Source: an uncultured Pelagibacteraceae bacterium
GTDB lineage: Bacteria; Pseudomonadota; Alphaproteobacteria; Pelagibacterales; Pelagibacteraceae
DNA length: 44,617 nucleotides
Reading direction: 5' to 3'
Assembly (NCBI GenBank): GCA_902574045.1
Contig: CACGMG010000005.1
Coordinates: forward strand, 1 to 44,617
The position numbers were made by a program, and so were the translations under genes. How positions within the stretch are numbered: position 1 is the first letter of the stretch; the number at the start of each line of letters is the position of its first letter. Shown here piece by piece: positions 1 through 44,617 of the stretch. The notes under the pieces are model-generated. The model did no database searches, was not told the origin of the DNA, and worked only from the letters and a program-made list of their open reading frames with translations.

Positions 1-1
1 G

Positions 2-853
2 AAACAACTTAAAATATTTATTGATTTAACCAGGCTGAATAAACCAATCGGCTTTATGCTTTTGTTTTGGCCATGTTCTTGGGGTTTAGCGTACGCATTT
101 AATTACAGTAAGGATATAAATATTTTTTTTTATTATTTAGTACTATTCTTTTTAGGATCAGTTTTGATGCGAAGTGCTGGTTGTATAGTTAATGATATTG
201 TAGATAGAAATTTTGATCGAAAAGTCAAAAGAACAAAGAATAGACCAATAGCTTCTAAAAAAATTTCTGTTGGTAGATCTTTGATGTATTCAATGGTTCT
301 ATGTATATTAGCATTTATTATCCTACTTCAATTTAATTTATTTACAATTATTTTGGGAATGAGTTCTATGGTTCTAGCTTTTTCTTATCCTTATATGAAG
401 AGAATTACATACTGGCCTCAATTTTTTTTAGGCTTAACATTTAATTGGGGAATTATAATGGCTTGGGTGGCAATAAATAATACTATTTCACTTGAGATTA
501 TACTACTTTATATATCAGCCATATTTTGGACATTGGGCTATGACAGTATTTATGGAGTACAAGATATGGCAGATGACGAGATAATAGGATTAAAATCAAC
601 TGCAATAAAATTTAAAAAAAAAATAAAATTATTTGTAAGTATGAATTATTTCTTAACATCTACAATTTTGTTTTATCTATTTAAAGATGAAATAAATCTA
701 AATCTTTTTTCAGTTATTTTTTGTATTTTTTGTCTAAGTTTAATTTATCAAATAAAAATATTTAATTCTCGTAAACCTGAGACTTGTCTAAAAGCTTTTA
801 AATTTAATAATTTATCTGGTTTCATCTTATTTCTAGGAATTTTATCTATCTAA
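2..853 (+). CDS. ubiA: 4-hydroxybenzoate polyprenyltransferase UbiA (5' end outside window)
   Basis: Inner-membrane prenyltransferase that attaches the polyprenyl tail to 4-hydroxybenzoate in ubiquinone synthesis. The frame is open to the left edge: 18 codons before the first ATG (56) read like the UbiA N-terminus (...LTRLNKPIGF), so the true start lies upstream. The first Asp-rich motif NDIVDRNFD is at residues 64-72 of the visible part, and a second, DSIYGVQDMADD, follows in the middle. Both bind the prenyl diphosphate through Mg2+. Several hydrophobic helices lie between and after them. 283 residues are visible, close to the usual length of about 290. The next gene begins 7 bp downstream on the same strand, so co-transcription is likely. 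The Asp motifs and the N-terminus distinguish it from other UbiA-superfamily enzymes only moderately well, but 4-hydroxybenzoate is the expected substrate. Confidence 0.9.
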   Translation, partial: KQLKIFIDLTRLNKPIGFMLLFWPCSWGLAYAFNYSKDINIFFYYLVLFFLGSVLMRSAGCIVNDIVDRNFDRKVKRTKNRPIASKKISVGRSLMYSMVLCILAFIILLQFNLFTIILGMSSMVLAFSYPYMKRITYWPQFFLGLTFNWGIIMAWVAINNTISLEIILLYISAIFWTLGYDSIYGVQDMADDEIIGLKSTAIKFKKKIKLFVSMNYFLTSTILFYLFKDEINLNLFSVIFCIFCLSLIYQIKIFNSRKPETCLKAFKFNNLSGFILFLGILSI

Positions 854-860
854 AATTGAA

Positions 861-2603
861 ATGGATTTTAAAGAACTTAAATCAATCTTAAAAAGACTTT
901 ATAAGGAATACATCAGAAGATACTTAAGATATATTTTTATTGCAGCAGGTCTATCTGTGTTAGTGGCAGCCAATTCATCAGCAATTGCTTGGCTATTAGA
1001 TCCCGCCGTAAAGAAAATATTTATTGAAAAAGATAGAACTCTAGCTTGGTTAATACCTCTAGCTATCATATTTACATTTACAACGAAAGGAGTGAGTCTT
1101 TATTTAGCTCGAATAAATATAATAAAAGTTTCGAATAAAATTTCAGGAGAAATTCAAAAACAAATTTCTGACAATATGCTTACAACTGATATTAAAACCA
1201 TAGATGCTAGACACTCTGGTCAGTATGTTTCAAATATTTTATTTGATGCTCAACAAATACAATCGCTGGTCGGCGTAGGTGTTCTAAACCTTATGAAAGA
1301 TACATTAACTGTATTAGGTTTAGTAGGACTTATGTTCTATCAAAATTGGAAATTAGCTATATTTGCAATATTTATGATCCCTCTGGCTGCTGGATTAGCA
1401 AAAAGTTTAGGTAGAAGAGTTGCAAAAATTGTTACTCAAGCGGGGGAAATTTCTGGTAATTTGGCTTCTTTCTTATCAGAAATAATAAAAGGTTCCAAAA
1501 TGATAAGAATTTATCAAAAGGAAAAAGAAGAAAGTAACAAAGCTAACAAAATTATAGATGATTTAGTAGATAAGAATATTAAACACAATATTGTAATAGT
1601 AAGAGCTACTCCAATCATGGAGACATTAACAGGCTTTATGATTGCAGGATTTATATTTTTCTCGGGTAAATTAATTTCTTCAGGAGAGCTTGAAGTAAAT
1701 CAATTTTTTTCCTTTCTTGCAGCTATGATGTTGGCCTACCAACCTATTAGGTCTTTAGCAACATTAAATATGATATTTTATCAAGGGGCTGCGGCATTCA
1801 AAAGAATATCAAAAGTTATAGATAAAAATATAGAAATAAAAAATAATAGTTCTTTGCCTGAATTAAAAATAGATAATTGTAATATTAAGTTTAACAACGT
1901 TAGCTTTAAATATGAAACAACAAATGATAGAGCAATAAAAAATCTTAATCTTGATATTAAAGGGAACGCATTATCTGCCTTAGTAGGTCCAAGTGGAGCC
2001 GGTAAAAGCACTATTATTAACCTAATACCTAGGTTTTACGATATTCAAGAGGGCAGTATAGAAATTGATGGACAAAAAATTAGTTCTATAACTTTAAACT
2101 CATTGAGAAAAAACATCTCATTAGTTAGCCAAGATGTCATACTTTTCGATGATACTATTAGAAACAATGTAGCTTATGCTAATTTAGACGCTAGTGAGGA
2201 AGAAATTAAAAATGCATGTATATCAGCAGCAGCTGAAGAGTTTATTAATAAAATGCCAAAAAAATACGATACAATTGTAGGAGAAAATGGCGTCAGACTT
2301 TCTGGAGGACAGAAACAAAGAATATCTATAGCTAGGGCAATTTTAAAAAAATCTCCAATTATTCTTTTAGACGAAGCAACATCATCTTTAGATACAGGTT
2401 CGGAAGAAATTGTGCAAAATGCAATAAAAAATTTAACTAAGAACAAAACAACTATTGTAATAGCACACAGACTATCGACAATACACAATGCAGATAAGAT
2501 TTTTGTTTTACAAAATGGGGTGCTCTTAGATGCTGGCAATCATGATCATCTTATAAATAATTGTCTTGAATACAAAACTCTTTATGAGAAACAATTAAAA
2601 TAA
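861..2603 (+). CDS. msbA: MsbA-like lipid A / lipid flippase, ABC half-transporter
   Basis: Fused membrane and ATPase half-transporter of 580 residues. The N-terminal ~320 residues carry about six hydrophobic helices (ABC exporter type I fold). The C-terminal nucleotide-binding domain has Walker A GPSGAGKST (376-384), signature LSGGQKQR (480-487), Walker B ending in D504-E505 and the H-loop His at 536. It should work as a homodimer that flips a lipid across the inner membrane. The MsbA assignment (core lipid A export) rests partly on context: it is followed at once by kdtA, lpxK and lpxL, all lipid A/Kdo genes. By sequence alone a more general multidrug or lipid exporter cannot be excluded. 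It lies 7 bp after ubiA and 5 bp before kdtA, so it is probably part of one long operon. Confidence 0.85.
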   Translation: MDFKELKSILKRLYKEYIRRYLRYIFIAAGLSVLVAANSSAIAWLLDPAVKKIFIEKDRTLAWLIPLAIIFTFTTKGVSLYLARINIIKVSNKISGEIQKQISDNMLTTDIKTIDARHSGQYVSNILFDAQQIQSLVGVGVLNLMKDTLTVLGLVGLMFYQNWKLAIFAIFMIPLAAGLAKSLGRRVAKIVTQAGEISGNLASFLSEIIKGSKMIRIYQKEKEESNKANKIIDDLVDKNIKHNIVIVRATPIMETLTGFMIAGFIFFSGKLISSGELEVNQFFSFLAAMMLAYQPIRSLATLNMIFYQGAAAFKRISKVIDKNIEIKNNSSLPELKIDNCNIKFNNVSFKYETTNDRAIKNLNLDIKGNALSALVGPSGAGKSTIINLIPRFYDIQEGSIEIDGQKISSITLNSLRKNISLVSQDVILFDDTIRNNVAYANLDASEEEIKNACISAAAEEFINKMPKKYDTIVGENGVRLSGGQKQRISIARAILKKSPIILLDEATSSLDTGSEEIVQNAIKNLTKNKTTIVIAHRLSTIHNADKIFVLQNGVLLDAGNHDHLINNCLEYKTLYEKQLK

Positions 2604-2608
2604 ACTCC

Positions 2609-3874
2609 ATGTTAGGAATTTATAGATCACTAACTCTTTTTTTTTATCCATTATTTGTTTTAATAATTTTAATTAGGAAAATTTTTAAAAAAGAAAATAG
2701 TGAAAGTCTAAAAGGAAAATTATTTCCTTCCAAATTTTTAGTTGATAGGAATCAAAGTAAGAAGCTAATTTGGTTTCATGCTGCTAGTATTGGCGAGGCT
2801 CAAAGTATAATTCCATTGATTAAAAAGATTTTAAACTCAACAGAAAACACTGAAATTCTCATGACAACTATAACTCAATCATCTGCTAGTTTAATGAGAG
2901 AAAATTTTAAAAATCATGAAAATGTTAAACATAGATTCTTACCTTTGGATATAAAATTTTTAATAGACAAATTCTTAGATAGCTGGAAACCGAATTTAGC
3001 TTTGTTTGTTGACTCTGAAATTTGGCCAAATTTTTTGACTGAAATTAAAGAAAGGAATATTCCTCTAATATTGTTAAACGGAAGAATTACTAAAAGATCT
3101 TTTTTAAGATGGTCAAAAATTTTAAAATTTGCTGAAAACATTTTTAATAAATTTGATTTATGTTTGGTTTCTAATTTTGAAACAAAAAAATATCTTGAAA
3201 CATTTAAAGTAAAAAATATTAAATTTTTAGGTAATTTAAAATTTTCAACAACTTATAAATCATATAAAAGACAAGATAATTTATATCAAAAAAGAAAAAT
3301 TTGGTGTGCAATGAGCACTCATGGTGGTGAAGATATTTTTATAATTGATACCCATTTAAACCTTAAAAGAAATAATAAGAATTTAACATCTTTAATAATT
3401 CCAAGGCATTTAAATAGAGTCAAAGAAATAGAATCTTTATGTAAAACAAAAAATTTATCTTTTCAGACTTTGTCAAGTAAAGATAAATTAAATTTTGAAA
3501 ATGAAATAATCATAATAAATTCATATGGGAAAGCGTCTGAGTATTTAAGTTTGTGCAAAAGTGTCTTTATCGGCAAATCATTATTGAAAAAACTTCAACA
3601 CGTTGGGGGACAAAACCCAATCGAAGCAGCGAAATTAGGATGTAAAATATACCATGGCCCCTTCGTTTATAACTTTCAGGAAATATATAATTTATTAAAC
3701 GGTTATAAAATATCTGAACAAATATCTAGTATTGATGAATTATCAAAAAAAATAAATTTTGATTTAAATAATCAAGATTTCTTAAAAAATGAAAATGCAT
3801 TAAAAGATATTAACGAACTCGGAGATAAAATTTTAACAACTACTTTTAATGAAGTAGTAAAACTTAGAAGTTAA
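2609..3874 (+). CDS. waaA (kdtA): 3-deoxy-D-manno-octulosonic acid (Kdo) transferase
   Basis: Transfers Kdo from CMP-Kdo to the lipid A precursor at the cytoplasmic face of the inner membrane. 421 residues, the usual length. A membrane anchor covers about residues 7-24. The N-terminal glycosyltransferase domain contains HAASIGEAQS (57-66), whose Glu63 sits where the family has its catalytic acid, and FVDSEIWPNFL. The C-terminal GT-B domain has the conserved HVGGQNPIEAAKLG stretch that binds CMP. The stop codon overlaps the lpxK start by one base. CMP-Kdo would come from the KdsB encoded at 27116-27883. Whether it adds one or two Kdo residues cannot be read from the sequence. Confidence 0.95.
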   Translation: MLGIYRSLTLFFYPLFVLIILIRKIFKKENSESLKGKLFPSKFLVDRNQSKKLIWFHAASIGEAQSIIPLIKKILNSTENTEILMTTITQSSASLMRENFKNHENVKHRFLPLDIKFLIDKFLDSWKPNLALFVDSEIWPNFLTEIKERNIPLILLNGRITKRSFLRWSKILKFAENIFNKFDLCLVSNFETKKYLETFKVKNIKFLGNLKFSTTYKSYKRQDNLYQKRKIWCAMSTHGGEDIFIIDTHLNLKRNNKNLTSLIIPRHLNRVKEIESLCKTKNLSFQTLSSKDKLNFENEIIIINSYGKASEYLSLCKSVFIGKSLLKKLQHVGGQNPIEAAKLGCKIYHGPFVYNFQEIYNLLNGYKISEQISSIDELSKKINFDLNNQDFLKNENALKDINELGDKILTTTFNEVVKLRS

Positions 3875-4803
3875 TGAAATTATTTAAACCAGAATTCTGG
3901 ACAAAAAAAATTAGTTTTTTTTCAATTTTATTTTTACCTTTTTCGTTAATTTATCAAATCGTTTTTTATATAAAGAATTTTGTAACTAAACAGAGAAATT
4001 TTAAAATCCCCATTATATGTGTTGGGAATATTTATTTGGGTGGTACCGGAAAAACTCCACTGTCTTTATTAATAATGAAAATACTTGAACAGCAGGGGAA
4101 AAAAGCTTCCATAATCAAAAAATATTATCCTGAACATTTTGATGAACATCATATGATTCAGAATTACACTGATAATTTGATTCTAAATAAGAATAGACTT
4201 TTAGCTTTAGAGGAAGCAGAAAAAAGTGGATATGATTTAGCTATTTTAGATGATGGGTTTCAAGACTCCTCAATAAAGAAAAATTTGAGCATACTTTGTT
4301 TTAATTCTAATCAATTAATAGGGAATGGTTTTACTTTCCCTTCAGGCCCTTTAAGAGAAAGAATGAGTTCAATAAAAAGGGCAGGAATAATAATGCTAAA
4401 CGGTAAAAAAAATAATTCTTTCGAAAAAAAAGTAAAAAATATTTCAAATAAAGTTGAAATATTTTATTCAAATTATAAACCAATTAATATTGAAGAGTTC
4501 AGGGATAAAAAAGTATTTGCATTTGCTGGAATAGGAAATCCAGAAAATTTTTTTAGTATGTTAATTGAGAATGACATCAATATACAAAAAAAGATAGCTT
4601 TTCCAGATCATTACGAATTTAGCAGAGATGAAATAAAAAAAATTATTAATGAAGCATTAGAAAAGAATTTTATCCTATTAACATCAGAAAAAGATTATTA
4701 CCGTATAAAAAAATACAATTTCAAAGATATAAGATATGTAAAAATGAAATTAAACATTATTAATGAACATAAATTTTTGAAAACAATTAACAATTTTATA
4801 TGA
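3874..4803 (+). CDS. lpxK: tetraacyldisaccharide 4'-kinase LpxK
   Basis: Phosphorylates the 4' position of the lipid A disaccharide to give lipid IVA, at the inner membrane. 309 residues, normal for the family. An N-terminal hydrophobic segment (about 14-34) is the membrane-binding helix. The P-loop region GNIYLGGTGKTPLS (51-64) and the downstream LDDGFQD motif are diagnostic of LpxK. The ATG overlaps the kdtA stop by one base, and the gene ends in an ATGA overlap with lpxL, so translational coupling through the block is likely. In the pathway LpxK acts before KdtA and LpxL. Confidence 0.96.
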   Translation: MKLFKPEFWTKKISFFSILFLPFSLIYQIVFYIKNFVTKQRNFKIPIICVGNIYLGGTGKTPLSLLIMKILEQQGKKASIIKKYYPEHFDEHHMIQNYTDNLILNKNRLLALEEAEKSGYDLAILDDGFQDSSIKKNLSILCFNSNQLIGNGFTFPSGPLRERMSSIKRAGIIMLNGKKNNSFEKKVKNISNKVEIFYSNYKPINIEEFRDKKVFAFAGIGNPENFFSMLIENDINIQKKIAFPDHYEFSRDEIKKIINEALEKNFILLTSEKDYYRIKKYNFKDIRYVKMKLNIINEHKFLKTINNFI

Positions 4804-5657
4804 TAAAAAAAATTAAGCATCTTATCGAAGCGATTTTTGTTTATATGTTTTTTGGTATAGCAAAATGTATCGGGTTGAAGTTAAGTCGTAAATTATTTTC
4901 ATTTATTTTTAAAGTAATTGGACCAGTTATAAGACCTAATCGTATGGCTTTTAAAAATATGGAGATATTTTCAAAAAATATTTCAATTTTCAAGAAGAAA
5001 GAAATTATAAATAATATGTGGAGTAATTATGGAATGACATTTGTTGAATATGTATTTTTGAAAAGATTTCGAAATAGAAATTCTCACATAGAAATTTTAG
5101 GAATAGACATATTAAAAGATATTAAAAAAGAAAATAAACCCGTAGTTTTTGTTTCAGGACATTTTGCTAATTTTGAATTGATGTCAATGGAATTAACAAA
5201 GAAAAATGTAAAACTTGCAACAATTTATAGACCATTAAATAATTCTTTTTTAAATCCATTTATGGAATATTTAAGAAAAAAATATATTTGTAAAAACCAA
5301 ATTAAAAAAGGAATTAATGGTGTAAAAAAAACGATTGAACATATTAAAAGTGGTCACAGTATAGCTCTCATGATTGACCAAAGAGTAAGTGAAGGAGAAA
5401 AAATAAAATTTTTTAACAGTCAAGCTCTTACAACAACTCTTCCTGCTCAATTGATATTAAAATACGATTTAAAGGTTGTTCCTATTTTCATACAGAGAAA
5501 TAAATCAAAAAAGTTTTTAATGGAAATTTTTAAACCAATAGATTTCTCAAAAAATAAAGACAAGTTCTTTATTACAAACGAGTTAAATAAAGTTTTAGAA
5601 AATATGATTATTAAAAATCCGAATCAGTGGATTTGGACACACAATAGGTGGAAGTAG
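4800..5657 (+). CDS. lpxL: lipid A late acyltransferase (LpxL/HtrB family)
   Basis: Adds a secondary acyl chain to Kdo-lipid IVA, making it hexa- or penta-acylated. 285 residues. It shows an N-terminal membrane helix (about 10-27) and the family catalytic motif HX4E in SGHFANFE (His121, Glu126). IDQR and the Trp-rich C-terminus (WIWTHNRWK) are also typical. Start ATG overlaps the lpxK stop as ATGA. The gene ends 2 bp before the stop codon of the opposite-strand DUF2093 gene, leaving no room for a private terminator. Only one late acyltransferase is visible here, and LpxL and LpxM cannot be separated by eye. Confidence 0.92.
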   Translation: MIKKIKHLIEAIFVYMFFGIAKCIGLKLSRKLFSFIFKVIGPVIRPNRMAFKNMEIFSKNISIFKKKEIINNMWSNYGMTFVEYVFLKRFRNRNSHIEILGIDILKDIKKENKPVVFVSGHFANFELMSMELTKKNVKLATIYRPLNNSFLNPFMEYLRKKYICKNQIKKGINGVKKTIEHIKSGHSIALMIDQRVSEGEKIKFFNSQALTTTLPAQLILKYDLKVVPIFIQRNKSKKFLMEIFKPIDFSKNKDKFFITNELNKVLENMIIKNPNQWIWTHNRWK

Positions 5658-5659
5658 AT

Positions 5660-5854
5660 TTATTTTTTTGATCTATTTAAACTTTTATTTACTTCTAAAG
5701 GCGAAAAGTAAGCTTCTTGTAAATCAACATTCCAATAACTTAAATTTTCTAAAAGAATTTGTTTTCCAGAAATCGCACAAACTACAAAATCTCCTTCTTC
5801 AATAATATCATAAGAGTTATTCTTATATTTAAGTTTGGCTTTTTTTTTATTCAT
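5660..5854 (-). CDS. DUF2093 family small protein
   Basis: A 64-residue protein with the pattern of the DUF2093 family, found widely in Alphaproteobacteria: ...YDIIEEGDFVVCAISGKQI...LSYWNVDLQEAYFSP. The VCA.SG and YW.V..QE.Y segments are what I recognise. The function is unknown; the single CAISGK cysteine gives no clear metal site. It is divergent from purD with only 32 bp between the two start codons. In that gap a TATAAT hexamer lies at 5869-5874, 12 bases before the purD ATG, so purD mRNA may have a very short leader. Confidence 0.8.
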   Translation of the reverse strand: MNKKKAKLKYKNNSYDIIEEGDFVVCAISGKQILLENLSYWNVDLQEAYFSPLEVNKSLNRSKK

Positions 5855-5886
5855 CTATAAAGTAAACATATAATATATCTTTTCTT

Positions 5887-7155
5887 ATGAATATTGCATT
5901 ATTAGGTAGTGGTGGAAGAGAACATTCTTTATGTCAAAAAATCTATGATTCTAAGTTATCTAAGAATATAATATGTATTCCAGGTAATGCTGGTACCTCA
6001 AAAATAGCAAAGAATATAGATATCGACTTTCTTAACTTTAATAAACTTTTAAAAGTCATCAAGTTCCACAAAATAAATCTAGTTATAGTAGGCCCAGAGG
6101 AGCCACTAGTAAAAGGAGTGGTAGATTTTCTTATTAAAAATAAAATTAAAGTTTTTGGGCCAAATAAATATGCAGCTAAACTTGAGGGTTCTAAAGCTTT
6201 TATGAAATCATTATGTAAAAAAAATAAGATTCCTACAGCTGAATTTAAGATATGTAGAAACAAAAAAGATGTAAATAATTTTCTAAGAAAAAATATTTTT
6301 CCACTAGTAGTCAAAGCAGATGGTCTTGCCGCTGGTAAAGGGGTTACGATCTGTAAAAATAAAAAACAAGTATTAAAAGTGTCAAATGAAATTTTCAAAG
6401 GGAAATTTAAGTCTTCAAAAAAACTTGTGTTAGAGGAATTTCTTGATGGTGAGGAAGCAAGTTATTTCTTGCTAGTAGATAAAAATAATTTTAAATTTTT
6501 TGGGTCAGCCCAAGATCATAAAAAGGTTGGAGAGAAAGATACCGGGCCTAACACTGGTGGAATGGGAGCATATTCACCAGCAAAAATAATTACTAAGGAT
6601 ATGGAAAAAAAAATTATTAAGAAAATAGTTTATCCGACTTTAAGAGTTTTAAAACAAAAGAAAAAAAATTATACTGGCTTTTTATACGTAGGGTTAATGA
6701 TCAAAGATAGTGAACCCTATTTAATTGAATACAATGTAAGAATGGGAGATCCAGAATGCCAGGTTATTCTACCCCGACTTAACACAGATTTGCTTAGAAT
6801 AATTTCATTTGCAGTAAAAAATAAATTAAACAGTGTAAATATAAAATGGAAAAAAGATAAATGTATGACAATAGTTTTATGTTCAAAGGGCTACCCAGGC
6901 AAATATAAAAAAAATGTTAAAATAAAGAATTTAGCAAGGATTAAACTAAAAAATAGTTCTTTCATTTTTCATGCTGGTACTAAATATACTGATGAAGATA
7001 TTCTTTCGAATGGAGGTAGAGTATTAAATATTACTTCAGTTGGAAAAACCTTTGAGAAAATTAGAATAAATATTATCAAAATAATTAAAAAACTTAATTG
7101 GAAAGATGGTTTTTTTAGGAGAGATATAGGATGGAGAGTAATTCAAAATAAATGA
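5887..7155 (+). CDS. purD: phosphoribosylamine-glycine ligase PurD
   Basis: ATP-dependent GAR synthetase of purine synthesis: phosphoribosylamine + glycine + ATP gives GAR. 422 residues, as expected. It has the N-terminal LGSGGREHSL motif (residues 5-14), the ATP-grasp domain with VVKADGLAAGKGV, DTGPNTGGMGAYSPA in the middle, and EYNVRMGDPECQ near the Mg2+/ATP site. It uses glycine, the metabolite sensed by the riboswitch at 21190-21336; this is a pathway link only. The stop overlaps the rsmD start (ATGA at 7152-7155). Confidence 0.97.
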   Translation: MNIALLGSGGREHSLCQKIYDSKLSKNIICIPGNAGTSKIAKNIDIDFLNFNKLLKVIKFHKINLVIVGPEEPLVKGVVDFLIKNKIKVFGPNKYAAKLEGSKAFMKSLCKKNKIPTAEFKICRNKKDVNNFLRKNIFPLVVKADGLAAGKGVTICKNKKQVLKVSNEIFKGKFKSSKKLVLEEFLDGEEASYFLLVDKNNFKFFGSAQDHKKVGEKDTGPNTGGMGAYSPAKIITKDMEKKIIKKIVYPTLRVLKQKKKNYTGFLYVGLMIKDSEPYLIEYNVRMGDPECQVILPRLNTDLLRIISFAVKNKLNSVNIKWKKDKCMTIVLCSKGYPGKYKKNVKIKNLARIKLKNSSFIFHAGTKYTDEDILSNGGRVLNITSVGKTFEKIRINIIKIIKKLNWKDGFFRRDIGWRVIQNK

Positions 7156-7709
7156 GAGTAATAAGTGGTATTTTCAAAGGAAAGTCTATTACTTTTTTGA
7201 AGTCAAAAATTACTAGACCTTTAAAAGACTCTGTAAAAGAAAATATTTTTAATATTATAAATCACTCAAATCTTTTAAAAATTGAAATAGAAGAAGCAAA
7301 TATTTTAGATCTTTACTCTGGCACTGGTTCTTTTGGAATTGAATGTATTTCTAGAGGTGCAAAAAGAGTTACTTTTGTTGAAAAGGATGATTATGCTATT
7401 GAAATTTTGAATAAAAATTTGATTACACTTTCAATTAAAGAAAAGGCTTTAGTGGTAAAAGATAAAATTGAAAAATACTTAAACGAAAACAAATTGGAAA
7501 AATTTGATATAATATTTTTAGATCCCCCTTTTGCAGAAAACAAATTTATAGAAGAACTTAAACTAATAAAAAAAAACAAAATTTATCAAAAAAATCATGT
7601 AATTATTATTCATAGGGAAAGTAAAACTATTGATAATTTAGATGGTATTTTCAAACCTCTAATTACTAAACAATATAGTCGATCTAAAATAATCTTTGGA
7701 AAATATTAA
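7152..7709 (+). CDS. rsmD: 16S rRNA (guanine-966 N2)-methyltransferase RsmD
   Basis: SAM-dependent methyltransferase that modifies m2G966 of 16S rRNA in the 30S subunit. 185 residues, standard length. N-terminal RVISGIFKGK and TRPLKDSVKENIFNI are characteristic. The SAM site is LDLYSGTGSFGIE (52-64) and the catalytic motif DPPF is at 124-127. Its start overlaps purD. Its TAA stop shares the tetranucleotide TTAA (7706-7709) with the pgi stop on the other strand, so the two transcripts must overlap. Confidence 0.95.
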   Translation: MRVISGIFKGKSITFLKSKITRPLKDSVKENIFNIINHSNLLKIEIEEANILDLYSGTGSFGIECISRGAKRVTFVEKDDYAIEILNKNLITLSIKEKALVVKDKIEKYLNENKLEKFDIIFLDPPFAENKFIEELKLIKKNKIYQKNHVIIIHRESKTIDNLDGIFKPLITKQYSRSKIIFGKY

Positions 7710-8926
7710 AATAGTTCTTTTTTTGTAGCTTTTTTTAAATTTTCTACTGCTGGTTGGTCAAAAGGATTTATATTAATGAGTTTGCCTACTATAGCTGTCT
7801 CAATAATAAAATAAGAAAATAATTCTCCGAGTGTTTGTTCATCATTACTTCTTATTTTAAACTCCCTAAAAGGTATTTGTTTTTTTTTTAAATTTTGTAG
7901 AAAAGAATTTTTTTGAGCATTCTTAATCTGATTTAAACTCTTATTGTTTAAATATTTAAATTCTTTATCTAGTTTATTTGAGTTTATTTTTTTGTCTGAA
8001 GTTAAATCACTACTTAATACATAAAATAATTTATCTCTTGGACCATCTAAATACAGTTGAAGCAGGCTATGATGGTCTTTTGGAGCCTGAGAGATCGTTG
8101 GCAAAAAGCCTTTTCCCTTTTTACCTAAACTCTCGGCAATAATTTGTTGATACCAAGAAAGAAATTTATCTAGTTTAGGAACATAATTAAATAATATTAA
8201 ATTTTTTATTTTTCCTCTTAAAAGTATATTGGCTAATTTTACAGCACTATCTTTTAAAAATATTTTATTTTTATTTTTTTTTAGATGCACTAGAATATTT
8301 TTTCTCAAATTATTAATTGGCAACCCCATTAAATACGCTGGTAGCATTCCAACTTCTGATAATACTGAATACCTGCCTCCAATATATTTTTTATGCTCTA
8401 CAAAATGAAATTTCATCTTTCTTGATAATAAGTGTAAAGATTTATCATTTTTTTCTGTGATTATGATCAAGTTTTTTGAATTTTTTTTCACAATCTTAAA
8501 AGCTAAAAGATTGGATAGCGTCTCTAAAGTTTCACCTGACTTAGAAATTATCAAGAATAAAGTTTGATTAATATTATAATCTTTTTTAAAACTACTTAAC
8601 TTATCTTCATCTAAATTATCAAAAAAATGAAAATCTTTTTTTATTTTTTTTTTAAGAAATGCATATATCGCCTCTGACCCAAGAATAGATCCACCCATTC
8701 CTATTAAAACTATCCTGTTGTATTTCTTAAACTTTTTGAGATCTTTGGCTTTAAAATTAAACTTAAATTTTTTACTTAAAGAGTGAAAAACATCTTTCTC
8801 CATATCAAGATTTTTATGAATATTTGATAAATTCTTTAAATATTTAGTTTTCAAATTTTTGTATAAATTTGAATTAAGATGTTTCTTTTGTATAAAATTT
8901 TTATAAATTATCTTTTTATTTTTCAC
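7706..8926 (-). CDS. pgi: glucose-6-phosphate isomerase (short form)
   Basis: Interconverts glucose-6-phosphate and fructose-6-phosphate. At 406 residues it is much shorter than the ~550-residue E. coli type. The diagnostic pieces are present: GMGGSILGSEA (SIS fold), SKSGETLETL (sugar-phosphate loop), IGGRYSVLSEVG, and QAPKDHHSLLQLYLDGP towards the C-terminus. The start is GTG (8924-8926), overlapping the TGA stop of the upstream lipoprotein gene as GTGA, which points to translational coupling and supports this start. It ends within 4 bp of rsmD (shared TTAA). A dual-specificity phosphoglucose/phosphomannose isomerase is an alternative I cannot exclude. Confidence 0.9.
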   Translation of the reverse strand: MKNKKIIYKNFIQKKHLNSNLYKNLKTKYLKNLSNIHKNLDMEKDVFHSLSKKFKFNFKAKDLKKFKKYNRIVLIGMGGSILGSEAIYAFLKKKIKKDFHFFDNLDEDKLSSFKKDYNINQTLFLIISKSGETLETLSNLLAFKIVKKNSKNLIIITEKNDKSLHLLSRKMKFHFVEHKKYIGGRYSVLSEVGMLPAYLMGLPINNLRKNILVHLKKNKNKIFLKDSAVKLANILLRGKIKNLILFNYVPKLDKFLSWYQQIIAESLGKKGKGFLPTISQAPKDHHSLLQLYLDGPRDKLFYVLSSDLTSDKKINSNKLDKEFKYLNNKSLNQIKNAQKNSFLQNLKKKQIPFREFKIRSNDEQTLGELFSYFIIETAIVGKLININPFDQPAVENLKKATKKELF

Positions 8927-9234
8927 TTACCAATTTTATTTATTATCGATTGTTCTATAGATGTACTGCTTGATTTAGATGTATCTGGTTGATCAGGAAT
9001 TTTCAAAATTTTATTTATGTTGTTATTATCTGTTTTTCCTTTCAATGTTCCTGGAGTTGGCAAAGTATCGTAATCTGGAGGAAGTACTAAAGGCTGTCTT
9101 TTTTTTACAAGAAATTCATCAGTAGTTTTTATTTTTTCATTTCTTAAAACTTTTCCCGCATCTGACATTGCGCCGCACGAATATAAAAAAAATAAACAAA
9201 AGATATAAAATAATGATTTATTAATTTTTTTCAT
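8923..9234 (-). CDS. small lipoprotein, DUF3035-like (possible BamF-type)
   Basis: A 103-residue predicted outer-membrane lipoprotein. Signal peptide of about 19 residues ends in a lipobox LYSC with the modified Cys at 20. The mature part has KVLRNEK..DEFLV..R.PLVLPPDY.TLP.P, the pattern of the alphaproteobacterial DUF3035 family, some members of which are annotated as BamF of the beta-barrel assembly complex. I assign the family from memory of this pattern only. It overlaps lspA by 14 bp, and LspA would process this very lipoprotein. The TGA stop overlaps the pgi GTG start. Confidence 0.75.
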   Translation of the reverse strand: MKKINKSLFYIFCLFFLYSCGAMSDAGKVLRNEKIKTTDEFLVKKRQPLVLPPDYDTLPTPGTLKGKTDNNNINKILKIPDQPDTSKSSSTSIEQSIINKIGK

Positions 9235-9721
9235 CTTTAAAAAGTAAATCTTTAGTAATAAAAACTAAAATTCCGACTGTTATGAATATATCTGCGATAT
9301 TAAAAGTAAACCAGTGAAAATTTTTATAATGAATATCTATGAAATCTGGCACTGCAAAGTAAGTAAATCTATCATATACGTTCCCTAATGCGCCTCCTAA
9401 AATCAAGGAAAATAATATTTTATCAATCATTTTTGATTTTGTGACAATATAAATCAAAAAAATTATGACAAAGCAAATTACACCTGTAATCAAATTATAA
9501 ATTACATTTGAATCTGAGCTCAATAGACCAAACCCTATACCTGTATTCCAAACTAAATCTAAATTTATATATTCATTCAAAAATAATGAATTGTTATTTG
9601 TTTGTAGTTCGATTATTTTTATTTTAGTAAATCTATCAAAGATAAATGTAATCAATATAATAAAAAAACAGATAAGATTTTTGAAGTTTAATTGATCTAA
9701 AAATTTATTTTTTTTTTCCAT
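9221..9721 (-). CDS. lspA: signal peptidase II (lipoprotein signal peptidase)
   Basis: Inner-membrane aspartyl protease that removes signal peptides from lipidated prolipoproteins. 166 residues with four hydrophobic helices. Family motifs: FDRFTK near helix 1 (29-34), WNTGIGFGL (58-66), GGALGNVYDR (109-118, catalytic Asp117) and FTFNIADIFI (138-147, catalytic Asp144). The ATG directly abuts the ileS stop. The ileS-lspA order is common in bacteria. It is followed by an overlapping lipoprotein gene, a likely substrate. Confidence 0.96.
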   Translation of the reverse strand: MEKKNKFLDQLNFKNLICFFIILITFIFDRFTKIKIIELQTNNNSLFLNEYINLDLVWNTGIGFGLLSSDSNVIYNLITGVICFVIIFLIYIVTKSKMIDKILFSLILGGALGNVYDRFTYFAVPDFIDIHYKNFHWFTFNIADIFITVGILVFITKDLLFKDEKN

Positions 9722-12457
9722 TTATATATTGGATTTAATCAAAGTCTCACACCTTTCACATTTATTATCTAAAATTTTCCAACAACGAGGGCACTTGGTA
9801 CCACTTGTCTTTATTACATCGATTTTAAATTCTTTATCTTTACCCATTACTTTTTGAGCTTTTGAAGTAATAAAATATTCGGATAGATCTAAGCCATCTA
9901 AAAGATCAAAAGTTTGCTTATCAGCTGTTATTTTAAGTTCTGCCTCAAGGCTAGATCCTATTTCTTTATTAGATCTTTTTTCTTCTATAGCAATATTTGC
10001 TTCTTGTTTGATTTTAAATAGTTTTTTCCATTTTTCATCTAAATCTTTATTATTCCATTTTTTTGGTATTTCTAAAAAAGTATATTCATGAATACTTTTG
10101 GTATCTTTGCTAACGAGACTATAAATTTCATCTGTTGTAAAAACAAATATAGGAGCAAACCATTTAAGTAAGCATTCCAAGATTATATTTAAAACTACAA
10201 CACAATCTTTTCTTTTTTTGGAATTTAAACTATCACAATATAAAACATCTTTTCTTATATCAAAATAAAAAGAAGAAAGATCTAAAGTACAAAAATTTAA
10301 CAATTCTTTATATAGTCGATGAAAATTATAATTTTTTAAATTTTCTTTTATTGAGCCATCTAGGGTATATAGTTTATGCAAAATATATAGTTCTAACTCA
10401 TTTAAATTTTTCAGGTCGAGAGACTCGAAACTTTGTTTCTGAAAATTATCTTTTAAATTTCCTAAAATAAATCTAAAAGTATTTCTAATTTTTCTGTAGG
10501 ACTCAGCGTGTTGAATAAGAATTGTTTTATCTATTCTTAAATCCTCCGCGTAATCAGAGGAAGCAACCCAAGCTCTTAGAATATCTGCTCCATAATTTTT
10601 TAAAATTTCGTCGGGTGAAATAACATTTCCTGAAGATTTGGACATTTTTAAGCCTTTTCCATCAACAACAAATCCATGAGATAAAATGTTTTCAAAGGGT
10701 GCTCTGCCACGTGTTCCACATGACTCTAATAATGAAGAATGAAACCAACCTCTATGTTGGTCGGATCCTTCGAGATACATATCAGCAGGCCATTTTAAAT
10801 CTTTTCTTTTTTCCAAAACAAAACTATGGGTAGAGCCACTATCAAACCATACCTCAACTATGTCATTAAGTTTGTCAAAATTTTTTGGATCGTAATTTTT
10901 TCCTAAGAATTTTTTCGCATCATCTGTAAACCAGCAGTCTGAACCCTCTTTTTCGTAGATTTCAGCAATTCTATCAATTACTTTTTTGTCTCTTAATGGT
11001 TCTTTTGTTTTTTTATCAATAAAAATAGGCAAAGGCACACCCCATACTCTTTGTCTTGAGACACACCAGTCTGGTCTTCCTTCGATCATAGATAAAAGTC
11101 TATCTTTTCCTTTCTCAGGATAAAATTTAGTATCATTGATTGCTTTAATCGCTTTGTCTCTTAAAGAATTTTTTTCCATCGAAATAAACCATTGTGGTGT
11201 CGCTCTATAAATTAAAGGAGCTTTTGATCGCCAAGAATGGGGATAGCTATGACTAAGTTTATCATTTTTTAACAATCGTTTTTGTTCTTTAAGTTTTTCG
11301 ATTACTAAAGGGTCTGCCTTAAAAACATGTGTCTTTTCAAAGTAGGGCACTTCTTTTGTATATAACCCAGAATTATCTACAGTATAAGTTGAGGAAATAT
11401 TATTTTTCAAACATAAATTAAAATCGTCGGGCCCATGACTTGGAGCGCAGTGTACTATTCCTGTTCCTTGCTCTAAATCCACAAAATTTGCCTCTAACAT
11501 GGGAACATCATAATCAAACTTCATTTCTAAAAATGGATGACTGCAAATTGTTCCTTGGAATTGAGAACCCTTAAAAGTTTTTAGAACCTTATGGCTTTCT
11601 ATTCCACAAGATTTAACGATCGACTCGATTAAATTTGTGGCAACCACGATCCTTTTATCTTTAAAGAAATCTAGTTGATTTATTTCTATTAATGAATATT
11701 CGATACTACTGTTAAAAGCTAAAGCCTTATTAGCTGGAATTGTCCAGGGTGTTGTTGTCCAAATTATTATATTCGAATTTTCTAAAAAATTTGTCTTAGT
11801 TTCTTTAACTTTAAATGCGACAAAAATTGTATTTGAGGTATGATCCTTATATTCTACCTCGGCATCTGCTAGAGCTGTTTTTTCAACTGTTGACCACAAA
11901 ACAGGTTTGAACCCTTGGTATAAACTGCCGTCTAATAGAAACTTACCTAATTCTCTCACAATTTGTGCTTCTGCTTCGAAACTCATCGTTGAGTAATAAT
12001 TTTCAAAATCTCCAACGACTCCTAATCTTTTAAACTCTTTGATGTGAACTTTAATCCATTCTTTAGCAAATTCTCTACACTCTTGTCTGAAATCTTTAAT
12101 AGGAATTTCATCTTTATTTTTTTTCTTCTTTTTATATTGTTCTTCTATTTTCCACTCTATAGGAAGACCGTGGCAATCCCAGCCAGGGACGTATACAGAG
12201 TCTTTTCCAGTCATTTGATGAAAACGAGTTATCATATCTTTTAAAATTTTATTAAGAGCAGTGCCCATATGAATATGGCCATTAGCATATGGAGGTCCAT
12301 CATGTAGAATAAACTTTTTTTTCCCTAATGAGTTTTTTCTAAGTTTTTCAAAAATTTTATTTTTTTCCCACTTGTCTAAAATTAATGGTTCCTTAGTTGG
12401 TAAATTTGCTTTCATAGAGAATGCAGTTTTAGGAAGCTGTAAATTTTCTTTAGACAT
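9722..12457 (-). CDS. ileS: isoleucyl-tRNA synthetase
   Basis: Class I aminoacyl-tRNA synthetase charging tRNA-Ile, 911 residues. The HIGH signature is HIHMG (61-65) after GPPYANG. The CP1 editing domain includes WTTTPWTIPANKA, and KMSKS lies at about 603-607 (LKMSKSSGNV). The C-terminus has the zinc-finger CPRCW...CERC, which many bacterial IleRS carry. The ATG start lies inside the last codons of ribF (8 bp overlap). It is the largest gene of the window and shows no frame break. Confidence 0.98.
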   Translation of the reverse strand: MSKENLQLPKTAFSMKANLPTKEPLILDKWEKNKIFEKLRKNSLGKKKFILHDGPPYANGHIHMGTALNKILKDMITRFHQMTGKDSVYVPGWDCHGLPIEWKIEEQYKKKKKNKDEIPIKDFRQECREFAKEWIKVHIKEFKRLGVVGDFENYYSTMSFEAEAQIVRELGKFLLDGSLYQGFKPVLWSTVEKTALADAEVEYKDHTSNTIFVAFKVKETKTNFLENSNIIIWTTTPWTIPANKALAFNSSIEYSLIEINQLDFFKDKRIVVATNLIESIVKSCGIESHKVLKTFKGSQFQGTICSHPFLEMKFDYDVPMLEANFVDLEQGTGIVHCAPSHGPDDFNLCLKNNISSTYTVDNSGLYTKEVPYFEKTHVFKADPLVIEKLKEQKRLLKNDKLSHSYPHSWRSKAPLIYRATPQWFISMEKNSLRDKAIKAINDTKFYPEKGKDRLLSMIEGRPDWCVSRQRVWGVPLPIFIDKKTKEPLRDKKVIDRIAEIYEKEGSDCWFTDDAKKFLGKNYDPKNFDKLNDIVEVWFDSGSTHSFVLEKRKDLKWPADMYLEGSDQHRGWFHSSLLESCGTRGRAPFENILSHGFVVDGKGLKMSKSSGNVISPDEILKNYGADILRAWVASSDYAEDLRIDKTILIQHAESYRKIRNTFRFILGNLKDNFQKQSFESLDLKNLNELELYILHKLYTLDGSIKENLKNYNFHRLYKELLNFCTLDLSSFYFDIRKDVLYCDSLNSKKRKDCVVVLNIILECLLKWFAPIFVFTTDEIYSLVSKDTKSIHEYTFLEIPKKWNNKDLDEKWKKLFKIKQEANIAIEEKRSNKEIGSSLEAELKITADKQTFDLLDGLDLSEYFITSKAQKVMGKDKEFKIDVIKTSGTKCPRCWKILDNKCERCETLIKSNI

Positions 12458-13364
12458 TTTTTTTTGATTTAATTATATCAATTTTTATTTGTTTCTTTAA
12501 TTGTTCTAGACCTTTAAATTTTCTTTCTGATCTAATAAAATTTATAAAATATATTGTAATCTCCTTATTATATAAGTTTTTATTAATACCAAATATATTT
12601 ACTTCCAATAGTAAATTTAGACCATTAAATGTAGGCCTATAACCTATATTTGCTATTCCTCTTTTTTTAAATTGTTTTGTTTTAGCTATAACTGAATATA
12701 CACCTAGTTTTGGGATGATATAATCTTTCATTCTAATATTGCATGTGGGAAAACCAATTTTTCTTCCTCTTTTTTCACCTTTAATAACCTTACCTTCGAC
12801 AGACCAGGGTCGACCTAAGAGTTTGTTGGCTTCCTTAATTTTTCCTTTTTGTATTTTTTTTCTTATTATTGTAGAAGAAATCGTTTTATTGTATTTGTTT
12901 AAAGGTGAAGTAATAATCGTTTTAAATCCTAAATCTTTCTGACGATTTTTCAATGAATAAATATTACCTTTTCTATTTTTTCCAAATCTAAAATTTTTGC
13001 TTACAAAAATATATTTCGATTTAATTCTATCGTTAATTATCTTTTTTATAAAATAATCAGCGCTTAACAAAGAGAATTTTTTATCAAATTTTATAATGAC
13101 TAAAAAATCTAGTCTTAATTTATCTAATTGATATTTTTTTTGTTTTAGTTGATTAATCCTATGATTTCTAACTTTTGGATTAAAAAACATTACTGGCATT
13201 GGTTCAAATGTGATTAGACCAAAGGGAAGTCCTTCTTTTTTAGATTTAAGTTTTGCTTGTTTTAAAACTTTTTGATGACCTAAATGAATGCCATCAAAAT
13301 TACCAATAGCTACTACACTATTTTTATGCTTATCTTTAATTCTTAAGTTTCGATAAATTTTCAT
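12450..13364 (-). CDS. ribF: bifunctional riboflavin kinase / FAD synthetase
   Basis: Makes FMN from riboflavin and then FAD. 304 residues. The N-terminal FAD synthetase domain has the nucleotidyltransferase motif GNFDGIHLGH (21-30) and SSTIIRK. The C-terminal flavokinase domain has GRKIGFPTCNIR and GVYSV, with the family Asn/Glu region around LLEVNIFG. It sits 1 bp downstream of the HAD hydrolase gene and overlaps ileS by 8 bp, in a tight same-strand run HAD-ribF-ileS-lspA. Confidence 0.95.
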   Translation of the reverse strand: MKIYRNLRIKDKHKNSVVAIGNFDGIHLGHQKVLKQAKLKSKKEGLPFGLITFEPMPVMFFNPKVRNHRINQLKQKKYQLDKLRLDFLVIIKFDKKFSLLSADYFIKKIINDRIKSKYIFVSKNFRFGKNRKGNIYSLKNRQKDLGFKTIITSPLNKYNKTISSTIIRKKIQKGKIKEANKLLGRPWSVEGKVIKGEKRGRKIGFPTCNIRMKDYIIPKLGVYSVIAKTKQFKKRGIANIGYRPTFNGLNLLLEVNIFGINKNLYNKEITIYFINFIRSERKFKGLEQLKKQIKIDIIKSKKNV

Positions 13365-13365
13365 T

Positions 13366-14172
13366 TCACCATTTAAGTTCTTTTTGGTAATAATTTGTTT
13401 TTACATTATATTTTTTCAATAACATTGAAAGTTCTTTATCATTTTTAAATTCATTTCTATGGACTCCATTATAAATAAATAAACTGTCAACATTTAAATT
13501 ATTAGCTCCTTTTATATCTGTTCTTAAATTATCACCGATAGCTAATACTTTTTCACCTTGATTAAAGCACATATCGTAAACTTCTTTATAAGGTTTTCCA
13601 TAATAGACTACTTCACCACCAATTGACTCAAATGTTTTAGCAATTGATCCTGCACATAATTCTTCGATATTTCCTCTATGTACAACTAAATCCGGATTTG
13701 TACACATCAATTTTTTATTCGTGTAGTCTTCAAGTAAAGTTTTATAATATTCTAAATCATTTTCTTGTTCATCAAAAAAACCAGTGCAAAGTATAAAATC
13801 ACATTTATCTAAGGAAGTTTTGTTTTCTTGCACTCTTTCAAATATTGAATTATCTCTTGCTGGTCCAAGATGATAAAACTTTTTTCCAAATCTATTGTTA
13901 TTAATTGCTTGCATTGCTACTTCGCCTGAGGTTACTATTTTTGATAAAAATTTTTCCTCCATTTTTAATTTCCTCAGAAATTCTATAACTTTTGCACTAG
14001 GCCTAGGTGCATTGGATAAAAATATGATTTTTTTTGAATTATTATTTAAGTTTTCAATAACCTCAATTGCTTTTGAATTTAAAGATATTCCGTTGTGCAT
14101 CACACCCCATAAATCTATTATGTAAGTATCGTAAAGCTTAAATATTTCAGATAAATGATTTAAATTTCTCAA
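13366..14172 (-). CDS. HAD-superfamily class IIA hydrolase (TIGR01459-like)
   Basis: A 268-residue HAD phosphatase with a class IIA cap. Motif I is DLWGVMHNG, nucleophile Asp20, where Trp replaces the usual second Asp, as is typical for this alphaproteobacterial subfamily. Motif II is FLSNAPRPS and motif IV is AIGDNLRTDIKGA near the C-terminus. The substrate is unknown. The start is TTG (14170-14172), supported by AAAGGAG about 11 bases upstream and by alignment of the N-terminus with the motif I spacing; there is no ATG nearby. It lies in front of ribF, but a role in flavin phosphate removal is only a guess. Confidence 0.8.
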   Translation of the reverse strand: MRNLNHLSEIFKLYDTYIIDLWGVMHNGISLNSKAIEVIENLNNNSKKIIFLSNAPRPSAKVIEFLRKLKMEEKFLSKIVTSGEVAMQAINNNRFGKKFYHLGPARDNSIFERVQENKTSLDKCDFILCTGFFDEQENDLEYYKTLLEDYTNKKLMCTNPDLVVHRGNIEELCAGSIAKTFESIGGEVVYYGKPYKEVYDMCFNQGEKVLAIGDNLRTDIKGANNLNVDSLFIYNGVHRNEFKNDKELSMLLKKYNVKTNYYQKELKW

Positions 14173-14242
14173 TTTTTATAGTTTCTCCTTTAATTGTATC
14201 AAAAAATATAGCAAATTCGCCTTTTTTTAATGGTTTTCACCT

Positions 14243-14270
14243 CTTGAAATCTTAACAAAACTTACCATAT
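14243..14270 (+). promoter_or_regulatory. sigma32 (RpoH)-type heat-shock promoter of groESL
   Basis: CTTGAAA (14243-14249) and ACCATAT (14264-14270) are separated by 14 bp. This fits the heat-shock sigma consensus CTTGAAA-N11-16-CCCCATnT as known from proteobacteria. It ends 34 bp before the groES ATG. I looked for a CIRCE element (TTAGCACTC inverted repeat for HrcA) between 14173 and 14304 and saw none. Confidence 0.7.
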
Positions 14271-14304
14271 CAGCCCTACATTAAAATTTATAGGAGAAAT
14301 AAAT

Positions 14305-14601
14305 ATGAAATTTAGACCCTTACACGATCGTGTATTGATCAAAGTATTAGATAGCGAAGAAAAAACTGCCGGAGGTATAATAATCCCAGATACAGCTAAA
14401 GAAAAACCACAAGAAGGTGAAGTAGTAGCTATCGGGCCTGGAGCGAAAAACGAAAATGGAAAAATAACCCCAATGGATGTTAAGGTTGGTGATGTTGTTC
14501 TTTTTGGGAAATGGTCAGGAACTGAAGTTAAAATTGACGGCAAAGAATATAGCATTATGAAAGAAGCTGACATAATGGGAATTTCTAAAGGAAAAAAATA
14601 A
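14305..14601 (+). CDS. groES (groS): co-chaperonin GroES
   Basis: A 98-residue lid of the GroEL folding chamber. It shows the family pattern: [14 protein letters not shown] at the start, the mobile loop [19 protein letters not shown] (17-35), and [21 protein letters not shown] near the C-terminus. A Shine-Dalgarno AGGAG (14292-14296) sits 8 bases before the ATG. It is 18 bp ahead of groEL and is expressed from the sigma32-type promoter at 14243-14270. Confidence 0.99.
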
Positions 14602-14607
14602 CACTAA

Positions 14608-16278
<1,671 letters not shown>

Positions 16279-16286
16279 TCCGTAAT

Positions 16287-16964
16287 TTACTCAAAAGATT
16301 TCAAAAAAGGCTGCAACTTTGCAGCCTTTTTTTTTGCAACAAATAAACATGCATTTGAACTGAGTATCAATCCATCTTTAAGGACTCTTAAATTGTTATC
16401 AGCCAAAGTTTTACCAGTAGAAGTTATATCAGTAATTATTTCTGATGAGCCTATAAATGGATAGGTTTCAGTAGCGCCGAGACTAGGTATCAATTTATAT
16501 TGAGTAACTCCTTTGGAAATTAAAAAATCATTAGTCAAATTTGGATATTTAGTTGCTACCCTCAATCTAGTATTTCTTTTAGATCTAATATCAAATGATA
16601 CTTCTTCAATATCAGCAATGGTCTGAACATCTATCCAATCATCTGGTACTGCAATAACCAGGTTGGCATTACCAAAATCAAGTTTTCTTTGAACATTTAT
16701 TTTAACCTGTAAATTTTTCTCAGATTCTTTCAAGAGGTCTAAGCCGGATACACCTATATCTAAAGTTCCATCTCCTAATCTTTGAATAATTTCTTTAGCG
16801 TGAAGAAAAATAATCTTAATATTGTTTTTGTTTTCAATAGTTCCAAAGTAATTTCTTTCTTTTTCACTTTGTAATATCTTAAATCCTCTATCATTAAAAA
16901 ATGATATCGCTTTATCTTTTAAACGTCCTTTGCTTGGTAACCCTATGGTAATTAAATCTTTCAT
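16287..16964 (-). CDS. hisG: ATP phosphoribosyltransferase, short form catalytic subunit
   Basis: First step of histidine synthesis: ATP + PRPP to phosphoribosyl-ATP. 225 residues is the short form (HisGS), which lacks the C-terminal regulatory ACT-like domain and needs HisZ. HisZ is encoded immediately upstream with a 4-bp overlap. Motifs: GLPSKGRLKD near the N-terminus, GVSGLDLLKE, and the PRPP loop ITSTGKTLADNNL. The last 16 codons contain the groEL terminator hairpin, whose sequence is therefore under two constraints. The stop lies 8 bp from the groEL stop. Confidence 0.96.
   Translation of the reverse strand: MKDLITIGLPSKGRLKDKAISFFNDRGFKILQSEKERNYFGTIENKNNIKIIFLHAKEIIQRLGDGTLDIGVSGLDLLKESEKNLQVKINVQRKLDFGNANLVIAVPDDWIDVQTIADIEEVSFDIRSKRNTRLRVATKYPNLTNDFLISKGVTQYKLIPSLGATETYPFIGSSEIITDITSTGKTLADNNLRVLKDGLILSSNACLFVAKKKAAKLQPFLKSFE
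16303..16335 (+). terminator. intrinsic terminator of groEL, inside hisG
   Basis: Stem GGCTGCA (16309-16315), loop ACTT, stem TGCAGCC (16320-16326), then nine T (16327-16335). The run of six A on the left gives a T run on the other strand as well, so the element is bidirectional in form. It lies wholly within the last codons of hisG (stop at 16287-16289). Confidence 0.9.
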
Positions 16965-17998
16965 ATATTTTTTAAGTTAATTGCAGCACCTACAGCTGGA
17001 ATATTCTTATTAGCACCTAAGCTTTTAAGTAAGTCATCATAACGGCCGCCCCTAGCAATTTCTTTTTTGCCTGAATATACTTCAAACACAATTCCAGTAT
17101 AATATTCTACGTCCCTTCCAAAATTTGCAATAAAATTGACATCTTGATTTAGTCTTTTTAAATTAAGAATGGATTTTAAATCTTTAAAAATATTTTTTTT
17201 AAGATTATTTTTTTTAGCAAAATCTAGTAACCTCTCGTCAAGTTCTGAAAGTTTACAATTAATTTTTAAAAAGGATGCGATAATTTTTACAATTTTTTTT
17301 CCATCAGTAAAAGATCTTGGATCTTTTATCTTTTTATCAAACCTTTTTAAAATTTCTGATATTGACCTTCCAGCAACAACTTTATCTTGATCTAGTTTTT
17401 TCATTTCGTAAAATCTTTTTTTATCTGAATCAAAAGTGACTGCATCAATATCTGTATTTTTTTCCAATCTTTTCAAAAGCTCCTCAAAATAACTTGGCCT
17501 CCAAAAGTGTCTTATTAATCTTAACTTCCATCTTTCAGGCATATCTAGAGCATTAATTAAACTTTTAAATAAACTAATGTCTCCAACTTTAATTAAAATT
17601 TTTTTTCTTTTAATCTTTTTTGCTGAACTTAAAATTGTACTTATGATTTTAAAATCGTCCTGAATTTGATTTTTTGAACCTAGGATCTCAATCCCCAATT
17701 GGTCATTAATGAAATTCTTGCTTTTATTGCCTGATCTTCTATATGCTTGGCCAGAATAATAAATTTTCGAGGAAGATTTTTTTTGCAAGAAGCTTATGCA
17801 TGAGGCAACTGTCAAATCCGGTCTTAAGCACATCGTTTTTCCATCTTCACTATCAAAAGTAAGCATTGAACTTCTGAATTTTTCTCCTGATCGCTCAATA
17901 ATATAATCCGAATCTAAAAGAACATCGGGTTCTAATAAAACAAAACCGTTGCTCTTGAAAGTTTTAATAATATTTTCAGATAATTTTTTTGATTTCAT
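16961..17998 (-). CDS. hisZ: ATP phosphoribosyltransferase regulatory subunit HisZ
   Basis: A catalytically inactive paralogue of histidyl-tRNA synthetase that forms a hetero-octamer with short HisG and carries feedback control by histidine. It has class II synthetase-like segments: RSGEKFRSSMLTFDSEDGK, LRPDLTVAS (motif 2 region), YSGQAYRR, and the C-terminal ARGGRYDDLLKSLG. I start it at ATG 17996-17998 (345 residues) rather than at TTG 18017-18019, because ATG is preferred and reduces the overlap with hisS to 23 bp. It overlaps hisG by 4 bp. Confidence 0.9.
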   Translation of the reverse strand: MKSKKLSENIIKTFKSNGFVLLEPDVLLDSDYIIERSGEKFRSSMLTFDSEDGKTMCLRPDLTVASCISFLQKKSSSKIYYSGQAYRRSGNKSKNFINDQLGIEILGSKNQIQDDFKIISTILSSAKKIKRKKILIKVGDISLFKSLINALDMPERWKLRLIRHFWRPSYFEELLKRLEKNTDIDAVTFDSDKKRFYEMKKLDQDKVVAGRSISEILKRFDKKIKDPRSFTDGKKIVKIIASFLKINCKLSELDERLLDFAKKNNLKKNIFKDLKSILNLKRLNQDVNFIANFGRDVEYYTGIVFEVYSGKKEIARGGRYDDLLKSLGANKNIPAVGAAINLKNI

Positions 17999-19310
17999 TT
18001 GATAATTCTTTAATTTCAATAGATTTTTCTTCGCCTGAACTCAGATTTCTTAAAGTTGGTTTTCCTGATTTTATTTCATCTTCACCGTATAAAATTACAG
18101 CTGGAGATTTGATTTTATTTGCATACTCCATTTGCTTCTTTAATTTACTTTCTCCAGGATAAATTTCTGCGCTAATACCAGCTTTTCTTAATATCTTTTG
18201 TACACTTATATATTCTTTCATTGAATTTTTATCAAAAACACAAATTACTACAGGTTTAGATTGTTTTGCTTTAAATTCCTTTTTCTGCATTAGTGCATAC
18301 ACCAAACGATCTAATCCAATTGATATACCGGTTGCAGGAGCATCATAGTTACCAAAATTGTTTACTAAATTATCATATCTCCCTCCACCACCTATGGAAC
18401 CAAATTGAATTACCTGTCCTTTATTGTTTGTTACATCAAATTTTAAATTAACCTCAAAAATTGCACCAGTATAATACTCCAACCCTCTTATAATAGATGG
18501 ATCAAATTCAAAATTGTTAAAATTATAGTCTTTAAAAATTTTTAGTATTTCAACTAAATCTTCTGTGTCAGGTGATTTTCTCTTGAGTGTTTCTTCTATT
18601 GTTTTAATGTCCTTAGATTTTAAATCAGCACCTTTTGTGAAATCACCAGATTTGTCTTTTCTACCAGAACCTAATAGCTCTTTTACTCCATCCCAACCAA
18701 GTCTATCAATTTTATCTAGAGCTCGTAGGGTGGTAAGTTTTTTCTGATTATCATTTATATTTATTTTTTTAAATAGCGCTTCAGTGATTTTTCTTGAGGA
18801 AATCTTTATAATGTAGTCTGACTTAGTAAGGCCACACTTTTCAAGAATTTCTGAAATCATGACACATAGCTCGGCGTCTGCTTGTAAACTTTTTGTTCCA
18901 ACAAAATCAGCATCGAATTGTAGAAACTCTCTAAATCTTCCAGGTCCTGGTTTTTCATTTCTCCAAACTGTACCTAATTGATATCTTTTAAATGGTTTAG
19001 GAATTTCTAAATAATTTTTAGCAACATATCTGGCTAAAGGTGCAGTTAAGTCATACCTAAGGGACAACCACTTATTTTCATCTTTAAATGAAAAAACGCC
19101 TTCGTCAGGTCTATCTTTGTCAGGTAAAAATTTTCCAATACTATCAGAATACTCAAAACTTGGAGTTTCAAGATATTGAAACCCATACCTAATCATAACC
19201 TCTTTAATATTAGAAATTATAAAATCGCGTACGAGTAATTCTTTTTCTTGTCTATCAACAAACCCTAGAGGAAGTTCTTTCGAAGGTTTATTTTTTCTGT
19301 CTTTTGTCAT
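17976..19310 (-). CDS. hisS: histidyl-tRNA synthetase
   Basis: Class II synthetase charging tRNA-His, 444 residues. Motif 2 is RNEKPGPGRFREF (about 117-129). The His-binding stretch RGLEYYTGAIFEV and motif 3 region GGGGRYDNLVNNFG follow, and a C-terminal anticodon-binding domain closes the protein. In E. coli the motif 2 loop is ERPQKGRYRQF, where the Arg/Gln contact discriminator C73; here it is EKPGPGRFREF. The longer reading frame to 19376 is wrong, since it runs through the tRNA-His gene. The ATG at 19308-19310 is 4 bases after the tRNA CCA, so there is no room for an ordinary ribosome site. Confidence 0.96.
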   Translation of the reverse strand: MTKDRKNKPSKELPLGFVDRQEKELLVRDFIISNIKEVMIRYGFQYLETPSFEYSDSIGKFLPDKDRPDEGVFSFKDENKWLSLRYDLTAPLARYVAKNYLEIPKPFKRYQLGTVWRNEKPGPGRFREFLQFDADFVGTKSLQADAELCVMISEILEKCGLTKSDYIIKISSRKITEALFKKININDNQKKLTTLRALDKIDRLGWDGVKELLGSGRKDKSGDFTKGADLKSKDIKTIEETLKRKSPDTEDLVEILKIFKDYNFNNFEFDPSIIRGLEYYTGAIFEVNLKFDVTNNKGQVIQFGSIGGGGRYDNLVNNFGNYDAPATGISIGLDRLVYALMQKKEFKAKQSKPVVICVFDKNSMKEYISVQKILRKAGISAEIYPGESKLKKQMEYANKIKSPAVILYGEDEIKSGKPTLRNLSSGEEKSIEIKELSNEIKKII

Positions 19311-19314
19311 TTTT

Positions 19315-19391
19315 TGGTACAGCAGGGTGGATTCGAACCACCGACCCCTAGTTCCACAAACTAGTGCTCTAACCAACTGAGCTACTGCTGC
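19315..19391 (-). tRNA. tRNA-His (GTG anticodon)
   Basis: Full cloverleaf on the minus strand: acceptor GCAGCAG/CTGCTGT (the first pair is G-U), D-stem GCTC/GAGC, anticodon stem CTAGT/ACTAG with loop TTGTGGA (anticodon GTG), T-stem GGTGG/CCACC with TTCGAAT. CCA is encoded (19315-19317). The discriminator base is A73 and the base before position 1 is C, so the G-1:C73 pair that marks tRNA-His in most bacteria is absent. Loss of that pair is known for Alphaproteobacteria. It is followed after 4 bases by the hisS start codon. Confidence 0.97.
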
Positions 19392-19622
19392 GTCCTTTCT
19401 ATTTTTATCTTAATTTTTATTAAATTTATATATTTTTGATTATAAGCTAAGCAATAGCTTAGCGTGCATTCTGTGAGAATGGGATTTTAGGATAGAATTT
19501 GTATATTTTATAATCATTGATGTTTATGTAAGAAATAATTGTGTCTTTTTCAAGGAAATTATCGGGACAAAAAACTATTCAAAGCTCAATGTCCCGTTAA
19601 TTTATGTTTTTGGAAATAAGAT
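19392..19622. other. structured intergenic region between cold-shock gene and tRNA-His
   Basis: 231 bp without a recognisable gene. It holds three inverted repeats: GCTAAGC-AATA-GCTTAGC (19446-19463), CATTCT-GTG-AGAATG (19467-19481), and CGGGACA (19563-19569) with TGTCCCG (19590-19596) around a 20-base loop. The local G+C in these arms is above that of the surroundings, a trait of structured RNAs in such AT-rich genomes. It could be the 3' UTR of the cold-shock mRNA, an independent small RNA, or a processing leader for tRNA-His. None of the hairpins has a convincing T run on the minus strand. Confidence 0.45.
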
Positions 19623-19835
19623 TTAAGATGTTTTCTGCAATTTAACTGCGGAAGGACCTTTTTCTCCATTCTCCACTTCAAACGTTAACTCATCACCTTC
19701 GTTTAAGTATTTTAAACCAGCTTCTCTTACTGCTGAAGAATGAACGAACACGTCTTTTTCTTTGTCTTCTCTTTCAATGAAACCATATCCTTTAGTACCA
19801 TTGAACCACTTAACTTTACCTTTTAGTGTACTCAT
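19623..19835 (-). CDS. cold-shock domain protein (CspA family)
   Basis: A 70-residue single OB-fold RNA/ssDNA chaperone. RNP1 is KGYGFIE (15-21) and RNP2 is VFVH (29-32), with [10 protein letters not shown] ahead as in CspA. Start ATG with AAGGAAAA about 9 bases upstream. It has a consensus promoter at 19894-19922 and a hairpin at the predicted mRNA 5' end (19869-19886). The subtype (CspA, C, D or E) cannot be told by eye. Confidence 0.97.
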
Positions 19836-19868
19836 ATTATTTACTTTTCCTTATTTGTTATTAACTTT

Positions 19869-19886
19869 AGTTAGCATTTGCTAACT
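19869..19886 (-). promoter_or_regulatory. 5'-terminal hairpin in cold-shock mRNA leader
   Basis: The inverted repeat AGTTAGC-ATTT-GCTAACT lies between the promoter and the ATG. The predicted start site (about 19887) places it at the very 5' end of the RNA, where it could protect the message or respond to temperature. Its core resembles the hairpin at 19446-19463 on the other side of the gene. Confidence 0.55.
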
Positions 19887-19893
19887 TGAGATC

Positions 19894-19922
19894 CTTAAAC
19901 AGACTTGCGCTTAAAATGTCAA
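19894..19922 (-). promoter_or_regulatory. sigma70-type promoter of the cold-shock gene
   Basis: On the minus strand TTGACA (19917-19922), spacer exactly 17 bp, TTTAAG (19894-19899). Perfect -35, 4/6 match at -10. The predicted start is near 19887, giving a leader of about 52 bases. Confidence 0.65.
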
Positions 19923-19968
19923 GAGATGATTTTAAATAAATCTGATAATTGTCTTTTTGCAACAGTTA

Positions 19969-21075
19969 TCAATAAATAAATACCAAAATACTTGCTATTA
20001 GTACGAGGCCTAAACTTGTATAAACAAGTTTATTTTTCACTATATTATACTTTATTTTGTTGAGTATTGACTCTTTATAACTTAATCCCGCATTGTCTAG
20101 ATCAGCAGATTTACTGAAGCCTTTATCTCTACCTATTTTTAAAAACTTTGATTTTCTGTGATCGTAAATTTCATCTTTTGAAAGATTTTCAAACTCATTT
20201 AAATTTTTAATTATCGTATGTTTAATGTCTTCGGCTATTGCATCTGGGTTTCTATGAGCTCCTCCAAGCGGTTCAGGAATTATATCGTCAATTATTCCAA
20301 GATTTAATAAATCCTTTGCTGTCATTTTCATTGCTTCGGCTGCTTGAAGAGACTTACTTGGATCTCGCCAAAGAATAGACGCACATCCTTCTGGAGATAT
20401 AACAGAGAAAATTGAATTTTCTAACATGATGACTTTATTAGATGAGGCTAAAGCTATTGCTCCACCTGATCCACCTTCCCCAATAATTATTGATATATTC
20501 GGAACAGTTAACGCCATAGAAATTTCTATAGAATGAGCAATTGCAGAAGCTTGCCCTCTTTGTTCTGCTCCGATACCTGGATAGGCTCCAGGTGTATCAA
20601 CAAAAGTAATTACTGGAATTTGAAATCTATCAGCTAATTTCATTAACCTTACACATTTTCTGTAGCCTTCTGGACTCATCATTCCAAAATTTCTTTCAAT
20701 TCTTGAATTTAAATCTTCACCCTTTTCTTGGCCGATGATTAAAACCGATCGATTATTAATTAATCCAAATCCAGCAATTACAGATTTGTCGTCACCGAAA
20801 AATCTATCACCGGATAATAAAGTAAATTGGTTAAATATTTTGTTTATATAAAATTTTGCTCTGGGCCTATCTTCATGACGAGCTACAAGTGTTTTTTGCC
20901 AGCTGTTTAAATTTTCGTAAGTGTCTTTTAGCTTTTCATTAATTTCTTCCTGGGTGTTTCTTATTTTCTTTGTATCTACTTCAGAAATTCCTTCTGAGCC
21001 AAAAGGATTTTTTAAACCTTCCACTTCTTCCTCTAAAGCTTTTATTTCTTTTTCAAATTCTAAATAGTTTTTCAT
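19969..21075 (-). CDS. accA: acetyl-CoA carboxylase carboxyltransferase alpha subunit with C-terminal membrane segment
   Basis: Carboxyltransferase alpha subunit, which with AccD makes malonyl-CoA for fatty acid synthesis. The start is ATG 21073-21075 (MKNYLEFEKEIKALEEE, the family N-terminus); the frame extends 12 codons further, but these do not fit. It has a coiled N-terminus, LSGDRFFGDDKSVIAGF, MMSPEGYRKCVRLM, FVDTPGAYPGIGAEQRGQ, and GEGGSGGAIALA. Length is 368 residues against about 319 in E. coli. The excess lies at the C-terminus and ends in a 19-residue hydrophobic stretch (350-368, LVYTSLGLVLIASILVFIY), a likely tail anchor. The reading frame shows no break before it. Confidence 0.95.
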   Translation of the reverse strand: MKNYLEFEKEIKALEEEVEGLKNPFGSEGISEVDTKKIRNTQEEINEKLKDTYENLNSWQKTLVARHEDRPRAKFYINKIFNQFTLLSGDRFFGDDKSVIAGFGLINNRSVLIIGQEKGEDLNSRIERNFGMMSPEGYRKCVRLMKLADRFQIPVITFVDTPGAYPGIGAEQRGQASAIAHSIEISMALTVPNISIIIGEGGSGGAIALASSNKVIMLENSIFSVISPEGCASILWRDPSKSLQAAEAMKMTAKDLLNLGIIDDIIPEPLGGAHRNPDAIAEDIKHTIIKNLNEFENLSKDEIYDHRKSKFLKIGRDKGFSKSADLDNAGLSYKESILNKIKYNIVKNKLVYTSLGLVLIASILVFIY

Positions 21076-21154
21076 AAGAGTTAGTATAATTAAATTTCTA
21101 ATATAGTTCAATTAAGTCAATAAATTGTCACTTTAACCTAGATATAATTAATAA

Positions 21155-21183
21155 TTGACATTAGATACTAGGTAAGAGACAAT
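21155..21183 (+). promoter_or_regulatory. promoter of the glycine riboswitch-glcB transcript
   Basis: TTGACA (21155-21160), 17-bp spacer, GACAAT (21178-21183, 4/6 match). The predicted start near 21190 coincides with the first bases of the riboswitch aptamer, which supports the call. Confidence 0.6.
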
Positions 21184-21189
21184 AATTAC

Positions 21190-21336
21190 AGATCGGGAGA
21201 GACTATTTAGATATAGCGCCGAAGGAGCAACCACCCCGGAAACTCTCAGGCAAAAGGACCGCAAATATAAACATTCTGGAAAGAGATAATATCTCACCGA
21301 AGGAGTAAATCTCTCAGGTACCAATACAGATGGGGT
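21190..21336 (+). ncRNA. tandem glycine riboswitch upstream of malate synthase
   Basis: Two aptamers in tandem. The first (about 21190-21263) holds GGGAGAG, GCGCCGAAGGAGCAA, and AACTCTCAGGCAAAAGGACCGC. The second (about 21272-21336) holds AGAGATAAT, CACCGAAGGAGTAAA, and ATCTCTCAGGTACCAATACAG. The CCGAAGGAG and CTCTCAGG blocks are the conserved glycine-binding core. Glycine riboswitches in front of malate synthase are known from SAR11, where glycine activates the gene; the direction of control here is inferred from that. The RNA ends only about 8-17 bases before the candidate start codons, and I see no terminator, so control at translation initiation is plausible. Confidence 0.95.
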
Positions 21337-21352
21337 CAAAAGATTGGTGCAA

Positions 21353-23521
21353 ATGAGTTTAATTAATAAAAATGGGCTTCAAATAAATTCAACACTTTAT
21401 GAATTTATAAACAAAGAAGTTATTCCCGACACTAATATCAATTCGGAGGATTTTTGGAATAAATTTTCTAAAATAGTGCATGAACTTGCGCCAATTAATA
21501 AATCGCTAATTGAAAAAAGAAAGTCTATTCAAAAAAAAATAGATAACTGGCATCAAAATAACAATGGTAAAGAGTTTGATAAAAATGAATATACAAAGTT
21601 TCTAAAAACTATCTCGTACTTAATAGAGGAAAAAGAGAACTTTGAAATTGAAACTACAAACGTTGATAAAGAAATAGCATCTATTGCTGGACCTCAACTT
21701 GTTGTTCCAGTGGATAATGCTAGATATGCACTTAACGCTGCTAACGCTAGATGGGGTAGTTTGTATGATGCCTTATATGGAACAGATGTTATTTCAGGTG
21801 AAAAGGGATCAGGTTGGAATGAAGAAAGAGCAAAAAAAGTAATAAATTATGTAAGAAATTTTTTTGATGAAGTTTTCCCTTTGTCTGGCACGAGTTGGGA
21901 TGAAGTTACAGAATTTAAAATAAAAGATGAAAATTTAATTTTTATAAAAAAGGATAAAGAATATTCTCTAAAGAATAAATCTCAATTTATTGGTTTTAAC
22001 GGAGAAAAAAATAAGCCAAAATCAATTTTGATTAAAAATAATGATATTCATATCGATATTATAATCGATCCAAATCATATTGTCGGAAAATCAGACAAAG
22101 CCTCAATCTCAGATGTAATGGTAGAATCAGCGTTATCAACTATAATTGATAATGAAGACTCAGTTGCTGCTGTTGACGCTGAAGATAAAGTAAAATGTTA
22201 CCGAAATTGGTTGGGACTCATGAAGGGAGATTTAACTGCTAATATGGAAAAAAATGGAAAAAAATTTGTTAGAAAATTAAATCCCAACAGAAATTATATT
22301 TCTAAAGATGGAAAGAAAATAAGTTTACATGGAAGAGCTTTGCTTTTAAGTAGAAACGTAGGTCATCTTATGACAAATCCTGCGATACTTTTAAATGATG
22401 GATCAGAAATTCCAGAAGGAATTTTAGATGCCTTTGTAGCTACTCTATGTGCTTTACATGATTTTAAAAATAAAAATAATTCAAGAACTGGTTCTGTTTA
22501 CATTGTAAAGCCTAAAATGCATGGTCCTGAAGAAGTTGCTTTCACAAATACTTTATTCGAAAAAGTTGAAGAAGCTTTAGGAATAGAGAAATATACAATT
22601 AAAGTAGGAATCATGGATGAAGAAAGAAGAACAACAGTAAATCTTAAAGAATGCATCAGGCAAGTAAAAAATAGAATAGTTTTTATTAATACGGGATTTT
22701 TAGATCGAACTGGAGATGAAATGCATACGTCATTTGAAGCAGGTCCAATGATATTTAAAGGAGATATGAAAAAATCTACTTGGCTTAATACCTATGAAAA
22801 CTGGAATGTTGACGTTGGTTTGATGTGCGGTTTTTCTGGTAAAGCTCAGATTGGAAAAGGAATGTGGGCAATGCCTGATCAAATGGCAAATATGATGGAA
22901 CAAAAAATAGGACATCCTAAATCAGGAGCTAATTGTGCTTGGGTCCCTTCGCCAACAGCAGCAACTTTACACTCTATGCACTATCATAAAATTAATGTTT
23001 TTGATCAACAAAACAAAATTAAATCAAGAAGCAAAGCTAAGTTAGAGGATATTTTGGAGATACCAAAAGCTGATAGGCCTAATTGGTCAACAGAAGATAT
23101 CAACCGTGAGTTAGAAAACAATGCTCAAGGTATATTAGGTTATGTTGTTAGATGGATAGATCAAGGTGTTGGCTGTTCTAAAGTTCCGGACATTAATAAC
23201 GTTGGATTAATGGAAGATAGAGCTACTCTTAGAATATCTTCTCAACATATGGCTAATTGGATTCATCACGGGATATGTACGAAGGAGCAAGTAATGTCTG
23301 TCATGAAAAAAATGGCTAAAATTGTTGATAATCAAAATGAAAAAGACCCTGCCTATAATCGAAGTGGCAGAACTGGATATAAAAAAATGTCTGATGATTT
23401 CGAAAAATCAATAGCTTTTGCTGCAGCTTGTGATTTAGTTTTCAAAGGAAGAGTTCAACCTTCGGGATATACTGAACCTCTTTTACATGAAAAAAGATTA
23501 GAAAAAAAACTTTCTAATTAG
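21353..23521 (+). CDS. glcB: malate synthase G
   Basis: Condenses glyoxylate with acetyl-CoA to malate. 722 residues, the size of isoform G. Typical segments: [63 protein letters not shown], and [19 protein letters not shown]. The start is uncertain. I chose ATG 21353, but GGGG (21332-21335) is better spaced for TTG 21344 (three codons longer). The upstream riboswitch links it to glycine, which can feed glyoxylate. The stop overlaps the recR stop by 4 bp (TTAG, 23518-23521). Confidence 0.97.
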
Positions 23522-24123
23522 TTGCCTGTAACTGGAACCCTATTTTTAAACGCTGAAAATAATGTTCCATCATCTAATTGCTCTATTTCACCGCCAACTG
23601 GTAAACCTTGTGCTAGCTTAGTTATTTTAATTTTTCCATTTTTTATCGTATCCTCAATATAATGTGCAGTGGTTTGCCCCTCTACGGTCGCACTTGTGGC
23701 AATAATAACCTCTTTAAGATTATTCCTTTTAATTCGTTTAACTAAAGAATCTATTAATAAATTTTTTTGCTCGTAATTTTCGCTTGAGTTTAATGTACCA
23801 CCTAGTATGTGATAATGACCTTTATAAATATTTGCTGAGTCAATTACCCACATATCTGCAAGATTTTCAACTACACAAATTTTATCATAAGACTCATTCG
23901 TTGAACATATGCAAATTTTATCCATAATTTTTAAATTTCCACAATCAACACAACGTACGACACTTTTATATACTTGAGCTAATGATTTAGCTAAAGGCTT
24001 AACCATATTTTCTTTATTATTGATCAATTTTAAGATTATCCTCTTAGCCGACTTCGGTCCTAAACCTGGTAGTTTAGAAAACTGTTTTATAAGCTCGTTT
24101 ATCTCAGGAATATTATTGTCCAT
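23518..24123 (-). CDS. recR: recombination mediator RecR
   Basis: Part of RecFOR, loading RecA at ssDNA gaps. 201 residues. It has a helix-hairpin-helix segment ([17 protein letters not shown], about 17-33), a four-Cys zinc motif ([16 protein letters not shown], about 58-73), and a Toprim domain ([26 protein letters not shown]). It follows ebfC with a one-base overlap (ATG 24121-24123), the classic dnaX-ebfC-recR order. Confidence 0.97.
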
Positions 24124-24443
24124 TAAAAGGGAAGTTTAAAATCAGAGGGAAAATTTAGCCCTCCAGTAACTTTTGCGAGTTCCTCAGCTGATTTTTTTTT
24201 CATATTTTCTTTTGCATTATTATAAGCAGCAATAATTAAATCATTAATAATTTCATAACTTTCTTTTTTTGCTTCCTCACTTATTGTAATTTTTTTTAAT
24301 TCATAATCCCCAGTCAAAATTACGGTAACTAAATTTCCCCCAGCTTTACCTTCAACTTCAATTTTTTTAATTTGATCTTGCGCTTCCTTCATTTTGTCCT
24401 GCATTGCTTTAGCTTTAGATAGCATGTCTGAAAAATTAGTCAT
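24123..24443 (-). CDS. ybaB (ebfC): nucleoid-associated protein, YbaB/EbfC family
   Basis: A 106-residue DNA-binding protein with a coiled N-terminus (MLSKAKAMQDKMKEAQDQIKK), then VEGKAGGNLVTVILTGDYELKKI, and a C-terminal GGLNFPSDFKLPF. The family forms dimers that bind DNA. It overlaps dnaX by 8 bp and recR by 1 bp, so all three are likely made from one message. Confidence 0.96.
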   Translation of the reverse strand: MTNFSDMLSKAKAMQDKMKEAQDQIKKIEVEGKAGGNLVTVILTGDYELKKITISEEAKKESYEIINDLIIAAYNNAKENMKKKSAEELAKVTGGLNFPSDFKLPF

Positions 24444-26121
24444 TTTCGTTTTCCTCCACTATTTCAAGTAATTTAGCATCAGGAAAAGCTTTTTTAATTT
24501 GATCTGATATGTTGCTTTTTTTAAATGCTTCGAGTTGAGATGTTTTTCTTTCTAAATCTTTTTCATACATACTTTTTGCGTTATTATTCTTACTTAAAGA
24601 TATAATCCACCTTTCTCCTGTCCATAGTAATAATTTTTCGGTTAAATTTTTTATAAAATTTTGATTTAATTTTTCATTAAAACTAATATCTATTTTTCCT
24701 CTATTAAAACTTACTAATTTTACATTTCTTTCTAAATCATATTTAAGTTCTATTTCCTTTTCTAAAGTTGCTTTGTTAATAAGATCTTGAAAGCTCGTTA
24801 TCTCTAATTTAGCTTTCACGTCACCTATAGAAATTTCTTTTATTGGTTTTTTTTTAATTTGATCAATATTTTTCATCTGATTTTTTATTTGATTAATCTT
24901 ATTTTCTAGATTTTCTTCTTTTAAACTTTCTCCAATTAAATTTTCTTGTTTTTTATTTTCATTTTTTTCAAAATTACCTAATGAGATTTCTTTTTGCTGT
25001 TCAATATTTTTAAGATGAACTAATTGCATTATAAACATTTCAAGAGCTAAATTTTCGTTACCTACAACTCTAAGATCATCTATTGTTTTTATCGTAAGTT
25101 GCCAAAATAATCCTATGTCTTGCATATCAATATTTTTTGAATATTTATCTATTAGCAATATTTCATTTTCTGAAACGGTCATATCTTTTTTAATTTCTCC
25201 TAAATTAATTCTTCTGCTAAAAAGATATAAAACTTCAAGAATATCATTAAGAAAGTTTTTAGCATCTATTCCGTTATTGATCATCTCTCTTAAAAATTCT
25301 AAAGCTTCTTTTTCTTTTCCGTTTAAAACTTCTTTAAAAAGAGACAAAATTTTATCTCTGTCTGCCAGTCCAAGCATTTCTCGTACATCTTTTTCTTCGA
25401 TAGATTTTTCACTATCAATAGTTTGAGTTATCAAGGCTCTATCTAAGAGTGATACTGCATCTCTCACTGAGCCTTCTGATGTTCTGGCTATTAATCTAAT
25501 TGCATTTTCAGAAATTTTTCCACTTTCTTGAGTTGATATTTTATTTAAATGTTTGCAAAGACTGTCGACATTTACTCTTTTTAGGTCAAATCTTTGACAT
25601 CGAGATAAAATCGTTACAGGTATTTTTCTTACTTCTGTTGTAGCTAAAATAAATTTTAAACTCGAAGGAGGTTCTTCTAAAGTTTTTAGCAAGCCATTAA
25701 AGGCTTGTTTTGAAAGCATATGTACTTCATCAATAATAAAAATTTTATACTTTGCATTAGTAGGACTATATTTTGAATTTTCAATTAATTCTCTAACATC
25801 ATCAATACCTGTTTTAGAAGCTGCATCCATTTCTAAAACATCCATATGGTTTGAGTTAACTATCTCCTCACAAGTTGAACAAAATTTTTTAGCATCGCAA
25901 TTAATTTTGTTATTACTGTTTTTTTGACAATTAAGTGCTTTAGCAATTAATCTAGCCGTTGTTGTTTTTCCAACACCTCTTATTCCAGTTAAAAGATATG
26001 CATTTGGAGTTTTGCCAAGTTCTATTGCATTAAGAATCGTTTGGGTCATAGTTTCTTGCCCTATCAAGTCTTTAAATTCTTGAGGACGATATTTTAATGC
26101 TAAAACTTTATTTTTTGTCAT
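24436..26121 (-). CDS. dnaX: DNA polymerase III subunits tau/gamma
   Basis: Clamp-loader ATPase, 561 residues. Walker A GIRGVGKT (46-53), zinc Cys at 65, 75, 81 and 84, Walker B DEVH (131-134), sensor 1 LATTEVRKIPVTILSRCQ. Domain III ends near residue 368. A Lys/Glu-rich linker follows, then a tau-like C-terminus. In the linker, codons 423-425 (AAA AAA AAA) form an A9 run (24847-24855). Losing one A gives AAC CAA TAA at once, and gaining one gives a TGA nine codons later. Either way a gamma-like protein of about 427-434 residues results. It starts about 15 bases after the SRP RNA. Confidence 0.97.
   Translation of the reverse strand: MTKNKVLALKYRPQEFKDLIGQETMTQTILNAIELGKTPNAYLLTGIRGVGKTTTARLIAKALNCQKNSNNKINCDAKKFCSTCEEIVNSNHMDVLEMDAASKTGIDDVRELIENSKYSPTNAKYKIFIIDEVHMLSKQAFNGLLKTLEEPPSSLKFILATTEVRKIPVTILSRCQRFDLKRVNVDSLCKHLNKISTQESGKISENAIRLIARTSEGSVRDAVSLLDRALITQTIDSEKSIEEKDVREMLGLADRDKILSLFKEVLNGKEKEALEFLREMINNGIDAKNFLNDILEVLYLFSRRINLGEIKKDMTVSENEILLIDKYSKNIDMQDIGLFWQLTIKTIDDLRVVGNENLALEMFIMQLVHLKNIEQQKEISLGNFEKNENKKQENLIGESLKEENLENKINQIKNQMKNIDQIKKKPIKEISIGDVKAKLEITSFQDLINKATLEKEIELKYDLERNVKLVSFNRGKIDISFNEKLNQNFIKNLTEKLLLWTGERWIISLSKNNNAKSMYEKDLERKTSQLEAFKKSNISDQIKKAFPDAKLLEIVEENEND
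24847..24855 (-). promoter_or_regulatory. A9 slippery run in dnaX (possible gamma/tau switch)
   Basis: Nine consecutive A on the coding strand at codons 423-425. Thermus thermophilus dnaX makes gamma by transcriptional slippage on an A9 run at a comparable point, and E. coli uses ribosomal frameshifting near codon 430. Here both +1 and -1 products end within nine codons. A runs are common in this AT-rich sequence, so this is suggestive only. Confidence 0.4.
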
Positions 26122-26138
26122 TATGCAAATAAATTTAA

Positions 26139-26228
26139 GAGGCAGGCAACAACCTGAAAAATTTTCACTACGGCTGCTTCTTTTCAGACCTGACCGGGTT
26201 TATGAAACATCCACCTGATGCCAACCTC
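26139..26228 (-). ncRNA. ffs: signal recognition particle RNA (4.5S type)
   Basis: The conserved apical domain reads GGTCAGGTCTGAAAAGAAGCAGCC with interruptions of the helix as in all bacterial SRP RNAs (about 26171-26195): the symmetric loop (CAGG/AGCAG) and a GNRA tetraloop GAAA. The outer stem is formed by GAGGTTGGCA (26219-26228) and TGCCTGCCTC (26139-26148), which pair with one mismatch. About 90 nt, small bacterial type without an Alu domain. It binds Ffh and FtsY in membrane protein targeting. Ends are good to a few bases. A promoter lies just upstream, and dnaX follows after about 17 bp. Confidence 0.93.
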
Positions 26229-26234
26229 ATTGAG

Positions 26235-26264
26235 AGTATATCAACATCAATTTCAATACTACAA
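26235..26264 (-). promoter_or_regulatory. promoter of SRP RNA
   Basis: On the minus strand TTGTAG (26259-26264), 18-bp spacer, TATACT (26235-26240). Six bases downstream lies 26228, exactly the first base of the SRP RNA outer stem. The same promoter probably drives dnaX-ebfC-recR. Confidence 0.65.
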
Positions 26265-26286
26265 GACAAGATTTGTATTTTGTGGA

Positions 26287-27129
26287 CTATTTTTGCCTAA
26301 ATGCTGATGCTTCATACACGCCTAATATGTGTAAATTAACAGTATGAAATCCAAGTTCTTCCATGGCTTTTTTAACCCCAAATTCATCTAAGTGGCCCTC
26401 TAAATCTAAGTAAAAATTTGCCTGATCAAAAGTATTTTTAACTGAAAAACTCTCTAACTTTGTTAAGTTGACTTGATTTGTTGCAAATCCTCCCAAGCAT
26501 TTATACAAAGCTGATGGCTCACTTTTAACCCTAAAAATACAACTAGTTATAAATTTTTTATTTTTATCAAATTCTGGTTGTTCTATATTTTTCCCCATTA
26601 TCAAGAAACGAGTGACATTCCCTTTTTCATCTTCAATATTTTTTTCTAAAATTTTCAATTTATATATTTCAGCAGAAAGGCTTGAGGCTATTGCAGCAAT
26701 AGATTCATCGTTTCCTTCTGCTAACTCTTTTGCAGATCCTGCTGTATCGGCAGATACTATTGATTGAAATTTATTTTTATTAATAATTTTTTGACATTGT
26801 CCTATAGCCTGGGCATGACTCCTTACATATTTAATATCTTTTATATTCGCTTCTGGTTTACAAAGTAAATTATGCTCTACATTTAAAAAATACTCTCCGT
26901 GAATTTGAAGTTTATATTTTGGTAACAAGTAATGAATATCTGCAACTCTTCCTGCTAAAGAATTTTCTATAGGAATAATAATTTTATAATTTTCATCCTC
27001 ATAGGCTTGTTTAAAAGCCTCCTCAAAAGTTGTACAAGTTTTTATTTCTGTTTCTTTAAATAGATCTTTTGCTGCTATATGAGAATACGCTCCAAGTTCA
27101 CCTTGAATGGCAATTTTATTTTTTTTCAT
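26287..27129 (-). CDS. pheA: prephenate dehydratase (monofunctional)
   Basis: Converts prephenate to phenylpyruvate in phenylalanine synthesis. 280 residues with no chorismate mutase domain. N-terminal IQGELGAYSHIAA, then IIPIENSLAGRVADIHYLL, SAAIASS-like IAAIASSLSAEIY, and GNVTRFLIMG form the periplasmic-binding-like catalytic domain (1-180). A C-terminal ACT domain (about 195-280) is expected to bind phenylalanine; its usual ESRP motif reads ESFS here. It starts 14 bp inside the end of kdsB. The next gene downstream is the SRP RNA. Confidence 0.95.
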   Translation of the reverse strand: MKKNKIAIQGELGAYSHIAAKDLFKETEIKTCTTFEEAFKQAYEDENYKIIIPIENSLAGRVADIHYLLPKYKLQIHGEYFLNVEHNLLCKPEANIKDIKYVRSHAQAIGQCQKIINKNKFQSIVSADTAGSAKELAEGNDESIAAIASSLSAEIYKLKILEKNIEDEKGNVTRFLIMGKNIEQPEFDKNKKFITSCIFRVKSEPSALYKCLGGFATNQVNLTKLESFSVKNTFDQANFYLDLEGHLDEFGVKKAMEELGFHTVNLHILGVYEASAFRQK

Positions 27130-27883
27130 TTTTATCCATTATTTTTCTAATTTCAATTAGATCTTTCTCAGTGTCAACGCTTAGTGGAGATGACTCAGTA
27201 TAACCCACATGTATCTTCATATTATTTTCTAAAGCTCTCATTTGTTCTAGATTTCTTTCTAATTCTAACTTACTTCTTTTGAGATTTACATACTTTATTA
27301 ATGCTTTATTGGTAAATCCATAAATTCCAATATGATGATATCCATATTCAGTATGATCTGTAGTAATATTTCTATGGAAATCTGAAACCGGAGAATAAGT
27401 AGACTCTCTTATTGCTTCTTTGATTTTATTCTGAGGTATATGCTTTGTAAAAACTTTTACTACATTAGGATCATTAACATGATCAGGGTGAAGAAGGGAA
27501 GCTAAAGTAGCAATATCACACTGATTTTTTTTCATGTAATTTACCAAATTAGAAATAGCTCTTGGTTCTATGTTAGGCATGTCTCCTTGCAAATTAACAA
27601 TTAAATTTGGCTCTTTTTTAAGAACATTTTCAAAAACCTCAAAAATTCGATCTGTTCCTGTCTGATGACTGTCTGAAGTTTTAATAGCATTGCCTCCAAA
27701 TTTTTTTACAACTTTTATAATTTCTTCATCAGGGGTCGCAATGTATACTTCGCCCGAATTAGACTTAGTTGCAGCTTCATATACATGTAAAATCATCTCT
27801 TTATTGTTTATAAGTTTTAAGGGTTTGTTCGCTAGCCGCTGAGCTTTAAGTCTAGAGGGTATAATTATAGCAATTTTATTCAT
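27116..27883 (-). CDS. kdsB: 3-deoxy-manno-octulosonate cytidylyltransferase (CMP-Kdo synthetase)
   Basis: Activates Kdo with CTP to CMP-Kdo, the donor for KdtA (2609-3874). 255 residues from ATG 27881-27883, which begins the family N-terminus MNKIAIIIPSRLKAQRLANKPL; an upstream TTG at 27896 adds five codons that do not fit. Also present are NLQGDMPNIEP (Mg2+ site), YGYHHIGIYGF, and LELERNLEQMRALENN. There is no Shine-Dalgarno. Instead a 7-bp-arm hairpin (27889-27905) stands five bases before the ATG. It overlaps pheA by 14 bp. Confidence 0.95.
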   Translation of the reverse strand: MNKIAIIIPSRLKAQRLANKPLKLINNKEMILHVYEAATKSNSGEVYIATPDEEIIKVVKKFGGNAIKTSDSHQTGTDRIFEVFENVLKKEPNLIVNLQGDMPNIEPRAISNLVNYMKKNQCDIATLASLLHPDHVNDPNVVKVFTKHIPQNKIKEAIRESTYSPVSDFHRNITTDHTEYGYHHIGIYGFTNKALIKYVNLKRSKLELERNLEQMRALENNMKIHVGYTESSPLSVDTEKDLIEIRKIMDKNEKK

Positions 27884-27888
27884 AATTG

Positions 27889-27905
27889 TGCGTCTCAAAG
27901 ACGCA
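27889..27905. promoter_or_regulatory. inverted repeat between kdsB and cytochrome c genes
   Basis: TGCGTCT-CAA-AGACGCA, a perfect 7-bp inverted repeat with a 3-base centre, in a 93-bp divergent gap. In kdsB mRNA it would fold directly in front of the start codon. In DNA it could be an operator. Not followed by a T run, so not a terminator. Confidence 0.4.
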
Positions 27906-27976
27906 AATAGTATAAAGTAAATATAAGTTTTTTTAACTTAGTCGTGTTATATGTCAAATAAGTATTTGTCAAAATT

Positions 27977-28519
27977 ATGGATAGCTTTGAAATAAATAAA
28001 ATAATAGCTGCAATATTGTTAACCGTTCTCTTAATTATTGGTATTGGTAAATTTGCTGATATGCTTTTCCATGTAGATAAGCCAAAACAATCAGCCTACA
28101 AAATTGAGGGCCTTGAAACGATGACTACCTCTTCAACTCAAAAAGAAGCGAAAACAGTTGAAAAAGTGGACATTGCGAAATTACTTGCGATGGGTGATCT
28201 CGCTCATGGTGAAAAAGTTTTTAAAAAATGTAGTGCATGCCACATGATAGCAAGTGATGGAAAAAATATGATCGGACCAAATTTATGGAGTGTAATTGGA
28301 AGACAAGCTGGTTCAGTAAATGATTACAAATATTCTAAAGCTATGGTTGCTCACGCTAAAAAATGGTCATTTGAAGAAATGAATTTATATTTAATTAAAC
28401 CTCAAGCACATATAAAAGGAACAAAAATGGCATTTGCAGGTCTTAGAAAAGAAAAAGACAGAGCTTCAGTAATACTATACATGAACTCAAAAAGTAGTAG
28501 CCCAAAACCTCTTCCTTAG
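27977..28519 (+). CDS. membrane-anchored cytochrome c (CycM / c552 type)
   Basis: A class I c-type cytochrome of 180 residues. Residues 9-27 form one N-terminal membrane anchor (uncleaved), then a linker of about 50 residues. The haem motif is CSACH (Cys85, Cys88, His89). The IGPNLWSVIGRQAG loop follows, and KMAFAG supplies the Met151 sixth ligand. The haem domain lies in the periplasm and should carry electrons from the bc1 complex to a terminal oxidase, as CycM does in other Alphaproteobacteria. It overlaps the argF stop by 4 bp (TTAG, 28516-28519). Confidence 0.92.
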   Translation: MDSFEINKIIAAILLTVLLIIGIGKFADMLFHVDKPKQSAYKIEGLETMTTSSTQKEAKTVEKVDIAKLLAMGDLAHGEKVFKKCSACHMIASDGKNMIGPNLWSVIGRQAGSVNDYKYSKAMVAHAKKWSFEEMNLYLIKPQAHIKGTKMAFAGLRKEKDRASVILYMNSKSSSPKPLP

Positions 28520-29442
28520 CTAAAACACCAATTTATTATACTTTTTTGCGCATGAACTCTATTTAGTGCTTGCATCCAAACAACAGATTGTTTGCCGTCA
28601 ATTATCTCATCAGTAACTTCTTCACCTCTTCCTACGGGTAAACAATGCATAAAAATTGCATTTGATTTTGCTTTCTTCATTAATTTTTTATTAACTTGAT
28701 AAGGCTTTAAGTTTTTCTTTTTAACTTTTTTATCAACTTTGTCGTTCATTGAAACCCATTTATCAGTCATAATACAATCTGAGTTTTTTACTGCTTCATC
28801 TGGTTTTTGTGTAATTATAAGTTTTACATTATTTCTTTTAGCCCAATTTAATATTTTTTTATTAGGTGTATATTTTTTGGGGCACCCAATTTTTAATTGG
28901 AAATTAAATTTACCAGCAGCCTCTATCAAAGAATTGGACATATTATTATTTCCATCTCCTAGCCAAGAGATAATCTTACCTTGAACTGAACCTTTAATTT
29001 CCTCAAAAGTCAAAATGTCAGACATAATTTGACAAGGATGACTTTGATCAGAAAGACCATTGATAATAGGTATACCCAGGTGCTTTCCAAATTCCTCTAA
29101 ATTTTTATGTTTTGATGTTCTAAGCATAACTATATCTACGTATTCTGTTAATACTTTTGCTGTATCTTTCAGTGTCTCATCACCTTTTCCATAATGAATA
29201 CCTTCAGGGTTCAAAATGATAGAAGATCCACCTAATTGTTTAACAGCTATATCAAAAGACATTCTAGTTCTTGTAGACGGTTTTTCAAAAATCATAGCCA
29301 TTGATTTTCCCTCAAAAGGTTTATCTTCATCTGGTGAAGATTTATTTAAATTTTTTCTTTTTTCTTTTCTTGATTTTGCCTCCTCAATAATAAGTCTTAA
29401 CTCCTTAGAAGATAAATCAGAAATATTAATAAAATTTTTCAT
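28516..29442 (-). CDS. argF: ornithine carbamoyltransferase
   Basis: Ornithine + carbamoyl phosphate to citrulline in arginine synthesis. 308 residues. The carbamoyl phosphate motif is STRTR (56-60), followed by HPCQIMSD, the SMN-type ornithine motif (DKWVSMND), and MHCLPVGRGEEV. HCLP with SMG/SMN points to OTCase rather than aspartate transcarbamoylase. ATG overlaps the argD stop as ATGA. Gene order argD-argF is common in Alphaproteobacteria. Confidence 0.97.
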   Translation of the reverse strand: MKNFINISDLSSKELRLIIEEAKSRKEKRKNLNKSSPDEDKPFEGKSMAMIFEKPSTRTRMSFDIAVKQLGGSSIILNPEGIHYGKGDETLKDTAKVLTEYVDIVMLRTSKHKNLEEFGKHLGIPIINGLSDQSHPCQIMSDILTFEEIKGSVQGKIISWLGDGNNNMSNSLIEAAGKFNFQLKIGCPKKYTPNKKILNWAKRNNVKLIITQKPDEAVKNSDCIMTDKWVSMNDKVDKKVKKKNLKPYQVNKKLMKKAKSNAIFMHCLPVGRGEEVTDEIIDGKQSVVWMQALNRVHAQKSIINWCFS

Positions 29443-30605
29443 TTGTAGTTATCACAAACTTTATTTAAAATTTTTAATGCTAAATTAATTTCTTTTTTTG
29501 TAACATTTAAAGGAGGCAGAAGTCTGACAACATTTTCTGAACCTCTTATTGTGAGGAGACTATTGTCAGACAATTTATTTATAAAATTTGTTTGATCTTT
29601 TTTCAAACATAAACCAATTAATAGGCCTTTTCCTCTAACCTCTTTAATAATGTTTGGGTACCTATCTTTTATTTTATTGAGCTCTCTTATGAAGTATCTT
29701 CCATTATTTTTAACATTGTTTAAGAATCCTTTCTTAAACATTACATCCATTACAGCGTTTCCTGCGCTCATAGCTAATGGATTCCCTCCAAACGTAGATC
29801 CGTGGGTTCCAGGTTTCATCCCAGTTGCTACTTTTTTGTTAACTAATACAGCTCCAACTGGAAAGCCTCCCCCAATTCCTTTTGCTATAGGAACAATATC
29901 AGGTTTTATTTTTGCATGCTCAAAAGCTAAAAACTTTCCACTTCTACCAACTCCACATTGAACTTCATCTAAGATTAATAAAATTTTTTTCTTATTACAT
30001 AGTTTTCTCAACTCTTTTAAACAAAATTCTGGTATCACTTTTATTCCACCTTCTCCCAATATTGTCTCAACCATTATTGCAGCTGTCCTACTATTGATCG
30101 ATCTTTCTAAACCTTTGTGATCTCCAAAATTAAAATGATCAAAACCATCTACCTTTGGATAAAAGCCTTCTGTCATTTTTTTACTATTACTTGCAAAAAT
30201 TGTTGCTAACGTTCTTCCATGAAAACTATTATTTATACACAAAATTCTATTTTTTTTTTTCTTACCCTTAGAATAAAAGTATCTTCTTGCAAATTTAATT
30301 GACGCTTCTGTTGCTTCCGCGCCAGAGTTTTGAAAAGATATATAATCAGCAAATGTTTTTTGTTTAAGTCTTTTGGCCAATTTTTCTTGTTCAGGAATTA
30401 CAAATGCATTTGATACATGCCATAATTTTTTAGATTGTTTTTGAATAGCTCTATTTAAATAATTATTTGAGTGACCCAAGCAATTTACTGCTATACCTTG
30501 AACGAAATCTAAATATTTTTTACCATTAGATGCATACAAAAAACTACCTTTTCCTCTCTTGAAGGAAATTTTTTTTCTATTGTAAGTATTTAATATTGCA
30601 CTCAT
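29439..30605 (-). CDS. argD: acetylornithine aminotransferase
   Basis: PLP-dependent class III aminotransferase, acting on N-acetylglutamate semialdehyde in arginine synthesis. 388 residues. Typical stretches: YLDFVQGIAVNCLGH, FQNSGAEATEASIKFAR, NSFHGRTLATI, LILDEVQCGVGRSG, and IAKGIGGGFPVGAV, where the Lys binds PLP. The stop overlaps the argF start. The succinyldiaminopimelate step of lysine synthesis is a common second activity of this enzyme. It abuts the ABC-2 permease stop. Confidence 0.95.
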   Translation of the reverse strand: MSAILNTYNRKKISFKRGKGSFLYASNGKKYLDFVQGIAVNCLGHSNNYLNRAIQKQSKKLWHVSNAFVIPEQEKLAKRLKQKTFADYISFQNSGAEATEASIKFARRYFYSKGKKKKNRILCINNSFHGRTLATIFASNSKKMTEGFYPKVDGFDHFNFGDHKGLERSINSRTAAIMVETILGEGGIKVIPEFCLKELRKLCNKKKILLILDEVQCGVGRSGKFLAFEHAKIKPDIVPIAKGIGGGFPVGAVLVNKKVATGMKPGTHGSTFGGNPLAMSAGNAVMDVMFKKGFLNNVKNNGRYFIRELNKIKDRYPNIIKEVRGKGLLIGLCLKKDQTNFINKLSDNSLLTIRGSENVVRLLPPLNVTKKEINLALKILNKVCDNYK

Positions 30606-31418
30606 TTAAGATTTTATTTTATAACCTTTTTTAAATAAAATATATGCCACTAACCAGCTTAAAAAGCTTAAAAAAACTAAATAAATTATTCCTATCTCAA
30701 TAGAACCATCTGAACTACCAATAAAACTGTATCTAATTCCATCTATCATATAAAAAAAGGGATTGATTTCACTTATAGTTTTTAAAAAACTTGGCAATCT
30801 TTCAATTGAATAGAATGTACCTGACAAAAAAGATAATGGAATAATTATAAAGTTTGTAATTGTTGCCATGTGATCAAATTTTTCCGCCCATAAACCTGCT
30901 ATAATTCCTACATTACCTAAAATAAAAGAAGATAAAAAGGTAAACAAAATTAGAATAAAAAAATTTTTTATTTCTAAGTCTACAATAAAGTAAAATGTGA
31001 GTATTGAAACTCCAGCGATCATGAGGCTTCTAGTAACAGCAGCTAGTGAAATTGAAATAGTAACCTCTGTTGCAGATAAAGGCGCATAAAGAAGATCAAC
31101 AATATTACCTTGTATTTTGCTTATCATAAATGATGAAGAAGAATGAGAAAAAGACTGCTGAATAACCTGCATCGCAATCAACCCAGGAGCTAAAAAAGTA
31201 ATAAAAGAAACTCCTAGGACATCTCCTCTATCATTGCCTATAGCTAGAGAAAGCACCATTAAAAAAAGTAAAGATGAAATTAGTGGAGAAAAAATTGTTT
31301 GGGCCCAAACATTTAAAAATCTGAGAACTTCTTTTTGATATAACGTGCAAGCTCCAACCCAATTAATAAGACCAAATCTTCTTATTCCAAATTTATATTT
31401 TTTAATCTTTTCAACCAT
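30606..31418 (-). CDS. ABC-2 type transporter permease
   Basis: A 270-residue membrane protein with about six hydrophobic helices and the ABC-2 signature region (PLSFLSGTFYSIERLPSFLKTISEINPFFYMIDGIR). The N-terminus is cytoplasmic and precedes the first helix at about 38. No ATPase partner gene is adjacent; the nearby ZnuC belongs to another family. The substrate is unknown; relatives export polysaccharide, drugs or haem-related molecules. It ends one base before argD, so it may share that transcript. Confidence 0.85.
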   Translation of the reverse strand: MVEKIKKYKFGIRRFGLINWVGACTLYQKEVLRFLNVWAQTIFSPLISSLLFLMVLSLAIGNDRGDVLGVSFITFLAPGLIAMQVIQQSFSHSSSSFMISKIQGNIVDLLYAPLSATEVTISISLAAVTRSLMIAGVSILTFYFIVDLEIKNFFILILFTFLSSFILGNVGIIAGLWAEKFDHMATITNFIIIPLSFLSGTFYSIERLPSFLKTISEINPFFYMIDGIRYSFIGSSDGSIEIGIIYLVFLSFLSWLVAYILFKKGYKIKS

Positions 31419-31488
31419 TGATAGTCTTATAACTCCTTATTTAAAAAAACTGTGCAAAACTAATCCTATTAACAGGCTAACTTCGTTT

Positions 31489-31518
31489 TAATGTTTTAAA
31501 CTACAACATAATGTTTTA
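31489..31518. repeat. 10-bp direct repeat upstream of gcrA
   Basis: TAATGTTTTA occurs at 31489-31498 and again at 31509-31518, 20 bp apart start to start (about two helical turns), 38 bp before the gcrA ATG. The spacing suits a dimeric regulator, but an AT-rich 10-mer pair could arise by chance. Confidence 0.4.
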
Positions 31519-31556
31519 GTCATATTTATAAATACTAAATATAGCAAAAGTATACT

Positions 31557-32057
31557 ATGAGTTGGACTAGCGAGAAAGTTGAAAAATTAAAAGAGCTTTG
31601 GACTAAGGGCCACACTGCCAGTCAAATAGCTGAAGCACTTGGTGACACGACAAGAAACGCAGTAATAGGTAAAGCTCACCGATTAAATCTAGAAGCTAGA
31701 GCTCCTTCTAAAAATTCAAATTCACCTAAATCAAGAGAAAATAAACAGCTAGCAAAGCGTTCTGCTGCACCAATGTCCAGAAAAGCAAAATTTCAATCAA
31801 TTTTACTCGATAAAAGTTTTGAGCCTGAAAATCCAAAATCTTTGGAGGAATTAAACGAGGATACCTGCAAATGGCCTATAGGACATCCTAATGAGGAGAA
31901 ATTTTACTTTTGCGGCAGAAAACCGGAGAGTGATTTTCCATACTGCAAATTGCATGTTTTGTATGCCTTTCAGCCTAAGAATCAGAAAGAAGATGTTCTA
32001 GATAAAGAGGATGGCGTGCCAGAATTTATTGAGAAGAAAGTTAAATCAGCAGGTTAA
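31557..32057 (+). CDS. gcrA: GcrA family cell-cycle regulator
   Basis: Alphaproteobacterial transcription regulator, 166 residues. The N-terminal helix-turn-helix SWTSEKVEKLKELWTKGHTASQIAEALGDTTRNAVIGKAHRLNL is split across about residues 2-45 and is diagnostic. A polar linker follows, then a C-terminal RNA polymerase-interacting part with CKWPIGHP and FCGRKPESDFPYCKLH. In Caulobacter GcrA binds sigma70 holoenzyme and acts at GANTC sites methylated by CcrM; whether this organism has CcrM is not visible here. Divergent from the ABC-2 permease over 138 bp. Its stop is 1 bp from the zur stop. Confidence 0.93.
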   Translation: MSWTSEKVEKLKELWTKGHTASQIAEALGDTTRNAVIGKAHRLNLEARAPSKNSNSPKSRENKQLAKRSAAPMSRKAKFQSILLDKSFEPENPKSLEELNEDTCKWPIGHPNEEKFYFCGRKPESDFPYCKLHVLYAFQPKNQKEDVLDKEDGVPEFIEKKVKSAG

Positions 32058-32058
32058 A

Positions 32059-32460
32059 TTACTTGCATTTTTTACAAAGACCAAAAAGTTCTAAATTAAA
32101 TCTTTTAAACTTCATTCCTTTTTTGTAATTAAAACTTGATAAATATTTTGAGAGTTTAACATCACTAATTTCATCAACCATTTCACAACTTTCACAAATT
32201 GAAAACGCTGTAGCTTTTGAAATTTCACAATCAGAATTTTTACATGAAACAAAAGCATTTTTACTTTCAATTTTATGAATTTTTCCTATCTCGACTAATT
32301 TATCTAATGCTCGATAGACTTGTGGTGGTGCATTAATGCCTTTCTTCTGAACGCTAAAAAGTATCGTGTATGCTTTTAAAGGCTCTGGAGATTTATGAAT
32401 TAAATCAAAAATTATTTGCTGATTTTTGGAAAGATTATGTTCTTTATGCATTCTAGTCAT
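32059..32460 (-). CDS. zur: zinc uptake regulator, Fur family (Zur)
   Basis: A 133-residue Fur-family repressor. The N-terminal winged helix runs to about 75 (APPQVYRALDKLVEIGKIHKIES). The dimerisation part has C83, C88 and two CxxC motifs, 99-102 and 129-132, which bind structural zinc. The Zur assignment comes from position: it is the last gene of znuC-znuB-zur, and two Zur-like palindromes lie in the znuC/znuA promoter region. So it probably represses its own operon when zinc is plentiful. Confidence 0.9.
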   Translation of the reverse strand: MTRMHKEHNLSKNQQIIFDLIHKSPEPLKAYTILFSVQKKGINAPPQVYRALDKLVEIGKIHKIESKNAFVSCKNSDCEISKATAFSICESCEMVDEISDVKLSKYLSSFNYKKGMKFKRFNLELFGLCKKCK

Positions 32461-32475
32461 TGTACTGATTCTCCA

Positions 32476-33279
32476 TTAATTTTTCAATTTAATCGATTGT
32501 TTAATTTTTACCAATGAAAGTATAAATAAAAACAAGGAAGCCGCAATGATTGATGGGCCTGAAGATGTATTAAACTGTAACGAAGTAAACAAACCCAAAA
32601 TTACAGACAATAAACCCCCAAGTACTGAATAAATTACCATACTTTGAGGACTTGAAGAAATATTTCGCGCCATTGCAGCTGGTATGATTAACATTCCTGT
32701 AATTAATAATAGTCCAACCATTTTAATTGAAATAGCAATTATCCCAGCCATTAAAATTGTAAATATAGCTTTGGCTCTATCAGGATTTAAACCTTCGGCT
32801 TCTGCTAATTCGTAATTTACTGTTGATGCAAATAAAGGTTTCCAAATCAATTTAAGAATTAATAATATTAATGGCCCCCCTATCCATATAATTAATAAAT
32901 CATCAGCTGTAACTGCTAATATATCCCCAAATAATAATCCCATAATATCGAACCTTATGAATGTTAAAAAACCAATAACAACTAGTCCGACTGCTAAAGA
33001 TGAGTGAGCCAAAAGTCCTAATAAAGCATCGCCTGGTAGATTAGTTCTTTTTTGAAGTTGTATCAAAATTAATGCAATTAAAGATGAAATTATGAATACC
33101 GAAAGAGCAATGTTAAATTCCAAAGTATAAGCTAGTGTAACTCCAAGTAAAGCAGAGTGGGCAAGAGTATCACCAAAATATGATAATCGTCTCCATATAA
33201 CAAAACATCCAAGAGGCCCAGTTACAAATGCGATACCAAGTCCAGCTACTAACGCTCTTATAAAAAAATCATCAAACAT
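32476..33279 (-). CDS. znuB: zinc ABC transporter permease ZnuB
   Basis: Membrane subunit of the high-affinity zinc importer, 267 residues with about eight hydrophobic helices. It has the ABC-3 family pattern: GPLGCFVIWRRLSYFGDTLAHSALLGV at the N-terminus and LLLITGMLIIPAAMARNI later. It abuts znuC without a gap and is followed after 15 bp by zur. Manganese specificity is possible within the family, but the Zur context favours zinc. Confidence 0.94.
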   Translation of the reverse strand: MFDDFFIRALVAGLGIAFVTGPLGCFVIWRRLSYFGDTLAHSALLGVTLAYTLEFNIALSVFIISSLIALILIQLQKRTNLPGDALLGLLAHSSLAVGLVVIGFLTFIRFDIMGLLFGDILAVTADDLLIIWIGGPLILLILKLIWKPLFASTVNYELAEAEGLNPDRAKAIFTILMAGIIAISIKMVGLLLITGMLIIPAAMARNISSSPQSMVIYSVLGGLLSVILGLFTSLQFNTSSGPSIIAASLFLFILSLVKIKQSIKLKN

Positions 33280-34026
33280 TTAATTTTTTTTTATTTCACC
33301 TTCATTTGTATGAATATGATCATGACTATGTTTGTATCTTGTAAGTATTTGAGATGCTTGTTCTCCAAATAAAGCTTTATATTCATTATTTTTTGCAACA
33401 TCTATTGGAGATCCTGAACAACAAACATGACCGTTTAGGCAAACAACATGGTCAGTAGCACTCATTACAGTATGTAAGTCGTGAGAGATTAATAGTATTC
33501 CACAATTTAATTCATCAGAAATTTTCTTTATAAGTTCGTATAAAGCGATTTCACCAGTAAAATCTACCCCTTGTACTGGTTCATCAAGCACTAAAAGATC
33601 TGGTTTTTTTGAAATAGCTCTTGCAAGCAATACTCTTTGAAACTCACCGCCTGATAAGTCTCCCAAATTTTTATCTTTTAGATGAATAACACCTGTTAAA
33701 GATAAAGCTTCGTTAATAGCTTCATCTTTGAGATTTTCAGTTAGTACCATGAAATCATTCACTCTAAGTGGCAATGTCCAATCAATTGAAATTTTTTGAG
33801 GAACATATCCAACTTTATTCGTATATTTCTCGACTTCTCCATCGATTTTTTTATAAATTCCTAAAGCAATTTTAGCGGTTGTGCTTTTTCCAGAACCATT
33901 AGGGCCAATAAGAGTAACTATTTTACCTCTTTCAATTTCTAGTGATACTCCTTTAACGAGCCATTTGCCGTTTATACGAAAACCAGCTTGTTTTAATTTT
34001 ACTAAAATATTTTGATTTAAGCTCAT
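33280..34026 (-). CDS. znuC: zinc ABC transporter ATPase ZnuC
   Basis: ATP-binding subunit, 248 residues. Walker A GPNGSGKST (41-49), signature LSGGEFQRV, Walker B LLVLDEP, H-loop LISHDLH. The C-terminus is His-rich (HSHDHIH), often seen in ZnuC and possibly a zinc sensor or chelator. First gene of znuC-znuB-zur, divergent from znuA over 72 bp. Confidence 0.95.
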   Translation of the reverse strand: MSLNQNILVKLKQAGFRINGKWLVKGVSLEIERGKIVTLIGPNGSGKSTTAKIALGIYKKIDGEVEKYTNKVGYVPQKISIDWTLPLRVNDFMVLTENLKDEAINEALSLTGVIHLKDKNLGDLSGGEFQRVLLARAISKKPDLLVLDEPVQGVDFTGEIALYELIKKISDELNCGILLISHDLHTVMSATDHVVCLNGHVCCSGSPIDVAKNNEYKALFGEQASQILTRYKHSHDHIHTNEGEIKKN

Positions 34027-34047
34027 TTTATCTCTTGACTCTAAAAC

Positions 34048-34060
34048 GTTATATTATTAC
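34048..34060. promoter_or_regulatory. second Zur-box-like site
   Basis: GTTATATTATTAC, a near-palindrome matching the core of the site at 34065-34079, on the znuC side of the gap. Each divergent transcript would have its own operator. Confidence 0.55.
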
Positions 34061-34064
34061 ATAC

Positions 34065-34079
34065 TGTTATATTATAACA
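34065..34079. promoter_or_regulatory. Zur box between znuC and znuA
   Basis: Perfect palindrome TGTTATA-T-TATAACA, matching the known proteobacterial Zur consensus (GTTATnnTATAAC type). It lies 19 bp before the znuA ATG, where a bound repressor would block transcription. Confidence 0.8.
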
Positions 34080-34098
34080 ATTCTAACATACTATTATT

Positions 34099-35145
34099 AT
34101 GAAAAACATTAAAAAATTACCATTTATATTATCAATATTATCTCTATTTATTATTTTCTCGCCAGCAAAAGCTGATATCAAAGTAGTTGCATCAATAAAA
34201 CCTATACACTCATTAGCAAGTTATTTGATGGATGGGGTGGGTAAACCAGATTTAATAGTAGATGGATATGCTTCGCCACACGGATTTGCAATGAAACCGT
34301 CTCACGCAAAAATGTTACAAAATGCTGATTTAATCTTTTGGGTTGGTGAAGACTTGGAGAGTTTTTTAGAAAAACCATTAAATTCAATAGCAAAAAAAGC
34401 TGAAAAAATAGAATTAATGGAAATTAAAGGATTAAATAAATTAGAATTTAGAGAAAGAAACATATTTGAAGGACATGATGATCATGGACATGACGAGCAT
34501 AAAAAAGAAGATGAACATAAAGAACATGGTAATAAAGAAGATAAACACGATGAACATGGTCATGACGATCACAAAGAAGATGAACATAAAGAACATGGTC
34601 ATAAAGAAGATAAACACGATGATCACCATGAGCATGCTCACGGTGAACATGATCCACACATTTGGCTAGATCCAATGAACGCAAAAGTGATTTTAAAAGA
34701 AATGGCAGAGCATTTAATAGAAAATGATCAAGAAAACGCATCTACATATAAAGCTAATTTAAAAAAAGCACTCAAAGATTTAGATAAACTTTCAAAAAAA
34801 GTTAAATCTGAGTTAAATAAAGATTTTAAATCGATTGTTTTCCATGACGCCTATCAATATTTTGAAAAAAGATTTGATGTAAATGTTTTGGGAGCTTTTA
34901 CTGTAAATACAGATGTATTGCCTGGGGCTGAACAATTATCTGAAATCAGAGAAATAATTGAACATGACAAAGTAAGTTGTGTGTTTTCTGAACCTCAATT
35001 TAATCCTGACATAATCAATGCAGTAGCGAAAGATATGAATATTAAAACTGGTGTTTTAGATCCATTGGGAGCCACTTTAACCCCAGGAAAAACTTTATAT
35101 TTTGATCTAATTAGCAATATGTCTAAGTCCTTTAAAAGTTGTTAA
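34099..35145 (+). CDS. znuA: zinc ABC transporter substrate-binding protein ZnuA
   Basis: Periplasmic zinc-binding protein, 348 residues. Signal peptide of about 25 residues ending in AKA. Mature chain VVASIKPIHSLASYLMDGVG, YASPHGFAMKPSHAKMLQNADLIFWVGEDLE, and HDPHIWLDPMNA contain the zinc His residues. Between them a His/Asp/Glu-rich loop (about residues 128-182) is built from a 69-bp tandem duplication. Such loops in ZnuA are thought to collect zinc. The stop lies 5 bp from the ATP-grasp gene stop. Confidence 0.96.
   Translation: MKNIKKLPFILSILSLFIIFSPAKADIKVVASIKPIHSLASYLMDGVGKPDLIVDGYASPHGFAMKPSHAKMLQNADLIFWVGEDLESFLEKPLNSIAKKAEKIELMEIKGLNKLEFRERNIFEGHDDHGHDEHKKEDEHKEHGNKEDKHDEHGHDDHKEDEHKEHGHKEDKHDDHHEHAHGEHDPHIWLDPMNAKVILKEMAEHLIENDQENASTYKANLKKALKDLDKLSKKVKSELNKDFKSIVFHDAYQYFEKRFDVNVLGAFTVNTDVLPGAEQLSEIREIIEHDKVSCVFSEPQFNPDIINAVAKDMNIKTGVLDPLGATLTPGKTLYFDLISNMSKSFKSC
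34504..34622 (+). repeat. 69-bp tandem duplication in the ZnuA His-rich loop
   Basis: Two 50-bp copies, 34504-34553 and 34573-34622, differ by one base (AAT versus CAT, Asn versus His). The offset is 69 bp (23 codons), so the frame is kept. The near identity points to a recent duplication or to copy correction. Confidence 0.9.
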
Positions 35146-35150
35146 TTACT

Positions 35151-36593
35151 TTATCTTTCAATAACTAAAGTATCTTTTGATCCACCACCCTGCGAACTAT
35201 TAACAATCGTACTTCCTTTTTTTAGAGCAACTCTTGTTAATCCCCCTGTAGTTACCCATGAAGTTTTACCAGCTAAGATGAAGGGCCTTAAATCTAGATG
35301 CCTTGGCTGAATTCCTTCCTCTGAAATTGTTGGTGTAGTTGAAAGTATCTCTAATGGTTGTGCAATATAATCCTCTGGTTTAGATTTAATTTTTTCTATC
35401 ATTTTATTTCTCTCATCTTTTGAGGATTTTGGTCCAATCAATATTCCATTTCCACCTGATCCGTTAGTGGGTTTTACTACTAATTTTGAAATATTTTCAA
35501 TTACATGGTCTTTATGAATTTTTTTTCTACATAAAAAAGTTTGAACTTGTTTTAGTTTCGGCTCTTCATCCAAATAAAATTTTATCATTTTATCTACATA
35601 AGAGTAAATTGCCTTATCGTCTGCAATTCCTGTGCCAGGAGCATTAATTATACCAACATTTCCTTTTCTCCAGCACTTAAATAATCCTGGCACACCAAGA
35701 ACTGAATATTTATAAAAAACTTTCGGATCTAAAAAATTATCGTCAATTCTTCTATAAATACAATCAACTTTAAGAGGGCCTTTTACAGTTTTCAAATAAA
35801 CAAAATCTTTTTCTACAAATAAATCCTTACCTTCAACTAAAGCTATCCCCATTTGCTCAGCAAGAAATTTATGCTCGAAATATGCAGAATTGTAAATTCC
35901 TGGAGTAAGTACGCACATGTGAGGATTTTTAGTTCTTCTTGGAACACACTCGAGCATGCAGTGATATAATTTATTTGGATATTGATGAATTGATGCAACT
36001 TTATATTTTGTAAACAATTCAGGAAAAACATCTCTCATTACCATTCGATTTTCTAGCATGTACGAAACCCCTGATGGAACTCTAAGATTGTCTTCAAGAA
36101 CCTTGAATTCACCATCAATATTTCTAATTAAATCAACACCAGATATATTAGACCAAGCTTTGTATTTTGGTGAAAAACCATAACATTCTCTTAGATAATA
36201 GGGTGACTTAAAAACAAGTTCTTCAGGTATAATATTATCTTTAAAAATTTTTCTATCGTTGTAAACATCATCTATAAAAAGATTCAAAGCTTTTACTCTC
36301 TGTAGCAACCCCTTTGAAACTTTAGCCCAATCTTTCTTGAGTAATATTCTTGGTATAATATCTAGAGGCCATTTTTTTTCATGAAGCTTTTTACCAGATT
36401 CATAAACTCTAAAATTAATACCTCGAGCACTAATCGTGCTTACACAGTTTTTTTCTATTTCATTTAATTTTTTAATACCGTGTCTCTCTAGTATATGAGA
36501 TATTATTATTGCTTGTTTTCGTAGTTTACGGTCTGAATTAAGATACTCGTCGTAAGTCTTTTTAGATTCGTATTTTTTCCATAAATTATCCAT
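35151..36593 (-). CDS. circularly permuted ATP-grasp protein (DUF404/DUF407)
   Basis: A 480-residue protein of the circularly permuted ATP-grasp type 2 family. Recognisable parts: GINFRVYESG near the N-terminus, RDVFPELF, CVLTPGIYNSAYFEH, LVEGKDLFVEKDFVY, KPTNGSGGNGILIG and RHLDLRPFILAG. The C-terminus reads TTGGLTRVALKKGSTIVNSSQGGGSKDTLV, characteristic. It probably ligates an amino group to a carboxylate; the substrate is unknown. In many bacteria this gene is grouped with an alpha-E domain gene (COG2307), a transglutaminase-like gene and Anbu; here only Anbu is present, divergent over 106 bp. I see no clear promoter motif in that gap. Confidence 0.88.
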   Translation of the reverse strand: MDNLWKKYESKKTYDEYLNSDRKLRKQAIIISHILERHGIKKLNEIEKNCVSTISARGINFRVYESGKKLHEKKWPLDIIPRILLKKDWAKVSKGLLQRVKALNLFIDDVYNDRKIFKDNIIPEELVFKSPYYLRECYGFSPKYKAWSNISGVDLIRNIDGEFKVLEDNLRVPSGVSYMLENRMVMRDVFPELFTKYKVASIHQYPNKLYHCMLECVPRRTKNPHMCVLTPGIYNSAYFEHKFLAEQMGIALVEGKDLFVEKDFVYLKTVKGPLKVDCIYRRIDDNFLDPKVFYKYSVLGVPGLFKCWRKGNVGIINAPGTGIADDKAIYSYVDKMIKFYLDEEPKLKQVQTFLCRKKIHKDHVIENISKLVVKPTNGSGGNGILIGPKSSKDERNKMIEKIKSKPEDYIAQPLEILSTTPTISEEGIQPRHLDLRPFILAGKTSWVTTGGLTRVALKKGSTIVNSSQGGGSKDTLVIER

Positions 36594-36699
36594 TTTTTAA
36601 ATTTTTAATAAATTGAGCAGATTATCAAATGCACAGATTAGATAGTAGGTATGATAATAAAGAATTGAATAATTGATGTTTTTTAAATAATAATTAACT

Positions 36700-37425
36700 A
36701 TGACTTATTGTGTAGGCATAAAAACTAATGAAGGAATAGTCCTAGCATCAGACTCGAGAACTAATGCGGGTTTAGATAACGTTAATATTTACTCTAAAAT
36801 GCTGACATACGATGTTGGAGATAGAACCGTCATTATTGTTACCTCAGGAAACTTAGGAACGTCTCAGGCAGTATTTAAATCCATCGAGAAAGACATCAAT
36901 GATAAAAAAGCCTCTATCAGTCTTAATACGTGTAAAGATTTCGAACAAATTGCATCTTACATTGGTAAACTTAATACAAAACATTCTTCGCCGGATGGCA
37001 TAAATACTGACAGTCTAGTTTTAGGATCTACATTTATTATAGGAGGTCAAATACGTGGGAAAGATTTAGAATTATATATGGTTTATCCTCAAGGAAATTA
37101 CATTAGGCCTGCAGACAGCAAACCTTACTTAGTTATAGGCGAAGTAAAATATGGAAAACCTATTCTTGACAGAGTTATAACTCCAAATGTTTCAATTGGG
37201 GATGCATCTAGATGTGCCTTAATTTCAATGGACTCAACTCTTAAGAGCGACTTAACAGTCGGTCCTCCAATAGATATTGCTGTTTACAAAAAAGATCAGC
37301 CAAAGATATCTTATCTTAAATGCCTTAACACTAGTGATGAAGACTATTCTAGAGTTTGCAATCAGTGGTCAGAAAAAGTACTACAAGTATTTGATACCTT
37401 TCCTAAATTTGATTGGGAAAAATAA
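36700..37425 (+). CDS. Anbu-type proteasome-like peptidase
   Basis: A 241-residue Ntn-hydrolase of the Anbu (ancestral beta subunit) family. The start MTYCVGIKTNEGIVLASDSRTNAG places Thr2 as the nucleophile after Met removal, with the conserved Asp18 (ASDSR) and a Lys/Tyr-containing segment (IYSKMLTYD). The C-terminal half (PYLVIGEVKYGKPILDR, SMDSTLKSDLTVGPPID) is typical. Anbu assembles into open rings; a substrate is not established. Divergent from the ATP-grasp gene, its usual genomic partner. Confidence 0.9.
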   Translation: MTYCVGIKTNEGIVLASDSRTNAGLDNVNIYSKMLTYDVGDRTVIIVTSGNLGTSQAVFKSIEKDINDKKASISLNTCKDFEQIASYIGKLNTKHSSPDGINTDSLVLGSTFIIGGQIRGKDLELYMVYPQGNYIRPADSKPYLVIGEVKYGKPILDRVITPNVSIGDASRCALISMDSTLKSDLTVGPPIDIAVYKKDQPKISYLKCLNTSDEDYSRVCNQWSEKVLQVFDTFPKFDWEK

Positions 37426-37531
37426 TCTTCAGTCTTAAAATTTAAAAAGTTGTTAATTTTTTTAAGTCAATGTATCTTTACCTTAAAATTGTAATAAATC
37501 TTTAACAAATAACAATTACAAAGGAGATTAA

Positions 37532-37753
37532 ATGTTTATTAAAAAATATCTTAAATGGATAAGCACTTTTTTAGTTTTAACAGGCATTTTATTAACTAAC
37601 TTAAATATGTATCCAATAAATATAATGTTTCATGGTGCTGGAGTTGTCGGTTGGACAATAGCTGGTTTTTTATCAAAAGATAAAGCTATACTTACAAACT
37701 TTGGGTTGCAAATACCTTTATTTATAATTGGGTTTTATCAGCTAATTTTCTAA
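37532..37753 (+). CDS. small two-helix membrane protein, unknown
   Basis: A 73-residue protein I do not recognise. Two hydrophobic stretches, about 10-28 and 33-48 or beyond, and a third near the C-terminus (60-73). The N-terminus KKYLKW is basic, suggesting it faces the cytoplasm. The middle has HGAGVVGWTIAGF. A strong ribosome site AAAGGAG (37519-37525) lies 6 bases before the ATG, which argues that it is real. The 106-bp gap upstream may hold a promoter (TTGTTA, 17 bp, TATCTT). The stop overlaps the phoB stop by 12 bp. Confidence 0.75.
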   Translation: MFIKKYLKWISTFLVLTGILLTNLNMYPINIMFHGAGVVGWTIAGFLSKDKAILTNFGLQIPLFIIGFYQLIF

Positions 37754-38425
37754 AGAATATCCAGCAGATCTCACTGTACGAATTAGTGGTTTTGAGCCAT
37801 CAATATTAATAGCTTGTCTAAGTCTTGTAATATGTACATCAACTGTCCTTGATTCAACATTTATATCCTCGCCCCAAACTTGCTCTAGGAGTTGTTCTCG
37901 AGAATAAACTCTCTTGGGCTGAGTGATTAGAAAATCTAATAACTTAAATTCTTTAGGTCCAAGAGATACTTCTTTATTTTGACGATAAACTTTCATAGCT
38001 ACTCTATCTACCTTTAAATCTAAATAAATAATTTCTTCATTTACTGCAGTTGGTTTTACCCTTCTTAGCATGGCTTTTATTCTCGCGAGCAGCTCAGGAA
38101 AGCTAAAAGGTTTCGTTAAATAGTCTTCTGCTCCACTTTCTAAACCTTTTACCTTATCCTCTTCCTCACCTTTGGCAGTAAGCATTATAATAGGTATATC
38201 TTTAACTTTTTTATCGTGCTTAAGATACTGACAAATTTTAATTCCTGAAAGATCGGGTAACATCCAATCTAGTAAGATCAAATCTGGTTTTTTTTCTTTA
38301 ATTAAAGATAAGGCTTCTTCACCATTTTCACTTGATGAAACTTTGAATCCTTCTTTTTCAAGATTATATCGTAGTAGTGTTTGTATGGGTTTTTCATCTT
38401 CAACTACAAAAATATGTGCGCTCAT
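37742..38425 (-). CDS. phoB: phosphate regulon response regulator PhoB
   Basis: OmpR-family response regulator, 227 residues. The receiver domain has acidic residues D10-E11, phospho-acceptor D53 (LLDWMLPD) and Lys102 region TKPF. The C-terminal winged helix reads LGPKEFKLLDFLI...RVYSREQLLEQVWG...VESRTVDVHITRLRQAI. Phosphorylated by PhoR, it activates the pst genes under phosphate starvation. It follows phoU with a one-base overlap. Confidence 0.96.
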   Translation of the reverse strand: MSAHIFVVEDEKPIQTLLRYNLEKEGFKVSSSENGEEALSLIKEKKPDLILLDWMLPDLSGIKICQYLKHDKKVKDIPIIMLTAKGEEEDKVKGLESGAEDYLTKPFSFPELLARIKAMLRRVKPTAVNEEIIYLDLKVDRVAMKVYRQNKEVSLGPKEFKLLDFLITQPKRVYSREQLLEQVWGEDINVESRTVDVHITRLRQAINIDGSKPLIRTVRSAGYSLEN

Positions 38426-39120
38426 CAGCTGTCTAGAGGTTTGCCTTTTGGTCTAGCTCCTTCTAAATATTCACCCTCAATTAAATAATAAAGTGACTCT
38501 GCTATATTTGTAATGTGGTCTCCAGCTCTTTCAATATTTTTTGTTACAAATAGTAAGTGCGTAGCCACTTCTAAATTTTTTTTATCTTTTTGAAGGTAAT
38601 TGGCTACTTCATTCATTGCTAAATTAGTTAGATCATCAACTTGTTCGTCTTTTCTCCAAATTTCTACAGCTTTCTCCTTTGAATTATTTAAGTAGGCGTC
38701 TAAGACATCCTTCAATTGCTTCTGCACTAGATCACCCAATCTTCTTAAACTGTTTACCAGCTCGTCGGGCAAATCTATTGGTAAGGGAGTGACTTTTTTT
38801 GCGACACTTTTTGCTAAATCGCCTATTCTTTCCAAATCATGTGAGATTTTCATTGTTGAAATAGTAATTCTTAGATCAACGGCCATTGGCGCACGTTTTA
38901 CTAATACTGTTGTAATTTGATTATCTATAGCAGATCTAAGTGCATTAATTTTACTATCATTTTTAACAATCTTATCTACGGACTCTTTATCTAGCTTAAT
39001 TACAGCTTCCATAGCATCTGCAAGTTGACTTTCGGTAAGACTGCCCATTTTAACCAAATCATCATTAAGACTCTGCATTTCTTCTGCGTAAGACTTAACT
39101 GTATGTCCAGTATCTGACAT
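38425..39120 (-). CDS. phoU: phosphate signalling protein PhoU
   Basis: A 231-residue peripheral protein with two three-helix repeats (SYAEEMQSLNDDLVKMG...; RLGDLVQKQLKDVLDAYL...). It links Pst transporter state to PhoR. The (E)RIGDLAKSVA and ERAGDHITNIAE metal-binding motifs are present in the first and second half. It abuts pstB directly and overlaps phoB by one base. Confidence 0.96.
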   Translation of the reverse strand: MSDTGHTVKSYAEEMQSLNDDLVKMGSLTESQLADAMEAVIKLDKESVDKIVKNDSKINALRSAIDNQITTVLVKRAPMAVDLRITISTMKISHDLERIGDLAKSVAKKVTPLPIDLPDELVNSLRRLGDLVQKQLKDVLDAYLNNSKEKAVEIWRKDEQVDDLTNLAMNEVANYLQKDKKNLEVATHLLFVTKNIERAGDHITNIAESLYYLIEGEYLEGARPKGKPLDS

Positions 39121-39894
39121 TTAACCAAACCTTCCTGTTATATAATCTTGTGTCATTTTATTAGCCGGGTTCTTAAAAATTTTTTCTGTTGTATCAACTT
39201 CGATTATTTTGCCCAAATGGAAAAAACCTGTTTTCTGTGAAACTCTCACTGCTTGGGCCATCGAATGTGTTACTATAACAATTGTATAGCTTTTCTTCAA
39301 ATCATCTATTAACTCTTCAATTTTTGCAGTAGCGATAGGGTCTAGTGCAGAACATGGTTCATCCATAAGTATTACTTCTGGATTTACTGAGAGAGCTCTT
39401 GCAATACACAATCTTTGTTGTTGACCGCCAGATAAACCTGTTCCGGGCTCATTCAAACGATCTTTTACTTCATCCCACAATGCTGCTTTTTTTAAACTTG
39501 TTTCAACAATCTTGTCCATCTCATCTTTCTTTTCTCCAATTCCATGAATAGTTGGACCATAAGCAATATTATCATAAATGCTCTTTGGAAACGGATTAGG
39601 TTTTTGAAAAACCATTCCAATTTTTTCTCTTAGAGTAACAACATCTACATTTTTATCATTAACTTCCTTGCCGTCTATTTCTATTGAACCATCTACTTTG
39701 CAAATATCTATCGTATCATTCATTCTGTTGATGCATCTTATAAAAGTGGACTTTCCACATCCAGAAGGGCCTATTAAAGCTGTGACTTCTTTATTATTAA
39801 TTTCTAAATTAATATTGTGTAATGCTTGTTTATTGCCGTAATAAACATTTAAATTTTTTGATTTTATTTTTATTTTTGAGTTATTTAATTCCAT
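39121..39894 (-). CDS. pstB: phosphate ABC transporter ATPase PstB
   Basis: ATPase of the high-affinity phosphate importer, 257 residues. Walker [10 protein letters not shown] (42-50), signature [15 protein letters not shown], Walker [14 protein letters not shown]-loop VTHSM. The PstB-typical [21 protein letters not shown] is clear. It overlaps pstA by 10 bp. Confidence 0.98.
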
Positions 39895-41147
39895 TTTTTT
39901 TCAAATTTTTGTCTAAGATAAACAGCTATGAAATTCATTACAATAAGAAAACCTAGTAACATCATAATAGTAGCTGAAGTTTTTTCAACAAAGCCTCTTT
40001 CCGCTTGTTCAGACCATAAGTAAACTTGTACAGGTAAAGAAGCTGAAGGATCAACTGGGGTGCCAGGTATATCAACAACAAATGCAACCATTCCAATTAA
40101 TATTAAAGGTGCTGTCTCACCAAGTGCTTGTGCTAAACCAATAATTGTTCCTGATAAAGTTCCAGGCATTGCTAAAGGCACTACATGATGAAAAACAGTT
40201 TGAAATTTCGAAGCGCCAACAGATAACGCAGCCTCTCTGATAGATGGCGGAACTGCTTTAAGCGAAGCTCTACATGGAATAATTATTCTTGGTAAAGTCA
40301 TCAACGATAAAGTAATACCTGCTACAAGAGGAGTAGATCTCGGGAAATCCATTACGCTCAATAAGATTCCTAATCCAAGTAACCCATAAACGATTGAAGG
40401 TACAGCTGCTAAGTTGTTTATATTAATCTCAATAAAGTCTGTAATTCTATTTTTAGGAGCAAATTCCTCTAAGTAAATTGACGCCATAATAGCGATAGGA
40501 AATGATAAGATTAAACAAATTGTAATTGTAAAAAATGATCCCATTAAAGATCCACCTATACCTGCTAATTCTGGATCTCTAGAGTCTCCCTTAGAGAAGA
40601 AATAATCATTGAATTTTTTTCCGATTTTGCCATCTTCAACTAAATTGTCATAAATATTTAATTGAAAATTTGAAACTCTTCTTCTATCTTCTGGCAAATC
40701 TCTTGGAAAATTACCTTTATTAAGCTGATCAACATCATCGGAAGATGTTAGCTCTACACTTGCAACCTGGTTTATTTTATCCGGATTTTTTATTAGATAT
40801 CTTTTGATTTCATACTCATAGTCTGGACTAAATAATCTTAAAACTTGTCTTTCTTCTTTTGAGTCTTTGCTAGGATAAATTTTTAATATGCTTTCTACCG
40901 CTAAGTCATAAAACTCAGCTTCTTCTAACGATTTTTTGGTAATTGGACCTTCAATTTCTAGCAAATCAGCATTAAAAGATATATCGGTTGCTATAGTAGT
41001 TCTGCTAAACGCTGAACTTCCTTTAGATACAATATTTTGAATTAATACTAATACGAAAATTACCGCTAATGAAACTGACAAAAGACCATAAAATCTAAAT
41101 CTTTTTTCTGCATTATGTCTTTTTTTTAATCGTTCTTCTTTAGTCAT
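39885..41147 (-). CDS. pstA: phosphate ABC transporter permease PstA
   Basis: Permease, 420 residues from ATG 41145-41147. A TTG 24 bases upstream extends the frame, but ATG is better placed after AGAG. The first helix (about 23-45) is followed by a periplasmic insertion of about 130 residues (DUF3333-type, found in alphaproteobacterial PstA), then five helices with the EAA loop [23 protein letters not shown]. It overlaps pstC by 8 bp. Confidence 0.94.
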
Positions 41148-42522
41148 ATTTTTCTCTATATTTTTTGACAACTCTAAGAGCTATATAATTTAAAAATAAT
41201 GTTGCTATAAATAAAGTTAATCCCAAAGCAAAAGCAGCTTGTGTTTTTGGACTATCGAACTCCTGATCGCCTACTAATATCATTACTATTTGAGTTGTAA
41301 TTGTAGTTGTAGACTCTAACGGATTGATTGTTAAGTTTGCTGCTAACCCAGCAGCCATAACTACAATCATGGTTTCACCTATAGCTCTTGAAACTGCTAA
41401 TAAAATTGAACCAATAATACCTGGTAGTGCAGCTGGAATAATTACTTTTTTAATAGTTTCTGATTTAGTAGCACCAACAGCATAAGAACCATCTCTCAAT
41501 GACTGAGGCACTGAATTGATTACGTCATCTGAAAGAGATGAGATGTAAGGAATAATCATAACACCCATAATTAATCCCGCTGCCAAAGCGCTTTCTGAAG
41601 AAACTGTTAAGCCCAAGCTTTCGCCAACCGTTCTAAAGAAAGGGCCTACAGTTAAAGCGGCAAAGAATCCGTAAACAACGGTAGGGATACCTGCTAAAAT
41701 TTCTATAATTGGTTTTGAATATTTTCTAACTTTTGTGCTCGCATATTCAGCTAAATAAATTCCCGAAAACAGTCCTATAGGAACAGCAACACACATTGCT
41801 ATTAATGCTATGAATGCCGTTCCTGCAAAAAGGGGAACTGATCCAAATGCATCTTTTAATTCAAGATATTCTTCTGGAGTAATGGTTGAAGCATCTCTTA
41901 CAAAAGCCCTTTGCGGACTCCAAGATGTGCCAAAGATAAAATCAAATAAATTTATAGTTGAGAAAAACTTTATGCTCTCAAAAAGCAAAGAAACTATTAT
42001 TCCTATTGTTGTAAAAATTGCTACCAAAGAAGATACGAACAATAATCCTTTTAAAATCAATTCCACGTCATCTCTTGCTCTATTATTCGACTTTATTTTC
42101 TTATAAGCATATGAGGTTGAAAAAATTACTGCTGAAGCTAGCAGGGCTATTTTTGAATTGTATGCAATAGCATTTAAAGAGGAATATCTTTCAGAAGCAA
42201 TCTTAATATTATTTGTTAATTCACCTGTAAAATTTCCATTAAAAAAAGATAGAGTTTGCTCATAAAATAAGTCTTTTGATTCTACATTAGAGAAATTGCT
42301 CAAAATAAGTATTTTAATAATTGTGGGTTCAAATAAAGACCATAGAGATAGAATAATAAGAGCTGGTAACCCACACCAGATACCTAAATAATATCCATAA
42401 TACGATGGTAGGGCATTTAGTTTAATTTTATTAGTTGTAATTAATTTGCGTGCCTCTGAGCGACCAAAGTAATAGCTAGATAAACCAAATAATATTATTA
42501 ATGCGAAGATTAATAAATTCAT
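41140..42522 (-). CDS. pstC: phosphate ABC transporter permease PstC
   Basis: Permease, 460 residues. The N-terminal third carries extra helices and a periplasmic part before the transport core, as in alphaproteobacterial PstC. The core has EILAGIPTVVYGFFA and the EAA loop NSVPQSLRDGSYAVGATKSETIKK. No clear Shine-Dalgarno precedes the ATG. It is separated from pstS by 109 bp with a terminator-like hairpin. Confidence 0.94.
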   Translation of the reverse strand: MNLLIFALIILFGLSSYYFGRSEARKLITTNKIKLNALPSYYGYYLGIWCGLPALIILSLWSLFEPTIIKILILSNFSNVESKDLFYEQTLSFFNGNFTGELTNNIKIASERYSSLNAIAYNSKIALLASAVIFSTSYAYKKIKSNNRARDDVELILKGLLFVSSLVAIFTTIGIIVSLLFESIKFFSTINLFDFIFGTSWSPQRAFVRDASTITPEEYLELKDAFGSVPLFAGTAFIALIAMCVAVPIGLFSGIYLAEYASTKVRKYSKPIIEILAGIPTVVYGFFAALTVGPFFRTVGESLGLTVSSESALAAGLIMGVMIIPYISSLSDDVINSVPQSLRDGSYAVGATKSETIKKVIIPAALPGIIGSILLAVSRAIGETMIVVMAAGLAANLTINPLESTTTITTQIVMILVGDQEFDSPKTQAAFALGLTLFIATLFLNYIALRVVKKYREKYD

Positions 42523-42584
42523 AACAAAGGTTTAGATCAGAAGTGTTACAGATTTGTTAAATGTTTAAACTTATAATTGAGAAT

Positions 42585-42614
42585 AAAAAAAAGGCCGATA
42601 AATCGGCCTTTTTT
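42585..42614 (-). terminator. intercistronic terminator between pstS and pstC
   Basis: GGCCGA (42593-42598), loop TAAA, TCGGCC (42603-42608), flanked by A8 and T6, giving an eight-T run on the minus strand. It starts 18 bp after the pstS stop. It would let most transcripts stop after pstS and only some continue into pstC. Confidence 0.85.
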
Positions 42615-42631
42615 CATTAATTAACAAACGA

Positions 42632-43657
42632 TTAATTTAATTTTATTGTGACTAGATCTTTAGCTGCAGTTCTAGTTATTTTGTATTTATCACTGGCTAA
42701 TGGCACTAAACCAATATCAGTTAAATAACCTCTTGAACCCATTGCTTTTTTAGACGTAAACTCTGCTAAAAATTCCTTTAGACCAGGAACTACACCTACG
42801 TGAGCTTTTTTGGCATAAAAGAATAGCGGTCTTGCTATTGGATAAGAGTAATCTTGAATTCCTTCTAAAGAAGGTTTTACTCCATTAACAGCTGCTGCTT
42901 TGATTTTATCTTTGTTGGCTAAAAGGTAACTGTAACCAAAGAAACCATAAGCATCTGGATTAGCTGCAAGCTTTTGAACGATTAACGTATCGTTTTCACC
43001 TGCTTCAACCGCATAACCATCTTCTCTCATTTTTGCACATTCTTTTTTAGCTTTTTTACCATTAGCTTCATAAAGAGATTTTGCTCCTTTAGTACATCCT
43101 TTTACCATCACCAAAGAATTCCAAGCATCTCTAGTTCCTGAAGTTGGGGGTGCTATAAGAATTTCGATTTTTTTACTTGGTAAACTCGAGTCGATATCGC
43201 TCCATTTTTTGTATGGATTTTCAACTAATTTACCATCGATGTCTACTTTAGCAGCTAATGCTCTCCAAAGTTGCTCTTTCGTAAAATTTGCATCTGGTGC
43301 TTTTGTAGAGTGTGAAAAAGTTATTCCATCGTTTCCTACAACGACTTCAATAATATCTTTAACTCCATTTTTTTCACAAAGTGCTTTTTCTTTTGATTTA
43401 ATAGCTCTTGAAGCATTTGTAATATCTGGATGATTTACTCCAATTCCAGCACAAAATAATTTCATGCCTCCGCCAGTTCCCGTACTTTCAATAACAGGTG
43501 TTTTAAAACTACCTTTTTTTCCAAACTGCTCAGCTACTACTGTTGCATATGGATAAACTGTTGAAGAACCAACTATTTTAATCTGGTCTCTTGCATTCGC
43601 ATAAGATGCGAAAGAAAGAATTGCTAATATTGCAATTATATTTTTAAATGTTTTCAT
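42632..43657 (-). CDS. pstS: phosphate-binding periplasmic protein PstS
   Basis: High-affinity phosphate-binding protein, 341 residues. I start at ATG 43655-43657, which follows AAAGGAG and begins a normal signal peptide (MKTFKNIIAILAILSFASYANA); 16 extra upstream codons are not part of it. Mature chain IKIVGSSTVYPYA, ESTGTGGGMKLFCAG, VVGNDGITF, and PTSGTRDAWNSL supply the phosphate ligands. Followed by a terminator before pstC, which allows excess of PstS over the permeases. Confidence 0.96.
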   Translation of the reverse strand: MKTFKNIIAILAILSFASYANARDQIKIVGSSTVYPYATVVAEQFGKKGSFKTPVIESTGTGGGMKLFCAGIGVNHPDITNASRAIKSKEKALCEKNGVKDIIEVVVGNDGITFSHSTKAPDANFTKEQLWRALAAKVDIDGKLVENPYKKWSDIDSSLPSKKIEILIAPPTSGTRDAWNSLVMVKGCTKGAKSLYEANGKKAKKECAKMREDGYAVEAGENDTLIVQKLAANPDAYGFFGYSYLLANKDKIKAAAVNGVKPSLEGIQDYSYPIARPLFFYAKKAHVGVVPGLKEFLAEFTSKKAMGSRGYLTDIGLVPLASDKYKITRTAAKDLVTIKLN

Positions 43658-43767
43658 ATTTTTCTCCTTTTTTTTATTAACTTTTGAAGATATATGTCGC
43701 TGCAATTAAGGTAATATTAAAGAATTATTAAACTTTTGTTACAAAGCTAACTTTTTAGTTGTAGATG

Positions 43768-44617
43768 TTAGTTTTTAGGAAAATTGAGGGAAATCTGGGT
43801 ACCTTTTCCCTCTTCACTTAAGATATCCATTTCGCCTCTATGTTGATTAACAATATGTTTAACAATCGCTAATCCGAGGCCAGTGCCACCGACTTCTTTA
43901 CTTTTTTCTGGATTTACTCTGAAAAATCTCTCTGTAATTTTTGGTATATGTTCTCTTGGAATACCAATGCCTTGGTCTTTTATAATGACATCGATGTTAT
44001 TTTCATTTGTTTTAACAAGAATATTAATTTTTGTATTTTTCTCGCTATACTTAATCGCATTATCAATCAAATTATTAAAAACCTCTGTTAGTCTATTTCT
44101 ATCGCCTTTAAATTCTGTATTTTTATTTTCTGTTTCAATTTTACAAGTAATACTATTTTTTTGAAGCAGATCCCTATGTAAATCAACCGAGTGTTTTATA
44201 ATTTCATCTAAAACAACGTTGTCACTAGGTCTTATATGCTCTTGAAGTTCAATTCGAGATAAAGAAAGCAAGTCATTCACTATATTTTCCATTCTAGCTG
44301 TTTGTTGCATTATTAATGGCATAATTTTTTTCTGATTTTCCTTATCATTTTTTGCGGCTCCATCATTAATAGTTTCAAGACCCATTTTAATACTTTGTAA
44401 GGGAGTTCTTAATTCATGTGAGACGTTTGCTACGAAATCAGATTTTAGTTTTTGAGCCTTAATGATATCTGTTAGATCTTTAAAAAAAATTATTACTGTT
44501 TCTTCAGCATTAAAGATATTCTTAGGTCCTGGCATTACACTTACTTTATAATATTGATAGTTCGGCTTTTTGGTTTCTACATCTATCGTTGAACTAGATT
44601 TATCATTTAAAGAATTT
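43768..44617 (-). CDS. phoR: phosphate regulon sensor histidine kinase PhoR (5' end outside window)
   Basis: Sensor kinase, C-terminal 283 residues visible. The frame is open to the right edge: 27 codons before the ATG at 44533-44535 continue the protein (probably a PAS domain), so that ATG is not the start. The H-box is SHELRTPLQS (His phospho-acceptor), N-box NNLIDNAIKYS, G1 DQGIGIP, G2 GGTGLGLAIV. It should phosphorylate PhoB (37742-38425). The gap to pstS (110 bp) presumably has a Pho-controlled promoter, but I could not identify one firmly. Confidence 0.93.
   Translation of the reverse strand, partial: NSLNDKSSSTIDVETKKPNYQYYKVSVMPGPKNIFNAEETVIIFFKDLTDIIKAQKLKSDFVANVSHELRTPLQSIKMGLETINDGAAKNDKENQKKIMPLIMQQTARMENIVNDLLSLSRIELQEHIRPSDNVVLDEIIKHSVDLHRDLLQKNSITCKIETENKNTEFKGDRNRLTEVFNNLIDNAIKYSEKNTKINILVKTNENNIDVIIKDQGIGIPREHIPKITERFFRVNPEKSKEVGGTGLGLAIVKHIVNQHRGEMDILSEEGKGTQISLNFPKN

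Follow-up and report, generated by a model that had tools for sequence, protein, structure and literature searches.

Organization of the hisS locus

We analysed a 44,617-nt stretch of DNA from an uncultured SAR11 bacterium of the Pelagibacteraceae (hereafter the window), whose genome is represented by a 722-kb assembly of 35 contigs that is 67% complete. On the minus strand, the CCA end of a tRNA-His(GUG) gene lies 4 nt before the ATG of hisS, the junction reading CTGTACCA-AAAA-ATGACAAAAG, with CCA at 19317-19315, the AAAA spacer at 19314-19311 and the ATG at 19310-19308. The initial annotation had described this CCA-AAAA-ATG arrangement at 19310, and the description is exact by sequence, ARAGORN and Rfam. 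The tRNA-His gene (19315-19391, minus strand), the single tRNA that ARAGORN detected in the window, encodes its CCA, matches Rfam RF00005 with 71.9 bits, and carries the discriminator A73 and a G1:U72 pair without an encoded G-1, the base at -1 being C.

The hisS gene (17976-19310, minus strand) codes for a 444-aa histidyl-tRNA synthetase (HisRS) that exceeds the TIGR00442 cut-off of 286.75 bits with 378.4 bits, as do the proteins of the related loci L090 (349.9 bits), L081 (363.2 bits) and L099 (300.2 bits), and its start is kept in the family. Two other starts were rejected, namely one further downstream, since relatives share the start at ATG 19310 and the TIGR00442 match begins at residue 14, and a TTG within the tRNA, since the corresponding 466-aa ORF is a by-product of a frame that is open through the tRNA. 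The genes hisS, hisZ and hisG overlap head to tail on the minus strand: hisZ (16961-17998; NF008953, 290.6 bits, below the cut-off of 384) overlaps the end of hisS, and hisG (16287-16964; TIGR00070, 179.6 bits, cut-off 75.75) overlaps hisZ. Upstream of the tRNA, on the same strand, lies a cold-shock protein gene, csp (19623-19835; NF049933, 91.4 bits, below the cut-off of 120), which is the upstream neighbour kept in many relatives. Between them are an inverted repeat, GCTAAGC-TATT-GCTTAGC (19446-19463, minus strand), and a -10-like box, GATAAA (19404-19409, minus strand), which was recognized by motif counts in relatives and occupies positions -18 to -13 relative to the 5' end of the tRNA. 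The inverted repeat is possibly the csp terminator, though it has no T run and was absent from the terminator predictions for the window; similar GC-rich palindromic words also occur upstream in relatives. The order on the minus strand is thus csp, inverted repeat, an AT-rich stretch with GATAAA, tRNA-His, AAAA, hisS, hisZ and hisG.

Conservation of the tRNA-His/hisS gap in Pelagibacteraceae

We then collected hisS loci from relatives by protein search, which matched 49 of 61 genomes of the genus, 22 of 31 of the genus g4, 90 of 97 of the order and 32 of 43 further family genomes, and added 30 loci through a tRNA search. Removal of identical-sequence repeats left 177 loci, of which 163 are family loci with an upstream tRNA-His, two are family loci at contig ends (L189 and L191, where CCA and a short spacer are still visible) and 12 belong to the sister family; the family matches in G037 (start missing), G074 and G105 were left out. 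L097 was excluded from the counts for its irregular 3' end, which reduced the family set to 162 distinct loci. The tRNA-His of L097 (genome G328) has an unusual T loop and two additional bases that separate the discriminator from CCA, reflecting either a sequence error or an unencoded CCA.

The gap between tRNA-His and hisS is 4 nt in 115 loci, 5 nt in 38, 6 nt in three and 3 nt in two, with longer gaps of 27 nt (one locus), 28 nt (one) and 29 nt (two). The start codon is ATG in 162/162, and the 3-6-nt spacers are 90% A (609/674 bases). Named SAR11 records, freshwater Fonsibacter included, likewise have a gap of 4-5 nt in 29/29 cases, a sample that partly overlaps the 162-locus set. The initial annotation had suggested a comparison of the spacing with that in relatives; the spacing is indeed kept, at 3-6 nt in 158 of the 162 family loci, with little variation among close relatives, and no conserved hisS start further downstream with its own promoter was found.

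The four exceptions (L099, L167, L172 and L173) all belong to genus g4, and three of them group together in a single branch of the HisRS tree. Each of their 27-29-nt spacers holds a predicted stem-loop (-6.9, -4.7, -6.9 and -8.6 kcal/mol, respectively). Because these four family loci exist, a longer spacer is viable and the short gap is not indispensable.

Origin of the join and the possible contribution of genome compaction

Outside the family, the join was absent in 12/12 sampled sister-family loci (44 such genomes had a match). Three named records, which their HisRS sequences assign to the sister family, carry tRNA-His on the hisS strand at a distance of 1.4-2.4 kb upstream; in L305, a transporter gene on the opposite strand separates tRNA-Phe and tRNA-His from hisS. 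Among other Alphaproteobacteria, no tRNA was seen upstream of hisS in the best 28 loci of 146 genomes matched, and none of 48 named alphaproteobacterial loci has a tRNA within 10 nt of hisS; in this named set, L344 has tRNA-His 195 nt upstream of hisS, and one match, in L309, is located inside the gene. The join is absent from the sister family and the other Alphaproteobacteria sampled, and it therefore arose in the Pelagibacteraceae or just before.

The main rival to a functional interpretation is compaction alone, by which tRNA-His chanced to lie upstream of hisS, the intervening DNA was lost, and the join saves bases and nothing more, hisS being translated from any RNA that arises. Several observations favour this account, which we nevertheless consider rather unlikely. 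The median distance between genes in SAR11 genomes is 3 nt (PMC2704228). Among the 18 tRNA genes of the window's own genome, the gaps to the following ORF are 4 nt for tRNA-His, 6 nt for tRNA-Arg(TCT), 10 nt for tRNA-Leu(TAG) and 12 nt for tRNA-Trp, and in the complete genome G063 other tRNA genes also precede ORFs by 2-6 nt (Glu 2, Gln 3, Leu 4, Leu 4 and Pro 6 nt, besides His 4). Moreover, from the sister-family arrangement of tRNA-Phe and tRNA-His 1.4-2.4 kb upstream of hisS, the loss of one gene could create the join. A short tRNA-to-ORF gap by itself is not rare in such compact genomes; the unusual aspects are the cognate pairing and its conservation.

Against compaction alone, that account predicts short gaps, not the absence of drift across the family. 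As a control join we used tRNA-Trp/secE, which was found in 29 of 30 genomes queried (G020 yielded only another tRNA). Across 27 family genomes its gap, measured to the conserved secE start, ranges from 9 to 23 nt, whereas the tRNA-His/hisS gap in the same genomes is 4-5 nt in 26 and 29 nt in one; an earlier in-frame secE start in a few genomes would shorten the control gap to 2-8 nt. In two sister-family genomes, tRNA-Trp/secE measures 15 and 31 nt; the secE start of the 31-nt case and those of G110, G069 and G082 were judged by eye from the sequence. Since the tRNA-His/hisS gap is 3-6 nt in nearly all family loci against 9-23 nt for the control, chance does not account for its conservation. 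The hisS join is perhaps not the sole stable one, because tRNA-Leu(TAG) stands 10 nt from its ORF both in the window's genome and in G063. As a separate observation, loci L242-L266 of G063 suggest that such tRNA-punctuated joins might be widespread among SAR11 genes in general.

Exchange of HisRS and tRNA-His partners across a retained join

We also compared the tRNA-His genes and HisRS proteins across the family. A73 and G1:U72 are present in 162/162 tRNA-His genes, and the GUG anticodon in every accepted one, although the finder itself required that motif. Base -1 is T in 121 loci, A in 27, C in nine and, exceptionally, G in five. Most other positions vary, and the tRNA bodies differ widely, with the window type at one extreme and strongly altered forms in genus g4 at the other. 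In 11 aligned HisRS sequences, G122, the candidate glycine of the motif 2 loop, is invariant (numbered on the window protein, not in the Gly123 scheme of PMC3937112). A73, U72 and the lack of a consistent encoded G-1 match the alphaproteobacterial A73, G-1-less tRNA-His/HisRS pair as presented in the available parts of PMC3937112 and PMC9976931, and G122 may correspond to the motif 2 Gly of that pair; by contrast, gene adjacency is not mentioned in those parts, and many g4 tRNA-His bodies deviate strongly from the usual form.

In a phylogeny of 149 HisRS proteins, the family split into two deep clades with supports of 1.0 and 0.93. Clade II comprises much of g4 as well as L071, L199 and L200 (genera g2, g3 and g6), whose hisS genes stand behind ordinary type-A-like tRNAs. 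For L199 and L200, identity to the window is 55% and 51% in HisS, 62% and 61% in HisZ, and 91% and 93% in Csp, respectively, and for seven g4 loci it is 72-75% in HisS and 44-49% in HisZ. Since these identities diverge by gene, hisS and its neighbour genes have different histories as judged by their sequences. Strict co-replacement of tRNA and HisRS was rejected as a rule, because the tRNA type GCACGGG occurs with clade I (seven loci) as well as clade II (11 loci), and the three clade II hisS genes behind type-A-like tRNAs contradict it too; the same two observations indicate that hisS and tRNA-His were also swapped separately. Despite these exchanges, the join has been retained, as have A73, U72 and the GUG anticodon, and tRNA-His/hisS represents a cognate gene pair that remains joined while HisRS lineages swap. 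Persistence alone is not proof of selection, since the join could also have spread, without being selected itself, by recombination inside the tRNA gene.

Genus g4 (L084-L098 and L153-L173) holds the tRNA-His types GCACGGG, GCCCTGG, GCCCGGG, GCCTTGA and others, with HisRS in several deep groups. The tRNA-His elbow also shows a switch, noted at L090, L094, L121, L163 and other loci: a D-loop GG occurs with T-loop U55 (146 genes) and a D-loop AG with G55 (16 genes), with no exception among the 162 genes in our own numbering, L097 lying outside the count. In G063, tRNA-Val(GAC) and tRNA-Phe (L264 and L256) resemble this pattern.

Transcription of tRNA-His and hisS

A box of the form [TG]ATAA[ACT], starting -20 to -11 before tRNA-His, is present in 158/161 loci, and the adjoining 10-base bins contain it in 0 and 16 loci. 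From this positional conservation, the GATAAA box of the window is the probable promoter of a tRNA-hisS transcript. A generic sigma-70 scan listed neither the box nor any other site just before tRNA-His, because it demands a match at -35. A second promoter between tRNA-His and hisS was ruled out, four nucleotides being too short, and a consensus promoter scan of the hisS strand found none within the tRNA body. With no space for a promoter in the gap, the simplest arrangement is transcription that runs through tRNA-His into hisS, and the two genes very likely share one primary transcript. The initial annotation had likewise placed the cognate tRNA and synthetase in one transcription unit, which agrees with the lack of promoter space in the gap and with the conserved box upstream.

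In G063 (one contig, 99% complete), 33 tRNA matches were obtained, consisting of 30 with other anticodons, one tRNA-Leu, one fragment without an ARAGORN tRNA and the hisS-linked tRNA-His. No other tRNA-His gene was found there, and all tRNA-His of this genome thus comes from the tRNA-hisS unit.

Predicted processing of the transcript and the start region of hisS

We next consider how such a transcript might be processed. RNase E/G was found over the cut-off in 14/14 genomes. RNase Z was over the cut-off in 0/14, with weak partial matches in 12/14; since the cut-off was also missed by 5/14 control genomes, a diverged RNase Z is possible in these genomes. The RNase E match of the window's own genome (G000:C12:25078-26266) lies at a contig end and consists of two overlapping pieces with internal stops, which an error in assembly or frame probably explains. 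CCA is encoded in 18/18 tRNA genes of this genome and in 30/30 read in G063.

In the predicted fold of the junction, the acceptor stem is closed, and AAAAAUG and the next A-rich codons are unpaired. Codons 2-9 of hisS are 67% A, which is equalled or exceeded by only 2/35 other genes of the window, and the family mean is 64%. In E. coli, RNase E gains direct entry into tRNA precursors via single strands flanking the tRNA (PMC3985628); the hisS spacer and first codons, both rich in A and unpaired in the predicted fold, would fit such an entry site. Two further features were discarded as evidence, namely the stability of the junction fold, which does not exceed that of shuffled sequences (z -1.46), and the missing Shine-Dalgarno sequence, which 29/35 other genes of the window also lack. 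The ATG start in all family loci fits the AUG preference of leaderless mRNAs (PMC9031893).

Taken together, a single RNA that is subsequently cleaved probably gives rise to both tRNA-His and the hisS message, and the best reading of the sequences, which we favour with moderate confidence, is tRNA punctuation that would yield a near-leaderless hisS message. The locus would form a tRNA-punctuated operon of promoter, tRNA-His, hisS, hisZ and hisG, whose primary transcript would begin a few bases before tRNA-His, as the conserved -10-like box suggests. RNase P would cut the tRNA 5' end, and, judging from the enzyme content and from E. coli, RNase E would cut the A-rich single strand right after CCA, with exonucleases trimming the 3' end. 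The downstream product would then have its 5' end a few bases at most from the AUG and could be translated as a near-leaderless, A-rich, SD-free hisS mRNA, and this cut product is, on balance, likely to be the main translated form of hisS. RNase E could instead cut in the start region and destroy the hisS mRNA. Selection may keep the gap at 3-6 nt, either because the tRNA would mature more slowly with a longer tail or because the AUG must sit near the cut end.

The predicted fold, with the AUG unpaired next to the closed acceptor stem, would also suit an uncut RNA serving as the mRNA, in which the tRNA would be a structured, protective 5' leader and mature tRNA would come from another fraction of the transcripts. 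We regard this as very improbable: tRNA precursors are normally cut efficiently, the 30S footprint extends well upstream of the AUG and would reach into the acceptor stem, and no second tRNA-His gene was found in G063.

Possible coupling of HisRS level and tRNA-His

If tRNA punctuation produces the hisS message, tRNA maturation might regulate hisS output, as the initial annotation proposed, a putative role that we consider less likely than not. A more specific proposal, which we consider unlikely, is a putative synthetase-tRNA homeostat, in which HisRS and the tRNA-cutting enzymes would read the tRNA heading the hisS message; binding or cutting would decide the use of the AUG, tying HisRS output to tRNA-His, and the arrangement would have been kept through the lineage exchanges.

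Autogenous control would place the decision on HisRS itself, which would bind the tRNA-His of its own uncut transcript through the anticodon, A73 and U72, covering the AUG four bases away and shutting out the ribosome or the enzymes of processing; at low HisRS levels, the RNA would be cut and translated. The threonyl-tRNA synthetase gene thrS of E. coli is controlled via a tRNA-like operator. In the 162 family tRNAs, A73 and G1:U72 lie beside the start codon, and GUG (required by the finder) is likewise constant, most other positions being variable; A73, U72 and the anticodon are also the identity set shown in Caulobacter (PMC9976931). The same paper reports that yeast synthetases, including HisRS, recognize structures resembling anticodons in the mRNAs that encode them. 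A tRNA-shaped element next to the start of a synthetase message is shared with tRNA-mimic autogenous control. However, the SAR11 element is a real tRNA gene, unlike the mimics of E. coli thrS and yeast, and control by it is only putative. Furthermore, charging needs the conserved bases anyway, and in four loci a 27-29-nt stem-loop spacer separates the tRNA and the AUG. Autogenous control of this kind thus appears quite improbable to us.

Relation to known systems

In mitochondria, tRNAs punctuate the transcripts, and cutting them out frees many messages. The SAR11 locus resembles this system in that a tRNA stands a few bases from the next ORF and its excision would give a near-leaderless mRNA, but it differs in belonging to a free-living bacterium and in involving a cognate pair in a single operon with a promoter-like box, for which the cut is inferred here. 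E. coli has dicistronic tRNA-mRNA transcripts that are cut by RNase E, such as leuU-secG. These share with SAR11 a tRNA and an mRNA that would lie in one primary transcript, and the presence of RNase E, whereas their spacers are longer and contain a ribosome binding site, and their pairs are non-cognate. In pylT-pylS, a tRNA gene lies beside its own synthetase gene, like tRNA-His/hisS, but for a different synthetase and amino acid, and we know of no 4-nt abutment there. A full-text literature search returned no paper on the tRNA-His/hisS join, and its incomplete coverage precludes a first-report claim.

If tRNA punctuation holds, a major group of ocean bacteria would make a synthetase message by excising its own tRNA, in the manner of mitochondria. 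Enzyme and tRNA could then be balanced via one junction, and the locus would allow joint tests of tRNA maturation, leaderless translation and synthetase level in one simple setting.

Other RNA features of the window

Finally, two other RNA features were detected in the window. A small bacterial SRP RNA lies at 26135-26229 on the minus strand (53.6 bits), and a glycine riboswitch aptamer (21186-21271, plus strand; 60 bits) precedes a 725-aa ORF at 21344. A SAR11 glycine riboswitch controlling glcB is described in PMC5069720.
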